Below are positions 1-64,000 of a stretch of 64,000 bases of DNA, piece after piece. The stretch spans positions 55,753 to 119,752 of the forward strand of contig JAFYJN010000067.1 in NCBI GenBank assembly GCA_017538105.1, read 5' to 3'. Each line of letters begins with the position of its first letter. Within the stretch, counting starts at the first letter, position 1. The translations under genes were made by a program, and so were the position numbers. A model generated the notes under the pieces. The model did not search any database. It saw only the letters and a list, made by a program, of their open reading frames with translations, and had not been told where the DNA came from. This stretch comes from Prevotella sp. GTDB lineage: Bacteria > Bacteroidota > Bacteroidia > Bacteroidales > Bacteroidaceae.

Positions 1-529
1 CGATCGCAGGTATGGTTATGTGGCCGAGACGTCTGTTCGCGGTCGCAAACTCTTTCTGTTGAAGCCCACCACCTACATGAACCTAAGCGGCAACGCTGTT
101 CGCTATTGGCTGAACAAGGAGAATATCGACGAGAGCCGCCTGTTGGTGGTTGTCGACGACCTTGCCTTGCCTTTGGGCACTTTCCGTCTAAAAGGCCGCG
201 GTTCTTCCGGAACCCACAATGGTCTGGGTCATATCCAGCAACTCATTGGTCAAGACTACGCCCGTCTTCGCGTGGGCATCGGCGACAATTTCCCCCAAGG
301 CAGCCAGGTTAACTTCGTATTGGGAGACTTTTCTTCCGAAGAGCGCGAATTGCTTAAGCCCGTGATTGACACGTCGATGGAAATCATCAAGAGTTTCGTG
401 CTTGCCGGAGTTGATGTTACCATGAACCAGTTCAACAGAAAGGGACAAAGGGCCTCCCAAGGGAAAGAAACTTCTCAGGAACAAGGGTCGAAGAGCAAGG
501 AGCAAGATAACAGCCAGAAGGAGGCATGA
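1..529 (+). CDS. pth: Peptidyl-tRNA hydrolase (5' end outside window)
   Basis: Releases tRNA from peptidyl-tRNAs that drop off ribosomes; a cytosolic housekeeping enzyme. The frame is open to the left edge: residues DRRYGYVAE precede the first possible internal start (GTG at 20), so the true start lies outside the window. Family motifs are visible: LLKPTTYMNLSG (substrate-binding Asn), VVDDLALPLG (catalytic-region Asp), and GSSGTHNGLGHI (the HNGL motif). The N-terminal part with the catalytic His is missing. After the conserved core comes a tail of about 30 residues rich in Lys, Gln, Ser and Glu. It is encoded by purine-rich DNA ('gaagagcaaggagcaag') that resembles the spacer repeats at 51379 and 59060, so the tail is probably a low-complexity extension. 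An S4-domain gene and purN follow on the same strand. Confidence 0.95.
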   Translation, partial: DRRYGYVAETSVRGRKLFLLKPTTYMNLSGNAVRYWLNKENIDESRLLVVVDDLALPLGTFRLKGRGSSGTHNGLGHIQQLIGQDYARLRVGIGDNFPQGSQVNFVLGDFSSEERELLKPVIDTSMEIIKSFVLAGVDVTMNQFNRKGQRASQGKETSQEQGSKSKEQDNSQKEA

Positions 530-596
530 AAGCCCAGAAGAGTCTCTAAGGTTTAAAAGAACCTATAATAACCTAGTATTAAAGAAGACAACAACG

Positions 597-1010
597 ATGG
601 CAGAAGCAAGAATAGACAAATGGCTTTGGTCGGCCCGTATTTTCAAGACACGATCACTGGCCGCCGATGCCTGCAAGAACGGTCGAGTGATGATGGGCGG
701 GATGAACGTGAAACCGTCGCGTCTGATTAAGGAAGGCGATGTTATCGACGTGCGCAAGCCCCCCGTAACCTACAGTTTCCGTGTGCTGAAATGCATCGAG
801 ATGCGAGTAGGAGCCAAGCTGCTGCCTGAGATTTACGAGAATGTCACCGACCCCAAGCAATACGAGCTATTGGAGATGAGTCGCATCAGCGGTTTTGTCG
901 ATCGTGCTCGCGGCACTGGCCGTCCCACGAAAAAAGACCGCCGTCAAATGGAAGCGTTCACCGACCCCGTAATGTTTGGTTTCGATGATTATGAGGAGGA
1001 AGAAGAATGA
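597..1010 (+). CDS. S4-domain RNA-binding protein (Hsp15/HslR-like)
   Basis: A 137-residue protein with an S4 RNA-binding domain at residues 1-65: it starts MAEARIDKWLWSARIFKTRS, the typical Hsp15 beginning, and continues with NGRVMMGG and KPSRLIKEGDVIDV. In E. coli, Hsp15 binds free 50S subunits that carry stalled peptidyl-tRNA, which fits the neighbouring pth gene. The middle and C-terminus are basic (RARGTGRPTKKDRRQ) and end in an acidic run of Asp and Glu. The stop overlaps the purN start in an ATGA, so the two genes are almost certainly co-transcribed and translationally coupled. The ribosome-rescue role is inferred from the family; the fold assignment is secure. Confidence 0.88.
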   Translation: MAEARIDKWLWSARIFKTRSLAADACKNGRVMMGGMNVKPSRLIKEGDVIDVRKPPVTYSFRVLKCIEMRVGAKLLPEIYENVTDPKQYELLEMSRISGFVDRARGTGRPTKKDRRQMEAFTDPVMFGFDDYEEEEE

Positions 1011-1579
1011 AGAATTTAGCCATATTCGCTTCTGGCAGTGGTTCTAACTGCGAGAACATCATCCGTTATTTCCAAGGCCACGAACACATTGCCGTGACCC
1101 TAGTGCTTTGCAACAAGTCCGATGCCTTCGTGCTCGAACGAGCTCGCCGTCTGGGAGTACCATCCTATGTAGTGCCGAAGAGCTCTTTCAATCGTCCAGA
1201 GATGGTGCTACCCATTCTTGAGGAGCACCATGTTGACTTCATCGTACTGGCGGGATTCTTGCTGATGGTTCCCAACTTCCTGTTGGAAGCCTATCCCCGA
1301 GCCATCATCAACATCCACCCGTCGTTGCTTCCCAAATATGGCGGCAAGGGCATGTGGGGTATGCATGTGCATAAAGCCGTGAAGGCCTCTGGCGACAGCG
1401 AGACAGGCATGACCGTTCATTGGGTGAGCAACATATGCGACGGTGGTGAAATTATCGCCCAATTCCGCACGCCAATTGAGCCCAACGACACTCCCGATGA
1501 CATTGCCGCCCGTGAGCACGTGTTGGAGATGGAACATTTTCCCCGGATAATAGAGGAAGTGGTGATGAGGGAAAAATAG
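1007..1579 (+). CDS. purN: Phosphoribosylglycinamide formyltransferase
   Basis: Transfers a formyl group from 10-formyltetrahydrofolate to glycinamide ribonucleotide, the third step of purine synthesis. Its 190 residues match the usual PurN length. Visible motifs are the N-terminal phosphate-binding loop FASGSGSNCENII, the catalytic block INIHPSLLPKYGGKGMWGMHVH (Asn and His of the active site) and MTVHWVSNICDGGEIIAQ with the catalytic Asp. The start ATG overlaps the stop of the S4-domain gene by four bases. It converges on the minus-strand barrel gene that ends at 1615, and no clear hairpin terminator is seen in the 35-bp gap. Confidence 0.96.
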   Translation: MKNLAIFASGSGSNCENIIRYFQGHEHIAVTLVLCNKSDAFVLERARRLGVPSYVVPKSSFNRPEMVLPILEEHHVDFIVLAGFLLMVPNFLLEAYPRAIINIHPSLLPKYGGKGMWGMHVHKAVKASGDSETGMTVHWVSNICDGGEIIAQFRTPIEPNDTPDDIAAREHVLEMEHFPRIIEEVVMREK

Positions 1580-1614
1580 CACTCGTATTCGTATCTGATT
1601 GTGATACAAAAACA

Positions 1615-2211
1615 TCAGAACTTATAGCGCACACCAGCCTGAACAATGCCTTGCTCACCGGTGCCCAGCTCTATGAAACCACGGAAGGTGGGACTACCAG
1701 CCTCAATGCCAAGGAGCGAGGCTTGCCAGTTCACGTGCACCTCTGAGTCGGTATAGTCGTTGTTGCTGTTGTTGCTACTGTTGTACTTCTCGTTGCGCAG
1801 GGTAGCACCGATGGCCAATTTCGAGTACATACCGAAGTTTTTCTTACGCAGCCAGTCGAACTTTACAGCGGGCATCAGGGTATAGTAACTGTTCTTGCTC
1901 TCGCCGATTCTGTCCTTGCCCGACATGACATCCTGCTTGTTCTGACCATAGGCGAAGATACCGCCCACGCCAAGCCAGTTCTTCACGTGATAAAAATACT
2001 CGGCACTGATGGGGCCGAAGAATTTCTCGTTCTCAAGTTTTGCCCCAAACATGGCTCCGCCGATTTCTTCGAACGCATCAATGATCTGCGAGTTCGAATC
2101 GATACCATAACTAATAGCTACCTCATGTTTCGTGTCGTCGTAACCATTCTGTGCGTTCACACTCATTGCAGTCATTATGGCGACTGCGGCCAATGCTAAA
2201 ATCTTATTCAT
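1615..2211 (-). CDS. Small outer-membrane beta-barrel protein
   Basis: A protein of about 198 residues with a signal peptide (MNKILALAAVAIMTAMSVNA, cleavage before QNGYDD). Alternating hydrophobic/polar strands and the terminal sequence IVQAGVRYKF, ending in an aromatic residue, are typical of outer-membrane barrels. The start is placed at the second methionine because it begins the signal peptide; an upstream Met would add only MYK. The stretch YNSSNNSNNDYTDSE is low-complexity and probably a surface loop. It is the last gene of a minus-strand run of envelope genes, following the gene that ends at 2226. No specific substrate or function can be assigned. Confidence 0.75.
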   Translation of the reverse strand: MNKILALAAVAIMTAMSVNAQNGYDDTKHEVAISYGIDSNSQIIDAFEEIGGAMFGAKLENEKFFGPISAEYFYHVKNWLGVGGIFAYGQNKQDVMSGKDRIGESKNSYYTLMPAVKFDWLRKKNFGMYSKLAIGATLRNEKYNSSNNSNNDYTDSEVHVNWQASLLGIEAGSPTFRGFIELGTGEQGIVQAGVRYKF

Positions 2212-2225
2212 TTTATACATATTTA

Positions 2226-3314
2226 TTAGTAATGCTTCTTCAATGCTTCGATTGCCTTGAGTTGCGCGGCATCGAGGGCGGGGATGTTGTGCTGACGCTC
2301 ATATGCTTGCAGTTCTTCAAGCGTCATATCGTTCTGGTGTCCATGGTTCAGTTCCTTGCTGCGAGCCTTGAACTCGGCCTCGTCGACATAACTGTGAGTG
2401 ACAACGTATGAGTAGTAGATGTCGCGCTCGCGTCCCTTGCCGGAGTTATGCTCCCAGTGGTGCATCGCCATCACCAGACGGGCCAGATCGGGGATGTCGC
2501 CGTCGTCCTCGTCGGGCAGGCGATAGATTGTGGCATACTCGTAGGCGTAGTCCTTCTCCTGCCTCCGTTTCATCAGGCTCTCGTTGCCCTTTTTCTCGTC
2601 CTGAAAGCGCTGCATACGTCCCGCATCGAGTGTGGTGTATGTCCTGCCTTCATCGTGTACAATCTGTCCCACCTTCCCCTTTGGGTTCTCCACCCGCCAG
2701 CGGTTGTCGTCGTCCTTTGTCACACTGAGGCCATACTCATCCCTCGCCTTTTCTTTCATCAACCATTTCTCGGTCATAGAACCCTTATTGCGCTTGCACA
2801 TCTCTTTCGCCTTTAATTCTATTTCGGCCAAATGCCATCCTGGTGCCTTGTTGGCGAAGATGCCCATAGAGGAAACATAGCGCGTCTTGGGGTCGTAGTT
2901 TTTCTTGATGTCGTAAGCCATGGGGATGATACCTGCACCGTAGGCCCGCAGCGAGTCGCCGATGTAGCGGAAGCCACGGACGTAGTACTCCACGTAGATG
3001 TAGGGCTTGGGCTTCACCACGATTTCGTCGATGCCGAAGTCAGCCTCCTCCATCGTGACGCGACCCTCAGCAAGCGAGGCCACCGAGACCTGTTGCGGCT
3101 TGTAGGCCACGTGGCTCAAGCCAACCTTTCGGGCGCCCTTCACATCGGCCAGCACGCCGTTTAGGTCGGTCTTGCCGATATACACACCGTCCTCGGTTGT
3201 CACACTAACCAGTGGGATGCCGTTGCCATCGGCATCCACCACTTCTATCTTCTGCGCCTGTGCGCTTATGGTTGCCATCAAAGCGACAGCAGCAAATAGT
3301 AGGATCTTTCTCAT
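2226..3314 (-). CDS. Secreted protein with carboxypeptidase-regulatory-like domain
   Basis: A 362-residue protein with a Sec signal peptide (MRKILLFAAVALMATISAQA) followed by a domain of about 75 residues that looks like the beta-sandwich carboxypeptidase-regulatory-like fold (IEVVDADGNGIPLVSVTTEDG, then KTDLNGVLADV), common at the front of Bacteroidota outer-membrane proteins. The rest has many Lys, Glu and Tyr and no recognised domain or barrel pattern, so it is probably periplasmic or surface-attached. Its start overlaps the stop of the preceding gene (ending at 3311) by four bases, so the two are translationally coupled and probably work together. Function unknown. Confidence 0.7.
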   Translation of the reverse strand: MRKILLFAAVALMATISAQAQKIEVVDADGNGIPLVSVTTEDGVYIGKTDLNGVLADVKGARKVGLSHVAYKPQQVSVASLAEGRVTMEEADFGIDEIVVKPKPYIYVEYYVRGFRYIGDSLRAYGAGIIPMAYDIKKNYDPKTRYVSSMGIFANKAPGWHLAEIELKAKEMCKRNKGSMTEKWLMKEKARDEYGLSVTKDDDNRWRVENPKGKVGQIVHDEGRTYTTLDAGRMQRFQDEKKGNESLMKRRQEKDYAYEYATIYRLPDEDDGDIPDLARLVMAMHHWEHNSGKGRERDIYYSYVVTHSYVDEAEFKARSKELNHGHQNDMTLEELQAYERQHNIPALDAAQLKAIEALKKHY

Positions 3315-3877
3315 TGCTTGCGGTGCTGTTTCGGATGAAGTTTGATGTCGAATTTCAATTCCGTGCGGAGTTCCTTGAGCACGGATTTCGAGAGGTAGGC
3401 GCGAGCCTGCCGTTTGCCCTCCGGGAAGAGGAACTGCAAACGCTTGCCGCCGAGCATTTTCTTCACCACCGTACAGGTGGCCGTCACGGGTTCACCGAGT
3501 TGAAAGCCATTAGTGGCGGCACGCCCCTGGAACTCCACAGTGGTGTCGACATCCTTGCCAAAGAGATCGAGGATTGAGGCGATGGTGGCCAGAGCCTCGT
3601 CGGTTGTGGCGCCAAGGCGAATGGTGACCTCGTGGATGTTCTGCACCTGCATGCCGAGAATTTCGTCAGCCCCTAGGAAGTCGGCCACTCGCCCCAAGCT
3701 GAGGTAGTAGCCGAAGGTATCATCCTCGTCGGTGTCCTTGTAGGTGAAAATACTATACTCGCCGTGGTCGGTCTCGGTCTCAGCCACCTCCACCCTCATG
3801 CCGGCGGGCTGGTTCTGTGCGTTGGCTGTGCCCAGAGCCAGTGCGCCGAGCAACAGCAGTATCAAAAATTTCTTCAC
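3311..3877 (-). CDS. Secreted protein of unknown function
   Basis: 188 residues with a clear signal peptide (MKKFLILLLLGALALGTANA, cleavage before QNQPAG). The mature part is mixed alpha/beta and ends in a basic stretch (KLHPKQHRKQ). I do not recognise the family. It is coupled by a 4-base overlap to the carboxypeptidase-regulatory-like protein downstream and starts 37 bp after the stop of the M4 peptidase gene. It may therefore be read from the same transcript as the peptidase. Confidence 0.65.
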   Translation of the reverse strand: MKKFLILLLLGALALGTANAQNQPAGMRVEVAETETDHGEYSIFTYKDTDEDDTFGYYLSLGRVADFLGADEILGMQVQNIHEVTIRLGATTDEALATIASILDLFGKDVDTTVEFQGRAATNGFQLGEPVTATCTVVKKMLGGKRLQFLFPEGKRQARAYLSKSVLKELRTELKFDIKLHPKQHRKQ

Positions 3878-3914
3878 GTATTGATTGTTTATCTTTTTAT
3901 CTCATGCAAAAATC

Positions 3915-6242
3915 TCAGCGGACGACCATCTTGCCACCCTTGTGGATATAAACACCTTTCACGCCGGGCTTGGCATAGAGTTTTCGTCCTTGCAGGTCAT
4001 AATAGCAGTCCACATCATTCTCATCGGCATAGAAGGTATGTATGCCCGTGCTATAGTCGGGGTCGAGTACGCCCACTGCTTTCCAGGCATCGACGACAGC
4101 ATTCACCTCTTGTCCGTTGTCGCCGTATAGCACTCCGGCTGCCTCTATCGAAGCCTCGCTGATGGCGGCATAGTCGGTCTGCTCGGCTGCATAACTGGTG
4201 AGGGTGAGGTAGGCAATCTGGCGGGATTTCTCGATGCCGACGCCGTTCACGTCATAGCCGTAGCCTTTGTCGTTGGTGCCACTGCCCCCTTCGGTGAGCA
4301 GGTAATACCATTTGTTCTGCACACTGCTGTTGGTGTGTACGCCGCCATTGTCGCCATCACCATCATCATCGGGGTCAACCCAGTATTCACCACCGTAGGT
4401 ATCGGGAGATGGGCTGGTTCCGTCCATGCTGTTTTTCGGGTCGGCCATATCACGCATATTGCTGTTTTCGACGAGGACATTCTCCCCGATGAACCAATTT
4501 GCGGAATGGTTGACATATTTCTTGACGCTGATGCCCATAATATCGGAGAACGACTCGTTGAGTGCGCCCGACTCACCGCTATACTCAAGATTTGCCGTCA
4601 CTCCTGTGACGATGTGAGTGAACTCATGGGCCATGACCGAGATTTCCACAACAGGGTTCATCGCTGCATAGTCAACACCTCCGATGCCATAGATCATGGG
4701 ATATGGAGCCTGGGTGCCCAACGCTCCGGCATTGGTTGTGGGATTTGCCAACAAGCAGGCTGTTTCGTCGTTGTTCATATAAATGAGGTTGTAGACAGGA
4801 GCGCCATTGCCGTCATAACTCTTTCGGTGGAACACCTCGTCATAAAAGTCAAGTGTCTTGCCCATGCCCCAATGAACATCTACAGTGGGGTCGCCGGCCG
4901 GTAGGTACGTTAGGGTGAACGCTATGCGCTCATTCTCAAATTCGAACTTTCCGCTTTCGTCGGGGACGAAAGAGGTGATGGCCAGCAAATCCAGCGTCTC
5001 CATATCCTCATCTTCGTCGAATTCACCATCATCGTATGCCCTAGCACTCTTCATGGCGTAAAAGTCGTCATCGTCGTCGTCATCATCACCATCATCTTCG
5101 GGTTCGCCGAGGGCGACAACGATGGTCATGCCCTCTTTGGGAATGATCTCCGACAAACTGGAAATGTCAAGAGGTGTGGAGAGTTCTTCCAACGGCATTT
5201 CCATGTCTTCGAGCACCCCATTGCTGATGTTCTCCACGTCGGTCCCATAGCGGAGGGATAATCTCAGTGAGGGCACCATCTCGCTTTCCATGTCGATGGG
5301 CATGAGGTTGCCCCCCTCATCAGGCACTGTTACTTTCGATACTCCCAAGGTGTTGATTTTGAACGCCGAAAAATGGCCATCAGGACTACTTATATAGGAT
5401 GAGAAGTCCCTGATGTAACGTTCCAAACCGCTCAGTTGGTTTGTGGTCCCCATCTCCTCGATCATTTCCATCCATTCGTTTTTCTCTTCTTCGGTAGCAT
5501 CGTTGTAGTTGCCCGGCAAATTGCCCTGGGGGAAATAATCGTATAAGATACCCTCATCTGCCATCTGTTCATAGGTCTTGAGATAGGCACCGTTGAGGGT
5601 GTGGATGTTGCGGTCTTTGTCGTAGAGATAGGTGATGCCATCGTCGCCTTTTACGACATCCAGCGTCACGTCGTCATTGTAGAAACTCCTACCCGTGACG
5701 GTTGTAGAAGTGCCTGTGGGCACGTCGAAGTGGTGCAGGACAGCCACACGCTTGATGATTTGGCCGGTTTCGGCATCATAGTACACCCACTCGTTCTTTT
5801 GCGAGGAAAACACCTTGTAGGCATAGCGGTAGCCTTGACGCGTGCTCACCAGAAGCAGTTTACGGCCGTCAGTCGTCTGGTGGGTTGAGTCACTCTGCCC
5901 ACGCAATTTGGCCGGTGATCGGCGGGCCTCCATCACCATGCCGTTGGCGGAGCGTAGCAGGCCGTTTCTGGCATGCAGGATGACCTGCGAATGTTCCACC
6001 TCCACCCCATCCACATACTGATGATAGACAATCCGTTCCATGCCGGCAGGGTCGGTGGCACGGCTCACCTCTCGCCACTCTGTTCCCGGAGGTAGGGAGA
6101 ACCACTGCGAGAAATGATCTACTGCGTTTTCCACGGCAATCCGCTGTCCACTAAACCTGAGAAAGAATCTCCCGTTCTTATCGGCGGCCATCAAGACAAC
6201 CACTACGAGAAGCGACACGAATAACAATGTGATCCTTTTCAT
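3915..6242 (-). CDS. M4 (thermolysin-family) metallopeptidase, secreted
   Basis: A secreted zinc endopeptidase of 775 residues. It has a signal peptide (MKRITLLFVSLLVVVVLMA), then an N-terminal propeptide of FTP/PepSY type (residues about 20-190; the stretch YRYAYKVFSSQKNEWVYYDA is typical). The catalytic domain carries the zinc motif HEFTH near residue 536, followed by the GALNESFSDIMG segment with the third zinc ligand Glu. The His proton donor region is probably GGVHTNSSVQNKWYYLL. Odd points: an insert of consecutive aspartates (about residue 385) and further acidic stretches lie between propeptide and catalytic domain. The protein ends in YDLQGRKLYAKPGVKGVYIHKGG, the Prevotella-type C-terminal tail also seen on the LRR protein ending at 6844. 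Probably matured by autocleavage; T9SS export is an inference. Confidence 0.9.
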   Translation of the reverse strand: MKRITLLFVSLLVVVVLMAADKNGRFFLRFSGQRIAVENAVDHFSQWFSLPPGTEWREVSRATDPAGMERIVYHQYVDGVEVEHSQVILHARNGLLRSANGMVMEARRSPAKLRGQSDSTHQTTDGRKLLLVSTRQGYRYAYKVFSSQKNEWVYYDAETGQIIKRVAVLHHFDVPTGTSTTVTGRSFYNDDVTLDVVKGDDGITYLYDKDRNIHTLNGAYLKTYEQMADEGILYDYFPQGNLPGNYNDATEEEKNEWMEMIEEMGTTNQLSGLERYIRDFSSYISSPDGHFSAFKINTLGVSKVTVPDEGGNLMPIDMESEMVPSLRLSLRYGTDVENISNGVLEDMEMPLEELSTPLDISSLSEIIPKEGMTIVVALGEPEDDGDDDDDDDDFYAMKSARAYDDGEFDEDEDMETLDLLAITSFVPDESGKFEFENERIAFTLTYLPAGDPTVDVHWGMGKTLDFYDEVFHRKSYDGNGAPVYNLIYMNNDETACLLANPTTNAGALGTQAPYPMIYGIGGVDYAAMNPVVEISVMAHEFTHIVTGVTANLEYSGESGALNESFSDIMGISVKKYVNHSANWFIGENVLVENSNMRDMADPKNSMDGTSPSPDTYGGEYWVDPDDDGDGDNGGVHTNSSVQNKWYYLLTEGGSGTNDKGYGYDVNGVGIEKSRQIAYLTLTSYAAEQTDYAAISEASIEAAGVLYGDNGQEVNAVVDAWKAVGVLDPDYSTGIHTFYADENDVDCYYDLQGRKLYAKPGVKGVYIHKGGKMVVR

Positions 6243-6297
6243 CCTTTTTTTAATAAATAAAATCTCCTTACTTGCTCTAAATAACCTTTGAAGTTGG

Positions 6298-6777
6298 TCA
6301 ACGCCACATCATCACTTCGTAAGACTTATTGTTGTTGTAGAAATAGAGGTCGCAGTGCATGGTCGATGTCACCTTTTCCTTGAGGGTGATGCGGAAGTAG
6401 GGTTGGCCATCGACGGTTCCTTCTATCACCGTTGCATTCTTGATGGTATAGGCGGTATTGTCGGCGGATGAATATTCCTCACGTGTGGACTCATCCGACT
6501 CTCCGTTCTTATAATAGAACCTTTCCGACTTAAAGTTGTGATTAGAAGCACTAAACTTCACCTCGAAATAGAACTCGCTGGGATCAGCATCGGTAGTCCA
6601 AGTACCGTCGCTCTTCTTCACGGAGTTTACGTGCCAAGCAGGTCCGTTGATGGTGTTGCGCAGTTCGTAGTCGGCATTGCTCTCCCCGTCATCCCTGTCG
6701 GCGCAGGCGGTCATAGCCATTGCCGTACTACAGATAATAACCGCTAAGAAAATCTTTAGAAAATACTTTGTTTTCAT
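6298..6777 (-). CDS. Small lipoprotein of unknown function
   Basis: About 159 residues from MKTKYFLKIFLAVIICSTAM, a signal peptide followed by a lipobox-like TAC and an acidic post-Cys stretch (ADRDDGES), which in Bacteroidota favours export to the surface. The start at 6777 is preferred to an upstream Met because it begins the signal sequence. The mature domain has a repeated beta pattern (WHVNSVKKSDGTW, FYFEVKFSASNHNF, YFRITLKEKVTSTMHCDLYFY), reminiscent of lipocalin-like or META-type small beta-barrels, but this is only a shape impression. It lies between the giant LRR protein and the M4 peptidase on the same strand. Confidence 0.65.
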   Translation of the reverse strand: MKTKYFLKIFLAVIICSTAMAMTACADRDDGESNADYELRNTINGPAWHVNSVKKSDGTWTTDADPSEFYFEVKFSASNHNFKSERFYYKNGESDESTREEYSSADNTAYTIKNATVIEGTVDGQPYFRITLKEKVTSTMHCDLYFYNNNKSYEVMMWR

Positions 6778-6843
6778 TACTCTATTGTTTTTGGTTGTTG
6801 AATATTGTTTTTTCTTATACACGGATAGCGTGCTCGCAGGGAA

Positions 6844-9800
6844 TCACTTCACTATATACTTCTTTCCGTTATGGATGTATAATCCCCGTCCCGCAGGTTT
6901 CCCGCTGATTCGGCGACCGTCGATGGTGTACCACTCCGTGGCTTCCAGGGATTGCTTGTCGGGTATAGTACTTGTTTCGATACCGTTAATTCCGGTGGTC
7001 TCATCGTCCAATACACTGAACAGCAGGTACGGATTGGCATTGGTCACCCATTCGTAAGTGAGATAGGCGCGATAGGGTTGTATGGGGTCGGTACCCTTGT
7101 AGTAGAAGAAGCCGAGAACGCCGCTGCTGTTGCGCCCGAGCGTGAGGATGCTGCCCCTGTCGGAATCGCTTTGGTAAACCTCCATGCCGTCGCGTCCCAC
7201 GCCATTGAGCTTGTTCTCATACATGTTCCAAGGAGTCAGTGGCTCGTCGAGAGGGAACAGGCGGTAAGTGCCTGGTTCCTCGGCGAAAATGACGATGGGT
7301 GAACGGTTCGGAATCTGATTAGCCATCCTCTTCAGATATGCCAACTTCTCCTCCTTCGACGATTCGGTGACGATGTACGCCCTGAGGTCTGTCGGCAGTT
7401 CCGTATCAAAGCCGATATACATCGTGGCAGCCTTGGCCGAACCAATCTTCAGAGGGTAGTAGCAGTGCAGTTTGCCAGCATCGGCATACTCCTCCCATGA
7501 CGCGTCGTCGAGGTATTGGTTGAAGAGTATGCTGCCGTAGGTGGCATCGCTGATGTAAACATCCACGAGACCGTCATCGCCCGTGAATATTCCGTTGTCG
7601 CCAAGGTCGGCCACGGTACTGTAGTCGGAGGTATCAAAGAACACCTTCTGCAAGCCGAAAATCCTATATATAGCCCCCGGCTTGATCTCGTCGATGACCC
7701 CAGGAATGACGATCTCCTCACCCGATCGACCGTTTGGGAAGGCCACGAGTGCATTGTTGCTGTCGAAGAGGATGCCCTCGCGCGATACGAATGTGGTGTT
7801 GAACGGATCGACGTAGATGTTCTCTATCTCGGAACCGAAGAAGGCACCGGGTTCCACCGTCGTCACCTTGGCAGGAAGGGTGATTTCCTTGATTGCGGTC
7901 ATAGAGAACGGACGGTCGCCCGTACCCGCGAGCCCTTCGCCGGTGATGGTCTGCAGGTTGTAGGGCAGTCGCACCTCCTCCAGATTGCTCAGTCCGCTGA
8001 GTTGTGTGGTGAGTGTCGTCACCGCCTTGAAGAAGCGGAACTCTGGGAACTTTTTCATCTGCAGTGCTTCCAATTGCACATCGGTGCTCGTGAAGGCCGT
8101 AAGCGTCTGTTCGGTGGTCACGGCACTGATTTCAGCCAACGACAGTCGCTTGTCGCCGTTAGTGTCGAAGGCCTTGACACACGCCTTCTCGGCATGAATG
8201 TCGACGAAAGAGATGCCACGTTCTATGTCACCGCTGTTGGTGCGCATGGGGATATAGTAGAACGATTTATCCAGAGAGGCACAGATGGCCTCCATCGGTG
8301 TCATCATACCAGATGAAGCACCTGTCTCCATCGTCGTTGAGGGAGCGATGATGCCCAGTTCGCTATCCGCCTCTATATACTCCGTTCCATGGAGGTTCGT
8401 CCATGTGGCTGCACCCGGCTCAAACTCCAGCATCTTGGTGAATCCGAGCAGGTAGTTGTTGGCTGCATTGTAGTTATTGTCGGTGCGTACCGGCACCATC
8501 AGAAGTTTGGCGATGTCGGTATGGGCAAACGTCTTGAGTGTGGGGAAATAGTTGCTTGACCATGACCAGCGGTCGCGCTTACCGAGTGCCGCACCTATCT
8601 CATCGAGCGTCTGTCCGGTGCTGCCCGGCTCATAGCCCTTCAGCCAATAGCAGTCTTTCAGGGCTTTTTTGTCGCCCATGCTCTTGTCGGCAGAGGAGAA
8701 CATGACCGGCGATACAGACAGACAGTTCTTCACACTATTCTGGATTGAAGCATAATTAGAAGTGTAAGGAATGAATGGCGTGAACTGGTCTTGCTCTGTG
8801 GTGAGCGGCACCACGGCAGAGATACAGTCCTCAACAATTCCTCGCACGCAGGCACAGATGCCTCCGCAAGGTCTGCCCACGGCATTGACACCCTGTACGA
8901 TACAGTTGGTGATACTGCCTCTCACAATACCCGCAATGATGCCATAGTGTGTTGTGAGTTCAGCGTTGGTTTTTGTACCGTTGACAACAGTGGGTTCTGG
9001 GGCTATCCAGGTATCCACTACGGCAAGATTGCTGATGGAACCGTTATCATCCACTTTGCCGAAGAGCGAGAAGAATGTGCCAGTCTCGGTGGGTGGAGTG
9101 TTGTAATAGTCGTTCAGATACAATCCCGACACCGTGTGACCGTCGCCGTTGTAGTTTGCATCCCATGTACACAGGTCTGTTTGCCAGTTAGCGGTTACAT
9201 GTCTTTGAGGATTGGCAGGAGCGAAGCACGCATCTGTGATAAGTGTGTTATTGAGTTTATCGGGGTCGTCGCTGCTTACACTTTTGGTGATGGTGATATT
9301 GCACAATTGCTTATAGAACTGTCCCGTTTGGTTGGTCTTGATGGCATGATAGAGTTGGGCTGCATTCTTGATGAGGTATGGGTCGCCCGCCGTTCCCGTT
9401 CCTGCGGCGAATCTGTCGGCCTCGCTGCCGTCCCATTCTTTGTCAATGGTGGAGTTCAGTCCGAGGTATTTCGTGCCACCCAAAATGGCCGGACGGTTGT
9501 AGGTCACCGTCTTCTTCCTCACCTTTGCCGTGGTGGTGACGAAGCAGGTACCGCCGTTATAGGCCGTCGCCGTCTTGTCTTTCACCTTGATGACATCCGT
9601 CTCGGGGAAGAAGGTCTCGCAGGTCATGATGATGCTACGTCCAGTGAGTTTCTCCTCCCAGTTGTAGGTTTTGGTAGGTGCTGACAAGGTGGAGACGAAA
9701 TCGTCGGCACTGTCGCCCTTGACGAATTTTACCGGCATGGCACACAACAAAGCCCCTGACGCATATACCGTACTGTACGTGTTGGCTTTGCCATAACCAT

Positions 9801-11634
9801 CATCGTAGAGATTGAATAGATTCCCTAAATTGGCGTATCTATAACTTGAGTTGTCAGGATAAGTATAGTATTCGGCATTGCTCCCATGGTTCTCATAGAA
9901 GATAGGATAATAACCTTTTTCCACACGGTAGCCATAGTCGGCGGGCTCTGTGTCGCTGGCGTTCAGCCAGGTCACCTTGTTCATGTCGCCTGATGTGAGT
10001 TCCTCGGTGGTCAGCCCTTTCACCGACTGCCCGCCGTCGTAACTCTCAGGTATGGCATAGCCGTTGAAAAGATTGGTGTCGTAATAGCAGTAGGTCACGG
10101 AAGGGTACAGGTAATTGCCCGCCGGATTCAGTTCGGGGTTGTTTGCTCCGTCAGTTGTGCCCACGAGTCCCACGACGGCAGAGGGTTTTTTGTTTTGGTT
10201 ATAGTCCTCGCTGTTGATTGTGCCCAGCATCAGGCACTGTGTGATGCGTTCCAAGTTGTCGTCCTCGTCCCATTCCAAATTACCGCAGAGGCCGCCGACA
10301 TGATTGTACCATGGTCTTTGCGACCGTATGCCTGTGGTCTGTCCTTTATCGTCAAGGATTTTGTCGCTGGCATCGAGGTGACCACTGAACGAACAGCATT
10401 GCACCATGCTGTGCTTATATCCCGGGTTGTTTTCCACCCCTTTTTTCATCTGTCCCACGATGCCGCCCACATAGCCATACGACTTGATGAGCATTGTGCT
10501 GCCACAGGCAAAAAGGCTTGCCATGGGCTGCAATTGACCACACACGCCGCCGACATTATAGCGTACCAAAAACCTATCAGTATCATGCTGGTAGTTGATT
10601 GACCCCATCGACACGCAGGCGTATGCCTCCTCGCCCTGCTCCATCAGTCCCACGATTCCACCGACATTGACCGGTCCTTTTGAAAAAGCATACGGGGTGT
10701 AGCGGAAGGTAATGTCGGCATTGGCGAGACAGTCGTACAGGCACCTGCCATTATCGGACAACGTTGAATATTTACCGCTGTCGATGCCGCAAATCCCCCC
10801 AACATACAGACAGTCGGTGGCGTTGATAGTCACATTGGCCGTACTGTGGATGATTCCTAAATTGCCAAATCTTCCGCAGATTCCGCCTACGGTAACCGTT
10901 GCACTGGTGCCCCCATTGACGGTGATGCTGCCGCTGACCGAAACGTCATCTATCGCAAAGTAAACATAATGACCTCCGATGTCTTCGTTTCTTTCAATGA
11001 AACTCCCCCTGAACCACAAGTCGGTACCCTCATAGGGAGTGTTCGCATCAATGGTGTTGCCGCAGACTCCGCCAAAGAAAATATTCTCTTCTGTAGTATG
11101 GTCAGACAAATCGGCATTGATGCAGTAATCCTCCAGTTGCAGGTGCGACAAATTTCCGCCAAGCAGGCCGAACAGTCCGAAATGCTTGACGGTGGCTGCT
11201 GAAGCGACGTTGATGTACATGCCGCTTATCTTATGCTTCTGTTCCGTCTTGAAGCCATTGGCGGCATAGTCTTTCAGGTCCATACCCACGAACAGTCCCC
11301 GGAAGTAATTGTCGGAGTTGCAACCGATGGGAACCCACTGCACACGCTGTCCGTCAACCTCCTTGTTCAGGTCGATGTCGGCGGCAAGTGCCACCACCTT
11401 GTTTTTATAGGTCTCGGCACCCGTATTCACATTGTATGCCAACTGTGCCAACTGTCCGGGCGTACTGATTTGGATGGGGTCGGTCATTGAGCCTTGCCCC
11501 TCGGTGATTGCTTCCCGGTAATCATACCACGTCGGACCGGTAAACTCCTCGGGCACATCACTTTGTGCAAGACAAACATTTGAAATCAGCAGCCCCAACA
11601 TGGAGAGCAAAAATCCGTATATCCTCTTTTTCAT
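6844..11634 (-). CDS. Giant secreted GLUG/LRR repeat surface protein
   Basis: A 1596-residue secreted protein. Signal peptide MKKRIYGFLLSMLGLLISNV with cleavage near CLAQ. Residues about 40-560 and 740-1020 hold many GLUG-like repeats (VGGICG, VGGIVGLM, VGGVCGQL), a beta-helix type common in cell-surface adhesins. A calcium-binding-like loop (FDTNGDKRLSLAEIS) sits near residue 1155, directly before a BspA-type leucine-rich block (about 1180-1330: ITLPAKVTTVEPGAFFGSEI, IVIPGVIDEIKPGAI). The C-terminus WYTIDGRRISGKPAGRGLYI-HNGKK is the short Prevotella sorting-like tail. A role in adhesion or substrate binding is inferred from the repeats. The gene lies directly after the 1670-aa giant on the same strand. 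Confidence 0.85.
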   Translation of the reverse strand: MKKRIYGFLLSMLGLLISNVCLAQSDVPEEFTGPTWYDYREAITEGQGSMTDPIQISTPGQLAQLAYNVNTGAETYKNKVVALAADIDLNKEVDGQRVQWVPIGCNSDNYFRGLFVGMDLKDYAANGFKTEQKHKISGMYINVASAATVKHFGLFGLLGGNLSHLQLEDYCINADLSDHTTEENIFFGGVCGNTIDANTPYEGTDLWFRGSFIERNEDIGGHYVYFAIDDVSVSGSITVNGGTSATVTVGGICGRFGNLGIIHSTANVTINATDCLYVGGICGIDSGKYSTLSDNGRCLYDCLANADITFRYTPYAFSKGPVNVGGIVGLMEQGEEAYACVSMGSINYQHDTDRFLVRYNVGGVCGQLQPMASLFACGSTMLIKSYGYVGGIVGQMKKGVENNPGYKHSMVQCCSFSGHLDASDKILDDKGQTTGIRSQRPWYNHVGGLCGNLEWDEDDNLERITQCLMLGTINSEDYNQNKKPSAVVGLVGTTDGANNPELNPAGNYLYPSVTYCYYDTNLFNGYAIPESYDGGQSVKGLTTEELTSGDMNKVTWLNASDTEPADYGYRVEKGYYPIFYENHGSNAEYYTYPDNSSYRYANLGNLFNLYDDGYGKANTYSTVYASGALLCAMPVKFVKGDSADDFVSTLSAPTKTYNWEEKLTGRSIIMTCETFFPETDVIKVKDKTATAYNGGTCFVTTTAKVRKKTVTYNRPAILGGTKYLGLNSTIDKEWDGSEADRFAAGTGTAGDPYLIKNAAQLYHAIKTNQTGQFYKQLCNITITKSVSSDDPDKLNNTLITDACFAPANPQRHVTANWQTDLCTWDANYNGDGHTVSGLYLNDYYNTPPTETGTFFSLFGKVDDNGSISNLAVVDTWIAPEPTVVNGTKTNAELTTHYGIIAGIVRGSITNCIVQGVNAVGRPCGGICACVRGIVEDCISAVVPLTTEQDQFTPFIPYTSNYASIQNSVKNCLSVSPVMFSSADKSMGDKKALKDCYWLKGYEPGSTGQTLDEIGAALGKRDRWSWSSNYFPTLKTFAHTDIAKLLMVPVRTDNNYNAANNYLLGFTKMLEFEPGAATWTNLHGTEYIEADSELGIIAPSTTMETGASSGMMTPMEAICASLDKSFYYIPMRTNSGDIERGISFVDIHAEKACVKAFDTNGDKRLSLAEISAVTTEQTLTAFTSTDVQLEALQMKKFPEFRFFKAVTTLTTQLSGLSNLEEVRLPYNLQTITGEGLAGTGDRPFSMTAIKEITLPAKVTTVEPGAFFGSEIENIYVDPFNTTFVSREGILFDSNNALVAFPNGRSGEEIVIPGVIDEIKPGAIYRIFGLQKVFFDTSDYSTVADLGDNGIFTGDDGLVDVYISDATYGSILFNQYLDDASWEEYADAGKLHCYYPLKIGSAKAATMYIGFDTELPTDLRAYIVTESSKEEKLAYLKRMANQIPNRSPIVIFAEEPGTYRLFPLDEPLTPWNMYENKLNGVGRDGMEVYQSDSDRGSILTLGRNSSGVLGFFYYKGTDPIQPYRAYLTYEWVTNANPYLLFSVLDDETTGINGIETSTIPDKQSLEATEWYTIDGRRISGKPAGRGLYIHNGKKYIVK

Positions 11635-11699
11635 TGTATATTGCTTTGTTTAATATGTATATTCATAATTTTGCAGAAGACGGTTTCTTCACCCTTCTA

Positions 11700-14600
11700 T
11701 TAGAATCTGAATTTGAATATTTCCTCTCCAGTGCTCAACAGATAGACATCTCGGCGTTCGAGCGGCACAAACATGGTGGTACCGACAGCCTCTTTCTTGA
11801 ACATCGTCATGCCGCCTGATGAGAACACACGCACCATGTTGCCTGCGGTGAGTCCGTCGAGACGCACCCCATTGTCGAGGGTGGTGACGGTCACCTGATG
11901 ACCCGTCGGTTCATCGCTGATGACCGGCCGTATGAATGTGGCAGGATCTTCCGCCGGGAAGAGGTTGACGAGTGTCGGGTTCTCCTGTGCCCTGACGTTG
12001 TTGACAGCCGCCATCATCGACTCCAGTCCATCCTCAACATAACTCCAGTCAACCAGGTGGCAGTTGACGTAAGCCTGTATCGGTTCGGTGATACCATTGA
12101 CCTCAAGGGGGACATATGCCTTGCGTTTGCCGCCAATTGTCTGGAATTTGTAGAAGCCGTCTCCTTCTGTAATACCATACTCTTCATTTTCAGCGAAGAC
12201 GACATATTTAGCATTATCCAAGGCTTCGAAACTGTCTGGATGGGGGTACACACCAACAAAGGCAGCCATATCCTTGTTTAAACTTGCATGGTCAGTGAGT
12301 TCCACGAGTATGATATTCTTTCCATTCTCGATGCTTTGGCTCACCACGTTGCACTCCACGTCTTCCAGCGTAACGCGGGTGCTCTTAACGGCACTCACAT
12401 GTCGGCGGAAACTCATGGCCCTATTGCGAGGATGTGCCTGGGCATGGAAGGCGTTGAGATACTCCACGACCACCTGGCTTGTGATACGGCCGTCGAACTC
12501 GTCTGTGATGGGATATTGCACGACATACGCTTGGCTATCGTAAGGTTTCACGTAGGCACCCTCTATGACATGGCTGTCACCATTGATGATGGCTGTCACG
12601 CCGTTGATGGCAGATGTTCCGGTGTTCTTGATACTTACAACGATGGGCAGGGTGTTGCTGCCGAGCAGCGAGGCGCTGCCATAATCCACATCCCATTCGC
12701 AACTGTTGCGGAAGTACTTCTCATTATACATGATTACGGCTCCATTCTCATTGACATCGGCAAGTGTATATACCGCGCTGATCTTGGCATCGTCGAGGAA
12801 ACCGTCGAAACTGGTGATGATGAGGTTGCGCTGCATGTCTCCAACAGAGTCGATCATCTCTGCGCCCAATGTTATGGGGTCGGTAATCTGCAAGGCGTTG
12901 GATACGAAGATGCGCGAGGCCAGAAGCATCATGGTGGAGTTCTTCGAGTATTTCTTCTCACCCTCGTCGCCACGATAAACGTTGCTCATCTGTGTCCACA
13001 TCACGGCAAAGTTGTCCAGATCCTCGGCATTGCTGTCGGTGACAATCTTCACCATGCCCGGCAGACCATGGCCCACGCCAAGGTCATTGCCCTGGCGGCC
13101 ATCGCCCCTGCCAGTCATGTCTATGGTCTTGACATAGATGTCGGAGATGGAGTCGGAAGCGGCATAGATCATCGCCACTACAGCGTTCTGTCCCACTCGC
13201 TTCATGTGGAACGACTGTGCCTGGAGCGACTCGTCGTAATAGTTGACGGTGTTGCTGCTGATATATTTCGAGGCATAGCGCATCACGCTCTTCTGTCCAG
13301 TTTCCAACAAGGTGGCCGCCACGAGCACGGTGTCGCCACGCATCAGCAGGTCGTACTGTTGGATGGCATGGTCATTGTCGAGGTTGAAGTTGTAGAGTGC
13401 CGTCGGCTCGCTCCACGAGGTTCCATCAAAGGTACGGAGCAGCAGGTTGCCCTTGAACTGTATGTTGTCGAGTGAGTCTGCCGACTCGTTCGGATCGACG
13501 ACATCGAACTTTCCGTGCTGATAAACCAGGGCGGCATGCCCGTTCTCCTGCATCGCCACTACGGGTTTCAGGTCAGCCCATCCGTCATCGGTCGTGACAT
13601 CGGTGAACGTCCAGTCGCCTGTTCCTTGACGCATAGCCGCACGGATGCAGGTGGTCTGCTGTACTGTACTGTTCAGGCTTACCACATGATCTTCGTCAAC
13701 CTCGCCGATGGCTTCCGACAACTGCTCAAAGGCTACAATCTCATGTTCGCCCCGCTTCGAGCGCATGTTGTTGCCGCCAAAGAGCCCATCGGCTGAGAGT
13801 GGCTCCTTGGTAATCCCGTTGCCTGCAATGTTGGCAACCACAACCTTGTCGTCGTTATAGTCGGATATTGCCCCCAAGTCATTATATACCACATGGTCGC
13901 CATCGAGGAAGTGAGGGTTGGCATCCATAGCCACATCATTGATGATAACCTCGCCGCTGATCTCTGTCGTCTCAGGGGCTGGTATTCTGTGGAGAGCCAT
14001 AGCCAAGGGACTAACCCCGGCACTGCCATTGAGCCAATAGGGGAAGTCATCGTGGAACGGATTGTGGTCATCGTCGGGGAAGAGTCTTCTGCCACCAAGT
14101 TGGAAGCCCGCGCTGCCGCTCCAACTGAAGATCGGGGTTTTCAGGTTAAGATATGCCTGGCCGATGACAACGCATGAGAGGACAAGTCCTACCCCTGGAG
14201 CATAACTGTCGAACGGCCCTTCCACTCCAAAGCGGAAGCCTGCCTTGCCTCCGAGACGCAAACCAGCCTGAACGTTGATCCATGGAGAAACTTTCTTTTT
14301 AGCAATCTTCTCCGGAGAGAAGAGATCCAAAGAGGCTCCTGCCGCAACTTTTCCACTGAAATCGAAAAAGTAGCCCATGTTCGTGCTCGACATGCTCTCT
14401 TCGGCTCCTTGCTGGAAGGATTTTATTCCGAAGTCGAGTTGCATGGAAGCCTCGAAACAGGCAGTGAAGGATATGTAGTCCTCCAACTTTTTTAAAACTG
14501 ATGCAAGAGACTGGAACCGCTCGTTCTCGGCAGCGTTCCAGCGCATACCGATACCATAACCTATCTGACCGGAAGCCTCGGTCACCTGGAAACGCTTGAA

Positions 14601-16712
14601 GTCGAACGGCGGCATCTTGAAGGCGAGGTTGGCACCACCAAACCATCCCTTGCCGATGCGTCGGCTGGAGATGTCGAAGATGTCATCAATCTCGTCGTAA
14701 ATCCAATCATCGAAACTCACGTCATCACCGATGACACTTGCCTGACGACCATTCTTGCCTACAAGTTCATACTTCTCGAGTTCCTTCAGTTCTTGGCGCG
14801 CCTTGCTGTACTTCGGATCCTCTCCTGGCCGCTCGTCCTCACGATTGACCGTGAGGTTTATTTTCATGTTGATAATGTTCTTGCGGATATTATAGATTAC
14901 AGCCGTATTGACGCTTACTGGTTTGAATGAGAACTTAAGTTGTAGGGGTAGTCTCAGGTCATAGCCTGCGTCGGCAAAACCGCGGGAGACGTTGTCTGCG
15001 TCGTTGTTGCCTACATAGTTTTCGTTCACCTCCTCGTTTGCCGCCTCATCCACGTCGTCACGGTTGAAATCGATATTCCTCAGGTAGGGAAACTTGGCAT
15101 ATTGTGTATCGCCCACCTTCAGCGCCACCTTTGCCGTACAGCCCTTGTCGATGACATCGAGAAGGTTGAAGCGCACGAAGTAGTAGTCGTAGGTGAAGGA
15201 AGTGAACTCAGACGCCCTGACCACCTCGGCGGTCTGCTCGGTGGCCTCCTTGGCGGTATTCGTCGCAATGTCGGTGGCGAAGAGTTGGCAGTCGGGGGCT
15301 GTACTTCCCTTTGGTATGGAGAAGGATGTCTCGAACTGTGCATAGCGTTCTATCACTTTGTTGTTGAGCAGTTTGGGATAGTCGTTGCCCAGGTCTTCCA
15401 TGTAGGAGATGGTGTCGGCCTCGACCCTTCCTCCCAAATCGACGGCATCGATGGAACAGAGCCGATGGTCCACCCCCTGGCGTATGATGATGGCCTTCTC
15501 GTCGTTGAGGTTCATGAAGTGCTGGTCGCTGATATTGAACCCGCTGCTCACGGTTCCTTTTTGCGGGGTGAGTGCCACCTGGCAGAGATCGGGGTTGACA
15601 ATGCCCTCGTCGTCAACGGCTCCCGGGTATTTATAGAGCATCGGCAGACAGCCATCGACGAGAATCTCGATGTAGGCGGGATTGCTCATCGTGACAATCT
15701 TGTGCTGTTTGCTCTTGCTGTCATACCCGTCGTATCTCACCGACGGATCATAAATGCGGTTGCCGGCATAATCCACTCGTTCCGGATGGATGGTGGCATT
15801 CTTTATCTGTTTGCCCTTATCATTAAACAGTGCCAGGTACAGCGTATCGTATCTCTCATAGAGTCCCGTCCCAAGCCAATTGAAGTTCATCATCTCCCTA
15901 CCTTCGTGCTTATCCAGATTGAATGTGGTGGAGATTTCCATGGTATTCATGCGGTCGTTCAGGTCGATGCCCGCATGCAGTTTACTCTTGTCAATTCGCA
16001 GTTTCTTGTCGTCGCCACTCATCAGAAACACATCCAACAAATCACTATTCTTCGGCACATAGAAACTTTGGAACTTGTCACTCTGCAGGTCCAGCGTGGT
16101 GGATGTCTTATGCAGGTCGCCATCCTCATCCATATAGCCAGTGACATATTCCAGTTTGTAGGTCTCGCCCGTCACCTGCCGTTTCTGGTCGAGCATGAAC
16201 ATATACAGATTGTCATTGTCCCACTCATATACGAAGTACTTGAATTTTACTGTCTCGTCGTTGTCCACCCTCCTGACAGAAATTTGGTAGGCTACCGTGT
16301 CGCGTGGTACGGGGGCGTTGACGAAGAAGTAGTCGTCAACGGTCTGTGATATGCTGTCAGGACCATTGCTGACAACAACCTCGTAAGTGTGATGAATGTT
16401 GTCAAGATCTTCTATCTTGAAGCATAGCAGCCCATGGTCGCGCATTTTCCAGAACTGGCGTTTATCATCAAGGTTTTTCATCCTTTCTGAGGCGAGCATC
16501 TGCTTTAGTTGGTTCACCTCCACCAGGTTACCGGCAACTGTCTGCGCGCTAGTTTGCACCTCACGCCAGATGAGCCCGGAGCCCGCATCCTCTATTTTGC
16601 TAAAGTCGGTCACATCAGTCACATTGTTGGCATACCAAAGTCTGAAACTCTGAGCTTGTGAGGACAATGCCACAATCAGCATGAAAAGCCATGTAAGCGT
16701 AAACTTTCTCAT
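11700..16712 (-). CDS. Giant secreted protein with T9SS-like C-terminal domain
   Basis: 1670 residues with a signal peptide (MRKFTLTWLFMLIVALSSQA). I do not recognise the N-terminal two thirds; they contain a Gly-rich beta region (about 800-900: INVQAGLRLGGKAGFRFGV, FSWSGSAGFQLGGRR) that resembles barrel or strand-rich repeats. A propeller-like middle part follows. A CARDB-like Ig domain is visible near residue 1355 (LPIVVSIKNTGTSAINGVTA). The last 50 residues (GLTAGNMVRVFSSGGMTMFK then FVPLERRDVYLLSTGEE) fit the pattern of a T9SS type-A sorting domain, and sprA is present in this window. Upstream lie a 69-aa peptide, a small membrane protein and the AraC-type regulator, probably one regulated unit. 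Confidence 0.78.
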   Translation of the reverse strand: MRKFTLTWLFMLIVALSSQAQSFRLWYANNVTDVTDFSKIEDAGSGLIWREVQTSAQTVAGNLVEVNQLKQMLASERMKNLDDKRQFWKMRDHGLLCFKIEDLDNIHHTYEVVVSNGPDSISQTVDDYFFVNAPVPRDTVAYQISVRRVDNDETVKFKYFVYEWDNDNLYMFMLDQKRQVTGETYKLEYVTGYMDEDGDLHKTSTTLDLQSDKFQSFYVPKNSDLLDVFLMSGDDKKLRIDKSKLHAGIDLNDRMNTMEISTTFNLDKHEGREMMNFNWLGTGLYERYDTLYLALFNDKGKQIKNATIHPERVDYAGNRIYDPSVRYDGYDSKSKQHKIVTMSNPAYIEILVDGCLPMLYKYPGAVDDEGIVNPDLCQVALTPQKGTVSSGFNISDQHFMNLNDEKAIIIRQGVDHRLCSIDAVDLGGRVEADTISYMEDLGNDYPKLLNNKVIERYAQFETSFSIPKGSTAPDCQLFATDIATNTAKEATEQTAEVVRASEFTSFTYDYYFVRFNLLDVIDKGCTAKVALKVGDTQYAKFPYLRNIDFNRDDVDEAANEEVNENYVGNNDADNVSRGFADAGYDLRLPLQLKFSFKPVSVNTAVIYNIRKNIINMKINLTVNREDERPGEDPKYSKARQELKELEKYELVGKNGRQASVIGDDVSFDDWIYDEIDDIFDISSRRIGKGWFGGANLAFKMPPFDFKRFQVTEASGQIGYGIGMRWNAAENERFQSLASVLKKLEDYISFTACFEASMQLDFGIKSFQQGAEESMSSTNMGYFFDFSGKVAAGASLDLFSPEKIAKKKVSPWINVQAGLRLGGKAGFRFGVEGPFDSYAPGVGLVLSCVVIGQAYLNLKTPIFSWSGSAGFQLGGRRLFPDDDHNPFHDDFPYWLNGSAGVSPLAMALHRIPAPETTEISGEVIINDVAMDANPHFLDGDHVVYNDLGAISDYNDDKVVVANIAGNGITKEPLSADGLFGGNNMRSKRGEHEIVAFEQLSEAIGEVDEDHVVSLNSTVQQTTCIRAAMRQGTGDWTFTDVTTDDGWADLKPVVAMQENGHAALVYQHGKFDVVDPNESADSLDNIQFKGNLLLRTFDGTSWSEPTALYNFNLDNDHAIQQYDLLMRGDTVLVAATLLETGQKSVMRYASKYISSNTVNYYDESLQAQSFHMKRVGQNAVVAMIYAASDSISDIYVKTIDMTGRGDGRQGNDLGVGHGLPGMVKIVTDSNAEDLDNFAVMWTQMSNVYRGDEGEKKYSKNSTMMLLASRIFVSNALQITDPITLGAEMIDSVGDMQRNLIITSFDGFLDDAKISAVYTLADVNENGAVIMYNEKYFRNSCEWDVDYGSASLLGSNTLPIVVSIKNTGTSAINGVTAIINGDSHVIEGAYVKPYDSQAYVVQYPITDEFDGRITSQVVVEYLNAFHAQAHPRNRAMSFRRHVSAVKSTRVTLEDVECNVVSQSIENGKNIILVELTDHASLNKDMAAFVGVYPHPDSFEALDNAKYVVFAENEEYGITEGDGFYKFQTIGGKRKAYVPLEVNGITEPIQAYVNCHLVDWSYVEDGLESMMAAVNNVRAQENPTLVNLFPAEDPATFIRPVISDEPTGHQVTVTTLDNGVRLDGLTAGNMVRVFSSGGMTMFKKEAVGTTMFVPLERRDVYLLSTGEEIFKFRF

Positions 16713-16725
16713 ATCACATTTTTTT

Positions 16726-16935
16726 TCATTTTTCTTTGTCGTCTACGGTCTCTGATTCCCATACATTCGTTCCATTACTCAGAGCCTCATCGGTACCCTC
16801 TGTGGGATCGTAAGGAAGCGTTTCGTCGTTACTTCCGTCAAGTAAATTCTCCGATGCACACAAAAAGATACTTATTGCCGGTGTCATGTATTTTGACTTC
16901 ACCGCTGTTTGCTGTTCGTAGTCTTGCTTATTCAT
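16726..16935 (-). CDS. Short peptide with Bacteroidota leader-like motif
   Basis: A 69-residue protein without a signal peptide. It has the layout of many short Bacteroidota proteins of unknown role: a Lys/Tyr start (KSKYMTPAIS), a hydrophobic patch (IFLCASE), the LLDGS motif, then an acidic, Gly/Asn/Thr-rich tail. The LLxGS site looks like a leader-cleavage motif, but this is a resemblance only. It starts 14 bp after the stop of the small membrane protein gene and ends 13 bp before the giant secreted protein, so all three are likely on one transcript. It may be a processed peptide or an assembly partner; function unknown. Confidence 0.6.
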   Translation of the reverse strand: MNKQDYEQQTAVKSKYMTPAISIFLCASENLLDGSNDETLPYDPTEGTDEALSNGTNVWESETVDDKEK

Positions 16936-16949
16936 AGGTTTCTTTTCAA

Positions 16950-17165
16950 TTATTTAGACATGTCGAGCATAGCGGAGCGGCTGAGGCCTTGGCTCACGCC
17001 ATAGTCAATGAGTTTTTGGTTGCGTCGCACCTCGCGGACGATGCTGTCATCTTTCAATTTCATGTCGCGCTCTTGACGGTAAGCATGCCAGAGCAATAGC
17101 GCCACAAGCACGACGAGTACCGCTACGACTACAGCCAGAATAATGATTAATGTGGATGTTTGCAT
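16950..17165 (-). CDS. Small single-span membrane protein
   Basis: 71 residues: a transmembrane helix right at the N-terminus (TSTLIIILAVVVAVLVVLVA) followed by a charged cytoplasmic-looking tail (RQERDMKLKDDSIVREVRRN) that may form a coiled coil. The start at 17165 (MQTST) is chosen over an upstream Met at 17192, because the promoter -7 box at 17196-17203 puts transcription start near 17190, leaving almost no leader for the longer form. It is the first gene after the AraC-type regulator and probably the first of the regulated unit with the 69-aa peptide and the giant secreted protein. Function unknown. Confidence 0.6.
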   Translation of the reverse strand: MQTSTLIIILAVVVAVLVVLVALLLWHAYRQERDMKLKDDSIVREVRRNQKLIDYGVSQGLSRSAMLDMSK

Positions 17166-17195
17166 GTTTTTTGCTTTATTTGTTAATGACATTCA

Positions 17196-17223
17196 CAAAA
17201 ATAAAGAAATCTGCCTATGCAAA
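17196..17223 (-). promoter_or_regulatory. Predicted promoter of the small membrane protein/giant protein unit
   Basis: On the minus strand, TATTTTTG (17203-17196) matches the Bacteroidota -7 consensus TAnnTTTG. TTTG at 17223-17220 could be the -33 element, though the 16-nt spacing is shorter than the usual 19-21. A short spacing fits a promoter that needs an activator; two direct repeats lie immediately upstream. Confidence 0.55.
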
Positions 17224-17231
17224 CAATAGCA

Positions 17232-17270
17232 CAGACAGATTTGGAAGCGTTTTCAGACAGATTTGGAAGC
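17232..17270 (-). promoter_or_regulatory. Tandem direct repeats, probable AraC-type operator
   Basis: CAGACAGATTTGGAAGC (17 nt) occurs exactly twice, at 17232-17248 and 17254-17270, 22 bp apart (two helical turns), directly upstream of the -33 box of the predicted promoter. A third, weaker copy (14 of 17 matching) is at 17341-17357, touching the stop codon of the regulator gene. AraC-family proteins typically bind two direct half-sites 21-22 bp apart next to the -35 region. The neighbouring regulator is the obvious candidate to bind here. Confidence 0.6.
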
Positions 17271-17357
17271 TTTGTGCAAGTTGCGCGCCATCGAGCTCGC
17301 TCGAAATGGCCGAGGCGCAGCCAAAAGTATCCAAACGAAAAGACGAAATTGGAAGCG

Positions 17358-18947
17358 TCAGGACTGCTTACGTCGGGCCTCGCGATAATCTGAGGGAGAA
17401 AGGCCGAAGTGTTGTTTGAAGCAAGTGCTAAAGTAGCGGTGGCTACTGAAGCCGCTGGCCAGAGCTACCTGACTGATATCAAGGTCAAAGCGGTCGGTCA
17501 GCATCTGCGCCGCGAAGTCAAGGCGCAGGGTGTTAACGTAAGCAGACACATTCTTATAACCTCCTCCACGCACAAAGGCATTGCCGATACGTTCTTTGGG
17601 CAGGGAGAAACGCTCGGTGAGCATCTGGCGGTCGCAGGCGGGATTGAGGAAAAGCTGCTCGCGCTCGATGGCGACGCTGAGGAACTGGAAGAGGTCGGCA
17701 TCGGAGAGCACAGACGGGTCGGTGGTGTCGTCTATCGGTATGACGGTCTGCTGTTTCTCCTTTAGCTGCTCCTTGGCCGACAATAGCTCGGAAATCTCCC
17801 GTGACAGTATGCGGTTCTTGCGCCTAACGACGCGCTGATAAAACGTCAAAATGGCGATGATCGTCAGCAGCAACACTGCCAGCAGCCCCAACCCGAAGGC
17901 CACCTGTCGCGAGTGCACCGCGTCGGCTTTCTGCCGTTCTATTTCCATATTCTGCTCATAGTCGCGGAACCTCGCAGTGGTTAGGTCTTCGTACATAGCA
18001 TCAAGTTTCTGTGTCTCGCCGAGCAGGCACCACGTCGGCGCAATCATCTTGCGCCCGTCGAGCGTCTGTCCGTAGTCACTCTTCTCGAATCGTTCCAGAC
18101 ATTCTTGCGCCTTTTGATTCTCGCCGCCCCTCGCATAGGCTTCGGCCAGAAATCCGTAGGCTTGGGCGCGATAGAAGTCAATATATCCTTGCCGGTCTTC
18201 GTCGGAGGGTTCTCGGTAGGTGTCATCGCGGTAGTCATCGGGGTGCTGCTCATAGTCAGTTAGGCGGTCGATGATGTGGTGGGCAACGGGGATAACATCG
18301 GCATGGCCGTCGTTCTCTCTCAGCAATGCAATCTTCCGCTTGGCGGCAATCACCCAGGCATCCAACTCGTTAAACTTACGCACGTTGTCAAGCTTCGCCA
18401 ACACACCGTCAATCTTAGAAACGCCCTCAGCCTTTCGCCCAACATGGGTAAGGAACAACCCCATCTCAGCCTCATTGCGCAGGGCCTCTGTCTCCATGCC
18501 CTTCTCACGGCACAGCACCACCAACTCGCCGCTCCACCTGATTACCTGTTCATCGTCATGCCGCAGTCGGCAAGCGTTCACCAACGTTTCCAACAAGTCC
18601 TGCCGATATGCCAGATTCTCCTGTGCCACATCGAGAAGCATCAGCCGCTCGCCGATGACAATAGCCGAGTCGAGCATCTTGCCCTCCAACCCCTGACTAT
18701 ACACCCTAACGCGCAGCAAATCGGACTGATAGTCGGGCAGCCCTGCCGCCCTAAGCGAGTCGATGACCTCCAGAGCCCGCTCTGGCTCCCCAGCCGCCAA
18801 ATCCATCACCCGTGCAGTAGCCTGCTTTATGTCAGGCACGATACCATCACTCTCAGCACCGTCATGCCCCTTCGTACAGTCCACCAATATCAACAGAAAG
18901 GCTATAACCGATACTATATTTGTTATACTGTATTGCGCTTTATGCAT
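17358..18947 (-). CDS. Membrane-anchored TPR-AraC family regulator
   Basis: 529 residues in three parts. After an N-terminal hydrophobic segment (ITNIVSVIAFLLILVDC, an anchor or lipoprotein-like signal) comes a helical TPR-like sensor of about 300 residues, probably periplasmic. A transmembrane helix (FGLGLLAVLLLTIIAILTF, about residue 355) is followed by a basic linker and coiled coil (RRKNRILSREISELLSAKEQ) and a C-terminal AraC-type double helix-turn-helix: SQVALASGFSSHRYFSTCFK then FGLSPSDYREARRKQ. This architecture lets an outside signal act directly on DNA. The direct repeats at 17232-17270 just behind the gene are its likely target, making the small membrane protein, 69-aa peptide and giant secreted protein its likely regulon. 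Confidence 0.87.
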   Translation of the reverse strand: MHKAQYSITNIVSVIAFLLILVDCTKGHDGAESDGIVPDIKQATARVMDLAAGEPERALEVIDSLRAAGLPDYQSDLLRVRVYSQGLEGKMLDSAIVIGERLMLLDVAQENLAYRQDLLETLVNACRLRHDDEQVIRWSGELVVLCREKGMETEALRNEAEMGLFLTHVGRKAEGVSKIDGVLAKLDNVRKFNELDAWVIAAKRKIALLRENDGHADVIPVAHHIIDRLTDYEQHPDDYRDDTYREPSDEDRQGYIDFYRAQAYGFLAEAYARGGENQKAQECLERFEKSDYGQTLDGRKMIAPTWCLLGETQKLDAMYEDLTTARFRDYEQNMEIERQKADAVHSRQVAFGLGLLAVLLLTIIAILTFYQRVVRRKNRILSREISELLSAKEQLKEKQQTVIPIDDTTDPSVLSDADLFQFLSVAIEREQLFLNPACDRQMLTERFSLPKERIGNAFVRGGGYKNVSAYVNTLRLDFAAQMLTDRFDLDISQVALASGFSSHRYFSTCFKQHFGLSPSDYREARRKQS

Positions 18948-19020
18948 TTCTTTTTATATTTATGTGAGTTCAACGAAATATTACCATCTGAAAATACTGG
19001 GCAAGTGTATGGGCTTCCGT

Positions 19021-19093
19021 TTCGTTGACAGCACCCCGCTAAGGGTTCTGAAACCGTCAAAGCCTGAACCTGAGCGTCAATTTGTTGCTGGCT
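19021..19093 (-). pseudogene. Copied 3' tail of the phosphatase gene
   Basis: This 73-bp stretch matches 20041-20113, the 3' end of the phosphatase gene, at an offset of exactly 1020 bp with no gaps and about 13 mismatches. A central part is nearly identical ('aaaccgtcaaagcctgaacc' and 'gcgtcaatttgttgctggct'). Read on the minus strand it gives SQQQIDAQVQALTVSEPLAG, against SQQQIDALVQALTVSELSAG in the intact gene. The similarity stops precisely at the stop codon of the transporter gene (19094-19096). It is a fragment with no start and no upstream part; probably a remnant of a second phosphatase copy or of a duplication event. Confidence 0.75.
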
Positions 19094-20029
19094 TTACGTT
19101 TTATTCGTTCTTACATACAGACGGGCGACGATGGCGCCGCTGATGTTATGCCACACGCTGAAGATGGCACCAGGGATGGTAGCCATGGGATAGGCGGCGA
19201 AATGGAGCGTGGCTAATGACGAGGCGAGGCCAGAATTCTGCATACCTACCTCGATGCTGACGGCCCGCTTCTTCGGCTCGGCAAGCCCTAACAGCCATCC
19301 TATCAGATAGCCAAGACCTAGTCCGCAGATGTTGTGAAGCATGACCACAACGACAATGACCAGACCGCCTGCCAGCAGTTTATGGGCATTGGCCCCGATG
19401 ACGATAGCCACGATGAAGGCGATGGCGAGCGATGAGACGGCAGGCAAGTAGGCTGTGGCCTTCTCCGTGAACTTGGTCCAAAGTCCCTTGACTATCAATC
19501 CCACAACGATGGGCAAGATAACCACCCAAAGTATGCTCATCAACATGCCCGCCACATCCACATCGACGCTTTTCCCGGCCAAAGCCCATGTCAGCAAGGG
19601 TGTCAGCAGCGGAGCCAATAAGGTGGAAACGCCTGTCATGCCCACGGACAATGCCAAGTCACCTTTCGCCAGATAGGTAATGACATTCGAGGCCGTGCCG
19701 CCAGGACAACAACCCACCAGCACCACGCCAAGGGCCAGTGCTTCATCGAGTTGGAACAGTCGAGCCAGTCCCCAAGCCAGCAGTGGCATGATAGTGAACT
19801 GTGCAAGACAGCCGACAATGACATCCTTTGGGCGACTGAACACGATTTTAAAATCCTTAAGGTTCAGCGTCAATCCCATGCCAAACATCACCACTCCCAA
19901 AAGATAGTTGATAACCGTCGTTGGTACTTGTTGCAGCACACTTGGGAACGCCAATGCCAGCATGGCAGCTGCCAGAACCAGCACGCCCATATAGTCGGAA
20001 ATTAGTTTACAGAGTCGTTTCATCGACAA
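19094..20029 (-). CDS. BASS-family (bile acid:sodium symporter-like) transporter
   Basis: A 311-residue inner-membrane protein with nine or ten hydrophobic helices. It belongs to the bile acid:sodium symporter family: VVMFGMGLTLNLKDFK, the GCCPGGTASNVITYLAKGD loop (the family's substrate and sodium-site region) and the IEVGMQNSGLASSLA motif are characteristic. Bacterial members move bile acids, pantoate/ketopantoate or other organic anions with sodium; the substrate cannot be told from the sequence. The start could be 20029 or two codons later (MKRLCK). It begins 9 bp after the phosphatase stop, so both are probably co-transcribed. Its stop codon marks the junction with the copied phosphatase tail. 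Confidence 0.9.
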   Translation of the reverse strand: MSMKRLCKLISDYMGVLVLAAAMLALAFPSVLQQVPTTVINYLLGVVMFGMGLTLNLKDFKIVFSRPKDVIVGCLAQFTIMPLLAWGLARLFQLDEALALGVVLVGCCPGGTASNVITYLAKGDLALSVGMTGVSTLLAPLLTPLLTWALAGKSVDVDVAGMLMSILWVVILPIVVGLIVKGLWTKFTEKATAYLPAVSSLAIAFIVAIVIGANAHKLLAGGLVIVVVVMLHNICGLGLGYLIGWLLGLAEPKKRAVSIEVGMQNSGLASSLATLHFAAYPMATIPGAIFSVWHNISGAIVARLYVRTNKT

Positions 20030-20038
20030 TATCCGTTT

Positions 20039-21226
20039 TTATTGTTGCCAGCACCCTGCGGAGAGCTCTGAAACCGTCAAAGCCTGAACCAGTGCGTCAA
20101 TTTGTTGCTGGCTCATGCCGTGAGAGAGCAGAAAATTGGAGAAAGCTTTCGCATAATCTAAGTCTTGCAGCAGAGATTCGTCATCAACGCCGGCATAATA
20201 CGTCAGACACATGTTGAGTCTCAATGATACCAATGCATTGCAAACACCGGGGTCTTTTTCTGGAGTGATTTCATAATAGTTATCGTATGTCTTCAGATAG
20301 TCGGCCACCATCTCCTCATAAGTGGCTCCGCACAGTCCCTCAAGCAATGCGCACACATACCCGGTACGGTCCTTTCCCTCCATACAATGGACGACGTAGG
20401 GTGCTGGGTATGACGGCAGTACCTTTAGTGCTTCTATCAGTCGGTTGTTAAAATCGGCTGCCGTAGGATCGGCCTTCAGCGGACACAGAATCACATGGCC
20501 ACTCTCCCATAGTGTACGGCTGTATGATGGCATGTCGTAGTTCTGTATCATCTCCTCGGTGTCGGCGAGGTTGAGCACAGTCCTTACATTTTGCCGTTCC
20601 AGATACTCCGATACATAGTTGGCACGATTGATATCGTTGCAGAACGGTGATGACGTGCGATGAAGTCTTCCGCTTGCAATGTTGCCGGCATTCACTGCGC
20701 GTGCATTGGCGAAAGCCTCGTCTGAAGGATAGTTTTCGCGGATGTTGGTGTATTTCATGCTCAGGGCCTGCTGCACGTCAATTTTGCCACCCTTTTCCTT
20801 CATCCTAATGATGAAAGTCTGCCCTTCCAGCCCTGTGAGTTCTTCGGGCAGTCCGATGTTGTTGGCGGTGAAGCAGATGGAGGGATAACTGGGATAGGCC
20901 ACGAACAGATAGTCTCCCGTGCGAGAATAGTAGCCATCGTAATAGGGCACGACTAATTCCTTGCCGATGATGGTGATGCTGAGGATGTCGCCGAGTGCGA
21001 ATCCAGCCTTTGTCATATCTTCCGCTGTCAGGTCCACCATTGCACCGCCGAACTCATTATAAGAAACAATCTTGCCTTCCAGCATCAACTCGTTGTTGGT
21101 TTCTTCGTTGTCAGAACAAGAGGATGTCAGGGTTGTTAAACCTACAAAAAGTATGAGAAGGATAGACCTCCAACCTCCTTGCAACGAAACTGAGGGGAAA
21201 AAGCATTCTGTTTGAATTAATGTCAT
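20039..21226 (-). CDS. Tyrosine-phosphatase-like lipoprotein
   Basis: 395 residues. An N-terminal signal with lipobox (ILLILFVGLTTLTSSC then SDNEE) points to an exported lipoprotein. The second half is a Tyr_phosphatase3 / dual-specificity fold: the GNIASGRLHRTSSPF motif, RTVLNLADTEEM, and the P-loop HCMEGKDRTG (CX5R; catalytic Cys about residue 277). Between the lipobox and phosphatase domain lies an extra beta-rich region of about 140 residues including a possible SAM-hydroxide-like small domain (VDLTAEDMTKAGFALGDILS). Exported phosphatases of this type act on phospho-Tyr/Ser or on inositol phosphates; the substrate is unknown. The last 24 codons are copied behind the next gene (19021-19093). 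A promoter lies about 100 bp upstream. Confidence 0.88.
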   Translation of the reverse strand: MTLIQTECFFPSVSLQGGWRSILLILFVGLTTLTSSCSDNEETNNELMLEGKIVSYNEFGGAMVDLTAEDMTKAGFALGDILSITIIGKELVVPYYDGYYSRTGDYLFVAYPSYPSICFTANNIGLPEELTGLEGQTFIIRMKEKGGKIDVQQALSMKYTNIRENYPSDEAFANARAVNAGNIASGRLHRTSSPFCNDINRANYVSEYLERQNVRTVLNLADTEEMIQNYDMPSYSRTLWESGHVILCPLKADPTAADFNNRLIEALKVLPSYPAPYVVHCMEGKDRTGYVCALLEGLCGATYEEMVADYLKTYDNYYEITPEKDPGVCNALVSLRLNMCLTYYAGVDDESLLQDLDYAKAFSNFLLSHGMSQQQIDALVQALTVSELSAGCWQQ

Positions 21227-21322
21227 AATATCCGAGTATGGTGTTGTGATATATTCAAAAAAATAATGAATCTAATGTCTGCTCCGCTATCGTCATAATG
21301 CTTGCACATCATGTTTCGGGGG

Positions 21323-21352
21323 CAAAGATATAAAAAATTGGCAAATTGCAAA
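21323..21352 (-). promoter_or_regulatory. Predicted promoter of the phosphatase-transporter operon
   Basis: On the minus strand TATCTTTG at 21330-21323 fits TAnnTTTG, with TTTG at 21352-21349 (spacing 18). This would start transcription near 21317 and give a leader of roughly 90 nt to the phosphatase start at 21226. Confidence 0.55.
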
Positions 21353-21401
21353 CTATATTGCCAAATAAGTTGTTTCTCCAACTTTCAATTTGACTAAATA
21401 C

Positions 21402-21450
21402 AATTGTCGCTTCGCAATGAAGAATCATTCTTCAAAGAGAAGCGACAATT
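21402..21450. terminator. Hairpin between barrel and phosphatase genes
   Basis: AATTGTCGCTTC (21402-21413) pairs perfectly with GAAGCGACAATT (21439-21450). The loop contains a second, smaller hairpin (TGAAGAAT/ATTCTTCA). The minus-strand barrel gene ends at 21494, so this is its likely terminator, although the better T-run (TTTTTG after 21448) is on the plus strand. Confidence 0.6.
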
Positions 21451-21493
21451 TTTGTGAAATATTTGAGAACTAAACCTATTGATTATTCTTTGT

Positions 21494-24400
21494 TTAGAAG
21501 CGTCCGCCTCCGAAGCCGCCACCGCCGCCGAAGCCGCCGCCTCCACCGAAGCCACCGCCTCCACCAGGACGGCCACCACCGCCACCAGGACGACCACCGC
21601 CGCCGGGCATTCCACCACCAGGCATTCCACCGCCGGGCATTCCACCCGGGCCAAACATACCGCGTTGTTGACTCATCGGGTCTTTTCCACCGAAGAAATT
21701 GAACTTATAGATAACATGCAGCATGGCATAATGGTTGATGCTGTTGTATTCTGTATCCTGACGCATCATCGCGTTGATGGTGCGAGTCAGGTTGCTCTGC
21801 TGGTGAAGGATGTCATAGAACTGGAGCGTGACACTGAGGTTACCCTTCAAGAATGAGTGGCTCAACTGTGCGTTCCAAATCAGCTCGTTGGTGTTCATCG
21901 ACTTATCACTGTATCCACGGCGTGAGTTCTCATGGATATCGGAGGAGAGGGATGAGCCCCACGGCAGGTAGACGTTGAGGTTAAGGCCATAAGAGAACTG
22001 CCAAGTGTCAAGGTCGCTGTTGGGCTGCAATTTATTGCGTGCATGCATATAGGTCATTTCACCATTCAGGTCAACCTCCAGCCAACTATTGCGGAAGCTC
22101 GTTGACAGTCGTTCGCCCAATGTGGTGGTACGTGTGTAGTTGCGCTGTGAATTCTGGGTCATGCCAAGCGACAGATAACCTACACTCTGGTTGTAACCAA
22201 GGTTGGTGAAGGTATTGACATTCCAATATCCCGTGCTGTCGATGGACGTGTTGAACATCAATCCCAATTGAGAGCTCCAGTTACCATTGATATTCTCCGG
22301 CCGCGTGGTACGTCCACCCGTATTCTCATCGTAGGTCACCATGTTGCTGATGCTGTTTCTGGTGACATTCAAATTACCGAATGCCATGATAGACCGCTGG
22401 TGCGACTGAATGTAGTTATTGTAGTTAATCCTCATATTGTGGGTGAACGAGGGTTTCAATCCCGGGTTACCCTTTGTTATGTTCAGCGGGTCGGAGTCGT
22501 CGGTGATGTCGAGCAGGTCGGACATGTTGGGTTGGCTGGAGCGTCCACGATAATTGATGCGCAGGTTGCTCAGTTTCGAGAAGCGATAAAGGAAATTGAT
22601 CATCGGCGATACGTTGGTCACCGAACGGTCCATGTCGACATGCACACCTTGGAAATCCTGAGTGTATTTCGACTTTTGCGGTTGCACCATGAATCCCGCA
22701 TTGAGTTGGAAATTAGGCTGTATCCAACGATAGGTGAGCTGTATCTCATGGATATAGTTCTTGTATTCCGAGAAGCGGCTCAAGTCATCGTCAAGATATG
22801 CCTCCAAGGGGTTGGTCAGTCGTTCGAGATAAGCATCCCACATACGGTAACCCGGTGTCAGTCCTTCGGAGAAGGCCAATCCCATATCGCTGAAGTCGTA
22901 TGTCGCCCTGTCGCTCTTGTTGTAACGGTATTGATAGCGATAGCTGAACTGGAGGAACATCGCTTTGGCGATGGGTTCCGAATAAGTCACCTGGAGAGCG
23001 TAGCTCCAGTTCTTCGTCGGCGTGGTGTTATAACGGTTTGTCTGGTAGGTGGAATCCAATCCCAGATAGTTCTTTATCTGGTAGAGGTGCACGTCGCTCA
23101 CGGAAAGTTGGGTGTTGTCGTTCTTTCCATAGCTCAGGTCTGTGCGCAGGGTGACGTTTCTTCCGCTGTCGTTGAGTTTGCGGTTGAATTGGATCATGGC
23201 GTTGGCATTGGTGTTTTCACCATAGGTAATGCTTCCGTCTTTCTGCGTGTTAACCATGACGTTTTGTTCCGCCATCTTGTCTATGTCTTCATCACTGAGC
23301 GGGTTATCCACATAATCATAGGGGTTGTCGTTGAATTGCGCAGACCGTTGTATGCGTGTACCATCGCTGGTGCTGTAAGAGATAGAGGGCCGGAACATTA
23401 TGTTTGTCATGGTGTCAGGTTCCCATTCTATGCGCATCTGTCCGTTCCACGAATTGTTGCGGTTATAGCTTTGGTTCAGCGAGTTGGAGAACGAGTTGGC
23501 GATACTGACGAAGTTTTCCGTTGCTCTTTTTGCAAGAACATCGCTATTGCGGTGGTTCCACCTCACGCTGGCATCCCATTTCAGTTTGTCGGAACCCACA
23601 TAGTTGAAGTTGACACCCAACATCTTCGATGCGTTGAGTCCATCTTGGTTGACACCGAAGCGGCGTCCACCGCCACCACCAGGGAATCCCATGTCATTGG
23701 TATTATTGGCATTGCCGAAGAGCATCAGGCGTACATCACTATTGAAATAAGCAGCCATAAGTCGTTCCGAGTATCTGTCATGGGTACCTATGCCCAAGTC
23801 GGCGTTTCCCGTTAGGCCCTTATTCATGCCTGGTTTGATGCCGAAGTCAAGCACCGTCTCCTCCTCTCCGTCGTCAATGCCCGTGATTCGAGCCAAGTCG
23901 CTCTTCTCGTCATAGGCCCTTACCCTTTCAACGATGGAAGTGGGCAGGTTTTTGAGTGCAGTCTGCGTGTCGCCGGTCATGAATTCCTTGCCGTCGACTT
24001 TGATTTTCTTCACCTCCTTGCCATTGATGGTGATTTTGCCATCGTCACCCACCTGGGCACCCGGCAATCTCTTCACCAGTTCTTCTATGGCGGCACCTTC
24101 TGGTGTTCGGTAAGCCGAGGCGTTATAGATGAAGGTGTCCTCCTTGACCACCACCTTGGCGGCCTGTCCTGTCACCGTCGTGCCTTTAAGCATGATGGCA
24201 TCAGACTGGAAGATGACGTCGCCAAGGTCCATCTGTTCTCCTTGCCTCACTATGATGGTTTTGAGCAAAGGAATATATCCCACACTTGTCAAGCGCAGGA
24301 TGTACTGACCCGCCGAATCGACGGGCAGCGTGAAATAGCCTTCCTCATCACTGATAACACCACTGACGAAAGTGCTGTCTTTTCGCAATAATTGCAAGGT

Positions 24401-24538
24401 TACTTGCATCACGCCCTCATGGGTATCCTTATCCAAGATATGTCCACTGATTTGCGCAGGCGTCTGTTCTGGTTGCTGTGCCCATATGTTACCTAATCCC
24501 AGGCAAGCCCATATGGCTAAAAACAATAATCGTTTCAT
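21494..24538 (-). CDS. TonB-dependent-receptor-like outer-membrane barrel with Gly-rich tail
   Basis: About 1014 residues from MKRLLFLAIWACLGLGNIWA (signal peptide). Next comes a carboxypeptidase-regulatory-like domain (ISGHILDKDTHEGVMQVTLQ, ending GYIPLLKTIIV), a plug-like domain (RTPEGAAIEELVKRLPGAQV, KKIKVDGKEFMTGDTQTALK), and a long C-terminal barrel with many paired aromatic/polar strands (OMP_b-brl_3 type). The start at 24538 is preferred to an upstream Met (24613) because it begins the signal peptide. Odd feature: after the last typical barrel strand (YAMLHVIYKFNFFGGK) there is a tail of about 60 residues made of MPGGG, RPGGGGG and FGGGGG repeats ending GGGRF, unusual because such barrels normally end with the final strand. 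Substrate unknown. Confidence 0.88.
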   Translation of the reverse strand: MKRLLFLAIWACLGLGNIWAQQPEQTPAQISGHILDKDTHEGVMQVTLQLLRKDSTFVSGVISDEEGYFTLPVDSAGQYILRLTSVGYIPLLKTIIVRQGEQMDLGDVIFQSDAIMLKGTTVTGQAAKVVVKEDTFIYNASAYRTPEGAAIEELVKRLPGAQVGDDGKITINGKEVKKIKVDGKEFMTGDTQTALKNLPTSIVERVRAYDEKSDLARITGIDDGEEETVLDFGIKPGMNKGLTGNADLGIGTHDRYSERLMAAYFNSDVRLMLFGNANNTNDMGFPGGGGGRRFGVNQDGLNASKMLGVNFNYVGSDKLKWDASVRWNHRNSDVLAKRATENFVSIANSFSNSLNQSYNRNNSWNGQMRIEWEPDTMTNIMFRPSISYSTSDGTRIQRSAQFNDNPYDYVDNPLSDEDIDKMAEQNVMVNTQKDGSITYGENTNANAMIQFNRKLNDSGRNVTLRTDLSYGKNDNTQLSVSDVHLYQIKNYLGLDSTYQTNRYNTTPTKNWSYALQVTYSEPIAKAMFLQFSYRYQYRYNKSDRATYDFSDMGLAFSEGLTPGYRMWDAYLERLTNPLEAYLDDDLSRFSEYKNYIHEIQLTYRWIQPNFQLNAGFMVQPQKSKYTQDFQGVHVDMDRSVTNVSPMINFLYRFSKLSNLRINYRGRSSQPNMSDLLDITDDSDPLNITKGNPGLKPSFTHNMRINYNNYIQSHQRSIMAFGNLNVTRNSISNMVTYDENTGGRTTRPENINGNWSSQLGLMFNTSIDSTGYWNVNTFTNLGYNQSVGYLSLGMTQNSQRNYTRTTTLGERLSTSFRNSWLEVDLNGEMTYMHARNKLQPNSDLDTWQFSYGLNLNVYLPWGSSLSSDIHENSRRGYSDKSMNTNELIWNAQLSHSFLKGNLSVTLQFYDILHQQSNLTRTINAMMRQDTEYNSINHYAMLHVIYKFNFFGGKDPMSQQRGMFGPGGMPGGGMPGGGMPGGGGRPGGGGGRPGGGGGFGGGGGFGGGGGFGGGRF

Positions 24539-24681
24539 CAAAAAAAAATTGAGATTTGTTGTTATGACGTGGAAAAAAACAAAAAGTTTAACCACCTCCA
24601 CACAAATGCACATATTTTTAGATTCTTTAAAGGTGGACTCACAAAAACCAACGAAAGGATACGGAAAACCGAAAAAAGCAT

Positions 24682-24689
24682 TAACTTTG
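24682..24689 (+). promoter_or_regulatory. Predicted -7 box of aroB
   Basis: TAACTTTG fits TAnnTTTG and lies 24 bp before the aroB start codon, giving a leader of only about 15-20 nt. No clear TTTG is seen 20 nt upstream. Confidence 0.5.
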
Positions 24690-24712
24690 CCCCAAATTAA
24701 TTAGGCACACCC

Positions 24713-25765
24713 ATGTTAGAGAACGTCATCATCACCCAAAACTTAGAGCAAGACTTGCAACAAGCCATCGACGACATACAGCCTGACAAACTGTTTGCGC
24801 TCACCGACACGAATACCCAAGAAGCATGCTATCCACTCATCGAAACGTGGCCTTGCATGGCTGGAGCGCAAAGTATTACCATCGCTGCCACCGATGACCA
24901 TAAAGACGTGGCATCACTCAGCGAGGTGTGGAGTGCGTTGGGTCAAGGGGGAGCCTCGCGTCACTCCTGTCTCGTCAATTTGGGGGGTGGCATGGTGACC
25001 GACTTGGGCGGATTCGCCGCCGCCACTTTTAAACGCGGCATTGCCTTTATCAACATCCCCACCACGCTACTCTCGATGGTTGATGCTTCTGTGGGCGGCA
25101 AGACGGGCGTGAATTTCAACGGCCTAAAGAATGAGGTGGGTGTGTTCCGCAATGCCAACCGTGTATTGCTTTCCACCTGTTTCCTTAACACCCTCGACAA
25201 CGAAAACCTGCGCAGCGGATATGCCGAGATGCTGAAGCATGGGCTGTTAAGCACACCTGAGATGTGGAAGGAACTAATTTCTTTCCCGTTGGAAAAACCC
25301 GACATGGAACAGTTGCAACAGATGATAGGCCGTTCTGTGGCGGTGAAGGCCGACATCGTGGAGGCCGATCCCTTGGAGCGTGGCATCCGCAAGGCTCTCA
25401 ACCTGGGTCATACCGTCGGCCATGCTTTCGAGTCATGGGCCATGCAGCGCAAGACACCTATCCTGCACGGTTATGCCGTGGCTTTCGGCATGGTGGTGGA
25501 GCTGTATCTCAGTGTGGCGAAATGTGGTTTTCCCACATCGTTGCTTCGTCAAGCCACCCATTTCATTGATGATTATTATGGCACGCTTCCCATCACCTGC
25601 AAGGACTACCCCACCCTTCTGGAGTTGATGACACATGACAAGAAGAACCAAGACGGGCGCATCAACTTCACGCTCCTCGGCAATATCGGTGACATCCGCA
25701 TCAACCAAAACGCCTCAAAAGAAGAGATTGAGGAAGCTTTAGACTTTTTCAGAGAAGGACAGTGA
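24713..25765 (+). CDS. aroB: 3-dehydroquinate synthase
   Basis: Converts DAHP into 3-dehydroquinate, the second step of the shikimate pathway, with NAD and a divalent metal. At 350 residues it has the usual length. NAD-binding GGGMVTDLGGFAAATFKRGI and PTTLLSMVDASVGGKTGVNF are present, as are the three metal-ligand motifs: SGYAEMLKHG (Glu), NLGHTVGHAFE (His) and LHGYAVAFGM (His). It stands alone on the plus strand between the minus-strand barrel gene and the minus-strand island that follows. The shikimate pathway also supplies chorismate to the menaquinone genes further along this window. Confidence 0.96.
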   Translation: MLENVIITQNLEQDLQQAIDDIQPDKLFALTDTNTQEACYPLIETWPCMAGAQSITIAATDDHKDVASLSEVWSALGQGGASRHSCLVNLGGGMVTDLGGFAAATFKRGIAFINIPTTLLSMVDASVGGKTGVNFNGLKNEVGVFRNANRVLLSTCFLNTLDNENLRSGYAEMLKHGLLSTPEMWKELISFPLEKPDMEQLQQMIGRSVAVKADIVEADPLERGIRKALNLGHTVGHAFESWAMQRKTPILHGYAVAFGMVVELYLSVAKCGFPTSLLRQATHFIDDYYGTLPITCKDYPTLLELMTHDKKNQDGRINFTLLGNIGDIRINQNASKEEIEEALDFFREGQ

Positions 25766-25830
25766 AGTCGGAAGTAATTTTTGAGCGAGGGGATGACGGA
25801 TGATTAGTTTGAATGACCGAGACTCCTTGA

Positions 25831-26127
25831 TCATTTCTTTCGTTCTACTTTTGCCCTATTCATGATAATGGTTTCCTCATACGGTGCTCCCATCGTCCAA
25901 TACTTGTATTCGTCGATATAGAGATAGGGATGGTAATACTTTCCCCAGTGTTCATATACACCAAAACGACGTTGCATATCGATGAAATACAAGAACTCCT
26001 CGTCTGTCAAGGAACATTTGCCTCGCACGATATATTCGTGTGGTGCCCATGTCATTGTTTTGGCAAATGTCCATTGGCAACGGGAAATCATCTCACGAAG
26101 TTTTGAGTAATCTATATCTTTCTTCAT
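25831..26127 (-). CDS. Small protein of unknown function
   Basis: 98 residues, no signal peptide or membrane helix, rich in Tyr, Trp and Glu (FIDMQRRFGVYEHWGKYYHP, YLYIDEYKYWTMGAPYEETI). I do not recognise the family. It is probably a cytosolic single-domain protein. It lies downstream of the HIRAN gene on the same strand with a 170-bp gap that holds no obvious terminator or -7 box, so it could be read through from the HIRAN promoter. Whether it belongs to the island is uncertain. Confidence 0.55.
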   Translation of the reverse strand: MKKDIDYSKLREMISRCQWTFAKTMTWAPHEYIVRGKCSLTDEEFLYFIDMQRRFGVYEHWGKYYHPYLYIDEYKYWTMGAPYEETIIMNRAKVERKK

Positions 26128-26300
26128 TGTTCGATGACTATATTAATGAATACACGGCACTATTTTAACGGATAATCAGGAAAACCTTTTACCTTCTATA
26201 ATCAGCATATATTACACATCCACACCCTGAACATTTAATTGTACAAAATTGTGCGTTCCACTCTTTCTGTTATTAACTGTGACATAGTAATTAGTTGATT

Positions 26301-26648
26301 TCAACTATACCGTCTTACAATTTTGATGGTCAGATGCACCTGATTTTCTGGGTGCGCGTCGGGATTGATTTTACAAATGCGACATTCAAAGATATCTGTC
26401 CATCCCATTTCGAGAATACTGGCAATGGTCTCGTTGTCCTTACGTGGGATGTAACCGATGCGGAACGAGTCATCCAACTCCTTGTCATCATAGACGACGG
26501 CTACGGCTTCAGGGTCATAGCGGTTATCTATTTCACGCTCCAAACGGAGAACCGTTCCCACCTTCAACTTGTCCCACACCTCATCAGCATCGTGAAACTT
26601 ACGACCAGCCAAGTGGCAATCCATGTAAAACTTCTTTTTCGTTTCCAT
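26301..26648 (-). CDS. Stand-alone HIRAN-domain protein
   Basis: About 115 residues made of a single HIRAN domain: FYMDCHLAGRKFHDADEVWD, LKVGTVLRLEREIDNRYDPE, AVAVVYDD and RIGYIPRKDNETIASILE are the family's typical blocks. HIRAN domains in HLTF/Rad5 helicases bind 3' single-stranded DNA ends; stand-alone bacterial versions are often found near DNA-processing genes. The start METKKK at 26648 is chosen because the promoter -7 box lies at 26687-26694, so upstream Mets (26675, 26711) would be at or before the transcription start. The promoter carries the same palindrome as the DUF6361 operon promoter, linking this gene to the island. Binding of DNA ends here is an inference. Confidence 0.82.
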   Translation of the reverse strand: METKKKFYMDCHLAGRKFHDADEVWDKLKVGTVLRLEREIDNRYDPEAVAVVYDDKELDDSFRIGYIPRKDNETIASILEMGWTDIFECRICKINPDAHPENQVHLTIKIVRRYS

Positions 26649-26686
26649 AATTTTGAATGTTTTGTTAAACTTCATCTTTACGGAAG

Positions 26687-26694
26687 CAAAGTTA
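26687..26694 (-). promoter_or_regulatory. Predicted -7 box of the HIRAN gene
   Basis: On the minus strand TAACTTTG fits TAnnTTTG. The gap to the palindrome at 26704 is exactly the same as at the DUF6361 promoter (box to palindrome start: 17 bp). Transcription would start near 26681, giving a leader of about 33 nt. Confidence 0.65.
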
Positions 26695-26703
26695 GAGGCA
26701 TGT

Positions 26704-26722
26704 TGCACCATATTGTGGTACA
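26704..26722. promoter_or_regulatory. Palindromic operator, copy 1 (HIRAN promoter)
   Basis: TGCACCATATTGTGGTACA: arms TGCACCAT and (reverse complement of the right arm) TGTACCAC around a 3-bp centre. It matches copy 2 at 33928-33946 in 15 of 19 positions, and both are followed by CAG/CAGG-type flanks. It lies where the -33 contact of RNA polymerase would be, so a protein bound here would control transcription. The WYL regulator encoded between the two sites is the best candidate. Confidence 0.65.
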
Positions 26723-26756
26723 GCTTGAAGAAAAAACGTTTTTTCTACTGATTATC

Positions 26757-27692
26757 TTATTTTTCAGGCTCTTTATATCTGTTCATGGCAGACTGAAGCC
26801 ATCGTTGTATATCATCAGCTACATGTTGGGGCGAAAGAACTTGGACCAAATCTCCCCTTGACAAAACATGTCCTTTAAAGTCTGCCGTTGGCCGCAAATA
26901 CAGTTCATAATCGGTATACTCATCAGTCACATTGATTTCTCTTTGTGAATGGTGTAACGGCAAGTCACGCATATAATGAGGTTCCAGACCATATGCTCGC
27001 AATACAATTCGCTCTGGCTTGCTACCATCTCCTACAACAATACCAAAACACTCATTGAAAAATGCAGCAGCGTCGAAATCTGGATCAAGAGAGAATTTGG
27101 ACTGCTGCAGTTCCACATTCTCTATGCGGTCAAGGGAAAAAACAGCAAATTTCTCCTCTCCGTTTTTAGATGAATGTCTGACCATCGATACCAATACATA
27201 CCATCTACGGCGGAACAACTTCACACAATATGGAGCGACAGAGAACGAATTGGCTGATGTCGCCCCATAGCGGCGATAGGTCATCATAATTCTACAACTT
27301 CTGCGCATTGCCTTGATGATTTGTTGCAAATGAATGTCACCAGAAGGTATACTCTCTAATAATATACGGTGATGCAATCCTACGTTCTCATCAAGCATGT
27401 TACTCACGCTGAGCGTCGAGAACAACCAGTTCTGCACACTTTCCTCCTCTAGCACCTCCTTGTTATAAATGTAGTAACGGTACCCATCTTTCCTGTCACA
27501 TTCAATGATGACACCAAACATGTCAAAAATAGCGTCACGGTGACGGTTGAAGGTGGTTCGCGAAAACTCCAGTCCACCGCTTTCCTCCTTTCTTTTCCAT
27601 CGTTCGTTAATTTCGGCGAAGGTAATCTTTCCGGCCCGATTGATGGTTTCTATCAACCATATGTATTCTTTGAATAGTATGGGGATTTTCAT
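26757..27692 (-). CDS. WYL-domain transcriptional regulator
   Basis: 311 residues: an N-terminal winged-helix region (residues 1-80; FAEINERWKRKEESGGLEFS then RTTFNRHRDAIFDMFGVIIE), a WYL domain (about 125-200; FSVAPYCVKLFRRRWYVLVS, with the WYV version of the WYL core), and a C-terminal WCX domain (about 225-305; HHSQREINVTDEYTDYELYL, VLSRGDLVQVLSPQHVADDI). Such proteins (for example BrxR and CapW) are ligand-responsive repressors of phage-defence operons and bind inverted repeats. The gene starts 46 bp after the helicase stop with no own -7 box, so it is probably the last gene of the DUF6361 operon and may repress it through the palindrome at 33928. Confidence 0.87.
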   Translation of the reverse strand: MKIPILFKEYIWLIETINRAGKITFAEINERWKRKEESGGLEFSRTTFNRHRDAIFDMFGVIIECDRKDGYRYYIYNKEVLEEESVQNWLFSTLSVSNMLDENVGLHHRILLESIPSGDIHLQQIIKAMRRSCRIMMTYRRYGATSANSFSVAPYCVKLFRRRWYVLVSMVRHSSKNGEEKFAVFSLDRIENVELQQSKFSLDPDFDAAAFFNECFGIVVGDGSKPERIVLRAYGLEPHYMRDLPLHHSQREINVTDEYTDYELYLRPTADFKGHVLSRGDLVQVLSPQHVADDIQRWLQSAMNRYKEPEK

Positions 27693-27738
27693 AGTAAAAA
27701 CAGAGTTTCTATATGTCGTTCTTGGACAGTATAAAATA

Positions 27739-30700
27739 TTAACAGTGAGGCTGTTTATGAGTTCTTACAAGTCGATTAAATGGACTTAAATCGAAAAGGA
27801 GTTGGTGCATTTGCTCTTTCGTCACTTTTCCTTCAAGAAGCTGAAGAAGTTCTTCCTGCCGTGGTTGCCCCATTGTAAGGCGGTATAAAGAGAGAACATC
27901 TATTAGCCGTTTATATCTTAGTTCGTCTATACTCATAGGATATAGTGGAACAAGACGTTCGATGAATTCAAGTATTTCACTATGCTCTCTAATGATTTCC
28001 CTTGGTAAACACCAATATGGAACCATTTCAGAATAGTCTGTTGAAGAATCCTTTCTCCATCGTTTGTCTGTTTCTTCAAACATCTCTTCCCATGAAAAGA
28101 ACTCATTACCAAAGAACTTTGCAATGTTTCTGCGTATTGCCAGACATTTGTATCTGTTGATTCGCCCTTCCCGCTGTTCCATGTCAACAGGATTACTTGG
28201 AAGATTCCAATGAACTATCTTGCGTGTATACCAATGGAAGTCGAGACCTTCTTGTCCTACACTTGTAGTAGCCAAGACAAATGGACGGAAAGGTGAATTA
28301 AATGCCTGTTGTAGAGTTCCATTGTGCTTGAGATTTTTATCTTGTACGACCTTTGCATAGTCAAATGCGAAACTCCTGCGCATTGGCATAGGAGTACCGC
28401 TTTCTTTACAATAGGAATCAGTGGTGTGAATTCTATACGGAGTTGCGGAAATAAACGTTGCGTTCAATTTTTCCACAATTAAATCTGCATGGTGCCCTTC
28501 GTCTATCATATGACAATACTCATCCAATACTGCTTGGAGATTCCCCATCATACAATAGTACAACACTTGTTCGTAGTATATTAATCCTTTAGGTGTAGAC
28601 AATTCCACTGCTGCGGAATTTTCACGTCGGTTGAAAAGATTCACTATACCATCAGCCACATCTTTGGCATTGATAATATCATAGTCTGAAGGAGCGTCTT
28701 TGGGTTTCAATGCATTTTCAAGAATTCTTAAAATGCAAACAGCAGGAGAAGCTATGGACATAAATGCCAGCGTCTGAGCAGCTCTTAGAGGTATTCCGTG
28801 TAATTCGACATCTTCCCCTTCAAGTTTACGAATGAGCGTCAATAAAGATTCGGCACTGGTAACATTACGGACAGGAAGCTCTAATAGATCTATATCTGTT
28901 TGTATTTTTTCCTGAATAATCTCGATAATTGCATCAATTTCTTGGCCAAAGTACAAACGAGGGTCATATTTGTCAGCGAGATATCTTGATGGATATTCCA
29001 ATAATACACCACCTTCTTCTTGCATACGATTCATACCTATCTTTTTATTCGTTTTATAGGTGATTCCTTCGTTTTTATATGCTCCTACAACATTTCGGCG
29101 TTCTGATTCATATGATAGCATTACAGCCAGCATTCTTGGCACCATTTCCCAGGCAGAGAAGACTAAGACTTTGGAGAAATCCTTATTTATTGCAAACACG
29201 TTATTTGGAGGAATAGTATAATATGGGTGTGAGGCTGGAATCCAAAGCAGTTGCTCTGCATGATTCTTGAAAAGCATTGTTTCAAGTGCCACGAGTTTCG
29301 CATTTGCAGGTTCTATCGGTTTGTAGTTATACACTTGTCCACCCTTTAATATTAATCGCTGCATCCTCGAATTCTTAACAACAGGAATGTCCATCCCATT
29401 GAAAGCAGCCTCAACGGTCTTGCCTTCTTGATACTTCTGCATAAATGAGAGCAGATAAGGTGCGGACTTAACATATTCTATTGGAATGTTGTAGCTTGGA
29501 TTGATGCCTATACGTTCGCCGGAGTTCTTCTTCCTTTCCAGTTTCTTTTTGGCTTTTTGCAATAGCTTTTGCATTTGGCAATAGGCAAGAATGTCATCCC
29601 CAGATATGGCCATTTTCTCTAGTGGAACGGTTTTTATAAGTCCTTCACTGTATCGTTCGGTGCGACAAATAACATCATACATTTTGTCTTCTGCCTTTTG
29701 TTTGCTGATGACTAATGCGTCAAATATATCACTGCTGATGTGAGATAGTTTGTTGGAATAGTCCTCCCATACTGTATGGAAAGATTCGCTTTCTGTCGAT
29801 TCTTTTTTGAATAGGAACCGCATCAGCTTCAGGAAGTCTTCATACTGTTCGTCACAGTTCTCTTCATTTAACTCTTCCAAGGTTGTGAAAGGTTTATATG
29901 GCGTAGCTGAAAGTAATAGGATGTAGGGATGTTCATTGGTAAAAAATTCGCGGGCTATCATGGATTCCTCGGATTCACTGCTGGTATCCAGTAGTCCGCT
30001 GAAACGTTGAAATTCATCCATAATAACCAAGTCTGGCTCTAATTGGTTCAAACTCACCTGTGCAAATGCTATTCTGAGTTTGTTGATTATCCATGATGGC
30101 ATTTCTTTTGCTTCACCATTCACATATTCACAAACAGATTTTATAATTTGAGTGAAAACCTTGTTCCCACGTAAGAATTTTACAATGTTATTTAGATATT
30201 CAGTGCCACAGTTGCTAACACGTTCACAATAGTAAGAAACTAGAACATCCCAATTCTCCTGACCTTTATTCATTGTTTTCAACAGCAATGAAAGTCGTTC
30301 TCTTTTACCTGCAAATACATCCATTTCTTTTAGTATGGCGAATATCAGGGCGCGTTCGTTCGCATTTCCCGGACCACCTGTGATACTGAAAGATGTTGAA
30401 GGTGTTAATGGTATAAGTTGCTGTGGTAATTCAGTCCCATTCTTTCCCTCCTGCAGCATCTTCCTCTCTTGTAGAATCAAGTGCTGCATAGACAATCTGC
30501 TGTCTTGCATCTGCATGATGTCCTCTTTGGGAATGCCTAAATTACGGGTATTCTGTTGAATAATATTCTGATTGGAGCATACGTATACCACCCTATATAT
30601 TCCATCAGTCTCAACACCTGGCAGGGTTTTAGCCATTTCCACCACAGTTCTTGCCATAATGGTTTTTCCCAGTCCTACTTCGTCGCTAAGCAAGACGCGT

Positions 30701-30771
30701 TTTTGGCCGCTTTTGAATATCTCGATGATACGCTCTGCTGTTGCTTTTTGAAAATCTTTAGCATTACTCAT
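27739..30771 (-). CDS. SNF2/DEAD-type superfamily 2 helicase of the island
   Basis: A 1010-residue superfamily-2 ATPase. Motif I is LLSDEVGLGKTIMA (about residue 30), motif II is DEFQ in VIMDEFQRFSGLLD (about 252), motif III is LLLSATPYKP (about 289). The C-terminal lobe has SATPYRI (about 775), TTSVGQEGLDFHWYTRKIVH (motif V) and VDMEQREGRINRYK (motif VI). Between the lobes lies an unusually long insert of roughly 400 residues with a Lys-rich coiled-coil stretch (MQKLLQKAKKKLERKKNSGE). DEVGLGKT is typical of SNF2-like translocases that move on double-stranded DNA. The start overlaps the PLD gene stop by four bases, indicating tight coupling. A role in detecting or remodelling foreign DNA is an inference from gene context. 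Confidence 0.88.
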   Translation of the reverse strand: MSNAKDFQKATAERIIEIFKSGQKRVLLSDEVGLGKTIMARTVVEMAKTLPGVETDGIYRVVYVCSNQNIIQQNTRNLGIPKEDIMQMQDSRLSMQHLILQERKMLQEGKNGTELPQQLIPLTPSTSFSITGGPGNANERALIFAILKEMDVFAGKRERLSLLLKTMNKGQENWDVLVSYYCERVSNCGTEYLNNIVKFLRGNKVFTQIIKSVCEYVNGEAKEMPSWIINKLRIAFAQVSLNQLEPDLVIMDEFQRFSGLLDTSSESEESMIAREFFTNEHPYILLLSATPYKPFTTLEELNEENCDEQYEDFLKLMRFLFKKESTESESFHTVWEDYSNKLSHISSDIFDALVISKQKAEDKMYDVICRTERYSEGLIKTVPLEKMAISGDDILAYCQMQKLLQKAKKKLERKKNSGERIGINPSYNIPIEYVKSAPYLLSFMQKYQEGKTVEAAFNGMDIPVVKNSRMQRLILKGGQVYNYKPIEPANAKLVALETMLFKNHAEQLLWIPASHPYYTIPPNNVFAINKDFSKVLVFSAWEMVPRMLAVMLSYESERRNVVGAYKNEGITYKTNKKIGMNRMQEEGGVLLEYPSRYLADKYDPRLYFGQEIDAIIEIIQEKIQTDIDLLELPVRNVTSAESLLTLIRKLEGEDVELHGIPLRAAQTLAFMSIASPAVCILRILENALKPKDAPSDYDIINAKDVADGIVNLFNRRENSAAVELSTPKGLIYYEQVLYYCMMGNLQAVLDEYCHMIDEGHHADLIVEKLNATFISATPYRIHTTDSYCKESGTPMPMRRSFAFDYAKVVQDKNLKHNGTLQQAFNSPFRPFVLATTSVGQEGLDFHWYTRKIVHWNLPSNPVDMEQREGRINRYKCLAIRRNIAKFFGNEFFSWEEMFEETDKRWRKDSSTDYSEMVPYWCLPREIIREHSEILEFIERLVPLYPMSIDELRYKRLIDVLSLYRLTMGQPRQEELLQLLEGKVTKEQMHQLLFDLSPFNRLVRTHKQPHC

Positions 30772-32582
30772 AGTGCGGAGATTTGTTTTGAAACGTTTTG
30801 GAACATCTGCAAAATTCTTGTTAATTCATCTGGGACAATATCCTTTTTCATCTTTTTGATGAATTTTTGTACTTCAGCAATCTGCTCTGGATTGTTTCTC
30901 GCAGTACGAAGTAACTGTTCATATAGCGGCATCGTTGTGGCTTGTGAGCCAATGCCGTATGAACTCTTGTTCTTTTCTTGAATCATCTGTTGTTCGAAGA
31001 CAAACTCGGAAGGACGGTCGCTCAACATAAAAGCAACATAATCAAGTAATTCCTCTTTCTTCGTTACAATGCTCTGGTATATAGCTTCGTCTCTATTCAC
31101 AGGCATACCTGAAGTTTTGACCTTTACCACCATCTCCATGAAGGAACCGTCTTCGCATGGAATTCTAAGAACATAAAACTCTGATAGTAAAAAAGCTGCC
31201 AATTCAGTAAAAGAGACCTGTCTGCCAATAGGTTTCCATAGATTCTTACACTGTAAGGGTCTAACAGAAATTTCATCATCAACTTTTCCTTGTACAGACA
31301 AGTTGATGTCATACCAACCGTCCTTCTCGCTTGGCTTGATGGTCGCTCTTTTCAAACAGTCTATAGCCTTTTTTAAAGCAAGTTCTTTCTCGTTCTTTTG
31401 TCGTGTGTTCGTCGCTTCAGGATTGGGGGCATCCATTATTACAAATCTGTGTTCACTCACCATCTCTTCAAGCAATTCCTTGATGCGGTCGTTGGTAGTT
31501 CTCTTATAATGCAATCTCAAAAGGAATTCGGCATTCTTGTCGAAACCATTTACCGTAGCATTGGTACTGCCAAGATATAGAGTGTAACCAAGGTCTTGAC
31601 CAGTCACCCTGTGTGTCAGATACATTTTTGCATGTAGGTCAACATTTGCTGTCGTATTGTCTATCATGGTATCATTGGGAACCCAAACCTGCTCGAACAA
31701 ATCAAACACTTCTTGTGTGACATATTCCTTTCTTGTAATTAAAATGGTGTTCCGGCTCTCGTAATGATAGTCTTTTTTCCTTGACGTTAGCCAAGAAAGG
31801 GTGGAGAGGTCAATGAAGGGAGATATTACCATTATCCGGTCACCAGGTAAGTATGATTTCAGGACGGAACCGTATTCGGAAAATTCATCTTTTCCATATA
31901 CAAATGGAAAGAAGCCATATCCTTCTTCTTCGTTCTTTTCAGCATCTTCTGTTTGGAATGGTGTGTCAAGTTCAAAGCGGTCAACATATTCCAATAACTC
32001 AGCCAATAGTCTGACTTTCTCCGCTTTAACTTTTTGAGACTGTGCATATTCGCTCAACCACAGCAGCATATCCTTAAGGGACTTATGCTTTTCAATTCCC
32101 TTTCTGCTTCGTCTTTTGGAAATGCGACCTCTTAACGAGCAACAAATGTCAAGGCAGGTCGAAAAATCCAAATTCCGACTCATCACTGACAACTTCAGCC
32201 ATTCAGATCCTTCTTTATCCGTTTCTTTAACCAACCAGAGCTTTGGATGAAAATTGGTAAGAATATCCTTCGCGTTTTGGACCTCAAAGATACTATTCTC
32301 TAACAGCGAATAGACGGTTCTCGTTTCTTGTGGAACATGAATACTGCCTTTATTACAGAATACAGCTATTTTATCGCTACTTCTGCGAATTCCTTCCAAT
32401 AGATATGCAGGACTTAGTTTAACGCTATTATCAAGCTCACCCAATTCGCCAAAAGCGAGAGGAACGGTTAACATTGCCTCCAGATTTAGGGAGTAAGTCA
32501 AGCCAACTGCAAAATCTACTTTACACCCATCCGAAACAAGTTGTTCGCCATAAATCAAATCTTTCAATAATTCCCTTGCCAT
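30768..32582 (-). CDS. Phospholipase-D-like protein of the island
   Basis: 604 residues with two HKD-like half-motifs of the phospholipase D superfamily. The first is NFHPKLWLV (about residue 111) with SVMSRNLDFS behind it. The second is VDLHAKMYL (about 315) with YLGSTNATVNGFDKNAEFLL (about 338-357). Bacterial PLD-superfamily proteins of this sort next to helicases are usually nucleases; many are split from, or fused to, SNF2-type helicases, which matches the next gene. Neither motif shows the full HxK(x)4D, so activity should not be assumed. The start lies one base after the DUF6361 stop and the end overlaps the helicase start (ATGA), so the three are one translational unit. Confidence 0.83.
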   Translation of the reverse strand: MARELLKDLIYGEQLVSDGCKVDFAVGLTYSLNLEAMLTVPLAFGELGELDNSVKLSPAYLLEGIRRSSDKIAVFCNKGSIHVPQETRTVYSLLENSIFEVQNAKDILTNFHPKLWLVKETDKEGSEWLKLSVMSRNLDFSTCLDICCSLRGRISKRRSRKGIEKHKSLKDMLLWLSEYAQSQKVKAEKVRLLAELLEYVDRFELDTPFQTEDAEKNEEEGYGFFPFVYGKDEFSEYGSVLKSYLPGDRIMVISPFIDLSTLSWLTSRKKDYHYESRNTILITRKEYVTQEVFDLFEQVWVPNDTMIDNTTANVDLHAKMYLTHRVTGQDLGYTLYLGSTNATVNGFDKNAEFLLRLHYKRTTNDRIKELLEEMVSEHRFVIMDAPNPEATNTRQKNEKELALKKAIDCLKRATIKPSEKDGWYDINLSVQGKVDDEISVRPLQCKNLWKPIGRQVSFTELAAFLLSEFYVLRIPCEDGSFMEMVVKVKTSGMPVNRDEAIYQSIVTKKEELLDYVAFMLSDRPSEFVFEQQMIQEKNKSSYGIGSQATTMPLYEQLLRTARNNPEQIAEVQKFIKKMKKDIVPDELTRILQMFQNVSKQISAL

Positions 32583-32583
32583 A

Positions 32584-33810
32584 TTACATCGCCTTTCTAA
32601 TTTCGTTGATAACTTGATAAACTATCTCGTTCCATCTGAATGACAACATCTGTGGCCATCCACGTTCCTCGCCTTTGTATTTGGGATTTCTGAGTTTGTT
32701 TCGACCAGGCTTGACGGCTTTCTCTCTAGCGACAATTAAATCATCGAGCTTATCCCAATTGCGTTTTTCAATCTGTTCAACAACTCTTTTGCAAAATGAT
32801 ATAACGGTATTTTCCGTAACATGGTTGCGAATAAAAAACAACATATCGTCTATAGCTTGACGCGTAAAATCAGTGGGATATTGATTCAGCACTTCTTCTA
32901 TTCTTCCTTGAAGTTGGTCTGCTTCTTCCTGTTGCTCATTATAGATGGCCATAATGTGGTTGAATCGTAATTGCACAACGTAAGCAAGATGGGAGAATCG
33001 TTGCCCCATCCGATACTGTTTCATATACTCCGCAAAATCCTCCGGCATATTCTGCCAGATGGTTCCAAGGGCATCATATTCTGGTAGGACTTCCACATTG
33101 TTGCGAAGGATATAGGCCAGCATCGAATCCATGCTTTTCATTGAGTTCACGATGTGCCCCTTGATATATTCAGCTTCTTTCTTTGTTAGTTCCAATGGTA
33201 AAACCATACCATAGTCAAAATCATAGTTTTCTCCACTAACAGAAAAGAATTGTTGCAAACCACTTAAATCTTCGGAATCACTCATCTCTCCTTCTTCAGA
33301 AGTCTTGTATTTCGGCTTTTGTTGGTTGATTTGCTTGCTTCGTTCAAAAATGAGTCGGTAAATATCAATGTCACCTTTCACCATGTCAAATGTTCTGAGT
33401 CCGGTCATATAAATATAAGTCGGATCATATTTGACAAACTTACTTGGGTCATTCTTTGCAGCTGCAAGCATTGATCTACCGGTGATGCCGGTCTTTTTGT
33501 TCTCATCATTACCAGCACCATTAACCAACATATCTGTTAATCTGATTTCCCATCTCACGATTTGCGCCCTTACATCACGGACTTTATTGTAGTTCTTCTT
33601 TGTTGCTTGATAGAACAAAGAAGGCATAACTGCAAAATACTTGGCACGACGTTGAAGGGTTGACATACCGGGAAACATCATGTTAGCGAAAGCATCACGT
33701 ATTCTCCCGAAGCCAAGTTCATCAATTGCTGTTTGGTCGCGAACCATCTGCAACACTTTGTTCTTTCTGGCCAATTCTTCTTGACTAAAGTTTACAAATC
33801 CTATCTCCAT
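32584..33810 (-). CDS. DUF6361-family protein, first gene of the island operon
   Basis: 408 residues. The N-terminus IGFVNFSQEELARKNKVLQM, GRIRDAFANMMFPGMSTLQR and RAKYFAVMPSLFYQ is the signature of the DUF6361 family, which I know as a partner of helicase and PLD genes in bacterial defence-type loci; its biochemical function is not established. The body is mainly helical and basic, with a Lys/Arg-rich end (REKAVKPGRNKLRNPKYKGE) that could contact nucleic acid. It heads an operon with the PLD protein (1-bp gap), helicase and WYL regulator. Its promoter at 33911-33946 carries the palindrome shared with the HIRAN gene. Confidence 0.82.
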   Translation of the reverse strand: MEIGFVNFSQEELARKNKVLQMVRDQTAIDELGFGRIRDAFANMMFPGMSTLQRRAKYFAVMPSLFYQATKKNYNKVRDVRAQIVRWEIRLTDMLVNGAGNDENKKTGITGRSMLAAAKNDPSKFVKYDPTYIYMTGLRTFDMVKGDIDIYRLIFERSKQINQQKPKYKTSEEGEMSDSEDLSGLQQFFSVSGENYDFDYGMVLPLELTKKEAEYIKGHIVNSMKSMDSMLAYILRNNVEVLPEYDALGTIWQNMPEDFAEYMKQYRMGQRFSHLAYVVQLRFNHIMAIYNEQQEEADQLQGRIEEVLNQYPTDFTRQAIDDMLFFIRNHVTENTVISFCKRVVEQIEKRNWDKLDDLIVAREKAVKPGRNKLRNPKYKGEERGWPQMLSFRWNEIVYQVINEIRKAM

Positions 33811-33910
33811 AATTTTTTACGAACCCAAGGAAACTAATAATAATAGGTCTTTCTATCTACAACATATATTTTTCCAAACTATATGAAGTTTCCCACCATT
33901 TTATTTTATG

Positions 33911-33918
33911 CAAAGATA
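33911..33918 (-). promoter_or_regulatory. Predicted -7 box of the DUF6361-PLD-helicase operon
   Basis: On the minus strand TATCTTTG fits TAnnTTTG. It implies a start near 33905 and a leader of about 95 nt before the DUF6361 start codon. No TTTG is present at the -33 position, which is occupied by the palindrome. Confidence 0.65.
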
Positions 33919-33927
33919 TAACAATCT

Positions 33928-33946
33928 TGTATCATATCATGGTACA
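33928..33946. promoter_or_regulatory. Palindromic operator, copy 2 (DUF6361 promoter)
   Basis: TGTATCATATCATGGTACA: arms TGTATCAT and TGTACCAT (right arm reverse-complemented) match in 7 of 8 positions around a 3-bp centre. The half-site consensus with copy 1 is TGTACCAT. The distance to the -7 box is identical in both promoters. Confidence 0.7.
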
Positions 33947-34002
33947 GGTTACTTTTTTTATAGAGGAAACACACCCATAGTGGTTTTATCATAAAGGGAA
34001 TA

Positions 34003-34422
34003 TTAAATTAGTGGCTCAATGATGGGAAGAGCCCCTTCATGTTTGTTCACCTGCTTCCAATGACCTCCTGCACGGCCCCTTTTCAGATTATGTTGAAGGT
34101 CATTGTACTTCACATGGATGGCGATGCTATTGCCAGAGGATGCTATGCGCTTGACATAGTCCTCATATTCCTCTTCTTTGTTGTGTGTCAATAGTCGAAG
34201 TGCATCAACGATTGGCTCATCGACACCACGGGCAAGTAGGTCATCAAACGTAAAATCGGTGTCTTCTACCACATCATGAAGCAGTCCAGCGATGATTTCC
34301 TCTCGGTTATTGCCTGCCAATCCCACAGCCATGGGATGCAGAATGACCGGATTATTGTCAAGATCTTTCTGTCCTTCATGCGCCTCTATTGCCAGGCGCA
34401 AGGCATTTTCAATTGTGATCAT
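34003..34422 (-). CDS. HD-domain protein, MESH1/(p)ppGpp-hydrolase-like
   Basis: 139 residues, a compact HD-type hydrolase. It shows the motifs of the hydrolase half of RelA/SpoT: AHEGQKDLDNNPVILHPMAV (first His), AGLLHDVVEDTDFTFDDLLA (the HD pair followed by ED) and VKYNDLQHNL (final Asp). This is the layout of small alarmone hydrolases (MESH1-like), which remove pyrophosphate from (p)ppGpp; the exact substrate is inferred. It lies between the island and menE, on the same strand as both, about 190 bp from the DUF6361 promoter and 43 bp from the menE end. It could be an accessory gene of the island or a neighbour by chance. Confidence 0.75.
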   Translation of the reverse strand: MITIENALRLAIEAHEGQKDLDNNPVILHPMAVGLAGNNREEIIAGLLHDVVEDTDFTFDDLLARGVDEPIVDALRLLTHNKEEEYEDYVKRIASSGNSIAIHVKYNDLQHNLKRGRAGGHWKQVNKHEGALPIIEPLI

Positions 34423-34465
34423 AAAAACATTTTGATTTGATTGAATTAGAATTTTACGTAATCTT

Positions 34466-35497
34466 CTAAGTGAACATCGAGGGTATCTTTCGTATTATCT
34501 TTCCCGTTTCGGTCATGGGGAGGCGGTTGACGAAGAGTGCTTTGCGGGGGCACCAATAGGGAGGGAGGAGGCGGACAAAAGTATCGTGGTGACGATGGAG
34601 CCATTGCTCGGGTGATTCATCAACGGTGGATGATTCGGAAAGTTCACGACGATGCTCCTTTTGCACTACGATGGTGACCACCTGACCGAGAACAGCATCG
34701 GGGATGGCGGTGACGAAATAGGGTTCACTGATGACATCGGCAAGGAGACGTTCCACCTCTTCAGCCTGAACCTTAATGCCACCGCTGCAGATGACGTTAC
34801 CTGCCCGGCCCAAGACACGGAAGCGGCGACCGTCAACATTCATCTCACCAATATCATTGGTAACAAGCCGTTCTGCACACACCTCTGGCGCATCGATGAC
34901 AATACGTTGGTCGCTGTCGAGGGAGATGGAAACCCCATTGAAAGGAGTATACCATAGTGATGCTTCGGGGCCGCTCAACCTGCGTAGGGCGACATGCGAG
35001 AGAGTCTCCGTCATACCATAGGTGCTGTAAACGGCATTAGGGAAAGAGCGTAAGGTTTTTGCCAAGGTATCGTCGATGGCCCCACCACCGATAATCAGAT
35101 TTTTTATCTTTTTTAGTGCTATCGCCTCCTTCTCATCTTCCAAGGATCGCACCACCTGCATGGGAATCATCGCGGCGAAAGCAATGGTTGATACTTCGGG
35201 GTAGTCTTGTGCCAATGCCACCATGGGATGGCTGTCAGGAATTACCGCCAGCAAACGTAGATTCCACTCCCATGCCCTCACCGCCATCATCTTGCCCGCT
35301 ATATAGTCGAGTGGCAGACAGAGCAACGCCGTTTCTCCCTCCTCCAACTGAAGGAACTCACAGGTGATACGAGCGCTCGCCCTCATACGGGATTTCTCCA
35401 CCCAAAGAGGTTTAGGCGCTCCCGTACTGCCACTGGTATGCACCAGGAGGCGCGGGTCGGAATCGTTCCACTGATGGTAAAACTCTTCGAGGGACAT
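34466..35497 (-). CDS. menE: o-Succinylbenzoate-CoA ligase
   Basis: Activates o-succinylbenzoate to its CoA thioester in menaquinone synthesis. The protein is an ANL-family enzyme of 343 residues, shorter than the roughly 450-490 of E. coli or Bacillus MenE, as in other Bacteroidota. The P-loop LLVHTSGSTGAPKPLWVEKS opens the protein, the YSTYGMTETLSHVALR motif follows, then RFRVLGRAGNVICSGGIKVQ and the catalytic Lys in LPMTETGKIIRKI. It follows menC on the same strand after 115 bp of low-complexity AT-rich spacer. With menC it forms the block that is separated from menB, menD and menF by 12 kb. Confidence 0.92.
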   Translation of the reverse strand: MSLEEFYHQWNDSDPRLLVHTSGSTGAPKPLWVEKSRMRASARITCEFLQLEEGETALLCLPLDYIAGKMMAVRAWEWNLRLLAVIPDSHPMVALAQDYPEVSTIAFAAMIPMQVVRSLEDEKEAIALKKIKNLIIGGGAIDDTLAKTLRSFPNAVYSTYGMTETLSHVALRRLSGPEASLWYTPFNGVSISLDSDQRIVIDAPEVCAERLVTNDIGEMNVDGRRFRVLGRAGNVICSGGIKVQAEEVERLLADVISEPYFVTAIPDAVLGQVVTIVVQKEHRRELSESSTVDESPEQWLHRHHDTFVRLLPPYWCPRKALFVNRLPMTETGKIIRKIPSMFT

Positions 35498-35515
35498 AAG
35501 GGGGGAAGATTAAAA

Positions 35516-35575
35516 AATGAAAGATTTAAAGATTATAAAATTAAAGGATTAGGAAATTAAAAGATTAAAGGATTA
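35516..35575. repeat. AT-rich GATTAAA-type spacer repeat
   Basis: The menC-menE gap is built from irregular GATTAAA/AGATTAT units. The 18-mer AAAGATTATAAAATTAAA (35528-35545) recurs exactly at 59032-59049 behind the HAD phosphatase gene. No coding or RNA feature is seen here. Confidence 0.6.
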
Positions 35576-35612
35576 TTGACTCCGCAGACTCATCTGGTAC
35601 GGCAATAGTGAA

Positions 35613-36641
35613 CTATGAATTGTAGCAAGAGAACCACATACGGTCACCCTTGAGATGGAGGGGAACATCGATATTGTCGGTGAAGAGTTGTCCCGTGCCC
35701 AGGCCCTGGGGCATGGTGATATGAGGGCCATAGAGCTTTGCTGCGAGGTGCGCTATCGCATTCAAGCCGACGTTACTCTCCAAAGCGCTAGTCATCCAAG
35801 AGCCGATGCCTCGTTGCTGAGCCATGGTTATCCATTCCTGGGAACCTACCATACCACCATGCAGCGAAGGTTTGAGGATGATGTATTGCGGTTGGATAGT
35901 GTCAAGCAGTTCGGCTTTCCGTTTTATGTCGTTCACCCCTATCAGTTCCTCGTCGAGGGCAATAGGCAGTGGCGTGTTACGGCAGAGCGCAGCCATCGCC
36001 TGCCACTGTCCTTGTTGAATAGGTTGTTCGATGGAATGGATATCATAACGCGCCAACTGTTCAAGTCGTAGGAGTGCCTCCTCGGGTGAGAATGCCCCGT
36101 TGGCATCCACCCGCAGTTCCACATTTTGACTGGAGAACCGTTGGCGGAGCATCCTGATGAGCGACAGTTCCTCATCGAAGGCGATGGCTCCGATTTTCAA
36201 CTTCACACATTGGAAGCCCCCACACAGTTTTTCCTCCATGCGCCGTTGCATCTCATCGAAAGAACCCATCCAGACCAACCCGTTGATGGGTATGCCCTCC
36301 TCTCCCCGGGCGAAAGGCGTATCAAAGAGCGCCCAAGACTGTTGCCGAAGGTTCAGCATGGCCGTTTCCAGACCAAAGAGCATCGATGGATAAGGTCGCA
36401 GTTGTTCCTCGGGCACTGTTCCCGTCACCTCCACCACCTGACAAGCCTTTTTTAACACCTCTTCATAGTCGGGGAGGTCGTCGCATGACAGTTGTGGCAA
36501 AGGCGCACACTCCCCCACACCGCTGCGGCCCAGTTCATCGGTCAAAGTAACCATCCACGAGGTACGCGTGGTATAGACACCACGTGATGTTCCTGCGGGG
36601 AAACGGAAATGGAAGGTTCTACGTTCGACTTGGGTTTTCAC
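35613..36641 (-). CDS. menC: o-Succinylbenzoate synthase
   Basis: Dehydrates SHCHC to o-succinylbenzoate. It belongs to the enolase superfamily and at 342 residues has the normal length. The superfamily landmarks are all visible: FQCVKLKIGAI with the catalytic KxK, the metal ligands in ELRVDANGAF (Asp), HSIEQPI (Glu) and ALDEELIG (Asp/Glu), and the second catalytic Lys in QYIILKPSLHGGMVGS. Followed by menE on the same strand. Upstream is a low-complexity spacer and then the lipoprotein gene ending at 36735. Confidence 0.94.
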   Translation of the reverse strand: MKTQVERRTFHFRFPAGTSRGVYTTRTSWMVTLTDELGRSGVGECAPLPQLSCDDLPDYEEVLKKACQVVEVTGTVPEEQLRPYPSMLFGLETAMLNLRQQSWALFDTPFARGEEGIPINGLVWMGSFDEMQRRMEEKLCGGFQCVKLKIGAIAFDEELSLIRMLRQRFSSQNVELRVDANGAFSPEEALLRLEQLARYDIHSIEQPIQQGQWQAMAALCRNTPLPIALDEELIGVNDIKRKAELLDTIQPQYIILKPSLHGGMVGSQEWITMAQQRGIGSWMTSALESNVGLNAIAHLAAKLYGPHITMPQGLGTGQLFTDNIDVPLHLKGDRMWFSCYNS

Positions 36642-36644
36642 GGA

Positions 36645-36733
36645 GTTAATAGTTAAGGAGTTAAGAAGTTAAGGAGTTAAGCCATTACCCTGCGAATTAT
36701 AAATTTCAACGTTCAATATTCAACGTTCAATGT
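36645..36733. repeat. Low-complexity tandem spacer upstream of menC
   Basis: Contains GTTAAGGAGTTAAGAAGTTA-type units (36652-36680) and then CAACGTTCAATATTCAACGT (36707 onward), each a short tandem with few changes. Reverse-complemented, the first part reads CTTAACTCCTTAAC, the same style as the spacer at 59096-59210. No promoter box or hairpin is clear. Confidence 0.5.
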
Positions 36734-36734
36734 C

Positions 36735-37256
36735 TCAGTCCCAAGCTTGGAAAGCACTAATGGGCAGTTCCGTGGTATGGTCATGAGGCAGACCGAGGTC
36801 GTAACCTTCGAGAGGTGTCGCCAGATAAGTAGGAAGACCGTCCTCTTCGGGCTGGAAGAACTCCAGTTTCATGCGTCCCGTTTTCTTCGTCTTGCTCTTT
36901 TCCTCTGTCAAGTTAAAGACAATCGTATAGATATCTTCGCCTTGTTTCTCCACTACCTGATAGGTGCCATCATATAACACTTGTGTATGATGCATACCCT
37001 CTTCAGGGTCAAAATGCATGTCTAATATCTGCATCTCGTTGTCGGGCGAAAAGAACACGAGGGTGATGGTGTCGCCTCGACTGGTTATCTGAAAATTACC
37101 GAGTACAGGCAAAACGTACTTGTCTTGTTGCTCAACGGCTTGCGATGTTGCCGTCTGGGGCGTTTGTTCCTTTGCAGGAGCTTGTCTTTTGCCGTTAGCA
37201 CATGCGCCCTGCACGATGATTATCAATAGGGCAAGGAGGATAATAGTTTTTTTCAT
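36735..37256 (-). CDS. Secreted or lipid-anchored protein of unknown function
   Basis: 173 residues with a hydrophobic signal (MKKTIILLALLIIIVQGACA). The Cys in QGAC could be a lipid anchor, but the lipobox is weak. A Lys/Gln/Ala-rich linker (RQAPAKEQTPQTATSQAVEQ) leads to a beta-rich domain (YVLPVLGNFQITSRGDTITL, MHHTQVLYDGTYQVVEKQGE, RMKLEFFQPEEDGLPTYLAT). The layout resembles the small DUF4738-type Bacteroidota lipoproteins, though I am not certain of the family. It lies behind sprA on the same strand. Function unknown. Confidence 0.65.
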   Translation of the reverse strand: MKKTIILLALLIIIVQGACANGKRQAPAKEQTPQTATSQAVEQQDKYVLPVLGNFQITSRGDTITLVFFSPDNEMQILDMHFDPEEGMHHTQVLYDGTYQVVEKQGEDIYTIVFNLTEEKSKTKKTGRMKLEFFQPEEDGLPTYLATPLEGYDLGLPHDHTTELPISAFQAWD

Positions 37257-37365
37257 TGGTTAAAATATTTGAGGTTAGGGATTAGTGATTTAGAATTTGA
37301 GATGATGGTTAGGGGTTAGGAATCCTTTGGGCTTCCGCCCTTTGGAGAGCAGGGGTGGGTATTTC

Positions 37366-40300
37366 CTATCTTGTAAGTGAGAATTTCAGGCTGAGACCGA
37401 AGTCGCGTGTTGTGGTTGGGTAACTGTTCGAAGAGAGCAGTGGAGTGTTGATTTGCTGGTCGTAGTAGAAACTCAAGGTGAGCATCTTCGACAGTGTATA
37501 GTCAGCATTGACGGAGAATTTGAACGCCGTGTTGCCACTGCTCGCCGTCGATGTCATCGAAGCGATGTCACGCGTGAGGTTTGCCTGATCACGGTAAGAC
37601 ACATCGATTCGCATATTCAAATCGTGGTTGAACCCTTTTTGGCTCGTCGACGACGACTGTTTATCCGGTTTTCCTTCGTTGTCGTTATCCTTATCCTTTC
37701 CACCACTCTTCACCTTTCGATGGTTGCCACCACCGAAGAGTCGGCTGAAGGAGAAGTTATTGATTCTATAACCCATTCCCAGCACCCAGTCGTAGCTTGA
37801 GGTTTCATTGATTTGCACGCTCGTCATGCTGAGGTTGAGAACACGTGTGGAACGGTATTCCAGTTTGCATGTAAGGTTATTCAAGAGCGTCACATCGATG
37901 CCCAAGAGCGGAGAGAACGACTCATTGATGCTCACTGTCGACACGTTGAACATACTGCTGGGCACAGGATTGCCCGTCGTGGCATCTGGTACGAATCCCA
38001 AACCGTTCATGTATTCATTCCATGCGCTGTAACTGGCATAGGCACCCACGGCATACACGCTCTTGTAGGCATGGCTTAGGTTGACACTCTTGAAATGTTC
38101 GCTAAACCAAGGCAGTTTGCTCAGTCCACTGTATTTCACCGACCAGTTTGGCAGCAGTCGCTTGAGCGATGGGAAGATAGATAGGTTGTTGCCCCCCATA
38201 CTAGTGTATGCAGCCAAGAAAGCCGGAATCATCACGTCGGCACTATATTTGTTCACCGAGCCGTTTTCGGGGTCGAACGTCTTCCCTGCCAATGCTGACG
38301 AGTTGGGATAGGTAGCCCCTGCATATTGTGCCTCCACGCGATTGCGGAAATCATCAAGAGATTGACAGAAACTCTCAAACGTCTTCGAGTGGTAGCCGTC
38401 GTTGGCATCGCCCCTTCCCTCGAAGGCACTGCCCATGGAGATGGTTGTCATGGTGAACGTCCCGCTCTGAGTTGTGGGACAACCCTCATACATATATTGT
38501 ATGTTTTTGGCCACCGTTTCCGTACGCGACGCAGAGAGGTCGATCTTTAGGTCACGCACCGGTTCGAGCGTCACCTTCAGTTGCAAGTCCTCGGTACGGC
38601 TTGTCGCCGCATGTATTGACGTTGCCACATCTTCAACGTTGAGCAGCCATCCGTTTTGTGCCGCCTTGTCAAGATAACCATCATCGATGAATCCGAAAGC
38701 GAAGTCGAGTCCTGGCGACATGATGTCGCCTGTGCGCTGTCCAAAGGCATCGCCCACGTTCGGCATGAATCCAGGCACCGACAAATGATATTGGTTGCGG
38801 TAGGATACCCCCACATTACGCACCATCATGAGCAACCTTGCCACAGCCTGTGCCGCCTTGTACCAAGGTTTGTCGTCGAGAGGCGCTTTGGGAATAACCG
38901 TGATTTTCATCTTTAAGGTAGAGTCACCCTTATTGATGACCTTAATCTTGTTTTCATCCACCTTTTTGATGCGCACATCGACCGGTTTTCCATTACTGTC
39001 TTTTGCTGTGACAGTGATACGTTTCGTCTTCTTGTTGTGAGTGACGATCATTGACGTGTCGGCCTTGATGGTAATCTCTTTTTCGAAAGCCTGTCGGTTC
39101 TTGGGCAAATCCTTTTTCTTGTCATCCTCCTTTTCATCTTTCTTTTCGCCCTTCTTGTCACCTTGACTTCCTACCTGTTTTCCTTTGTCCGGTTTCTTCT
39201 TGGTTGTTGTCGTGGTCTTCGAGAAACGTTCGTTGGTTTTCTTGAGAAACGGTATATGGTCGTAAAGTTTCTGCATATTGAACGTTCCATTGAGGGAGAG
39301 CGTCCGGTTCGAAGTGATGGTGTTGCCAAGCGTAGTGCCATCTTCAAGGTCGCTACCACGAACCCAGTTATAGGTAGATTGGTAGTTGGCGTCGAGGTTC
39401 ACCCAGTCGAAGATGGGGATGAGATTGATTGGCGGCTTGTACGACACGGTAAAGTTCTGCGAATAATCGAGCGGTCGTCCCAAGTTGTGTATCGATGTCC
39501 ACACCGAGTCTTTCCACGCTTGGTAATGGTCAGGATAGAGATCCTTGTTAATCGGAGTGTAAGGTTCCTCTATTTCCGCCCGTGTGGCACTGTGGAAGTT
39601 GGCATGCAGGTTCTTGGTGAGGTCCCAACGTATGGAGAATTCGCGGTTCCACGTGAACTGCTCGTTGAATATCAACGGCAATTGGTTGCCCTCGAGACTC
39701 TGCATGTCGCGTTCCTGCAGTTCATGGTACACCCGACGGATTTCCGTGTTGAACGCCACGTTCTGCGGTAGCCAGTTCAGTCCGAACCGTTTGAACAGTT
39801 CAAGCCATTTCGACTTGCTCTTGATTTTCTTGAAAGGCTCCCACGCCTTGTAAACAGGTGTCCACGAATAGTTGAGAACCCCGCGCCACTCATCCTCATT
39901 GTCGTAGACAACTGTCTCTCCTTGGGAATGTCGGTGCGCATGGCTATATGTGAACGAGAAGTTGGCAGGGTCGTAGGGCATGGGGTGCCGTTTGTTGGCG
40001 ATACCCACCCTGACGTTGGATAGCGAGAAGTTCGTGCTTGTGGTACGCGTCACGGCGATGGCTTCTATGGAGTCGCGTTCATGTTTGTCGGTAATGGCCT
40101 CCAAGGCATCGTCAAGTTTCATATCCGTGTCGAGCGGGTTGTATTTGGGACTAGTCTCCTCTTTGGTTACTGAATAATAGAGAGGAGCCGACACTTTCGC
40201 CTTGTCAGGGAAGAACTTACCCAATTCGAAGCGCGTGGTGACGCTGTATGTCTTGAAGTTGTCTGTCGAGCGCTGGCTCACCCCCTCTTCCAGTCCGCCA

Positions 40301-43300
40301 AATCCCTCGCTCATGTATTTCCCCACTACATCGACGGTGCCAAAGTCGGAAAGTTGCACATTCAGGTTGCCCTGTGCAGCCCATCCGCCTTCGTTGTTGT
40401 ATTCCTTGAGTCGTAGTTCGTTGACCCACACCTCACCCGATTTGGGGTCACCCGACAGGTTTCTCACGCCGATAATCATCGTCTTCACCTCGCCAAGCGT
40501 CGGGTTACCCATGATGCTTACCTTATTGCCTGGTTTGTTGTCGTCGTAATCCGAGAAGAGCTGGTTGTAGGAAGCCTGCCCCTCCGACTTTGCCCTGTTA
40601 CGCTTTTTCTTCAGTTGGGTGAAGATATCAAGAGATATGTCGAGCATATTGTCTTCCGGCCAAACGACTTGTTTGTCCTGTGTGGAATATTTGTCGTAGT
40701 ATCCCGCCGGTGTCAGTTTCAGCGGTATCTCGTATTCATAGAAGTTGCTCTTGTAGTCACTTCCCAATCTGACGAACACCGCCAATTGGTTGTCGGCCAA
40801 GTTGGTTGTGTTTTCAAGCATTGGATTGGCATGGACGAACATCTGTAGACGCTTGTACTGTCTAAGATCAAGCGTCGTATTCTTGTACACAGCCTTCGAC
40901 TCACCCGTACCCAAGTTTTCGACCACCATGTTGAGAGCCTGTTCGTTGCTCTCCACCAGTTGGGGCTGAGTAGGATCCTGCGCCCTATCGATGCCCGGAG
41001 GCAACACATAGTTCACCGGCTGTTTATCATTGTTCTCCTCGATATTCACGGCACTCACCGATAGGTGTCCAGTGTTGGTGGCACTGTTGGTGAGGTTCTG
41101 ATCATATACGCGCCACTCACCCCTGACAAGGTAGAGCGTTCCGAATCGCATAACGATTGGTTTCTCGAATCCTGTGAGGAACATACGCATGAACCGAATC
41201 GACGAGAAGTCGCCGATGCTTCCCACGCGCTGGTCGTATTGGTCGAGAGGTATGCGGAACTGATACCAGGTGACGTTGTATGACTCGCCGTTGCGGGTCT
41301 TTCCCGACGATTCGCGGCTGTCGACGATGAAGTTGCGTCCCACCACCATGTCCTCGGGTCGTATCGACACCTTGTATTGATAGTATTTCTCATACTCGTT
41401 GAGCGTATAGTCCTGGTTGATGTCCTCCACATCGGGTGTTGTCTTGTACGATGTGTCATAACTTTCCGACCTCGTGTCGGAGTCAGGCGAGTTTCCTTGA
41501 GGGTTATTGATACGCTTGTAGCGTTGGAGGATGGAAGCTTGTATCTGGTCGAAGTCGCTCCCCCTGAAATAGTGGTAGTTGTCGTTGGCAGGGTCGTTCA
41601 TGATAGAGTCGAACACCTCCGCCGACACTTTTCCCTGTATAGCCGTGAGGAAATCCTGGTATGATTCGAAGGTACGCTCCTCCTCGTCGGTCAGTCCGTT
41701 GAATCCCACGTCCTGTTTCTCTCGCGATCCCGATGTGGTGGCGAAGGCATAGGTCACTGCCGTTTGAGTGGGCACCTTTCCCCACTGGGTGGTAGTGAAA
41801 CTGCTAGAACCATCCACCGGCATACCGCTCTCGTAGAATTTCTTTCCGTCGTGCAGCACATCCTCGCTCACCTCGCCGAGATTGATATAGAAGTCACCTC
41901 CATACTCATGCGCATCCGCCTGTTCATTGGTATAGATGAATGGGTCGAGGAGCCAGAACTCAATATATTCGATGTTGGCAGCCTCGAAGTCGTTGGTGTC
42001 GAGTTTTCTCATCATGCCACCCCATGTACGTGCCGGTTGAGTGAGTCGTCCATTGGCGGTGAGGTCGGGGTTAAAGTTATACGGTCCACGCTCATCGGGA
42101 TAGAAAGCCAAGTTAAGGATGGGTTGCGGAGCCGTCGCACCCGAGTAGGAGTTTTGGTCACGGTTGGGGAACAATTCGCGTACATACACCTCTCGCACAT
42201 AATGGTTTGACAACTGTTCGAGGTCGCTCTTGATATGTCCAGGAGTGAGCGACGAGGTTCGACGTGTGAACAGCGGGTCAATGGTGTACCATGCCAGCAA
42301 TGATCGGTTGTAGCCGCTTGTCAGTCCCACCTTATCATTATGCTCGTCAAACATCGTAGGCACACTAGATATGATCCACGAAGTGGGCGTCGACACATCT
42401 ATCTCATTTTTGGTGTTTTCGAAGTCGTCAAGGTACGACGCGTTATCCTGTGTGCCATGGCTTTGTCCGGCGATGAGTTGGGCGAACTCCGCGTTGAACG
42501 TGATGTTCGAGGGTTGCGTAAGATGGAGGAACGGTATCTTGTCAAGCATATTGGTGAGCCATTGGCTCTCCTTTTTCCAGTGCAGGTTGACGCCCCAAAT
42601 GGTGTTGTTGAGCGGTTCCGCTCCCATCGACACCTTGGTGGTCAGCGCCTGTTCCGACAAATGCTGTATGGTACCACTCATCTGGAAGTCCTTCGTGAAG
42701 TCGTACTGCCAGTTCATGCCGAACATGGTCTTTCTTTGCTGCCCGTAATCGGTGTTGCTTTCGAACGATGCGCTCACCTGTGTACCCGCATCGAGAATAC
42801 TCTGGTTGAGGATGGTCACCTCGCCCGCCGAATAGTCGACGCTATAGTCCGATCCCTCATGCAGTTCCACACCTCCTGCCGTAACATGCACCGACCCCTG
42901 GGGCACGTTGTATGCCCCGAGCGAGATAACGTTGGCCGACGTTCCACGGAACTGTCCCATGAGCACATATTTGTCCTTCTCTGCGATTTGCTTGGCCACA
43001 GTCTTTGTGGAGTCGTAGAGTTCGAAGAAACAGTATTTCTCCGCCACATCGCTGCTGATGCCCTTTGAGGTAAGGAACTTATACATATACTCGCCAAAAG
43101 GCTCCGCCTCGGGCAGGAACACGCGTCCGTTGGTCACAGTATACCCCTTCACATAGTCGAAATAACCGTTGGAGTGTGGCTTCTTGTTGTTGTCGAGACG
43201 GTCGGCACCCAACCCCTTGATGATGGCCATATCCTTGACCTGAGGTTCCGGAATATAGGTAAGGTAGACACCCGCTGTGTCGCTCTGGTATTTGATGTCG

Positions 43301-44979
43301 AGACGGAACTTGTCCTCCTCGACTGATGAGGCAAGGTAATAAACGTTTTTCATCATCAGGTCCCAGTTGCCCTGATGCGGGTTATTGCTCGTGTTTTTGA
43401 GAGCCTTGACGAAGAGGCATTGGTTGACATCTGTGATGTTGTTGGCGAACTCACCCACCTGATAGGTCATCCCCCCATAGGTATATTCGAAGGCCACGGC
43501 CAACACCTGGTCGGTCTGCAGCGCCGTTTTGAGCGAAATATAGCCCAATTCGGCATTGACGGTATATTCCGACGAGTTGAGCAGTCGGGCGTTCTGTAGT
43601 TTCTCATAGTCGACCCCACCCTCGAAATTGGGTATGCCATCGAGCACCGTCGATGTCTGGTCGATGTTTCTTGCGTCGACGTACGTGCTTACCATGGTGG
43701 CGTATTCGTTGTTGGCCGTATTCTGCGGCAGTTCCGAAGCCCCACCCCACATCTTATTGTAGATCTTGGTACCCTCGCCCAGGTCGGCCAGTGCCACGAT
43801 GTTACGTGTGTTGTTCGCCGCTCCCGTCTTGTTGGTCACCCACACCTCAACGCGATTGATTTTGAATCCCGAGGTAAGGTTGGGCAGTGTCTTCATGGCG
43901 TCGTCGTAGCGGTCGCGGAAGTACTGTGCGAGGAAGAAATGTCGGTTCTCCTCATAGTTGGCCGCATCGATTTCGAAGGGTGTCAGTTGTACTCCGCCTT
44001 TTGACGACACGCTCTTTGAGGAAGATTTTTTCTGCGAGAACACCGTCTGAAGTTTCAGTTTACCGAACTGCCAATCGGTGCGCAGTCCGAAGAGCGACGA
44101 CGCTCCCCGGATGAGCGAGGAGTTGGAGGGGAAGGATATGTTGCCCGCCTCCACCAATTTGATGATTTCGTCTTCTTTTCCTTCGTATTTGAGCTTGAGG
44201 TTTTGTGTGTCGAAGTCGAAGGTGGCATCGGTGTTGTAGTTGAGGTTCATGTTCACCTTGTCACCCACCTTTCCGTTGACGTTGAGGTTGATTTTCTCGT
44301 CGAAGTCGAAGGTGGTGGTGTTTCTGTTCCTTATGGGCAGCGAGGGGTTGTCGATGTTTTTGAGTGTGGCTCCAAATTTCAGTTCTGCCGTGCCCTGTGT
44401 CTTGATGCGCACACCACCCGGTCCGAAAATTTTCTCCGCCGGTCCGAGGTCGAAGTGCATGTCGGTGAAGTCGAAGCGTTCCTTTCCTTTGCTGGCCGCC
44501 ACTTCCTCGTTTTTCGTCTTGAAATAATGGTAGAAATCCTGTCTGTTTCGCCACTCGAAATATTCCTCGGGGGTCATCATGATGGGTGCAGCCACCCATG
44601 TGCCTCCAATTTTCGTGCCGAAGACATAGCGGTTGAGCGTATCGTTGTATACCACGTCCATCTTCAAGTTGTCGGGACGGTTGAGGTCGACAGACTGCTG
44701 GTCAAGGTCATCGACAGTAACGGGAACGGTACGCTGTATCTTCCATCTCGGGTGCAGCAACGAGTCGGGAATTTCCTCCTCGTCAATCACCACGTCGGTG
44801 AGGTGTATCGTAGTGTCAGGGGGCAGCAGCGGTTGGTGGTCAGTGGTCTCGGTCAACGAACGTCCGTCCTGTGCCACATGGTTCTTGGCACCACGAGGCA
44901 CTGACATCGCCCTTCCCGCCACCATGGTGATGGCCAAGAAGGCGACAAGCATGAGCGACAGCCGTTCGTTGATTTTCAT
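37366..44979 (-). CDS. sprA: T9SS outer-membrane translocon protein SprA
   Basis: At 2537 residues this is the largest gene here and of the usual SprA (Sov) size. SprA forms the giant 36-strand outer-membrane channel of the type IX secretion system, through which proteins with C-terminal sorting domains leave the cell. It has an N-terminal signal (LSLMLVAFLAITMVAG) and many features of the family: MTPEEYFEWRNRQDFYHYFK, ARTWGGMMRKLDTNDFEAAN, EYIEFWLLDPFIYTNEQADA, SGEVWVNELRLKEYNNEGGW, and a long strand-rich barrel ending RDFGLSLKFSLTR. An internal Lys/Asp/Glu-rich stretch (residues about 1930-1960, GDKKGEKKDEKEDDKKKDLP) is a low-complexity loop. ruvA directly upstream is the standard neighbour. 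The presence of sprA implies that T9SS cargo such as the 1670-aa protein is secreted. Confidence 0.95.
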   Translation of the reverse strand: MKINERLSLMLVAFLAITMVAGRAMSVPRGAKNHVAQDGRSLTETTDHQPLLPPDTTIHLTDVVIDEEEIPDSLLHPRWKIQRTVPVTVDDLDQQSVDLNRPDNLKMDVVYNDTLNRYVFGTKIGGTWVAAPIMMTPEEYFEWRNRQDFYHYFKTKNEEVAASKGKERFDFTDMHFDLGPAEKIFGPGGVRIKTQGTAELKFGATLKNIDNPSLPIRNRNTTTFDFDEKINLNVNGKVGDKVNMNLNYNTDATFDFDTQNLKLKYEGKEDEIIKLVEAGNISFPSNSSLIRGASSLFGLRTDWQFGKLKLQTVFSQKKSSSKSVSSKGGVQLTPFEIDAANYEENRHFFLAQYFRDRYDDAMKTLPNLTSGFKINRVEVWVTNKTGAANNTRNIVALADLGEGTKIYNKMWGGASELPQNTANNEYATMVSTYVDARNIDQTSTVLDGIPNFEGGVDYEKLQNARLLNSSEYTVNAELGYISLKTALQTDQVLAVAFEYTYGGMTYQVGEFANNITDVNQCLFVKALKNTSNNPHQGNWDLMMKNVYYLASSVEEDKFRLDIKYQSDTAGVYLTYIPEPQVKDMAIIKGLGADRLDNNKKPHSNGYFDYVKGYTVTNGRVFLPEAEPFGEYMYKFLTSKGISSDVAEKYCFFELYDSTKTVAKQIAEKDKYVLMGQFRGTSANVISLGAYNVPQGSVHVTAGGVELHEGSDYSVDYSAGEVTILNQSILDAGTQVSASFESNTDYGQQRKTMFGMNWQYDFTKDFQMSGTIQHLSEQALTTKVSMGAEPLNNTIWGVNLHWKKESQWLTNMLDKIPFLHLTQPSNITFNAEFAQLIAGQSHGTQDNASYLDDFENTKNEIDVSTPTSWIISSVPTMFDEHNDKVGLTSGYNRSLLAWYTIDPLFTRRTSSLTPGHIKSDLEQLSNHYVREVYVRELFPNRDQNSYSGATAPQPILNLAFYPDERGPYNFNPDLTANGRLTQPARTWGGMMRKLDTNDFEAANIEYIEFWLLDPFIYTNEQADAHEYGGDFYINLGEVSEDVLHDGKKFYESGMPVDGSSSFTTTQWGKVPTQTAVTYAFATTSGSREKQDVGFNGLTDEEERTFESYQDFLTAIQGKVSAEVFDSIMNDPANDNYHYFRGSDFDQIQASILQRYKRINNPQGNSPDSDTRSESYDTSYKTTPDVEDINQDYTLNEYEKYYQYKVSIRPEDMVVGRNFIVDSRESSGKTRNGESYNVTWYQFRIPLDQYDQRVGSIGDFSSIRFMRMFLTGFEKPIVMRFGTLYLVRGEWRVYDQNLTNSATNTGHLSVSAVNIEENNDKQPVNYVLPPGIDRAQDPTQPQLVESNEQALNMVVENLGTGESKAVYKNTTLDLRQYKRLQMFVHANPMLENTTNLADNQLAVFVRLGSDYKSNFYEYEIPLKLTPAGYYDKYSTQDKQVVWPEDNMLDISLDIFTQLKKKRNRAKSEGQASYNQLFSDYDDNKPGNKVSIMGNPTLGEVKTMIIGVRNLSGDPKSGEVWVNELRLKEYNNEGGWAAQGNLNVQLSDFGTVDVVGKYMSEGFGGLEEGVSQRSTDNFKTYSVTTRFELGKFFPDKAKVSAPLYYSVTKEETSPKYNPLDTDMKLDDALEAITDKHERDSIEAIAVTRTTSTNFSLSNVRVGIANKRHPMPYDPANFSFTYSHAHRHSQGETVVYDNEDEWRGVLNYSWTPVYKAWEPFKKIKSKSKWLELFKRFGLNWLPQNVAFNTEIRRVYHELQERDMQSLEGNQLPLIFNEQFTWNREFSIRWDLTKNLHANFHSATRAEIEEPYTPINKDLYPDHYQAWKDSVWTSIHNLGRPLDYSQNFTVSYKPPINLIPIFDWVNLDANYQSTYNWVRGSDLEDGTTLGNTITSNRTLSLNGTFNMQKLYDHIPFLKKTNERFSKTTTTTKKKPDKGKQVGSQGDKKGEKKDEKEDDKKKDLPKNRQAFEKEITIKADTSMIVTHNKKTKRITVTAKDSNGKPVDVRIKKVDENKIKVINKGDSTLKMKITVIPKAPLDDKPWYKAAQAVARLLMMVRNVGVSYRNQYHLSVPGFMPNVGDAFGQRTGDIMSPGLDFAFGFIDDGYLDKAAQNGWLLNVEDVATSIHAATSRTEDLQLKVTLEPVRDLKIDLSASRTETVAKNIQYMYEGCPTTQSGTFTMTTISMGSAFEGRGDANDGYHSKTFESFCQSLDDFRNRVEAQYAGATYPNSSALAGKTFDPENGSVNKYSADVMIPAFLAAYTSMGGNNLSIFPSLKRLLPNWSVKYSGLSKLPWFSEHFKSVNLSHAYKSVYAVGAYASYSAWNEYMNGLGFVPDATTGNPVPSSMFNVSTVSINESFSPLLGIDVTLLNNLTCKLEYRSTRVLNLSMTSVQINETSSYDWVLGMGYRINNFSFSRLFGGGNHRKVKSGGKDKDNDNEGKPDKQSSSTSQKGFNHDLNMRIDVSYRDQANLTRDIASMTSTASSGNTAFKFSVNADYTLSKMLTLSFYYDQQINTPLLSSNSYPTTTRDFGLSLKFSLTR

Positions 44980-45121
44980 TGACTTAATATTACATTTTGG
45001 AAGTTAAAGTGGAAGTAAATTCACTTCGTTCATGGGAGTTAAAGTGGAAGTTAAAACGGACATTACTCCGCCTACAATTTTTACCTTTTTACTTTTTTAC
45101 CCTTTTACTTTTCACTTCCCT

Positions 45122-45739
45122 CTATTTAATCTGTTTCAACGCCATTTTCACCACCTGTTCAACAGGCATGTCGGGATGGTTCTCGAGGATAGCCGTCACC
45201 ACCTTCGCCGACGGAGCTGGTGAGAATCCGAGCATAGTGAGGGCCCCCACCGCCTCGTTCTTCACCTCATGGTTGATGGTTGAGGAAGCGCTTTCGAGCG
45301 TCGGGTGCAACTCATCTGCCAATCCACCATTGACAATCTTGTCCTTCAGGTCGACAATAATACGCTGTGCCGTGCGAAGACCTATGCCCTTCACGCTCTT
45401 GAGCATCCTTTCATCGCCCGAGGCGATGGCGTTGCATAGGTCACGAGGTGTGGCCGAAGAGAGAATCATCCTACCCGTGTTCGCTCCCACGCCAGAGACG
45501 CTGACGAGCAGACGGTAGAGTTCGCGCTCCTGTTTCGTCGCAAAACCGAAGAAGGAATAGGAGTCGTCGCGCCCGCCGGTGACCAACTGTTCATGTACAA
45601 AGAGTTTCACCTCTTTTTTGCCTTGTAAGGCAGAAAATGTGTTGAGTGAAATATTGAGCACATAGCCCACCCCGGCCGTTTCGACAACCGCTTGTGCCGG
45701 TGTCAGCTCGGCCAGTTCACCCCTGATATAATCTATCAT
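45122..45739 (-). CDS. ruvA: Holliday junction DNA helicase subunit RuvA
   Basis: The Holliday-junction-binding subunit of the RuvAB branch-migration motor. 205 residues, the normal length. It begins MIDYIRGELAELTPAQAVVE (OB-fold domain I); the tandem helix-hairpin-helix region contains LLVSVSGVGANTGRMILSS and LKSVKGIGLRTAQRIIVDLK, and the C-terminal domain III (AVGALTMLGFSPAPSAKVVT) binds RuvB. It is upstream of sprA on the same strand, with a 142-bp gap of T-rich and repeat-like sequence. No TAnnTTTG box was found just upstream of it. Confidence 0.96.
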   Translation of the reverse strand: MIDYIRGELAELTPAQAVVETAGVGYVLNISLNTFSALQGKKEVKLFVHEQLVTGGRDDSYSFFGFATKQERELYRLLVSVSGVGANTGRMILSSATPRDLCNAIASGDERMLKSVKGIGLRTAQRIIVDLKDKIVNGGLADELHPTLESASSTINHEVKNEAVGALTMLGFSPAPSAKVVTAILENHPDMPVEQVVKMALKQIK

Positions 45740-45926
45740 GATGTTGACTTTTCGTATATATACAAAAGATTAACGACCGCAAGGGGTGTTTATTGCCTTG
45801 AGGGGGGATTTTTTGGGAGATGTGGGTTGGCGGTCGCTGGCAGAGTTTCAGAACCAAAGGCCACTGTTTTCAGAGAAATGGAAAGTAAAAAACCAAATAA
45901 ATATAGATAAATTGCTCAATTTGCAC

Positions 45927-45934
45927 TATCTTTG
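45927..45934 (+). promoter_or_regulatory. Predicted -7 box of the M48 peptidase gene
   Basis: TATCTTTG fits TAnnTTTG exactly. Transcription would start near 45940 and leave a leader of about 100 nt before the start codon at 46040. The whole 45740-46039 gap between ruvA and this gene holds nothing else that I recognise. Confidence 0.6.
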
Positions 45935-46039
45935 CAATCGGGGAAGCTATAGAATCTATCATGAGAATCCTCGAGGCCCTTATGCATCAAGCAATGGTGT
46001 TGCGGGTATGCACCCAATAATCTAAATAATCATGCACTT

Positions 46040-46822
46040 ATGAAAAGAATTCTTCTCATTTTTGCCGCTTCATTTTTCATGCTTTCCACACAGGCGCAGT
46101 CGACGTGGGGACGCGTGCTGCGAGGGGCCGTAAAAGCAGGAAAGGCATTGACCATCACCGACGAGGATCTGGCACAGGTCGTGGGTGAGAGTGTGAGAGC
46201 TATGGACAATGAGAATACCGTATGTGGGGAGACAAGTCCCTATACCAAACGTTTAAAACGTCTGACAAAGGGAATGGATAAAGCTGCCGGCATAAAACTG
46301 AACTTCAAGGTGTATCTTACATCCGACATCAATGCTTTCGCCTGTCCTGACGGCAGTGTCAGGGTCTTTTCGGCACTGATGGACGAGCTGAGTGATGATG
46401 AGTTGCTCGGCGTGATAGGCCATGAGATAGGGCACGTGGCCCTAAGACATGCGAAAAAAGCCTGGAGAAGTGCCATGCTACGCAGTGCGGCGTCGGATGC
46501 CATGGGTGCCATGAGCAGCAAGTGGGCGGGGCTGTCCGACTCTGTCCTTGGCGATCTGACGAGTTCAGCTCTCACGGCAAAACATTCCAGGTATCACGAA
46601 ACCCAAGCCGACGACTATGGCTATGACTTCTTGAAGAAAAGCGGAAAGAACCCTTGGGCTATGGGTCTGGCTTTCAAGAAGTTGAAAGAGTTGTCACAAA
46701 AGAGAGGTTCTTCCCGTTTTGACAAATGGCTACAGACCTTCTCGACACATCCCGACTTCGATGAACGCATCGCCAGGATGAAAAACAAAGCCAAAAAAGA
46801 CGGATTCCCTGTGGGTAACTAA
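46040..46822 (+). CDS. M48-family zinc metallopeptidase, exported
   Basis: 260 residues with a signal peptide (MKRILLIFAASFFMLSTQA). A M48 (BepA/LoiP-type) peptidase domain follows: the zinc motif VIGHEIGHVALRHAKKA (HExxH, about residue 128) and the third ligand Glu in SRYHETQADDYGYDFL. The FACPDGSVRVFSALMDEL stretch before it is typical of the family. Such enzymes work in the periplasm on misfolded outer-membrane proteins, which suits a genome with large secreted barrels; the substrate is inferred. Preceded by a leader of about 100 nt with its own promoter, and followed by ddh, which has a separate promoter. Confidence 0.9.
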   Translation: MKRILLIFAASFFMLSTQAQSTWGRVLRGAVKAGKALTITDEDLAQVVGESVRAMDNENTVCGETSPYTKRLKRLTKGMDKAAGIKLNFKVYLTSDINAFACPDGSVRVFSALMDELSDDELLGVIGHEIGHVALRHAKKAWRSAMLRSAASDAMGAMSSKWAGLSDSVLGDLTSSALTAKHSRYHETQADDYGYDFLKKSGKNPWAMGLAFKKLKELSQKRGSSRFDKWLQTFSTHPDFDERIARMKNKAKKDGFPVGN

Positions 46823-46863
46823 AACTGTTTTTCCTTGATGTGAAATAAAAAAAACGGCAATTG

Positions 46864-46896
46864 TTTGCAAAATGTAAAAAAGAATGTGTACTTTTG
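46864..46896 (+). promoter_or_regulatory. Predicted promoter of ddh
   Basis: TTTG at 46864-46867 and TACTTTTG at 46889-46896 with 21 nt between them, the complete Bacteroidota pattern. Transcription start near 46902, leader about 45 nt. Confidence 0.7.
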
Positions 46897-46948
46897 CAGC
46901 GATTTGTTAGATTTTACACCAAAAAACGGACTAATAGTTATTTAGAAG

Positions 46949-47848
46949 ATGAAGAAAATCAGAGCCGCCGTCGTTGGTTACGGCAACATCGGACACTTTA
47001 CCATCCAGGCCTTGGAGGCCGCTCCCGACTTTGAAATCGCAGGTGTTGTACGCCGTAAGGGAGGAGAGAACAAGCCTTTGGAACTGGAGCCTTACAAGGT
47101 GGTGAGCGATATCCGCGAACTGGAAGACGTAGATGTGGCCATCTTGGCCACCCCCACCCGCTCATGCGAAGAATATGCCAAGCAAATACTACCGTTGGGC
47201 ATCAACACGGTGGACAGTTTCGACATACACACCAATATTGTTGACTATCGCGCATCGCTCATGCCCATCTGTAAGGAGCATGGCCGTGTGGCGGTGATTG
47301 CCGCCGGTTGGGATCCGGGGTCGGACAGCATCGTGCGAACACTGATGGAAAGTTTGGCTCCCAAGGGGCTCTCGTATACCAATTTCGGTCCGGGTATGTC
47401 GATGGGCCACTCTGTTTGTGTGCGCTCCAAAGAAGGTGTGAAGAACGCGCTCTCGATGACCATCCCCCTGGGAGAAGGTATCCACCGCCGCATGGTGTAT
47501 GTGGAGTTGGAAGAAGGAGCCTCACTCGAAGAAGTCACCAAAGCCATCAAGGCTGATCCCTATTTCGCCCACGACGAGACCCATGTGTTTGCCGTGGAGT
47601 CGGTGGATGCTGTGCGCGATATGGGTCATGGTGTCCACCTGGTGCGTAAAGGCGTGAGTGGCCAGACGCAGAACCAGCGTTTTGAATTCAACATGAGCAT
47701 CAACAACCCCGCCCTGACGGCACAGGTACTGGTGAACGTGGCCCGTGCATCGCTTCGCCAACAACCCGGCTGCTACACAATGGTTGAAATACCCGTCATC
47801 GACATGCTCCCTGGAGAACGGGAGAAACTCATTGGACGTTTAGTATAA
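46949..47848 (+). CDS. ddh: meso-Diaminopimelate dehydrogenase
   Basis: Makes meso-diaminopimelate directly from tetrahydrodipicolinate with NADPH and ammonia, a one-step shortcut used by many Bacteroidota for lysine and peptidoglycan. 299 residues, the family length. The NADPH-binding Rossmann motif is AAVVGYGNIGHFTIQALEAA. TNFGPGMSMGHSVCVRSKEG, with its conserved Met-Ser-Met-Gly-His, and the C-terminal GQTQNQRFEFNMSINNPALT are typical of the enzyme. Single-gene unit with its own promoter and terminator. Confidence 0.95.
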   Translation: MKKIRAAVVGYGNIGHFTIQALEAAPDFEIAGVVRRKGGENKPLELEPYKVVSDIRELEDVDVAILATPTRSCEEYAKQILPLGINTVDSFDIHTNIVDYRASLMPICKEHGRVAVIAAGWDPGSDSIVRTLMESLAPKGLSYTNFGPGMSMGHSVCVRSKEGVKNALSMTIPLGEGIHRRMVYVELEEGASLEEVTKAIKADPYFAHDETHVFAVESVDAVRDMGHGVHLVRKGVSGQTQNQRFEFNMSINNPALTAQVLVNVARASLRQQPGCYTMVEIPVIDMLPGEREKLIGRLV

Positions 47849-47895
47849 ATGCAAAATATGCTGGTGGATCATCTTCACCCGCAATAATCAAAAAC

Positions 47896-47935
47896 TGCCG
47901 CAAAGGGTATTTTCATCTCTTTGCGGCATTTTTTT
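47896..47935 (+). terminator. Rho-independent terminator of ddh
   Basis: TGCCGCAAAG (47896-47905) pairs with CTTTGCGGCA (47919-47928), followed directly by seven Ts. A clean intrinsic terminator 48 bp behind the ddh stop. Confidence 0.85.
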
Positions 47936-48016
47936 GTATTGATATTATGGCATATTATTTTTTTCGTAATTTTGGATAAGTTACTACATTTCGGCATAAA
48001 AAATAAACGAGTTTAT

Positions 48017-48047
48017 TTTGTTCTGCGCTCGATTTTACGTAACTTTG
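48017..48047 (+). promoter_or_regulatory. Predicted promoter of the FMN-binding protein gene
   Basis: TTTG at 48017-48020 and TAACTTTG at 48040-48047, spaced by 19 nt. The leader to the start at 48092 is about 40 nt. Confidence 0.7.
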
Positions 48048-48091
48048 CACCTGAATTCTATTGATTATTGATTTTGATAAAGACAAAAGAC

Positions 48092-48490
48092 ATGAAAACG
48101 AAACTATTTATTGCCATGGCCGTATGCGCCATAACAATACTGTTGATGAGTGCCATGCCTGGCGGCAATGGTGTCATCAGCAAGGAAGGTGCATTCACCG
48201 TGGTGAACACCACCACGTTGGCCCAAGACGTAAAGGGGTACAACAGTTCCACCCCTCTGAAGATTTACATCAGTAAGGGCAAGATTGAGAAGATTGAGGC
48301 CCTTCAGAATCAAGAGACACCGCGTTATTTCGCCAAGGTGAAGAAACAGTTGTTGCCACGTTGGAATGGTATGACCGTGAAAGCTGCGAAGAGTGCCAAA
48401 GTGGACGCTGTGACAGGCGCCACAATGTCATCGAACGCCGTCATCGAGAACGTGAAGCGCGGCCTGGACTACTACCAGAAGCATAAGTAA
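48092..48490 (+). CDS. FMN-binding domain protein, exported
   Basis: 132 residues with a signal or membrane anchor (MKTKLFIAMAVCAITILLMS) and one FMN_bind domain. The flavinylation-type motif AVTGATMSSNAVIE (about residue 110) is the signature: in RnfG, NqrC and related proteins a Thr or Ser here carries covalently attached FMN. Start at 48092 instead of an upstream Met because it begins the signal. Its own promoter lies upstream. Modification by an ApbE flavin transferase is expected, but no apbE gene is in the window. Probably an extracytoplasmic electron carrier; it sits next to the menaquinone genes, which supply the membrane electron carrier. Confidence 0.85.
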   Translation: MKTKLFIAMAVCAITILLMSAMPGGNGVISKEGAFTVVNTTTLAQDVKGYNSSTPLKIYISKGKIEKIEALQNQETPRYFAKVKKQLLPRWNGMTVKAAKSAKVDAVTGATMSSNAVIENVKRGLDYYQKHK

Positions 48491-48550
48491 CACAAGTACG
48501 GAAATTTTCGCTTCGCTTGGAAATAAAACGGAAGTTCATCACTTCGCGAC

Positions 48551-48592
48551 ACAAATGAAGAGGACAATACTGGTATTGTCCTCTTCATTTGT
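48551..48592. terminator. Perfect bidirectional hairpin terminator
   Basis: ACAAATGAAGAGGACAATAC (48551-48570) is perfectly complementary to 48573-48592, with only TG between. It lies between the plus-strand FMN-binding gene (ends 48490) and the minus-strand menB (ends 48616), so it likely ends both transcripts. The core AGGACAATAC also forms the stem of the terminator at 59736. Confidence 0.85.
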
Positions 48593-48615
48593 ACGTCAAA
48601 GAAGCCCTAAACATC

Positions 48616-49431
48616 CTACGGAATATTAGGATATTTGTCAAAGTCGGGTTTACGCTTTTCAAGGAATGCCTTGCCGCCCTCCTGCGCCTCGTCGAGGAAA
48701 TAATAGAGCATGGTGGCGTCGCCTGCCAGTTGCTGTATGCCCGCCTGTCCGTCGAGCTCGGCATTCAGTCCAGCCTTAATCATACGCAGGGCTATGGGCG
48801 ACCTTTCCATCATCGTCTTGGCCCACTCCACGCATTCATCTTCGAGACGCTCCAGTGGCACCACCTTGTTGACCATGCCCATACGCTCCGCCTCCTGTGC
48901 CGAATATTGTCGGCAGAGGAACCATATCTCACGTGCCTTTTTCTGCCCAACAATACGTGCCAGGTACGACGAGCCGAAGCCAGCGTCGAACGACCCCACC
49001 TTGGGACCCGTCTGTCCGAAGACCGCATTCTCCGAAGCGATGGTGAGGTCGCACACCAAGTGCAACACATGACCACCACCGATGGCATAGCCATTGACCA
49101 TGGCGATAACCGGCTTGGGCAGTCGGCGTATCTGCATCTGCACATCAAGTACGCTGAGGCGCGGCACCCCCTCGTCGTCGATATACCCACCGCGACCTTT
49201 CACGTGCATGTCGCCACCCGAGCAGAAGGCCTTGTCGCCGGCACCCGTAAGGAGTACCACACGCAGACGTGCCGCCTCACGGCAATAGGCAAAAGCTTGG
49301 GAGAGTTCTAGCGTCGTCTTGGGTGTAAACGCATTACGATAGCGAGGTCGGTTGATGGTGATTTTCGCTATTCCTTCGAATTCTTCGAAGAGGATTTCTT
49401 CGAAATCGAGTATTTTTTTCCAATTACGCAT
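48616..49431 (-). CDS. menB: 1,4-Dihydroxy-2-naphthoyl-CoA synthase
   Basis: Closes the second ring in menaquinone synthesis. A crotonase-fold enzyme of about 271 residues from the start [20 protein letters not shown]. The oxyanion-hole region [14 protein letters not shown] and the MenB-specific [20 protein letters not shown] and [20 protein letters not shown] are present; [20 protein letters not shown] near the end is also typical. The start at 49431 is preferred to an upstream Met (49482) because the conserved sequence begins here. Last gene of the hotdog thioesterase-menF-menD-menB operon, 84 bp behind menD. Confidence 0.95.
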
Positions 49432-49515
49432 GATTCTATCTTTAGGATTAAGAGATTCGTGTATAGTGTTCCAACTTAGCACCCTCCCCAGGGCGAGACG
49501 GGATAAGTATATGGT

Positions 49516-51264
49516 TTACTTCATTGAGAAGAACAATTGCAAAACCTCGTTGTCGGCCACTGGGTCGGTGAAGACCTCAAGGAGCATGGGTCGTGTAGTT
49601 TCTTCAGTGAGAAGCATGACTATACCCTCTTGCATCTCCTTCATATTATGAGCCTTGAGATAGCCGATGTCACATTGTGTACAGATGCCCTGTGCCGATG
49701 TGTCGTGGCATGCTGCCACCATATTGCGGGCATCACTCTGCTCCAATCCCGGCAAGGTTTGGAAGATTCCTCCACCGCCATTGTTGAGCACTATGATACG
49801 CAAGTTGCCGTCGAGGTTACTGTTCCACAGCGCGTTCTGGTCATAGAAGAAGCTCAGGTCACCGAGTACGCAGAACACTTTGTCTTCGATTCCACTCTCC
49901 CATAAATAAGCTGCAAAGCCCACGGCTGTGGACAGCGTCCCCTCAATGCCGTTGACTCCTCGGTTGCACCACACATGATGGGCCGCATAGATATTGGCAA
50001 GCCGTATGGGACTGCTGTTGCCGTAATGCACATGGAAGTCATACTCCATGTCATAGAGTTGCTGTTCGAAATAACGCACAGTGGCCATCTGCGAATAGGC
50101 AGGTTCGTAATCATCGGTCATCTGCTCGGCCTTATTGAGCACTTGTTGCCAACGGTTGTGAAATGCCACATGCCCCTGATTCTCATGAAAGATAGGGCCA
50201 TCCAGTCCCTTATTTGCCAACCCAGGACAAGCCACACTTATCGAGTTATTTTGATAAAAGAAATAGAGCGTGTTGACCAACGCATTGAATGAATCCATCA
50301 CTTTCAACTCGTCCATCTGCATGGTCACGTCGTGTATGGCCTCACCCTCGTTCACCATGACCACCTTGGCTCCTTCAGCCTTCCGCAAGAAATTTCTCAA
50401 CCGTTTGCTCACCACATGTCCACCCACATAGAGAATATAGTCGGGCATATAATCAGGGTCGTCGCCAACAAGTGTGAGCGCCTTTTCCGTCGGCACATGA
50501 TGGTCGAGGTGGTTATTCAAACATTCGGAGAGCACAACGCCATAGTCGGCGATGAAAGCCATGGCATCACCGTATTCGCCGTCGCCATCTTCTTCTGCCC
50601 ATTCTGAATATTCCTGACCAAGCACAATCATGGGATGTTCCGCTTCAAAAAAATCACGAGCCAAAAGAATATCCTTTTCTTCTTTATAGTAATGGCGTTC
50701 AATAAGGCGTTCTTCAGGTAGGCGACTGACGGTGAAGTCGAAGAGCGGCTCACTGATGGGTACATTGATGTGTACCGGTCCCATGGTAAAGAACGCCAAA
50801 TCGAGCAGCGCTTCGTTGGCCAATCTGTTGCAAAGCCACCGGCTCTCCTCATCGTGTGGTTCCGGCAGCGACACCGAACGGCGCACCAACGAGCCGAAAG
50901 CCCCCTGCTGTGGGATGGTCTGTCCATCGAGTTGATCAACCCATGCCTGCGGTCGGTCGGCAGTGATGACCACCAGTGGCAGTTGTTGGTATTTGGCCTC
51001 GGCCACCGCTGGCGCAAGATTGAGCATCGCCGAGCCCGAGGTAACACACACCGCCACGGGCATCTGCGAGGCTTGTATCAAGCCTATGGCGAAAAAGCCC
51101 GCGCTACGCTCGTCTGTGACAGGGTAGCATGTGATGTCGGGACACTCGTTGAGGTTGTGAACGATGGGTGCATTTCTCGACCCTGGACACACCACAGCTT
51201 GGTATACCTCGTGTTTTACGAGCAGCGATGTGAGGATATTGACGTTTTCTTTGTTGGAGTACAT
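49516..51264 (-). CDS. menD: 2-Succinyl-5-enolpyruvyl-6-hydroxy-3-cyclohexene-1-carboxylate synthase
   Basis: A thiamine-diphosphate enzyme that joins 2-oxoglutarate to isochorismate, the committed step of menaquinone synthesis. 582 residues, the normal size. The N-terminal PYR domain begins with VVCPGSRNAPIVHNLNE; the C-terminal PP domain shows GNSSPIRLANIYAAHHVWCN, RGVNGIEGTLSTAVGFA and the ThDP/Mg site LGDLSFFYDQNALWNSNLDG. Lies between menF and menB on the same strand. The 149 bp before its start contain three 18-bp tandem units and a purine-rich repeat, a long gap for an operon. Confidence 0.95.
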   Translation of the reverse strand: MYSNKENVNILTSLLVKHEVYQAVVCPGSRNAPIVHNLNECPDITCYPVTDERSAGFFAIGLIQASQMPVAVCVTSGSAMLNLAPAVAEAKYQQLPLVVITADRPQAWVDQLDGQTIPQQGAFGSLVRRSVSLPEPHDEESRWLCNRLANEALLDLAFFTMGPVHINVPISEPLFDFTVSRLPEERLIERHYYKEEKDILLARDFFEAEHPMIVLGQEYSEWAEEDGDGEYGDAMAFIADYGVVLSECLNNHLDHHVPTEKALTLVGDDPDYMPDYILYVGGHVVSKRLRNFLRKAEGAKVVMVNEGEAIHDVTMQMDELKVMDSFNALVNTLYFFYQNNSISVACPGLANKGLDGPIFHENQGHVAFHNRWQQVLNKAEQMTDDYEPAYSQMATVRYFEQQLYDMEYDFHVHYGNSSPIRLANIYAAHHVWCNRGVNGIEGTLSTAVGFAAYLWESGIEDKVFCVLGDLSFFYDQNALWNSNLDGNLRIIVLNNGGGGIFQTLPGLEQSDARNMVAACHDTSAQGICTQCDIGYLKAHNMKEMQEGIVMLLTEETTRPMLLEVFTDPVADNEVLQLFFSMK

Positions 51265-51292
51265 TATTAGGGTTTAGTATTCTTGAAAAATG

Positions 51293-51408
51293 GAGGCCAT
51301 AGAGATTATAGAAGCAATAGATATTGTAGAGGCAATAGTTATTATAGAGGATAATGTTAGCCTAAGCAGGACTTTTCTCTTGCTCCTTGCCCCCTGCTCC
51401 TTGCCCCT
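51293..51408. repeat. 18-bp tandem units and GGGGCAAGGAGCA repeat in menF-menD gap
   Basis: Three 18-bp units lie at 51293-51310, 51311-51328 and 51329-51346 (GAGGCCATAGAGATTATA, GAAGCAATAGATATTGTA, GAGGCAATAGTTATTATA). At 51379-51408 the minus strand reads GGGGCAAGGAGCAGGGGGCA, almost the same as 59062-59083 and related to the pth tail. The function is unknown. Confidence 0.6.
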
Positions 51409-51413
51409 TAAAA

Positions 51414-52517
51414 TCATAACAGTCGTCGCATAGTTTCGAGTTTTGTCTCCGTCTCGTTCCATTCTTGTTGCAAGACGCTCTCGGGCAAGATGCCACCACC
51501 AGCATAAAGCTGCAAGCAATCGTCCAAGATACGCATACACCGCAACGACACGAAGATATGAGTAGCACTGTCGCCGTTTGCCGATCCGTCGGCCGGTCCA
51601 TCGCACAGTGGCCCACAGAAGCCACTGTAGTAATGGCGTTGTGCCGACTCGTTTTTACGGATAAAGTCGAAAGCCTCACGTTTGGGCAATCCGCAGACCG
51701 CTGGCGTGGGATGTAGGGCGGCAAGAAGCGAGCCTAACCGCGAAGAGTCAGTGACGGAGAAGGTGAAATCACTCCTGAGATGGAGTAGATGTCCTGCACG
51801 CACCGTCCTCGGTCCCTCCTCATGAATCTGGCTGGAGAATTGCTCGAGACACTCCACGATATAGGTACTAACAAGCCGTTGTTCCCGTATGTTTTTGTCG
51901 GACCATCCCACCTCGCCGAGCGATGGTTTTTCATGATGCCCATCGGCTATCCATTGGTCGGTATGGGGAGCGCAACGAGCGGCACGCAGTTCCATTGTTC
52001 CCGCCAGGGCGATGGTACGCCATTTGTCGCCACCCCCTTCCAGCAGCAGCTCCGGTGTAGCCATGAGCCATGTCTGTGCATTTGGTATATGCACCAAGGC
52101 GATGAACATACGAGGGTAGGCCAAACAAGCCCGGAGGAAAAGCTCTTCGCAAGAATGGCTGTTATCATTGGCCATGTCGACACGGCGCGAGAGCACCAAT
52201 TTGCTGAAATGGCCCGCCTGCACTTGTGAGGAGAAGCTGGCGAAATCGAGTTGGTAGTAACCATCGGCTGTCGTCTCCCGCTCCTTCAATGGCGACAACA
52301 CGTCTTCACCATTGCCGTCTGGGCACGAAGCCACCACGGAGGGTCCTTGAATGAGGTATATCGGTTCTTCATCGGAGGGAGCGAAGGGAGCGAACACGAA
52401 TCCCCGTCTCCCATTGAGCAAGGCCAGTGAGCGCAGTTCCAGCGGTTCCCCCTCTTTCTGTTCCACCTTGACATACTGACGGCTATAAGGCAGCCGGTAT
52501 AAGGCAAAAGCTTTCAT
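51414..52517 (-). CDS. menF: Isochorismate synthase
   Basis: Turns chorismate into isochorismate, the entry to menaquinone synthesis. 367 residues of the chorismate-utilising fold. Visible family blocks: KLVLSRRVDM, RTIALAGTMELRA, HLRSDFTFSVTDSSRLGSLL, LHPTPAVCGLPKREAFDFI, YYSGFCGPL, and the C-terminal LYAGGGILPESVLQQEWNET with the conserved Glu and Thr/Lys residues. The start overlaps the thioesterase stop by four bases, so both are translationally coupled. Its end is 149 bp before menD. Confidence 0.93.
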   Translation of the reverse strand: MKAFALYRLPYSRQYVKVEQKEGEPLELRSLALLNGRRGFVFAPFAPSDEEPIYLIQGPSVVASCPDGNGEDVLSPLKERETTADGYYQLDFASFSSQVQAGHFSKLVLSRRVDMANDNSHSCEELFLRACLAYPRMFIALVHIPNAQTWLMATPELLLEGGGDKWRTIALAGTMELRAARCAPHTDQWIADGHHEKPSLGEVGWSDKNIREQRLVSTYIVECLEQFSSQIHEEGPRTVRAGHLLHLRSDFTFSVTDSSRLGSLLAALHPTPAVCGLPKREAFDFIRKNESAQRHYYSGFCGPLCDGPADGSANGDSATHIFVSLRCMRILDDCLQLYAGGGILPESVLQQEWNETETKLETMRRLL

Positions 52518-52936
52518 CGTGATTCTTTTTTAGAAGAGATGATATAGTTGGTTACGCTGACCACGGAGATGGTCTGACCCTTGCTGTCTGTAATCTCCAC
52601 ATTCCACACATGCAACGTCTTCCCTTTCTGCACCAGTCGCGCCAAAGCCGTCACAGTGTCACCCTCTGCCACCGCCTTCACATGGGAACCACTGACATTG
52701 ATGCCTACGCATATTTTCCCCGGACAAAGCGATGAAGAGCCCACGCCCGCCAGATTCTCGGCCAACGCCAGCGACGCTCCTCCACTAAGGAAGCCAAAGG
52801 GCTGCCTATTGCGCTCATCGACTTTCATGGTGGCCATACACATGTCTTCATCAGGTGTGGAGATAAACTCCATGCCCAGAGCTGTCGACAGGTTGGGTTG
52901 TCGGTTAATAATTTCCCTGATTCTTTCTACATCCAT
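52514..52936 (-). CDS. Hotdog-fold thioesterase (PaaI/MenI-like)
   Basis: About 140 residues of a PaaI-type hotdog thioesterase: the core motif RQPFGFLSGGASLALAENLA and the following GINVSGSHVKAVAEGDTVTA strand are typical. Its position as first gene of the menF-menD-menB unit suggests that it hydrolyses DHNA-CoA (MenI function), the step for which these operons otherwise lack an enzyme; this is an inference from context. The start at 52936 (MDVERIREIINRQ) is preferred to an upstream Met (52972) because the longer form would begin in the promoter region. A -7 box is at 52960-52967. Confidence 0.82.
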   Translation of the reverse strand: MDVERIREIINRQPNLSTALGMEFISTPDEDMCMATMKVDERNRQPFGFLSGGASLALAENLAGVGSSSLCPGKICVGINVSGSHVKAVAEGDTVTALARLVQKGKTLHVWNVEITDSKGQTISVVSVTNYIISSKKESR

Positions 52937-52959
52937 AGTATCGCGGTTAAAACCCAATG

Positions 52960-52967
52960 CAAAAATA
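52960..52967 (-). promoter_or_regulatory. Predicted -7 box of the thioesterase-menF-menD-menB operon
   Basis: On the minus strand TATTTTTG fits TAnnTTTG. It would start transcription near 52954 and leave a leader of about 18 nt. No -33 TTTG is seen. Confidence 0.45.
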
Positions 52968-53061
52968 AACAATATTTTTAAATAACCACCCCGAGAAGGG
53001 TTAATTTTTGGGAAAAGCCAATAGGGGCTGGAAGGAAAAGTTGAGAAATTGTCAGATGATA

Positions 53062-53871
53062 CTATCGGGCGAGACGGAGGCCGATATAGTAATATGCTCC
53101 GCCTGACGAGAAACTGCCACGATAGGCTACCCTATTACTGGCAGCATAGCCATACCAACTGCCGCCACGGCCAACGCGAGAAGACGAGGTCGCAGTATTG
53201 CATGGGTTGGAAGAGGGAGAACTGGAGTAATAATCTGCGTCGTACCAATCCTGACACCATTCCCACACATTGCCACTCATGTCATACAAACCCAGTTCGT
53301 TGGCCTGTTTGTGGGCTACGAGATGTGTCTCTTCACCACTATTTCCCTCATGCCACGCCACATCGTCTACATTGTTGCTTCCGGCATACATATAGCCCTT
53401 GCTCTTCTTGCCTCCACGAGCTGCATATTCCCACTCCGCCTCGGTAGGCAGACGGAAATTCTTCCCCGTGAGCAAGTTGAGTTTGGCGATGAAAGCTTGA
53501 CAGTCATTCCAACTCACCGTTTCTACCGGACGTTTGTCTTCTATGAAATGAGAGGGATTATGGCCCATAACCACCTGCCACAAATCCTGCGTCACCTCGG
53601 TTTGGCCAATGTAGTAGTCGGAAAGTTTCACATTGTGGAGAGGTTTCTCGTCGGGTTCGGCATCGGATGCTCCCATTTGGAAAGAGCCTCCCTCGACACG
53701 CACCATGGTGAAGGACACACCATTGACTGTAATTATCTCAATGGGCGGGTTCTCATCACTATTTCCGCCCCCTTCATCGTCGTCATCACCGCAGGAAGTA
53801 AGAGACAAAGAGAGGGAGAACATCAATCCGCATCCCAGCAGGAACAGTAATCTCTTGATTTTATTTTCCAT
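53062..53871 (-). CDS. FGE/SUMF1-fold lipoprotein without catalytic cysteines
   Basis: About 269 residues. An N-terminal signal with a lipobox (LSLSLSLTSC) is followed by an acidic stretch (GDDDDEGGGNSDENPP) that favours surface display. The body is the formylglycine-generating-enzyme fold: EGGSFQMGASD, YYIGQTEVTQDLWQVVMG, PVETVSWNDCQAFIAKLN, FRLPTEAEWEYAARGG, YDMSGNVWEWCQDWYDADYY and the terminal GRGGSWYGYAASNRVAYRGS with YYYIGLRLAR. The two copper/substrate cysteines that true FGE has near the end (as in SYMCHRSYC) are missing, so it is not expected to make formylglycine; such proteins are binding or structural. A -7 box (TATCTTTG) lies at 53900-53907. Confidence 0.87.
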   Translation of the reverse strand: MENKIKRLLFLLGCGLMFSLSLSLTSCGDDDDEGGGNSDENPPIEIITVNGVSFTMVRVEGGSFQMGASDAEPDEKPLHNVKLSDYYIGQTEVTQDLWQVVMGHNPSHFIEDKRPVETVSWNDCQAFIAKLNLLTGKNFRLPTEAEWEYAARGGKKSKGYMYAGSNNVDDVAWHEGNSGEETHLVAHKQANELGLYDMSGNVWEWCQDWYDADYYSSSPSSNPCNTATSSSRVGRGGSWYGYAASNRVAYRGSFSSGGAYYYIGLRLAR

Positions 53872-53899
53872 AATCATGTGTTTTTAGTGGATGATGATG

Positions 53900-53907
53900 C
53901 AAAGATA
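53900..53907 (-). promoter_or_regulatory. Predicted -7 box of the FGE-like lipoprotein gene
   Basis: On the minus strand TATCTTTG fits TAnnTTTG, about 30 bp upstream of the start codon. This box and the lysS box at 53982 form a divergent promoter pair. Confidence 0.55.
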
Positions 53908-53981
53908 CGTTTTATTTTCTTACCACCATGCTAAAAAAACAAATCTTTTCAAATAACAATGGTAATCTCATTTTTTTTATA

Positions 53982-53989
53982 TACTTTTG
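53982..53989 (+). promoter_or_regulatory. Predicted -7 box of the lysS operon
   Basis: TACTTTTG fits TAnnTTTG and the following GCAGCGA context is the same as at the ddh promoter. The leader to the lysS start is about 25 nt. Confidence 0.6.
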
Positions 53990-54019
53990 CAGCGAAGAAT
54001 TTGAAACGCACACTACATC

Positions 54020-55744
54020 ATGAATATTTTGGAACTTAGTGAGCAAGAGATAGGACGCAGACAGAGTCTGCAGGAGTTGCGCAACATGGGCATCGACCCC
54101 TATCCCGCTGCCGAATACCCCACCAATGCTTTTTCAACTGACATCCGTGAAGAGTTCAGTGACGACGCGCCACAGCGCGAGGTATCCATCGCCGGACGAC
54201 TGATGAGCCGCCGCGTGATGGGCAAAGCCTCGTTCGCCGAGTTGCAAGACTCAAAGGGACGCATCCAGGTATATATCACCCGCGACGACATCTGCCCTGA
54301 CGACAACAAGGAGATGTACAACACCGTGTTCAAGCGGTTGATGGACATCGGCGATTTCATCGGCGTGAAAGGATTTGTGTTCCGCACGCAAACGGGCGAG
54401 ATCAGCGTACATGCCAAGGAACTGACATTATTGGCCAAGAGTCTCAAACCCCTACCCATCGTGAAATATAAGGACGGCGTGGCTTATGACAAGTTCGACG
54501 ACCCCGAGTTGCGTTACCGCCAGCGTTATGTGGACCTGGTGGTGAACGAGGGAGTGAAAGACACGTTTCTGCAGCGCGCCACGGTGTTGCGCACCATGCG
54601 CCGTGTACTCGACGAGGCAGGCTACACCGAGGTGGAAACGCCCACCCTTCAGATGATTGCCGGCGGTGCTTCGGCCCGTCCGTTCATCACCCATTTCAAT
54701 GCCCTCGACCAAGACATGTATATGCGTATCGCCACTGAGTTGTACCTGAAACGACTCATCGTGGGAGGCTTTGAAGGTGTGTATGAAATAGGAAAGAATT
54801 TCCGCAACGAGGGCATGGACCGCAACCACAACCCGGAGTTCACCTGCATGGAACTGTATGTCCAGTATAAGGACTATAACTGGATGATGTCGTTCACCGA
54901 GAAATTGCTGGAGACCATCTGCATCGCCGTGAACGGCACGGCGGAGCGTGAGGTCGACGGCAACATCATCTCTTTCAAGGCGCCCTATCGCCGACTGCCC
55001 ATCCTCGAGGCCATCAAGGAGAAGACGGGCTTCGACTGTGAGGGAAAGAGTGAGGAGGATATACGCCAGTTCTGCCTCTCGAAGGGTATGGAGGTAGATG
55101 AGACGATGGGCAAGGGCAAACTCATCGACGAGCTGTTTGGCGAGTTCTGCGAAGGCACGTTCATCCAGCCCACGTTCATCACCGACTATCCCGTGGAGAT
55201 GAGTCCACTGACAAAGATGCACCGCAGCAAACCCGGTCTGACAGAGCGTTTCGAACTGATGGTGAACGGCAAAGAGTTGGCCAACGCCTACAGTGAGCTG
55301 AACGACCCCATCGACCAGGAGGAACGTTTCCAGGAGCAGATGCGGTTGGCCGACAAGGGCGACGACGAGGCGATGATCATCGACCAAGACTTCCTGCGCG
55401 CGTTGCAATACGGCATGCCGCCTACCAGTGGCATCGGCATCGGCATCGACCGTCTGGTGATGCTCATGACGGGTAAGACTTTCATCCAAGAGGTGCTGTT
55501 CTTCCCACAGATGAAACCGGAGAAGAAAATACCACAAAGCAGCGTAGAGGAGTGGGCCGCCATCGGTGTCGGCGAAGAGTGGGTTCCCGTGCTCCGCAAG
55601 GCCGGCTTCAACATGGTGAGCAATATCAAGGACGAGAAAGCACAGGGCCTTCAACAGAAAATCGGCGACATCGTGAAGAAATACAAGCTCGACATGCAAA
55701 AACCTGCCGTGACAGAAATACAGAATTGGATTGACAAATGTTGA
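54020..55744 (+). CDS. lysS: Lysyl-tRNA synthetase, class II
   Basis: Charges tRNA-Lys with lysine. 574 residues: N-terminal OB-fold anticodon-binding domain (VSIAGRLMSRRVMGKASFAE) followed by the class II catalytic domain. Motif 2 is FRNEGMDRNHNPEFTCMELY, and motif 3 is GMPPTSGIGIGIDRLVMLMT. Compared with E. coli LysS (505 residues) it has a C-terminal extension of about 70 residues (SVEEWAAIGVGEEWVPVLRK, ending in a helix), as is usual in Bacteroidota. First gene of an operon with gpsA, pgi and a HAD phosphatase. Confidence 0.97.
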   Translation: MNILELSEQEIGRRQSLQELRNMGIDPYPAAEYPTNAFSTDIREEFSDDAPQREVSIAGRLMSRRVMGKASFAELQDSKGRIQVYITRDDICPDDNKEMYNTVFKRLMDIGDFIGVKGFVFRTQTGEISVHAKELTLLAKSLKPLPIVKYKDGVAYDKFDDPELRYRQRYVDLVVNEGVKDTFLQRATVLRTMRRVLDEAGYTEVETPTLQMIAGGASARPFITHFNALDQDMYMRIATELYLKRLIVGGFEGVYEIGKNFRNEGMDRNHNPEFTCMELYVQYKDYNWMMSFTEKLLETICIAVNGTAEREVDGNIISFKAPYRRLPILEAIKEKTGFDCEGKSEEDIRQFCLSKGMEVDETMGKGKLIDELFGEFCEGTFIQPTFITDYPVEMSPLTKMHRSKPGLTERFELMVNGKELANAYSELNDPIDQEERFQEQMRLADKGDDEAMIIDQDFLRALQYGMPPTSGIGIGIDRLVMLMTGKTFIQEVLFFPQMKPEKKIPQSSVEEWAAIGVGEEWVPVLRKAGFNMVSNIKDEKAQGLQQKIGDIVKKYKLDMQKPAVTEIQNWIDKC

Positions 55745-55785
55745 GGGTAGAGGGCTTAGTGTATAAAGTTTAGGGGTTCGTGTAC

Positions 55786-55836
55786 CAACCAAACACTCAA
55801 CACTCAACATTCAACACTCAACAATCAACACTCAAT
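55786..55836. repeat. ACACTCA tandem spacer before gpsA
   Basis: The lysS-gpsA gap is made of CAACACTCAACACTCAACAT-type 7-10 bp units directly up to the gpsA start codon. Translating through it would give an artificial N-terminal extension (NTQHSTFNTQQST). A shorter version (ACACTAAACACTCAACA) lies before pgi at 56869-56885. Confidence 0.65.
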
Positions 55837-56832
55837 ATGTACGACTGCGGAAAGATAGCCATCATTGGCGGCGGCAGCTGGGCTACCGCGATAGCCAAGA
55901 TTGTGGTGGGACACACCCACCATATTGGATGGTATATGCGTAGGGACGACCGCATTGAGGACTTCCGTCGCATGTCACACAATCCCGCCTACCTGACGAG
56001 TGTACACTTCGACACCGACGAGATATTCTTCTCAAGCGACATCAACAAGATTGTGCAGCAATACGATACGCTGGTGTTTGTCACCCCCTCGCCCTACCTG
56101 AAGAACCATTTGAGGAAACTGCGCACGCGCATCAAGGAAAAATTCATCGTGACGGCCATCAAGGGCATCGTTCCCGACGAGAACCTCGTATGTTCGGAGT
56201 ATTTCCATCAAGTGTACGACGTGCCCTATTCCAACTTAGCCTGCATCGGCGGTCCCTCGCATGCCGAGGAAGTGGCCCTCGAACGTTTGTCGTATCTTAC
56301 CGTGGGGTGTGCCGACGAAGAGAAGGCGCAGGCCTTCACACAAGTGCTCTCCAGCAGTTTCATCAAGACGAAGACCTCCACCGACGTGCTGGGCATCGAA
56401 TATTCGTCGGTGCTAAAGAATGTGTACGCCATAGCCGCCGGCATCTGTAGCGGTCTGAAATACGGCGACAATTTCCAGGCTGTGCTCATGTCGAACGCCG
56501 TGCAGGAGATGCAGCGGTTCCTCACCGCCGTACAGCCGTTGGAACGTCATATCTACGACTCCGTATATCTGGGCGACCTCTTGGTCACCGGCTACAGCAA
56601 TTTCTCACGTAACCGTGTATTTGGCACAATGATTGGCAAGGGCTACAGCGTGAAGAGCGCACAGATAGAAATGGAGATGATTGCCGAGGGATTCTTCGGC
56701 ACGAAATGCATGAAAGAGATCAACCGCCGCATGCACGTGAACATGCCCATCCTCGATGCCGTATACAATATCCTTTACGAACGCATCTCGCCACAGGTGG
56801 AAATCAAATTGCTCACCGACTCATTTAGGTAG
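55837..56832 (+). CDS. gpsA: NAD(P)-dependent glycerol-3-phosphate dehydrogenase
   Basis: Reduces dihydroxyacetone phosphate to sn-glycerol-3-phosphate for phospholipid synthesis. About 331 residues, the normal length. Nucleotide-binding IAIIGGGSWATAIAKIVVG; the NLACIGGPSHAEEVALERLS and SVLKNVYAIAAGICSGLKYG motifs contain the substrate-binding and catalytic Lys; GDLLVTGYSNFSRNRVFGTM is also typical. The start at 55837 (MYDCGK) is preferred to an upstream Met at 55780, because the intervening sequence is tandem-repeat spacer with no resemblance to the family. In an operon with lysS upstream and pgi downstream. Confidence 0.94.
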   Translation: MYDCGKIAIIGGGSWATAIAKIVVGHTHHIGWYMRRDDRIEDFRRMSHNPAYLTSVHFDTDEIFFSSDINKIVQQYDTLVFVTPSPYLKNHLRKLRTRIKEKFIVTAIKGIVPDENLVCSEYFHQVYDVPYSNLACIGGPSHAEEVALERLSYLTVGCADEEKAQAFTQVLSSSFIKTKTSTDVLGIEYSSVLKNVYAIAAGICSGLKYGDNFQAVLMSNAVQEMQRFLTAVQPLERHIYDSVYLGDLLVTGYSNFSRNRVFGTMIGKGYSVKSAQIEMEMIAEGFFGTKCMKEINRRMHVNMPILDAVYNILYERISPQVEIKLLTDSFR

Positions 56833-56960
56833 GATAAGACACCCCCCAACCCAAGGGAGGATGCACTGAACACTAAACACTCAACAAAACCATGGACATC
56901 AGAGATATCGACAAGCTACAGAGCAAAGCATTGCTAAAAGGAAAAACAACCATAACAACG

Positions 56961-58316
56961 ATGAAAAATATTCAGTTAGACATCAAGAAAGCCGCCCAGT
57001 TCCTTGACGAGGGCGCAGTGAAGCGTTTTGAACCGCAAGTGAAAGCCGCTCAGGAAGCCCTGGAAGCCGGCACCTGTCCCGGAAATGATTTTCTGGGGTG
57101 GCTCCACCTGCCCAGCAGCATCAGCCCCGAGTTTTTGGACGAGGTACAAGCCTGTGCCGACGTGCTCCGCGAGAATTGCGAAGCCGTGGTGGTGGCCGGC
57201 ATCGGCGGCAGCTACCTCGGTGCGCGTGCCGTGATCGAGGCTTTGGGCAACTCCTTCGCTTGGTTGCTGCGCGACGGCAAGAACCCCACCATTCTCTTTG
57301 CCGGCAATAACATCGGCGAGGACTACCTGAGCGAGCTGACCGATTACTTGGCCGACAAGAAATTCGGTGTCATCAACATCTCGAAATCGGGAACCACCAC
57401 GGAGACCGCTCTCACCTTCCGTTTGCTGAAGAAACAATGCGAAGCACAGCGTGGCAAGGAAGAGGCCAAAAAAGTGATTGTAGCCATCACCGATGCCAAG
57501 CGTGGTGCCGCCCGCACCTGTGCCGACAAGGAGGGTTACACCAGCTTTATCATCCCCGACAACGTGGGCGGTCGTTTCTCGGTGCTCACACCGGTAGGTC
57601 TGCTGCCCATCGCCTGTGCAGGTTTCGACATCAAGCAACTGGTGGCCGGTGCACAGGACATGGAGAAAGCCTGTGGCAAAGACACTCCCTTCGAAGAAAA
57701 CCCCGCAGCACAATATGCCGCCGTGCGCAACGCGCTATACGGTGCTGGCAAGAAGATTGAGATCATGGTGAACTACCAGCCCAAGCTCCATTTCATCAGC
57801 GAGTGGTGGAAGCAGCTCTACGGAGAGAGCGAGGGCAAGGAGAACAAGGGTATTTTCCCAGCCTCCTGCGACTTCACCACCGACCTGCACTCCATGGGTC
57901 AATGGATTCAGGAAGGTGAACGCACCATCTTCGAGACCGTCATCAGCATCGAGGAGCCAAACTGCAAACTGCTCTTCCCCGAGGATGAGGAGAACCTTGA
58001 CGGTCTGAACTTCCTCGCCGGTAAACGCGTCGACGAGGTGAACAAGATGGCTGAGCTTGGCACCCGTCTGGCCCATGTCGACGGTAGCGTGCCCAACATC
58101 CGCATCGCAGTGCCCAAACTCAACGAGTATTACATCGGCCAGCTCATCTATTTCTTTGAGATAGCCTGCGGTATCAGCGGCAACGTGCTCGGCGTGAACC
58201 CCTTCAATCAACCCGGCGTTGAGGCGTATAAGAAAAACATGTTCGCGCTGCTCGACAAACCCGGCTACGAGGCCGACAGCAAAGCCATCAAGGAACGACT
58301 GGCGAACGAGGCATGA
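56961..58316 (+). CDS. pgi: Glucose-6-phosphate isomerase
   Basis: Interconverts glucose-6-phosphate and fructose-6-phosphate in glycolysis. About 451 residues from the start [20 protein letters not shown]; an upstream Met at 56892 would add 23 residues without family likeness. Sugar-phosphate-binding motifs are visible: [40 protein letters not shown], and [20 protein letters not shown]. The [20 protein letters not shown] region and the catalytic Lys in [19 protein letters not shown] are present. The stop overlaps the HAD phosphatase start by four bases. Confidence 0.95.
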
Positions 58317-59032
58317 TGCACGACGCCATAGCAGCTTATATCGAACGTCACGGCTTGGAGCGGTTCGCGCCCCAAGCCGTGCTCTTCGACATGGACGGGG
58401 TGCTTTTCAACTCCATGCCCAACCATGCTCATTCTTGGCACAAGAGCATGACAGAATGTGGCTTGGAGATGAGTGAGAAGGACGCTTACCTTTATGAAGG
58501 GATGCGCGGAGTGGAAACCATCAAACAATTGGTACGGGAGCAGTGGGACCGCGAGTTGAATGACGACGAGGCACAGCGACTGTACCAAATAAAATGTGAC
58601 TATTTCGCCGCCTGTCCCCCTGCCCAGAAGATGGTGGGTGTGGAAAAGTTAATGACGTGGTTGCACGAGCATGGTATGACCATCGGTGTGGTGACAGGCA
58701 GTGGACAGCATTCCCTGCTCGACGCTTTGGAACAGACCTTTCTCGGACTCGTATTCAAGCAGTATATAGTGACCGCTTTCGATGTGCTCCATGGTAAGCC
58801 GTCACCAGAACCTTATCTGGCCGGACTGAAGAAAGTGGGTGTTGATGCCACGCAAGCCATTGTGGTAGAGAATGCCCCTCTTGGAGTGCAGTCTGCCGTG
58901 GGAGCCGGGATATTCACTATCGCCGTGAACACAGGACCGCTATCCGACAAAGTACTAAAAGATGCCGGAGCCGACATCGTGGTGAAGGACATGGCCGCTG
59001 CGCTGAGGGAGATTAGGGGATTAAAAAATTAA
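58313..59032 (+). CDS. HAD-superfamily phosphatase (beta-phosphoglucomutase-like)
   Basis: 239 residues. HAD motif I is [20 protein letters not shown] (nucleophile Asp and DxDG), motif II the Thr in [16 protein letters not shown], motif III the Lys in [18 protein letters not shown], motif [20 protein letters not shown], where the usual second acidic residue is Asn. A helical cap lies between motif I and II, as in beta-phosphoglucomutases and sugar phosphatases. Coupled by an ATGA overlap to pgi, which suggests a sugar-phosphate substrate. The last few codons (GLKN) run into the AT-rich GATTAAA spacer repeat that begins here. Confidence 0.88.
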
Positions 59033-59085
59033 AAGATTATAAAATTAAAAAAATAAAAAGAGGGGCAAGGAGCAAGGGGCAAGTG
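59016..59085. repeat. GATTAAA-type and GGGGCAAGGAGCA spacer repeats
   Basis: 59032-59049 contains AAAGATTATAAAATTAAA, the same 18-mer as in the menC-menE gap. Next comes GGGGCAAGGAGCAAGGGGCA at 59062-59081, nearly the reverse complement of the repeat in the menF-menD gap. The first element forms the end of the HAD phosphatase gene. Confidence 0.6.
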
Positions 59086-59128
59086 GAGTATTGTCTAAAC
59101 TCCTATACTCCTAAACTCCTAAACGCCC

Positions 59129-59192
59129 AAACTCCTATACTCCCAAACTCCTATACTCCCAAACTCCTATACTCCCAAACTCCTATACTCCC
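59129..59192. repeat. Four perfect 16-bp tandem repeats
   Basis: AAACTCCTATACTCCC occurs four times without a change (59129, 59145, 59161, 59177), inside a longer run (59096-59210) of the same CTCCTAAA-type sequence. There is no spacer between the units, so it is not a CRISPR. It fills the gap between the HAD gene and the small lipoprotein gene. Confidence 0.85.
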
Positions 59193-59230
59193 AAACTCCC
59201 AACCTTAGAACCCTAAACATTTAAAGACAC

Positions 59231-59713
59231 ATGAAAAGAATATTACATGCGATGACGACAGCGATGCTCTTTTGCGGCGCATTCATGTTTACATCCTGTG
59301 GTGACGATGATATTACGGTAGACCGCGACTACACAAGTGTACACTATACCGTGACACCTGGCATCGGACTGATGAAATTCTACACCATCAAGGCCTATTA
59401 CACCGATTTCAACGGTGTGGACCATGAGGAAGAAGTCAAAGACGTGACGACATGGGAATACCGTGAAAAGAAAGAAGGCACCCATAAGATACAGTGCCGA
59501 GTAGTGGCCACGGTGAAGTCAAAAGAAGAATATGGTGAGATTGATGCCTCAGCGTATGACTTCAACTGGGAATACTCCATACACTGGTATAAGAAGGAAG
59601 GCGGTGCCCATTCCGAGCAACCCATCACATCACCCAACTACATCAGCAAGGATAATGTGCCCAGCTATCTGGAGGCACATCCTGCTATAACACTCATCAG
59701 TTTCAACAAGTAA
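59231..59713 (+). CDS. Small lipoprotein of unknown function
   Basis: 160 residues. Signal peptide with lipobox (LFCGAFMFTSC) followed by Gly-Asp-Asp-Asp, the surface-export type of lipoprotein. The mature part is beta-rich with many Tyr, Trp and Lys (YTSVHYTVTPGIGLMKFYTI, DVTTWEYREKKEGTHKIQCR). I do not recognise the family. It is likely the last gene before a strong terminator at 59736. No own -7 box was found in the repeat-filled 200 bp upstream, so it may be read from the lysS operon. Confidence 0.65.
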   Translation: MKRILHAMTTAMLFCGAFMFTSCGDDDITVDRDYTSVHYTVTPGIGLMKFYTIKAYYTDFNGVDHEEEVKDVTTWEYREKKEGTHKIQCRVVATVKSKEEYGEIDASAYDFNWEYSIHWYKKEGGAHSEQPITSPNYISKDNVPSYLEAHPAITLISFNK

Positions 59714-59735
59714 GGGAACCGTTAAAAGAGTACTA

Positions 59736-59772
59736 AAAAGGACAATACCAGACTGCTGAGTATTGTCCTTTT
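59736..59772 (+). terminator. Rho-independent terminator
   Basis: AAAAGGACAATAC (59736-59748) is perfectly complementary to GTATTGTCCTTTT (59760-59772), 13 bp with an 11-nt loop, ending in Ts. It lies 22 bp behind the lipoprotein stop. The stem core is shared with the terminator at 48551. Confidence 0.85.
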
Positions 59773-59857
59773 ATCTTTAAATGAAACCCTAACTCCTTAA
59801 CTAAAAAAAAGTTGAGTTAATGTAAAACGAGAAAAAGATGATATTTTTAACAAAAGT

Positions 59858-59889
59858 TTTGGTGAAATGATGAATATTCACTAAATTTG
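59858..59889 (+). promoter_or_regulatory. Complete promoter in front of a non-coding RNA candidate
   Basis: TTTG at 59858-59861 and TAAATTTG at 59882-59889, separated by 20 nt: the full Bacteroidota housekeeping consensus. Transcription would begin near 59895, at the first base of the closing stem of the RNA, and there is no gene start for another 320 bp. Confidence 0.75.
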
Positions 59890-59895
59890 CAGCAT

Positions 59896-60090
59896 CGCTT
59901 AGTTAGCCCTTTGGGGCAAAGTGGGCGGTCTTATTTTATGAGAAAGACGTTTTCGAACGTCTGTCGTTGTGAGCCAAGAACTTCGCAAACTCTTAACATC
60001 ACAGCAGACAGATGACAACGAGACGTCTGCGTAGTACGTTCCTATATACCTTATTTTATATATAGTCCGTACTGGCGTGGGCTAACTGCG
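59896..60090 (+). ncRNA. Candidate structured non-coding RNA
   Basis: In the 505-bp gap 59714-60218 (otherwise terminator and promoter only) the segment can fold into a closed multi-branch structure. Closing stem: CGC(TT)AGTTAGCCC (59896-59909) with GGGCTAACTGCG (60079-60090). Inside are AGACGTT-TTCG-AACGTCT (59945-59962), TCGTTGT with ACAACGA (59964-59970 / 60015-60021), and AGTACG with CGTACT (60033-60038 / 60068-60073, with an inner TATATA pair). GCCC (59906) can alternatively pair with GGGC (59914-59917), opening the closing stem. The size and closed ends recall 6S RNA, but I cannot assign a family. The RNA might extend to a T-run at 60166-60171; GAGCCAA (59971) pairs with TTGGCTC (60128). 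Confidence 0.6.
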
Positions 60091-60218
60091 TTGTCTATCC
60101 TGTGTGATGTGGGCAATGCGAAGGCCTTTGGCTCCAGGATGGGCAGAGAAACAGACACCTACGCCTTTTTTGTATCATAAGCCAACCTAAAACAAAACTA
60201 TTAACTGCCAATTCCGGG

Positions 60219-60797
60219 GTGTTTGTTGGGATAATACTTCTATCTATGATTTTATCTGCAAACAAAAAGAATTGTCTTGAAGTATTGAATGCCTTTTTCC
60301 GCCAATTATGGACTATGAAGAAATATACAATAATTGGTTGGTTTCTATTTAGCCTGCTTACAACTATTTTGATTGGCTTATTTGGCATAACTACATGTGG
60401 CTTTTTAAAAGAAATAATTAATGCAAATACCGCAATCTTAGGTATTGATATTGCTGCATTTGCTATCTTATTTGCGGCACTTCAGGGGAAAAAATTAGAC
60501 AATAAAGCAAAAAAAGCATTTGACGAACAATCTATAACGGTATTGGGTAATGCTTTTTTTCAGTTGTTGGCAATTCTACTATCAATTTCGTACGCGCTGT
60601 TTACTATACCCTTTCTATTCTGGGTATCATTGTGTTGTCAGATATTTGCACTTATTAATGTATTTGACATCATCTTTGAATTGTACACACTTACAACATT
60701 AGTTAATAATAAACAGGCATTAGTTAATAATAAACAGGCATTAGTTAATAATAAACAGGCATTAGTTAATAATAAACAGGCATTTATGTCCCGTTAA
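60219..60797 (+). CDS. Small membrane protein with C-terminal heptapeptide repeats
   Basis: Up to 192 residues with about four hydrophobic helices: IIGWFLFSLLTTILIGLFGI, TAILGIDIAAFAILFAALQG, LGNAFFQLLAILLSISYALF and TIPFLFWVSLCCQIFALINV. The true start is uncertain; 60219 gives an extra hydrophobic N-terminus, and ATG at 60315 (MKKYTIIGW) is an alternative. The C-terminus is four exact copies of LVNNKQA (60699-60782), followed by FMSR. The repeat length keeps the frame, so length changes would not inactivate the protein. AT-rich, no recognised family. It follows the RNA candidate and precedes the BspA-like gene on the same strand. Confidence 0.6.
   Translation: MFVGIILLSMILSANKKNCLEVLNAFFRQLWTMKKYTIIGWFLFSLLTTILIGLFGITTCGFLKEIINANTAILGIDIAAFAILFAALQGKKLDNKAKKAFDEQSITVLGNAFFQLLAILLSISYALFTIPFLFWVSLCCQIFALINVFDIIFELYTLTTLVNNKQALVNNKQALVNNKQALVNNKQAFMSR
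60699..60782 (+). repeat. Four exact 21-bp in-frame tandem repeats
   Basis: TTAGTTAATAATAAACAGGC plus A, repeated at 60699, 60720, 60741 and 60762 without a single change. Encodes LVNNKQA four times. Perfect identity suggests recent expansion and probable length variation between strains. Confidence 0.9.
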
Positions 60798-60823
60798 ATA
60801 GGAATCATCTAAAAGTCTACAAT

Positions 60824-63800
60824 ATGAAAAAGCTATTATTAATGACTCTTTTGCTCTTCTCATTCTTGCAGGTATGGGCAGATACTTGGACAGACGGTAA
60901 CGGTATAACATGGTCCTTTACTGTCAAAGGAACTGAGGCTATGGATATCAGACCCTCTGGCCCGCTTAATTACGAGAGGATTTATCTCTATGGTGATCCA
61001 AAGAGTTCAGATCTGCAACTGCCATTCCAACCTGAGGCTTGGATTGCGGCTGCCATGCGTTTCAGTGATATCGATGGCCAGCATTTCCCATCTCTTTCTG
61101 ATGAAATTTACTGGGGCTTCAAGACGCTTATCATAGATGTTTCTGATGTCACAGATGATTTGGACGTAAGAGTAATGTCTGGTTGGTGGGAAAATTTCAA
61201 TGCTGACGGCAGTGAAACCCACGTACACTGGAATGATGGTTTGAATGAGTTTCAACTCACTGAGGACATTGCTAAGATTTGTGCTGGAGGTAATGGTGGT
61301 AAAAATCATGACCTTCAGTTCATGGTCATTGATGGCTCATGTGTCGTCAATTCGGTTTACTATGAGGATGGGAAGTTTGAGGCACCGGAAGTTGTAATCC
61401 CTTCGAAAGTGTATGTCGGTTTAACGGAATTGAATGTGACGAGCATCGGCGATAATGCGTTCTCTGGCTGCTCCGGCCTGACGAGCGTGACCATCCCTGA
61501 GAGCGTGACGAGCATCGGTGCCGGTGCGTTCTATGGCTGCTCCGGCCTGACGAGCGTGACCATCCCCGAGAGCGTGATAAGCATCGGCGATAATGCGTTC
61601 TCTGGCTGCTCCGGCCTGACGAGCGTGACCATCCCTGAGAGTGTGACGAGCATCGGTGCTGGGGCGTTCTCTAGCTGCTCGAGCCTGACGAGCGTGACCA
61701 TCCCCTCTAGCGTGACGAGCATCGGTGCCGGGGCGTTCTTTCATTGCTCTAGCCTGACGAGCATGACCATCCCCGAAGGTGTGACGAGCGTCGGCTCTTC
61801 TGCATTCTCTTACTGTTCCGGCTTGACGAGTGTGACCATCCCCTCCAGTGTGACGAGCATCGGCACTTCTACGTTCTCTGGCTGCTCGAGCCTGACGAGC
61901 GTGACAATCCCCTCCAGTGTGACGAGCATCGGTAATGATGCGTTCAGTTACTGCACTGGCCTGTCAACCATCACAATGGAAGGATCCGTTCCTACATTAG
62001 GGGAGTACGCCGTTCCAAGTCTAACGAGTATCTATGTGCCAATAGATTATCTAACTGATTATCACGCAGCTGATGTTTGGAAGAACATGGCTGACAGAAT
62101 CTATTCTACACCGAATGTTTATACAGAAGCTGAAGGTTTAACATGGCGTTTCAGTGTATATGGTGATGATGCTATTATTTTAGGTGTTAACTCTTGCTGT
62201 GAGAACCTTGTCATTCCGAGTGTAGTGTATAATGACGAAAAGGAGTATACTGTGACTTGCATTGGTGCTTCTGCGTTCCAAGGATGTACCAATCTAGTAA
62301 GTGCCTTTATCCCTGAAGGTGTGACGAGTATCGTTAATGGAGCATTTAACAACTGTTCCAGCTTGATGAATGTAACTATTCCCTCGAGTGTGACGAGCAT
62401 CGGCTCTTCTGCGTTCTCTGGCTGCTCCGGCCTGACGAGCGTGACCATCCCCGAAGGTGTGACGAGCATCAGCTCTTCTGTGTTCTCTGGCTGCTCCAGC
62501 ATGACGAGCGTGACCATCCCTGAGGGCGTGACGAGCATCGGCGGTTCTGCGTTCCAAGGTTGCTCTGGCTTGACGAGCGTGACCATTCCCTCGAGCGTGA
62601 CGAGCATCGGCGGTTCTGCGTTCCAAGGTTGCTCTGGCTTGACTAGCGTGACCATCCCTGAAGGTGTGACGAGCCTTGGGTGGTACGTGTTCTCCGGTTG
62701 CACAAGCCTTACCTCGGTGGCCTTACCCAACAGCATGACGAGAATAGGCGGTGCAGCTTTTGAAGGTTGCAGAAGTTTGACCTCCATCACCATTCCCAAC
62801 AGCGTGACATGCATCGATCAAAACGCATTTTGGGGTTGTTCCGGTTTGACCTCCATCACCATTCCCAACAGTGTGACAACCATCGGTATTTATGCTTTCT
62901 CTGGCTGTACAGGCCTGACCTCGGTGACCATCCCAAACAGCGTGACGAAACTTGGCAGTACATATTTTCTGGGTGACCCATTTGGAAACCCATTTTCCGA
63001 TTGTAGTAGTTTAAGTTTAATTATAGTTGAAAGCGGAAATTCAAATTATGACTCACGTGACGATTGTAATGCAATCATTGATAAAAATGTAAAAACACTG
63101 ATTGCTGGATGTAAAAATACAATCATCCCTAACAGCGTGACAAGAATCGGCTATGATGCGTTCTCTGGCTGCTCCGGCCTGACGAGCGTGACAATCCCCT
63201 CCAGTGTGACGAGCATCGGCTCTTCTGCGTTCTATGGCTGTTCCGGCCTGACGAGCGTGACCATCCCCTCCAGTGTGACGAGCATCGGCTCTTCTGCGTT
63301 CTCTGGCTGCTCCGGCCTGACGAGTGTGACAATCCCCTCCAGTGTGACGAGCATCGGCTCTTATGCATTTTCTGGCTGCTCCAGCCTTACGAGCGTTTAT
63401 TTTTATAAGGAAACTCCGCCAACCATAGATAATTCGACCTTCTTCGAACCCGCCAGGACCACGTTGTATGTGCCGGAGGGTAGCATGGCAGCCTATCAGT
63501 CCGCAGCCTATTGGAAGGACTTCAAGCTTATCACCACTATCAACGACACCGACTACAGCAACATTGACAACACCATTTACCTGGAACCAGCCGAAGCCTT
63601 AACGGGCAGCCAGATGACACTGTCGGTGAAGATGAAGAACGCCATAGAGGTGCAGGGCTACCAGTTCGACCTCTACCTTCCCGAGGGCGTGACCGTGGCC
63701 ACCGACGAGGACGGTTTCAACCTGATAGAACTGAGCACCGAGCGCACCACGGCACGCAAGACTGACTACTTCAACTCGACCGTACAGGCCGACGGAAGCA

Positions 63801-64000
63801 TCCGCGTGCTCTGCGGCTCGTCGAAGGGATACACCTTCGAAGGCAACGACGGCGAGGTGGCAACCATCACGCTCAACATATCTGGGAACATGACGGCAGG
63901 CGGTTATCCCATCATCCTGAAGGAAGTGAACCTCACCGACAGGAACTCCACACTCTACACCACCGACTACCTGAAGACGACACTCACCGTCAAAGACCAC
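60824..64000 (+). CDS. BspA-like leucine-rich repeat surface protein (3' end outside window)
   Basis: Starts at ATG 60824 and stays open to the window edge (1059 codons, frame intact). Signal peptide MKKLLLMTLLLFSFLQVWA. A unique N-terminal domain (about 20-190) is followed by a first block of BspA-type 23-residue LRRs (SVTSIGAGAFYGCSGLTSVT), ended by a cap (VPIDYLTDYHAADVWKNMAD). A second block begins after EAEGLTWRFSVYGDDAIILG and ends at VPEGSMAAYQSAAYWKDFKL. Last visible is a cohesin-like beta-domain (TGSQMTLSVKMKNAIEVQGY, QFDLYLPEGVTVATDEDG). This two-block layout looks like an internal duplication. Family members bind host matrix proteins or partner bacteria; the ligand here is unknown. 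Confidence 0.9.
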   Translation, partial: MKKLLLMTLLLFSFLQVWADTWTDGNGITWSFTVKGTEAMDIRPSGPLNYERIYLYGDPKSSDLQLPFQPEAWIAAAMRFSDIDGQHFPSLSDEIYWGFKTLIIDVSDVTDDLDVRVMSGWWENFNADGSETHVHWNDGLNEFQLTEDIAKICAGGNGGKNHDLQFMVIDGSCVVNSVYYEDGKFEAPEVVIPSKVYVGLTELNVTSIGDNAFSGCSGLTSVTIPESVTSIGAGAFYGCSGLTSVTIPESVISIGDNAFSGCSGLTSVTIPESVTSIGAGAFSSCSSLTSVTIPSSVTSIGAGAFFHCSSLTSMTIPEGVTSVGSSAFSYCSGLTSVTIPSSVTSIGTSTFSGCSSLTSVTIPSSVTSIGNDAFSYCTGLSTITMEGSVPTLGEYAVPSLTSIYVPIDYLTDYHAADVWKNMADRIYSTPNVYTEAEGLTWRFSVYGDDAIILGVNSCCENLVIPSVVYNDEKEYTVTCIGASAFQGCTNLVSAFIPEGVTSIVNGAFNNCSSLMNVTIPSSVTSIGSSAFSGCSGLTSVTIPEGVTSISSSVFSGCSSMTSVTIPEGVTSIGGSAFQGCSGLTSVTIPSSVTSIGGSAFQGCSGLTSVTIPEGVTSLGWYVFSGCTSLTSVALPNSMTRIGGAAFEGCRSLTSITIPNSVTCIDQNAFWGCSGLTSITIPNSVTTIGIYAFSGCTGLTSVTIPNSVTKLGSTYFLGDPFGNPFSDCSSLSLIIVESGNSNYDSRDDCNAIIDKNVKTLIAGCKNTIIPNSVTRIGYDAFSGCSGLTSVTIPSSVTSIGSSAFYGCSGLTSVTIPSSVTSIGSSAFSGCSGLTSVTIPSSVTSIGSYAFSGCSSLTSVYFYKETPPTIDNSTFFEPARTTLYVPEGSMAAYQSAAYWKDFKLITTINDTDYSNIDNTIYLEPAEALTGSQMTLSVKMKNAIEVQGYQFDLYLPEGVTVATDEDGFNLIELSTERTTARKTDYFNSTVQADGSIRVLCGSSKGYTFEGNDGEVATITLNISGNMTAGGYPIILKEVNLTDRNSTLYTTDYLKTTLTVKDH
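63178..63384 (+). repeat. 69-bp LRR repeat units within the BspA-like gene
   Basis: Three 69-bp units start at 63178, 63247 and 63316 and differ in only a few bases (each encodes one 23-residue LRR). More diverged units of the same length run through 61436-61970 and 62390-62960. The sharp identity of this last group points to recent duplication or gene conversion. Confidence 0.8.

Follow-up and report, generated by a model that had tools for sequence, protein, structure and literature searches.

Background

DriD of Caulobacter crescentus is described as a WYL activator whose site overlaps the -35 region at a fixed distance from the -10 box, in promoters with a poor -35 (PMC12340889). The promoters listed for it include those of recJ and dnaG (PMC12340889). 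PafBC, a mycobacterial WYL activator, is reported to work by sigma adaptation, without the normal contact to the -35 (PMC11804915). Other WYL regulators adjoin defence systems and are described as repressors. CapW, from CBASS, binds inverted repeats of 19-24 bp that overlap the -10, and affects its own gene (PMC9122588). BrxR, from BREX, recognises an inverted repeat with two 11-bp arms; its box 1 lies just downstream of its promoter and box 2 upstream of another promoter (PMC9122601).

The Bacteroidetes LexA proteins are described as S24-type repressors with the motifs GGA-N5-TCC or CTAA-N5-TTAG, and both known groups are reported absent from the Bacteroidales (PMC8565304).

Here we describe two predicted promoters of a Prevotella defence island in which a 19-bp palindrome takes the place of the -33 element. 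The computed support covers the conservation of the site, its fixed spacing, the absence of the -33 and the link between the WYL protein and the site.

The island and its two sites

The window (the whole stretch of 64,000 nucleotides that was analysed) carries zacA, zacB and zacC in order, zac presumably being the name of the Azaca system. The PADLOC model matches span nearly the full length of the three proteins. A WYL gene closes the zacABC operon, which lies downstream of the site at 33928. The features are as follows; all are on the minus strand.

25831..26127, minus: 98-aa protein, function unassigned; relatives in WYL/HIRAN loci L043, L046 and L060
26301..26648, minus: HIRAN-domain protein, 115 aa, behind box 1
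26687..26694, minus: -7 box of the predicted HIRAN promoter, TAACTTTG (CAAAGTTA as given at 26687-26694); gap to box 1, 9 bp
26704..26722, minus: WYL box 1 (predicted), TGTACCACAATATGGTGCA on the transcribed strand, upstream of the HIRAN gene
26731..26744, minus: A/T tract, AAAAAACGTTTTTT, directly upstream of box 1, where the conserved A/T tract lies
26757..27692, minus: WYL/WCX transcription factor, 311 aa; presumed recognition-helix region SRTTFNRH at about residues 44-51
27739..30771, minus: ZacC (Azaca, helicase), PADLOC E 6e-259
30768..32582, minus: ZacB (Azaca, PLD-like), PADLOC E 1e-130
32584..33810, minus: ZacA (Azaca, DUF6361), PADLOC E 1e-75
33911..33918, minus: -7 box of the predicted zacABC-WYL promoter, TATCTTTG (CAAAGATA as given at 33911-33918); gap to box 2, 9 bp
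33928..33946, minus: WYL box 2 (predicted), TGTACCATGATATGATACA on the minus strand, upstream of zacA
33953..33961, minus: A/T tract upstream of box 2

The joining of zacABC to WYL and HIRAN genes distinguishes the window from the known Azaca system. A ZacA search of genome contigs gave one relative only, a Salinivirgaceae locus (L041) with HIRAN present and no WYL match or motif in the 16.8 kb covered, and the footprinting was therefore run via WYL homology.

The WYL protein matches PF13280 (E 8e-11) and PF25583 (E 9e-6), each past the cut-off, and has the C-terminal WCX region. Its best WYL-domain profile match is PafBC (4e-15), followed by DriD (8tp8; 6e-13 over WYL and WCX); the matches to CapW (0.001) and BrxR (0.006) are weaker. 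The genome encodes two WYL paralogues that are 53% identical.

A sequence-only reading had pointed out the two palindromes, and their positions and identity (15 of 19) are right. In both, the palindrome begins 17 bp from the start of the -7 box (at 26687 and 33911), which is a gap of 9 bp, and TTTG is indeed absent at spacer 19-20. The pattern TGTACCAT-N3-ATGGTACA with up to three mismatches has exactly two matches in the window, boxes 1 and 2. Shuffles of the window (n=100) gave a mean of 0.24 matches. The 9-bp spacers of the two promoters are unrelated (ACATGCCTC, AGATTGTTA).

Occurrence in the assembly and the family

With up to two mismatches the palindrome is found at four places in the assembly (3.61 Mb), including the two window sites; at the other two there is no -7 box at the 9-bp spacing on either side. 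Allowing up to three mismatches raises this to 28 places, compared with 18 for the reversed pattern. The palindrome without the -7 box is only mildly enriched. The composite of palindrome, N9 and TAnnTTTG matches exactly at four places in the assembly, all of them in two WYL loci of the window's contig; its reversed control matches nowhere. In the family, 301 genomes were sampled, and the composite site is enriched in them: it matches 121 times and the reversed pattern 4 times (sums over the per-genome table). Footprinting in related loci found the site conserved beside WYL homologues.

The composite promoter is a searchable signature of 36 bp. The family consensus of the site is TGTnYCRYGWTTTGRnACA. 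Its free centre columns (R Y G W T T T) are directional, as expected if the site is read together with the polymerase. No description of such a palindrome/-7 arrangement was found among the search listings of the open-access literature.

Fixed spacing and the missing -33

Spacing was examined in the window and 60 further loci selected through WYL homology. Palindromic 19-mers with TG..CA ends occur 31 times at a gap of 9 from an exact -7 box and 0-3 times at each of the 40 other gaps between 0 and 40. When no sequence requirement was placed on the palindrome, 35 were found at gap 9 versus 0-11 at other gaps. Among 79 motif-like palindromes the gap-9 box is exact in 39, matches 5 of 6 in 17 and is neither in 23; the mean over 28 other gaps is 1.4 boxes matching at least 5 of 6.

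The other TAnnTTTG boxes of the WYL loci (n=1039) have TTTG at spacer 19 in 45 cases and at spacer 20 in 59, and at other spacers (5 to 39) in 2-24 cases (median 8). The palindrome promoters have TTTG at spacer 19-20 in none of 35 and TTG at spacer 20 in one of 35, a loss that is partly a consequence of the half-site sequence itself. The palindromes lie over the -35/-33 position at a fixed distance from the -10/-7 box, which is the arrangement described for DriD.

An A/T tract upstream of the site was considered as an UP element specific to WYL promoters. It was discounted, as ordinary promoters of the same loci carry a similar tract.

The WYL protein and its probable half-sites

The palindromes are very probably bound by the WYL protein of the island, since the bases of the half-sites vary together with residues in the recognition region of the WYL protein encoded nearby. 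A WYL match (E <= 1e-20) is present in 59 of 67 genomes with a site and in 94 of 234 genomes without one (Fisher p 7e-13). Half-site base 4 was compared with 280 WYL columns in 29 WYL-site pairs, which include one 92-aa WYL fragment (L158) and two pairs from tandem WYL genes with one common site (L084). Columns 45, 46, 49, 50 and 53 are in the top 10. For residues 43-53, a stretch delimited only after the half-site/helix pairings had been viewed, the hypergeometric p is 8e-6 and the rank-sum p 8e-4. Columns 29, 232, 60 and 273, outside the helix, also covary, which means that part of the signal may still reflect shared ancestry.

The half-site TGTTYC occurs with TFYRH, TFHRH or TFFRH (4/4), TGTGC with LRTFH (3/3), and TGCACC on both halves with HRNTF (2/2). 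Each WYL paralogue of the window's genome has its own half-site, TGTACC at the island and TGTCCC/TGTCTC at the second locus (L051). Such pairs suggest a readable DNA-recognition code of WYL proteins. One regulator common to both promoters, the WYL protein, as the sequence-only reading had proposed, is strongly supported by the conservation of the site beside WYL homologues, the fixed spacing and the covariation.

Of the 153 WYL-positive genomes, 94 lack an exact site. For the closest WYL relative (G152, 68% identical), no site could be recognised in the 14 kb examined and no exact one genome-wide, nor was any found in a WYL locus with a Cas3-cluster protein (L092).

Autoregulation, also proposed from the sequence, is plausible in the window, where WYL is last in the operon behind 33928 and the 46-bp gap between zacC and WYL holds no TAnnTTTG; it is not the rule in relatives. 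Among 62 WYL genes (the window and L042-L101), only five have a self-pointing site within 400 bp upstream (two exact, three with a 5-of-6 box). In 24 a site lies within about 400 bp past the WYL stop codon, in the same direction and pointing away.

Activation, repression or another regulator

We consider it likely that a WYL homodimer on the palindromes activates the zacABC-WYL and HIRAN promoters in the manner of DriD, without a usable -33. The homodimer would bind two TGTnCC half-sites that straddle the place where the sigma factor reads the -33 TTTG, and would assist RNA polymerase in initiating transcription from a TAnnTTTG(CA) promoter that is normal in other respects. Since WYL closes the operon, driving zacABC-WYL would form a positive loop; the HIRAN gene would be driven from the second promoter. 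The WYL domain would most likely sense a nucleic-acid signal of infection or DNA damage, as in DriD and PafBC. That this signal is DNA damage or ssDNA is a suggestion for which we see roughly even chances. The window protein shares WYL and WCX with DriD. It differs in belonging to another phylum, in a promoter code of -33 TTTG and -7 TAnnTTTG, and in sites that also precede CRISPR, restriction and Azaca genes. PafBC occupies a -26 motif as a heterodimer; the window has a single gene and a 19-bp palindrome.

The sequence-only reading had likened the WYL protein to BrxR and CapW, which also adjoin defence systems, bind inverted repeats and are described as repressing. The palindrome would then be an operator over the -33 and would obstruct the polymerase, with zacABC-WYL and HIRAN silent until phage infection provides a ligand. 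The window's WYL gene does stand behind its own site, and a G at column 9 (84/117) retains one base of the spacer-19 -33 box. Operators, however, rarely need exact spacing, and the 9-bp gap is strongly preferred. With its -33 absent, the promoter would remain poor once derepressed. The site lies 9 bp upstream of the -7 box, unlike the CapW sites described on the -10 and the first BrxR box described downstream of its promoter. Repression of this type is therefore unlikely, and that the regulator activates rather than represses seems quite likely to us, as the strict spacing and the -33 loss match the published DriD layout and WYL is seldom behind its own site. A repressor over the -33 could likewise be positionally fixed.

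A regulator encoded elsewhere might bind the palindromes, WYL being merely a regulated neighbour. No WYL homologue is found on the retrieved stretch around 75 of 117 sites, so many would act in trans, and a WYL match at 1e-20 is missing from 8 of the 67 genomes that bear a site. Six of those eight are <90% complete, however (two are >90%), and the covariation and the different site variants of two paralogues in one genome make this explanation quite improbable. Resemblance by chance, or recent duplication of one promoter, is extremely improbable. At least two matches did arise in 3 of the 100 shuffles. Even so, the shuffles, the assembly counts and the 121 against 4 matches led us to reject chance similarity; the unrelated spacers also speak against duplication, and the conservation of the arrangement refutes both.

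Genes behind the sites

Genes behind the sites include Cas12a, Cas9-like, type I-C, restriction, AddBA-like and S24-peptidase genes; one genus also has a recA operon in this position. It is possible, although we put it forward only tentatively, that duplicated WYL activators form a modular, LexA-free response to damage and infection in Bacteroidales. Each paralogue would have its own half-site code, and the promoters with a swapped -33 would unite these repair genes (recA operon, AddBA-like, S24) and the genes for defence against phages (Cas12a, Cas9-like, type I-C, restriction, Azaca) in a single switch-on regulon. The 36-bp signature allows a per-genome prediction of CRISPR, restriction, Azaca and repair genes that possibly answer to a WYL activator. 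Under activation through WYL boxes, such defence systems are predicted to be silent or low before induction.

Control of recA-type genes through a palindrome would be a role comparable to that of the non-canonical Bacteroidetes LexA. A LexA box was rejected, the consensus being unlike either reported Bacteroidetes motif, and the LexA DNA-binding domain PF01726 was not found in the window's genome. WYL control of recA was rejected for this genome, where the dehydrogenase-recA pair carries TTTG-N19-TATCTTTG and lacks a palindrome at the 9-bp spacing.

Many scanned genes behind sites have no Pfam match. A regulon restricted to DNA repair and defence is not clean, as some sites precede genes for a BspA-like LRR protein, a C10 peptidase, a ferritin, a CotH/dockerin protein, a serpin and an acyltransferase.

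Two palindromic promoter boxes at the Azaca locus

The sequence-only reading had placed two 19-bp palindromes at 26704-26722 (box 1, before the HIRAN-domain gene) and 33928-33946 (box 2, before zacA), and both are borne out. The 17-bp offset that it gave from CAAAnnTA corresponds to 9 bp between the palindrome and the -7 box (TAnnTTTG in promoter orientation).

Genes at the two boxes
32584-33810, minus strand: zacA, first gene of the Azaca operon
30768-32582, minus strand: zacB, Azaca operon
27739-30771, minus strand: zacC, Azaca operon
26757-27692, minus strand: WYL gene, 46 bp after zacC
26301-26648, minus strand: HIRAN-domain gene, after the WYL gene and behind a separate promoter

A gene of 98 aa is next to the HIRAN-domain gene on the minus strand. 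Immediately upstream of the Azaca promoter, 34003-34422 encodes a small HD-domain protein (HD_4, under the Pfam cut-off) with same-cluster relatives in four fetched WYL loci (L057, L064, L074, L076).

Two matches to the palindrome at three or fewer mismatches occur in the window; shuffled sequences average 0.24, and two were reached in 3 of 100 shuffles. The 3.61-Mb assembly (a draft of 102 contigs, contamination 5.5%) holds four places with at most two mismatches, the two boxes and two others that have no -7 box at the spacing. On its own the palindrome shows only mild enrichment (28 places versus 18 for the reversed pattern at three mismatches); the specificity lies in its combination with the -7 box. 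The composite pattern TGTNYC-N7-GRNRCA-N9-TANNTTTG has four exact matches in this genome versus none for the control, all on the contig of the window: box 1, box 2 and a further pair at L051 (G000:C88:19000-36000), a second WYL locus about 55 kb away. The similarity of the two boxes is not due to chance. The WYL protein of L051 is 53% identical to that of the window; its gene is followed by the site TGTCCCACGTATTGAGACA and then by PDDEXK and UvrD genes, which we label AddB/AddA-like. The further composite site there precedes a BspA-like LRR gene.

Conservation of the composite site

The WYL protein was searched in 301 genomes of the family, a sample of a larger group, and matches were found in 153. 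Sixty stretches around WYL homologues of 37-68% identity were fetched and analysed with the window. Spacing was scored independently of the motif, as the position of palindromic 19-mers relative to exact TAnnTTTG. Gap 9 holds 31 palindromic 19-mers with TG..CA ends, and no other gap in the range 0-40 holds more than 3 (counts of 0-3); with no sequence requirement the figures are 35 and 0-11. The 79 motif-like palindromes divide into 39 with an exact box at gap 9, 17 with a 5-of-6 box there and 23 with neither; 28 other gaps average 1.4 boxes of 5-of-6 or better.

Scanning all 301 genomes with the composite pattern gave 121 matches, in 67 genomes, versus 4 for the reversed pattern (summed from the scan table). 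A WYL match at E <= 1e-20 is present in 59/67 site-bearing genomes versus 94/234 others (Fisher p 7e-13), and one at E <= about 1e-89 in 34/67 versus 8/234. Among the 42 genomes whose WYL matches are strongest, eight are without an exact site. Loci from seven of these eight were inspected: six carry near-sites in which the box or a half-site is changed (L058, L063, L064, L066, L069, L078), and the seventh, from the nearest WYL relative (G152, 68%), has no site on the 14 kb retrieved and no exact site genome-wide. None was found at L092 either, a WYL-bearing locus that also encodes a Cas3-cluster protein. For 75 of the 117 distinct composite sites the fetched stretch holds no WYL homologue; several of these stretches span only 3 kb.

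Promoter architecture and mode of regulation

In palindrome promoters the position of the -33 TTTG falls within the palindrome. TTTG at spacer 19-20 is found in 0/35 of them, and TTG at spacer 20 in one. The 1039 other TAnnTTTG boxes of the same loci have TTTG at spacer 19 in 45 cases and at spacer 20 in 59, and at other spacers in 2-24 (median 8). Outside the -33 the palindrome promoters are otherwise ordinary: TAnnTTTG is followed by C in 88% and A in 74% (64-70% and 59-74% in canonical sets), and both kinds share an upstream A/T tract. In the 117-site set, where the search pattern imposes all columns except the free centre ones, the centre reads R Y G W T T T and is directional, although the outer arms are symmetric. 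In 76/117 sites TTTG stands at columns 11-14, within the promoter-proximal half and 14 bp from the -7 box. This puts the -33 tetramer about 5 bp closer than in ordinary promoters; it is perhaps a displaced sigma contact.

The site stands in for one polymerase contact and keeps an exact distance to the other, a layout that an activator needs and a repressor does not. The CapW sites described in PMC9122588 overlap the -10, whereas the site here covers the -33 position, 9 bp from the -7 box. For BrxR, PMC9122601 describes a first box just downstream of its promoter, unlike the site here upstream of the -7 box, and a second box upstream of another promoter. By profile, the WYL family is closer to PafBC and DriD than to CapW or BrxR. 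Fixed spacing, the replaced -33, the CapW and BrxR site positions and the profile matches together favour activation, and the WYL protein probably activates its target promoters.

An autoregulatory loop had been proposed. At this locus a positive loop via box 2 is plausible, since box 2 is upstream of an operon with WYL as its last gene. Among relatives such a loop is uncommon: where upstream DNA was long enough to judge (62 WYL genes), only 5 have a self-pointing site, two exact (L084, L100) and three 5-of-6 (L054, L078, L089), and 16 of the 62 have TTG-N19/20-TAnnTTTG upstream. The commonest layout in relatives (24/61 loci; exact box in 15, 5-of-6 box in 9) is a WYL gene, a site shortly past its stop codon and a target operon in the same direction. 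Sites also point at WYL in two pattern-selected loci (L103, L209). In the genome of the window, two more distant WYL paralogues (38% identical) each have a variant box immediately 5' of their gene, at G000:C26:13754-13789 and G000:C74:3605-3640: TCTGCCACG..TGGCGTA + N9 + TACTTTTG, with two mismatches and the spacing of the window sites. Some family members therefore look self-controlled.

WYL as the probable binder

Covariation was scored on WYL genes lying no more than 400 bp from a site. They form 32 pairs, including one WYL fragment (L158) and two pairs sharing one site (L084), or 29 once near-identical proteins were dropped. For half-site base 4, residues 43-53 supply five of the top ten covarying columns out of 280 (hypergeometric p 8e-6, rank-sum p 8e-4). 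This interval was delimited post hoc, columns 45, 49, 50, 53 and 46 being already among the first seven in an earlier ranking. Base 4 = A goes with RTTFNRH in 11/20 pairs and base 4 = C with ARSTF or ARATF in 4/5. The TGTTYC half-site pairs with TFYRH, TFHRH or TFFRH (4/4), TGTGC with LRTFH (3/3), and TGCACC on both halves with HRNTF (2/2). Columns 29, 232, 60 and 273 covary with base 4 as well, so relatedness is not fully excluded. From the winged-helix pattern, we read residues 44-53 as the putative recognition helix.

Genes behind the sites

Selected targets (a chosen subset of downstream genes; many have no match)
L062: Cas12a behind the site (PADLOC)
L077, L097: Cas12a same-cluster proteins
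L073: Cas3/Cas5c/Cas8c behind the site (PADLOC)
L081: Cas3-cluster protein
L154, L125: Cas9-like domains
L184: Cas6
L050: type IIG enzyme, some 0.8 kb downstream of the site
L178: HpaII-type pair
L186: type III-like pair
L102, L161, L165: SNF2 or PLD helicases
L087: IetA-like AAA
L160: AIPR
L201: UvrD-PDDEXK protein
L120, L168, L189, L192: S24 peptidases of about 285 aa, 32-46% identical to each other, in four genomes

The S24 peptidases are possible UmuD/LexA-like damage genes. Other sites precede genes that look unrelated to defence or repair, namely a BspA-like LRR protein, a C10 peptidase, ferritin, a CotH/dockerin protein, a serpin and an acyltransferase. In genus g17 (G017, G044, G065, G083) a WYL box and -7 box precede a saccharopine dehydrogenase-recA pair (L173, L180, L181, L183), with RecA assigned through Pfam in L173 and through sequence similarity in the other three. 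The g17 RecA is 79-81% identical to that of the genome under study, where the corresponding pair, considered as a WYL target, has an ordinary promoter instead. Section 16 of PMC8565304 reports both Bacteroidetes LexA groups as absent from Bacteroidales, and no LexA domain (PF01726) was found in this genome. A WYL-driven, LexA-free response is therefore a candidate reading that can be tested. The sampled genomes are placed in Bacteroidales on the strength of their promoter type.

HIRAN genes are within 300 bp of 7/117 sites, and less exact sites precede HIRAN at L043, L046, L055, L058 and L060. The HIRAN gene may be a general accessory of the WYL regulon. It recurs behind the WYL box with varied neighbours (L043, L046, L055, L057, L058, L060, L074 and others). 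On a 16.8-kb stretch with no WYL match, a Salinivirgaceae MAG carries an Azaca relative (L041, 5568-11540) with a ZacA 70% identical and a HIRAN gene upstream.
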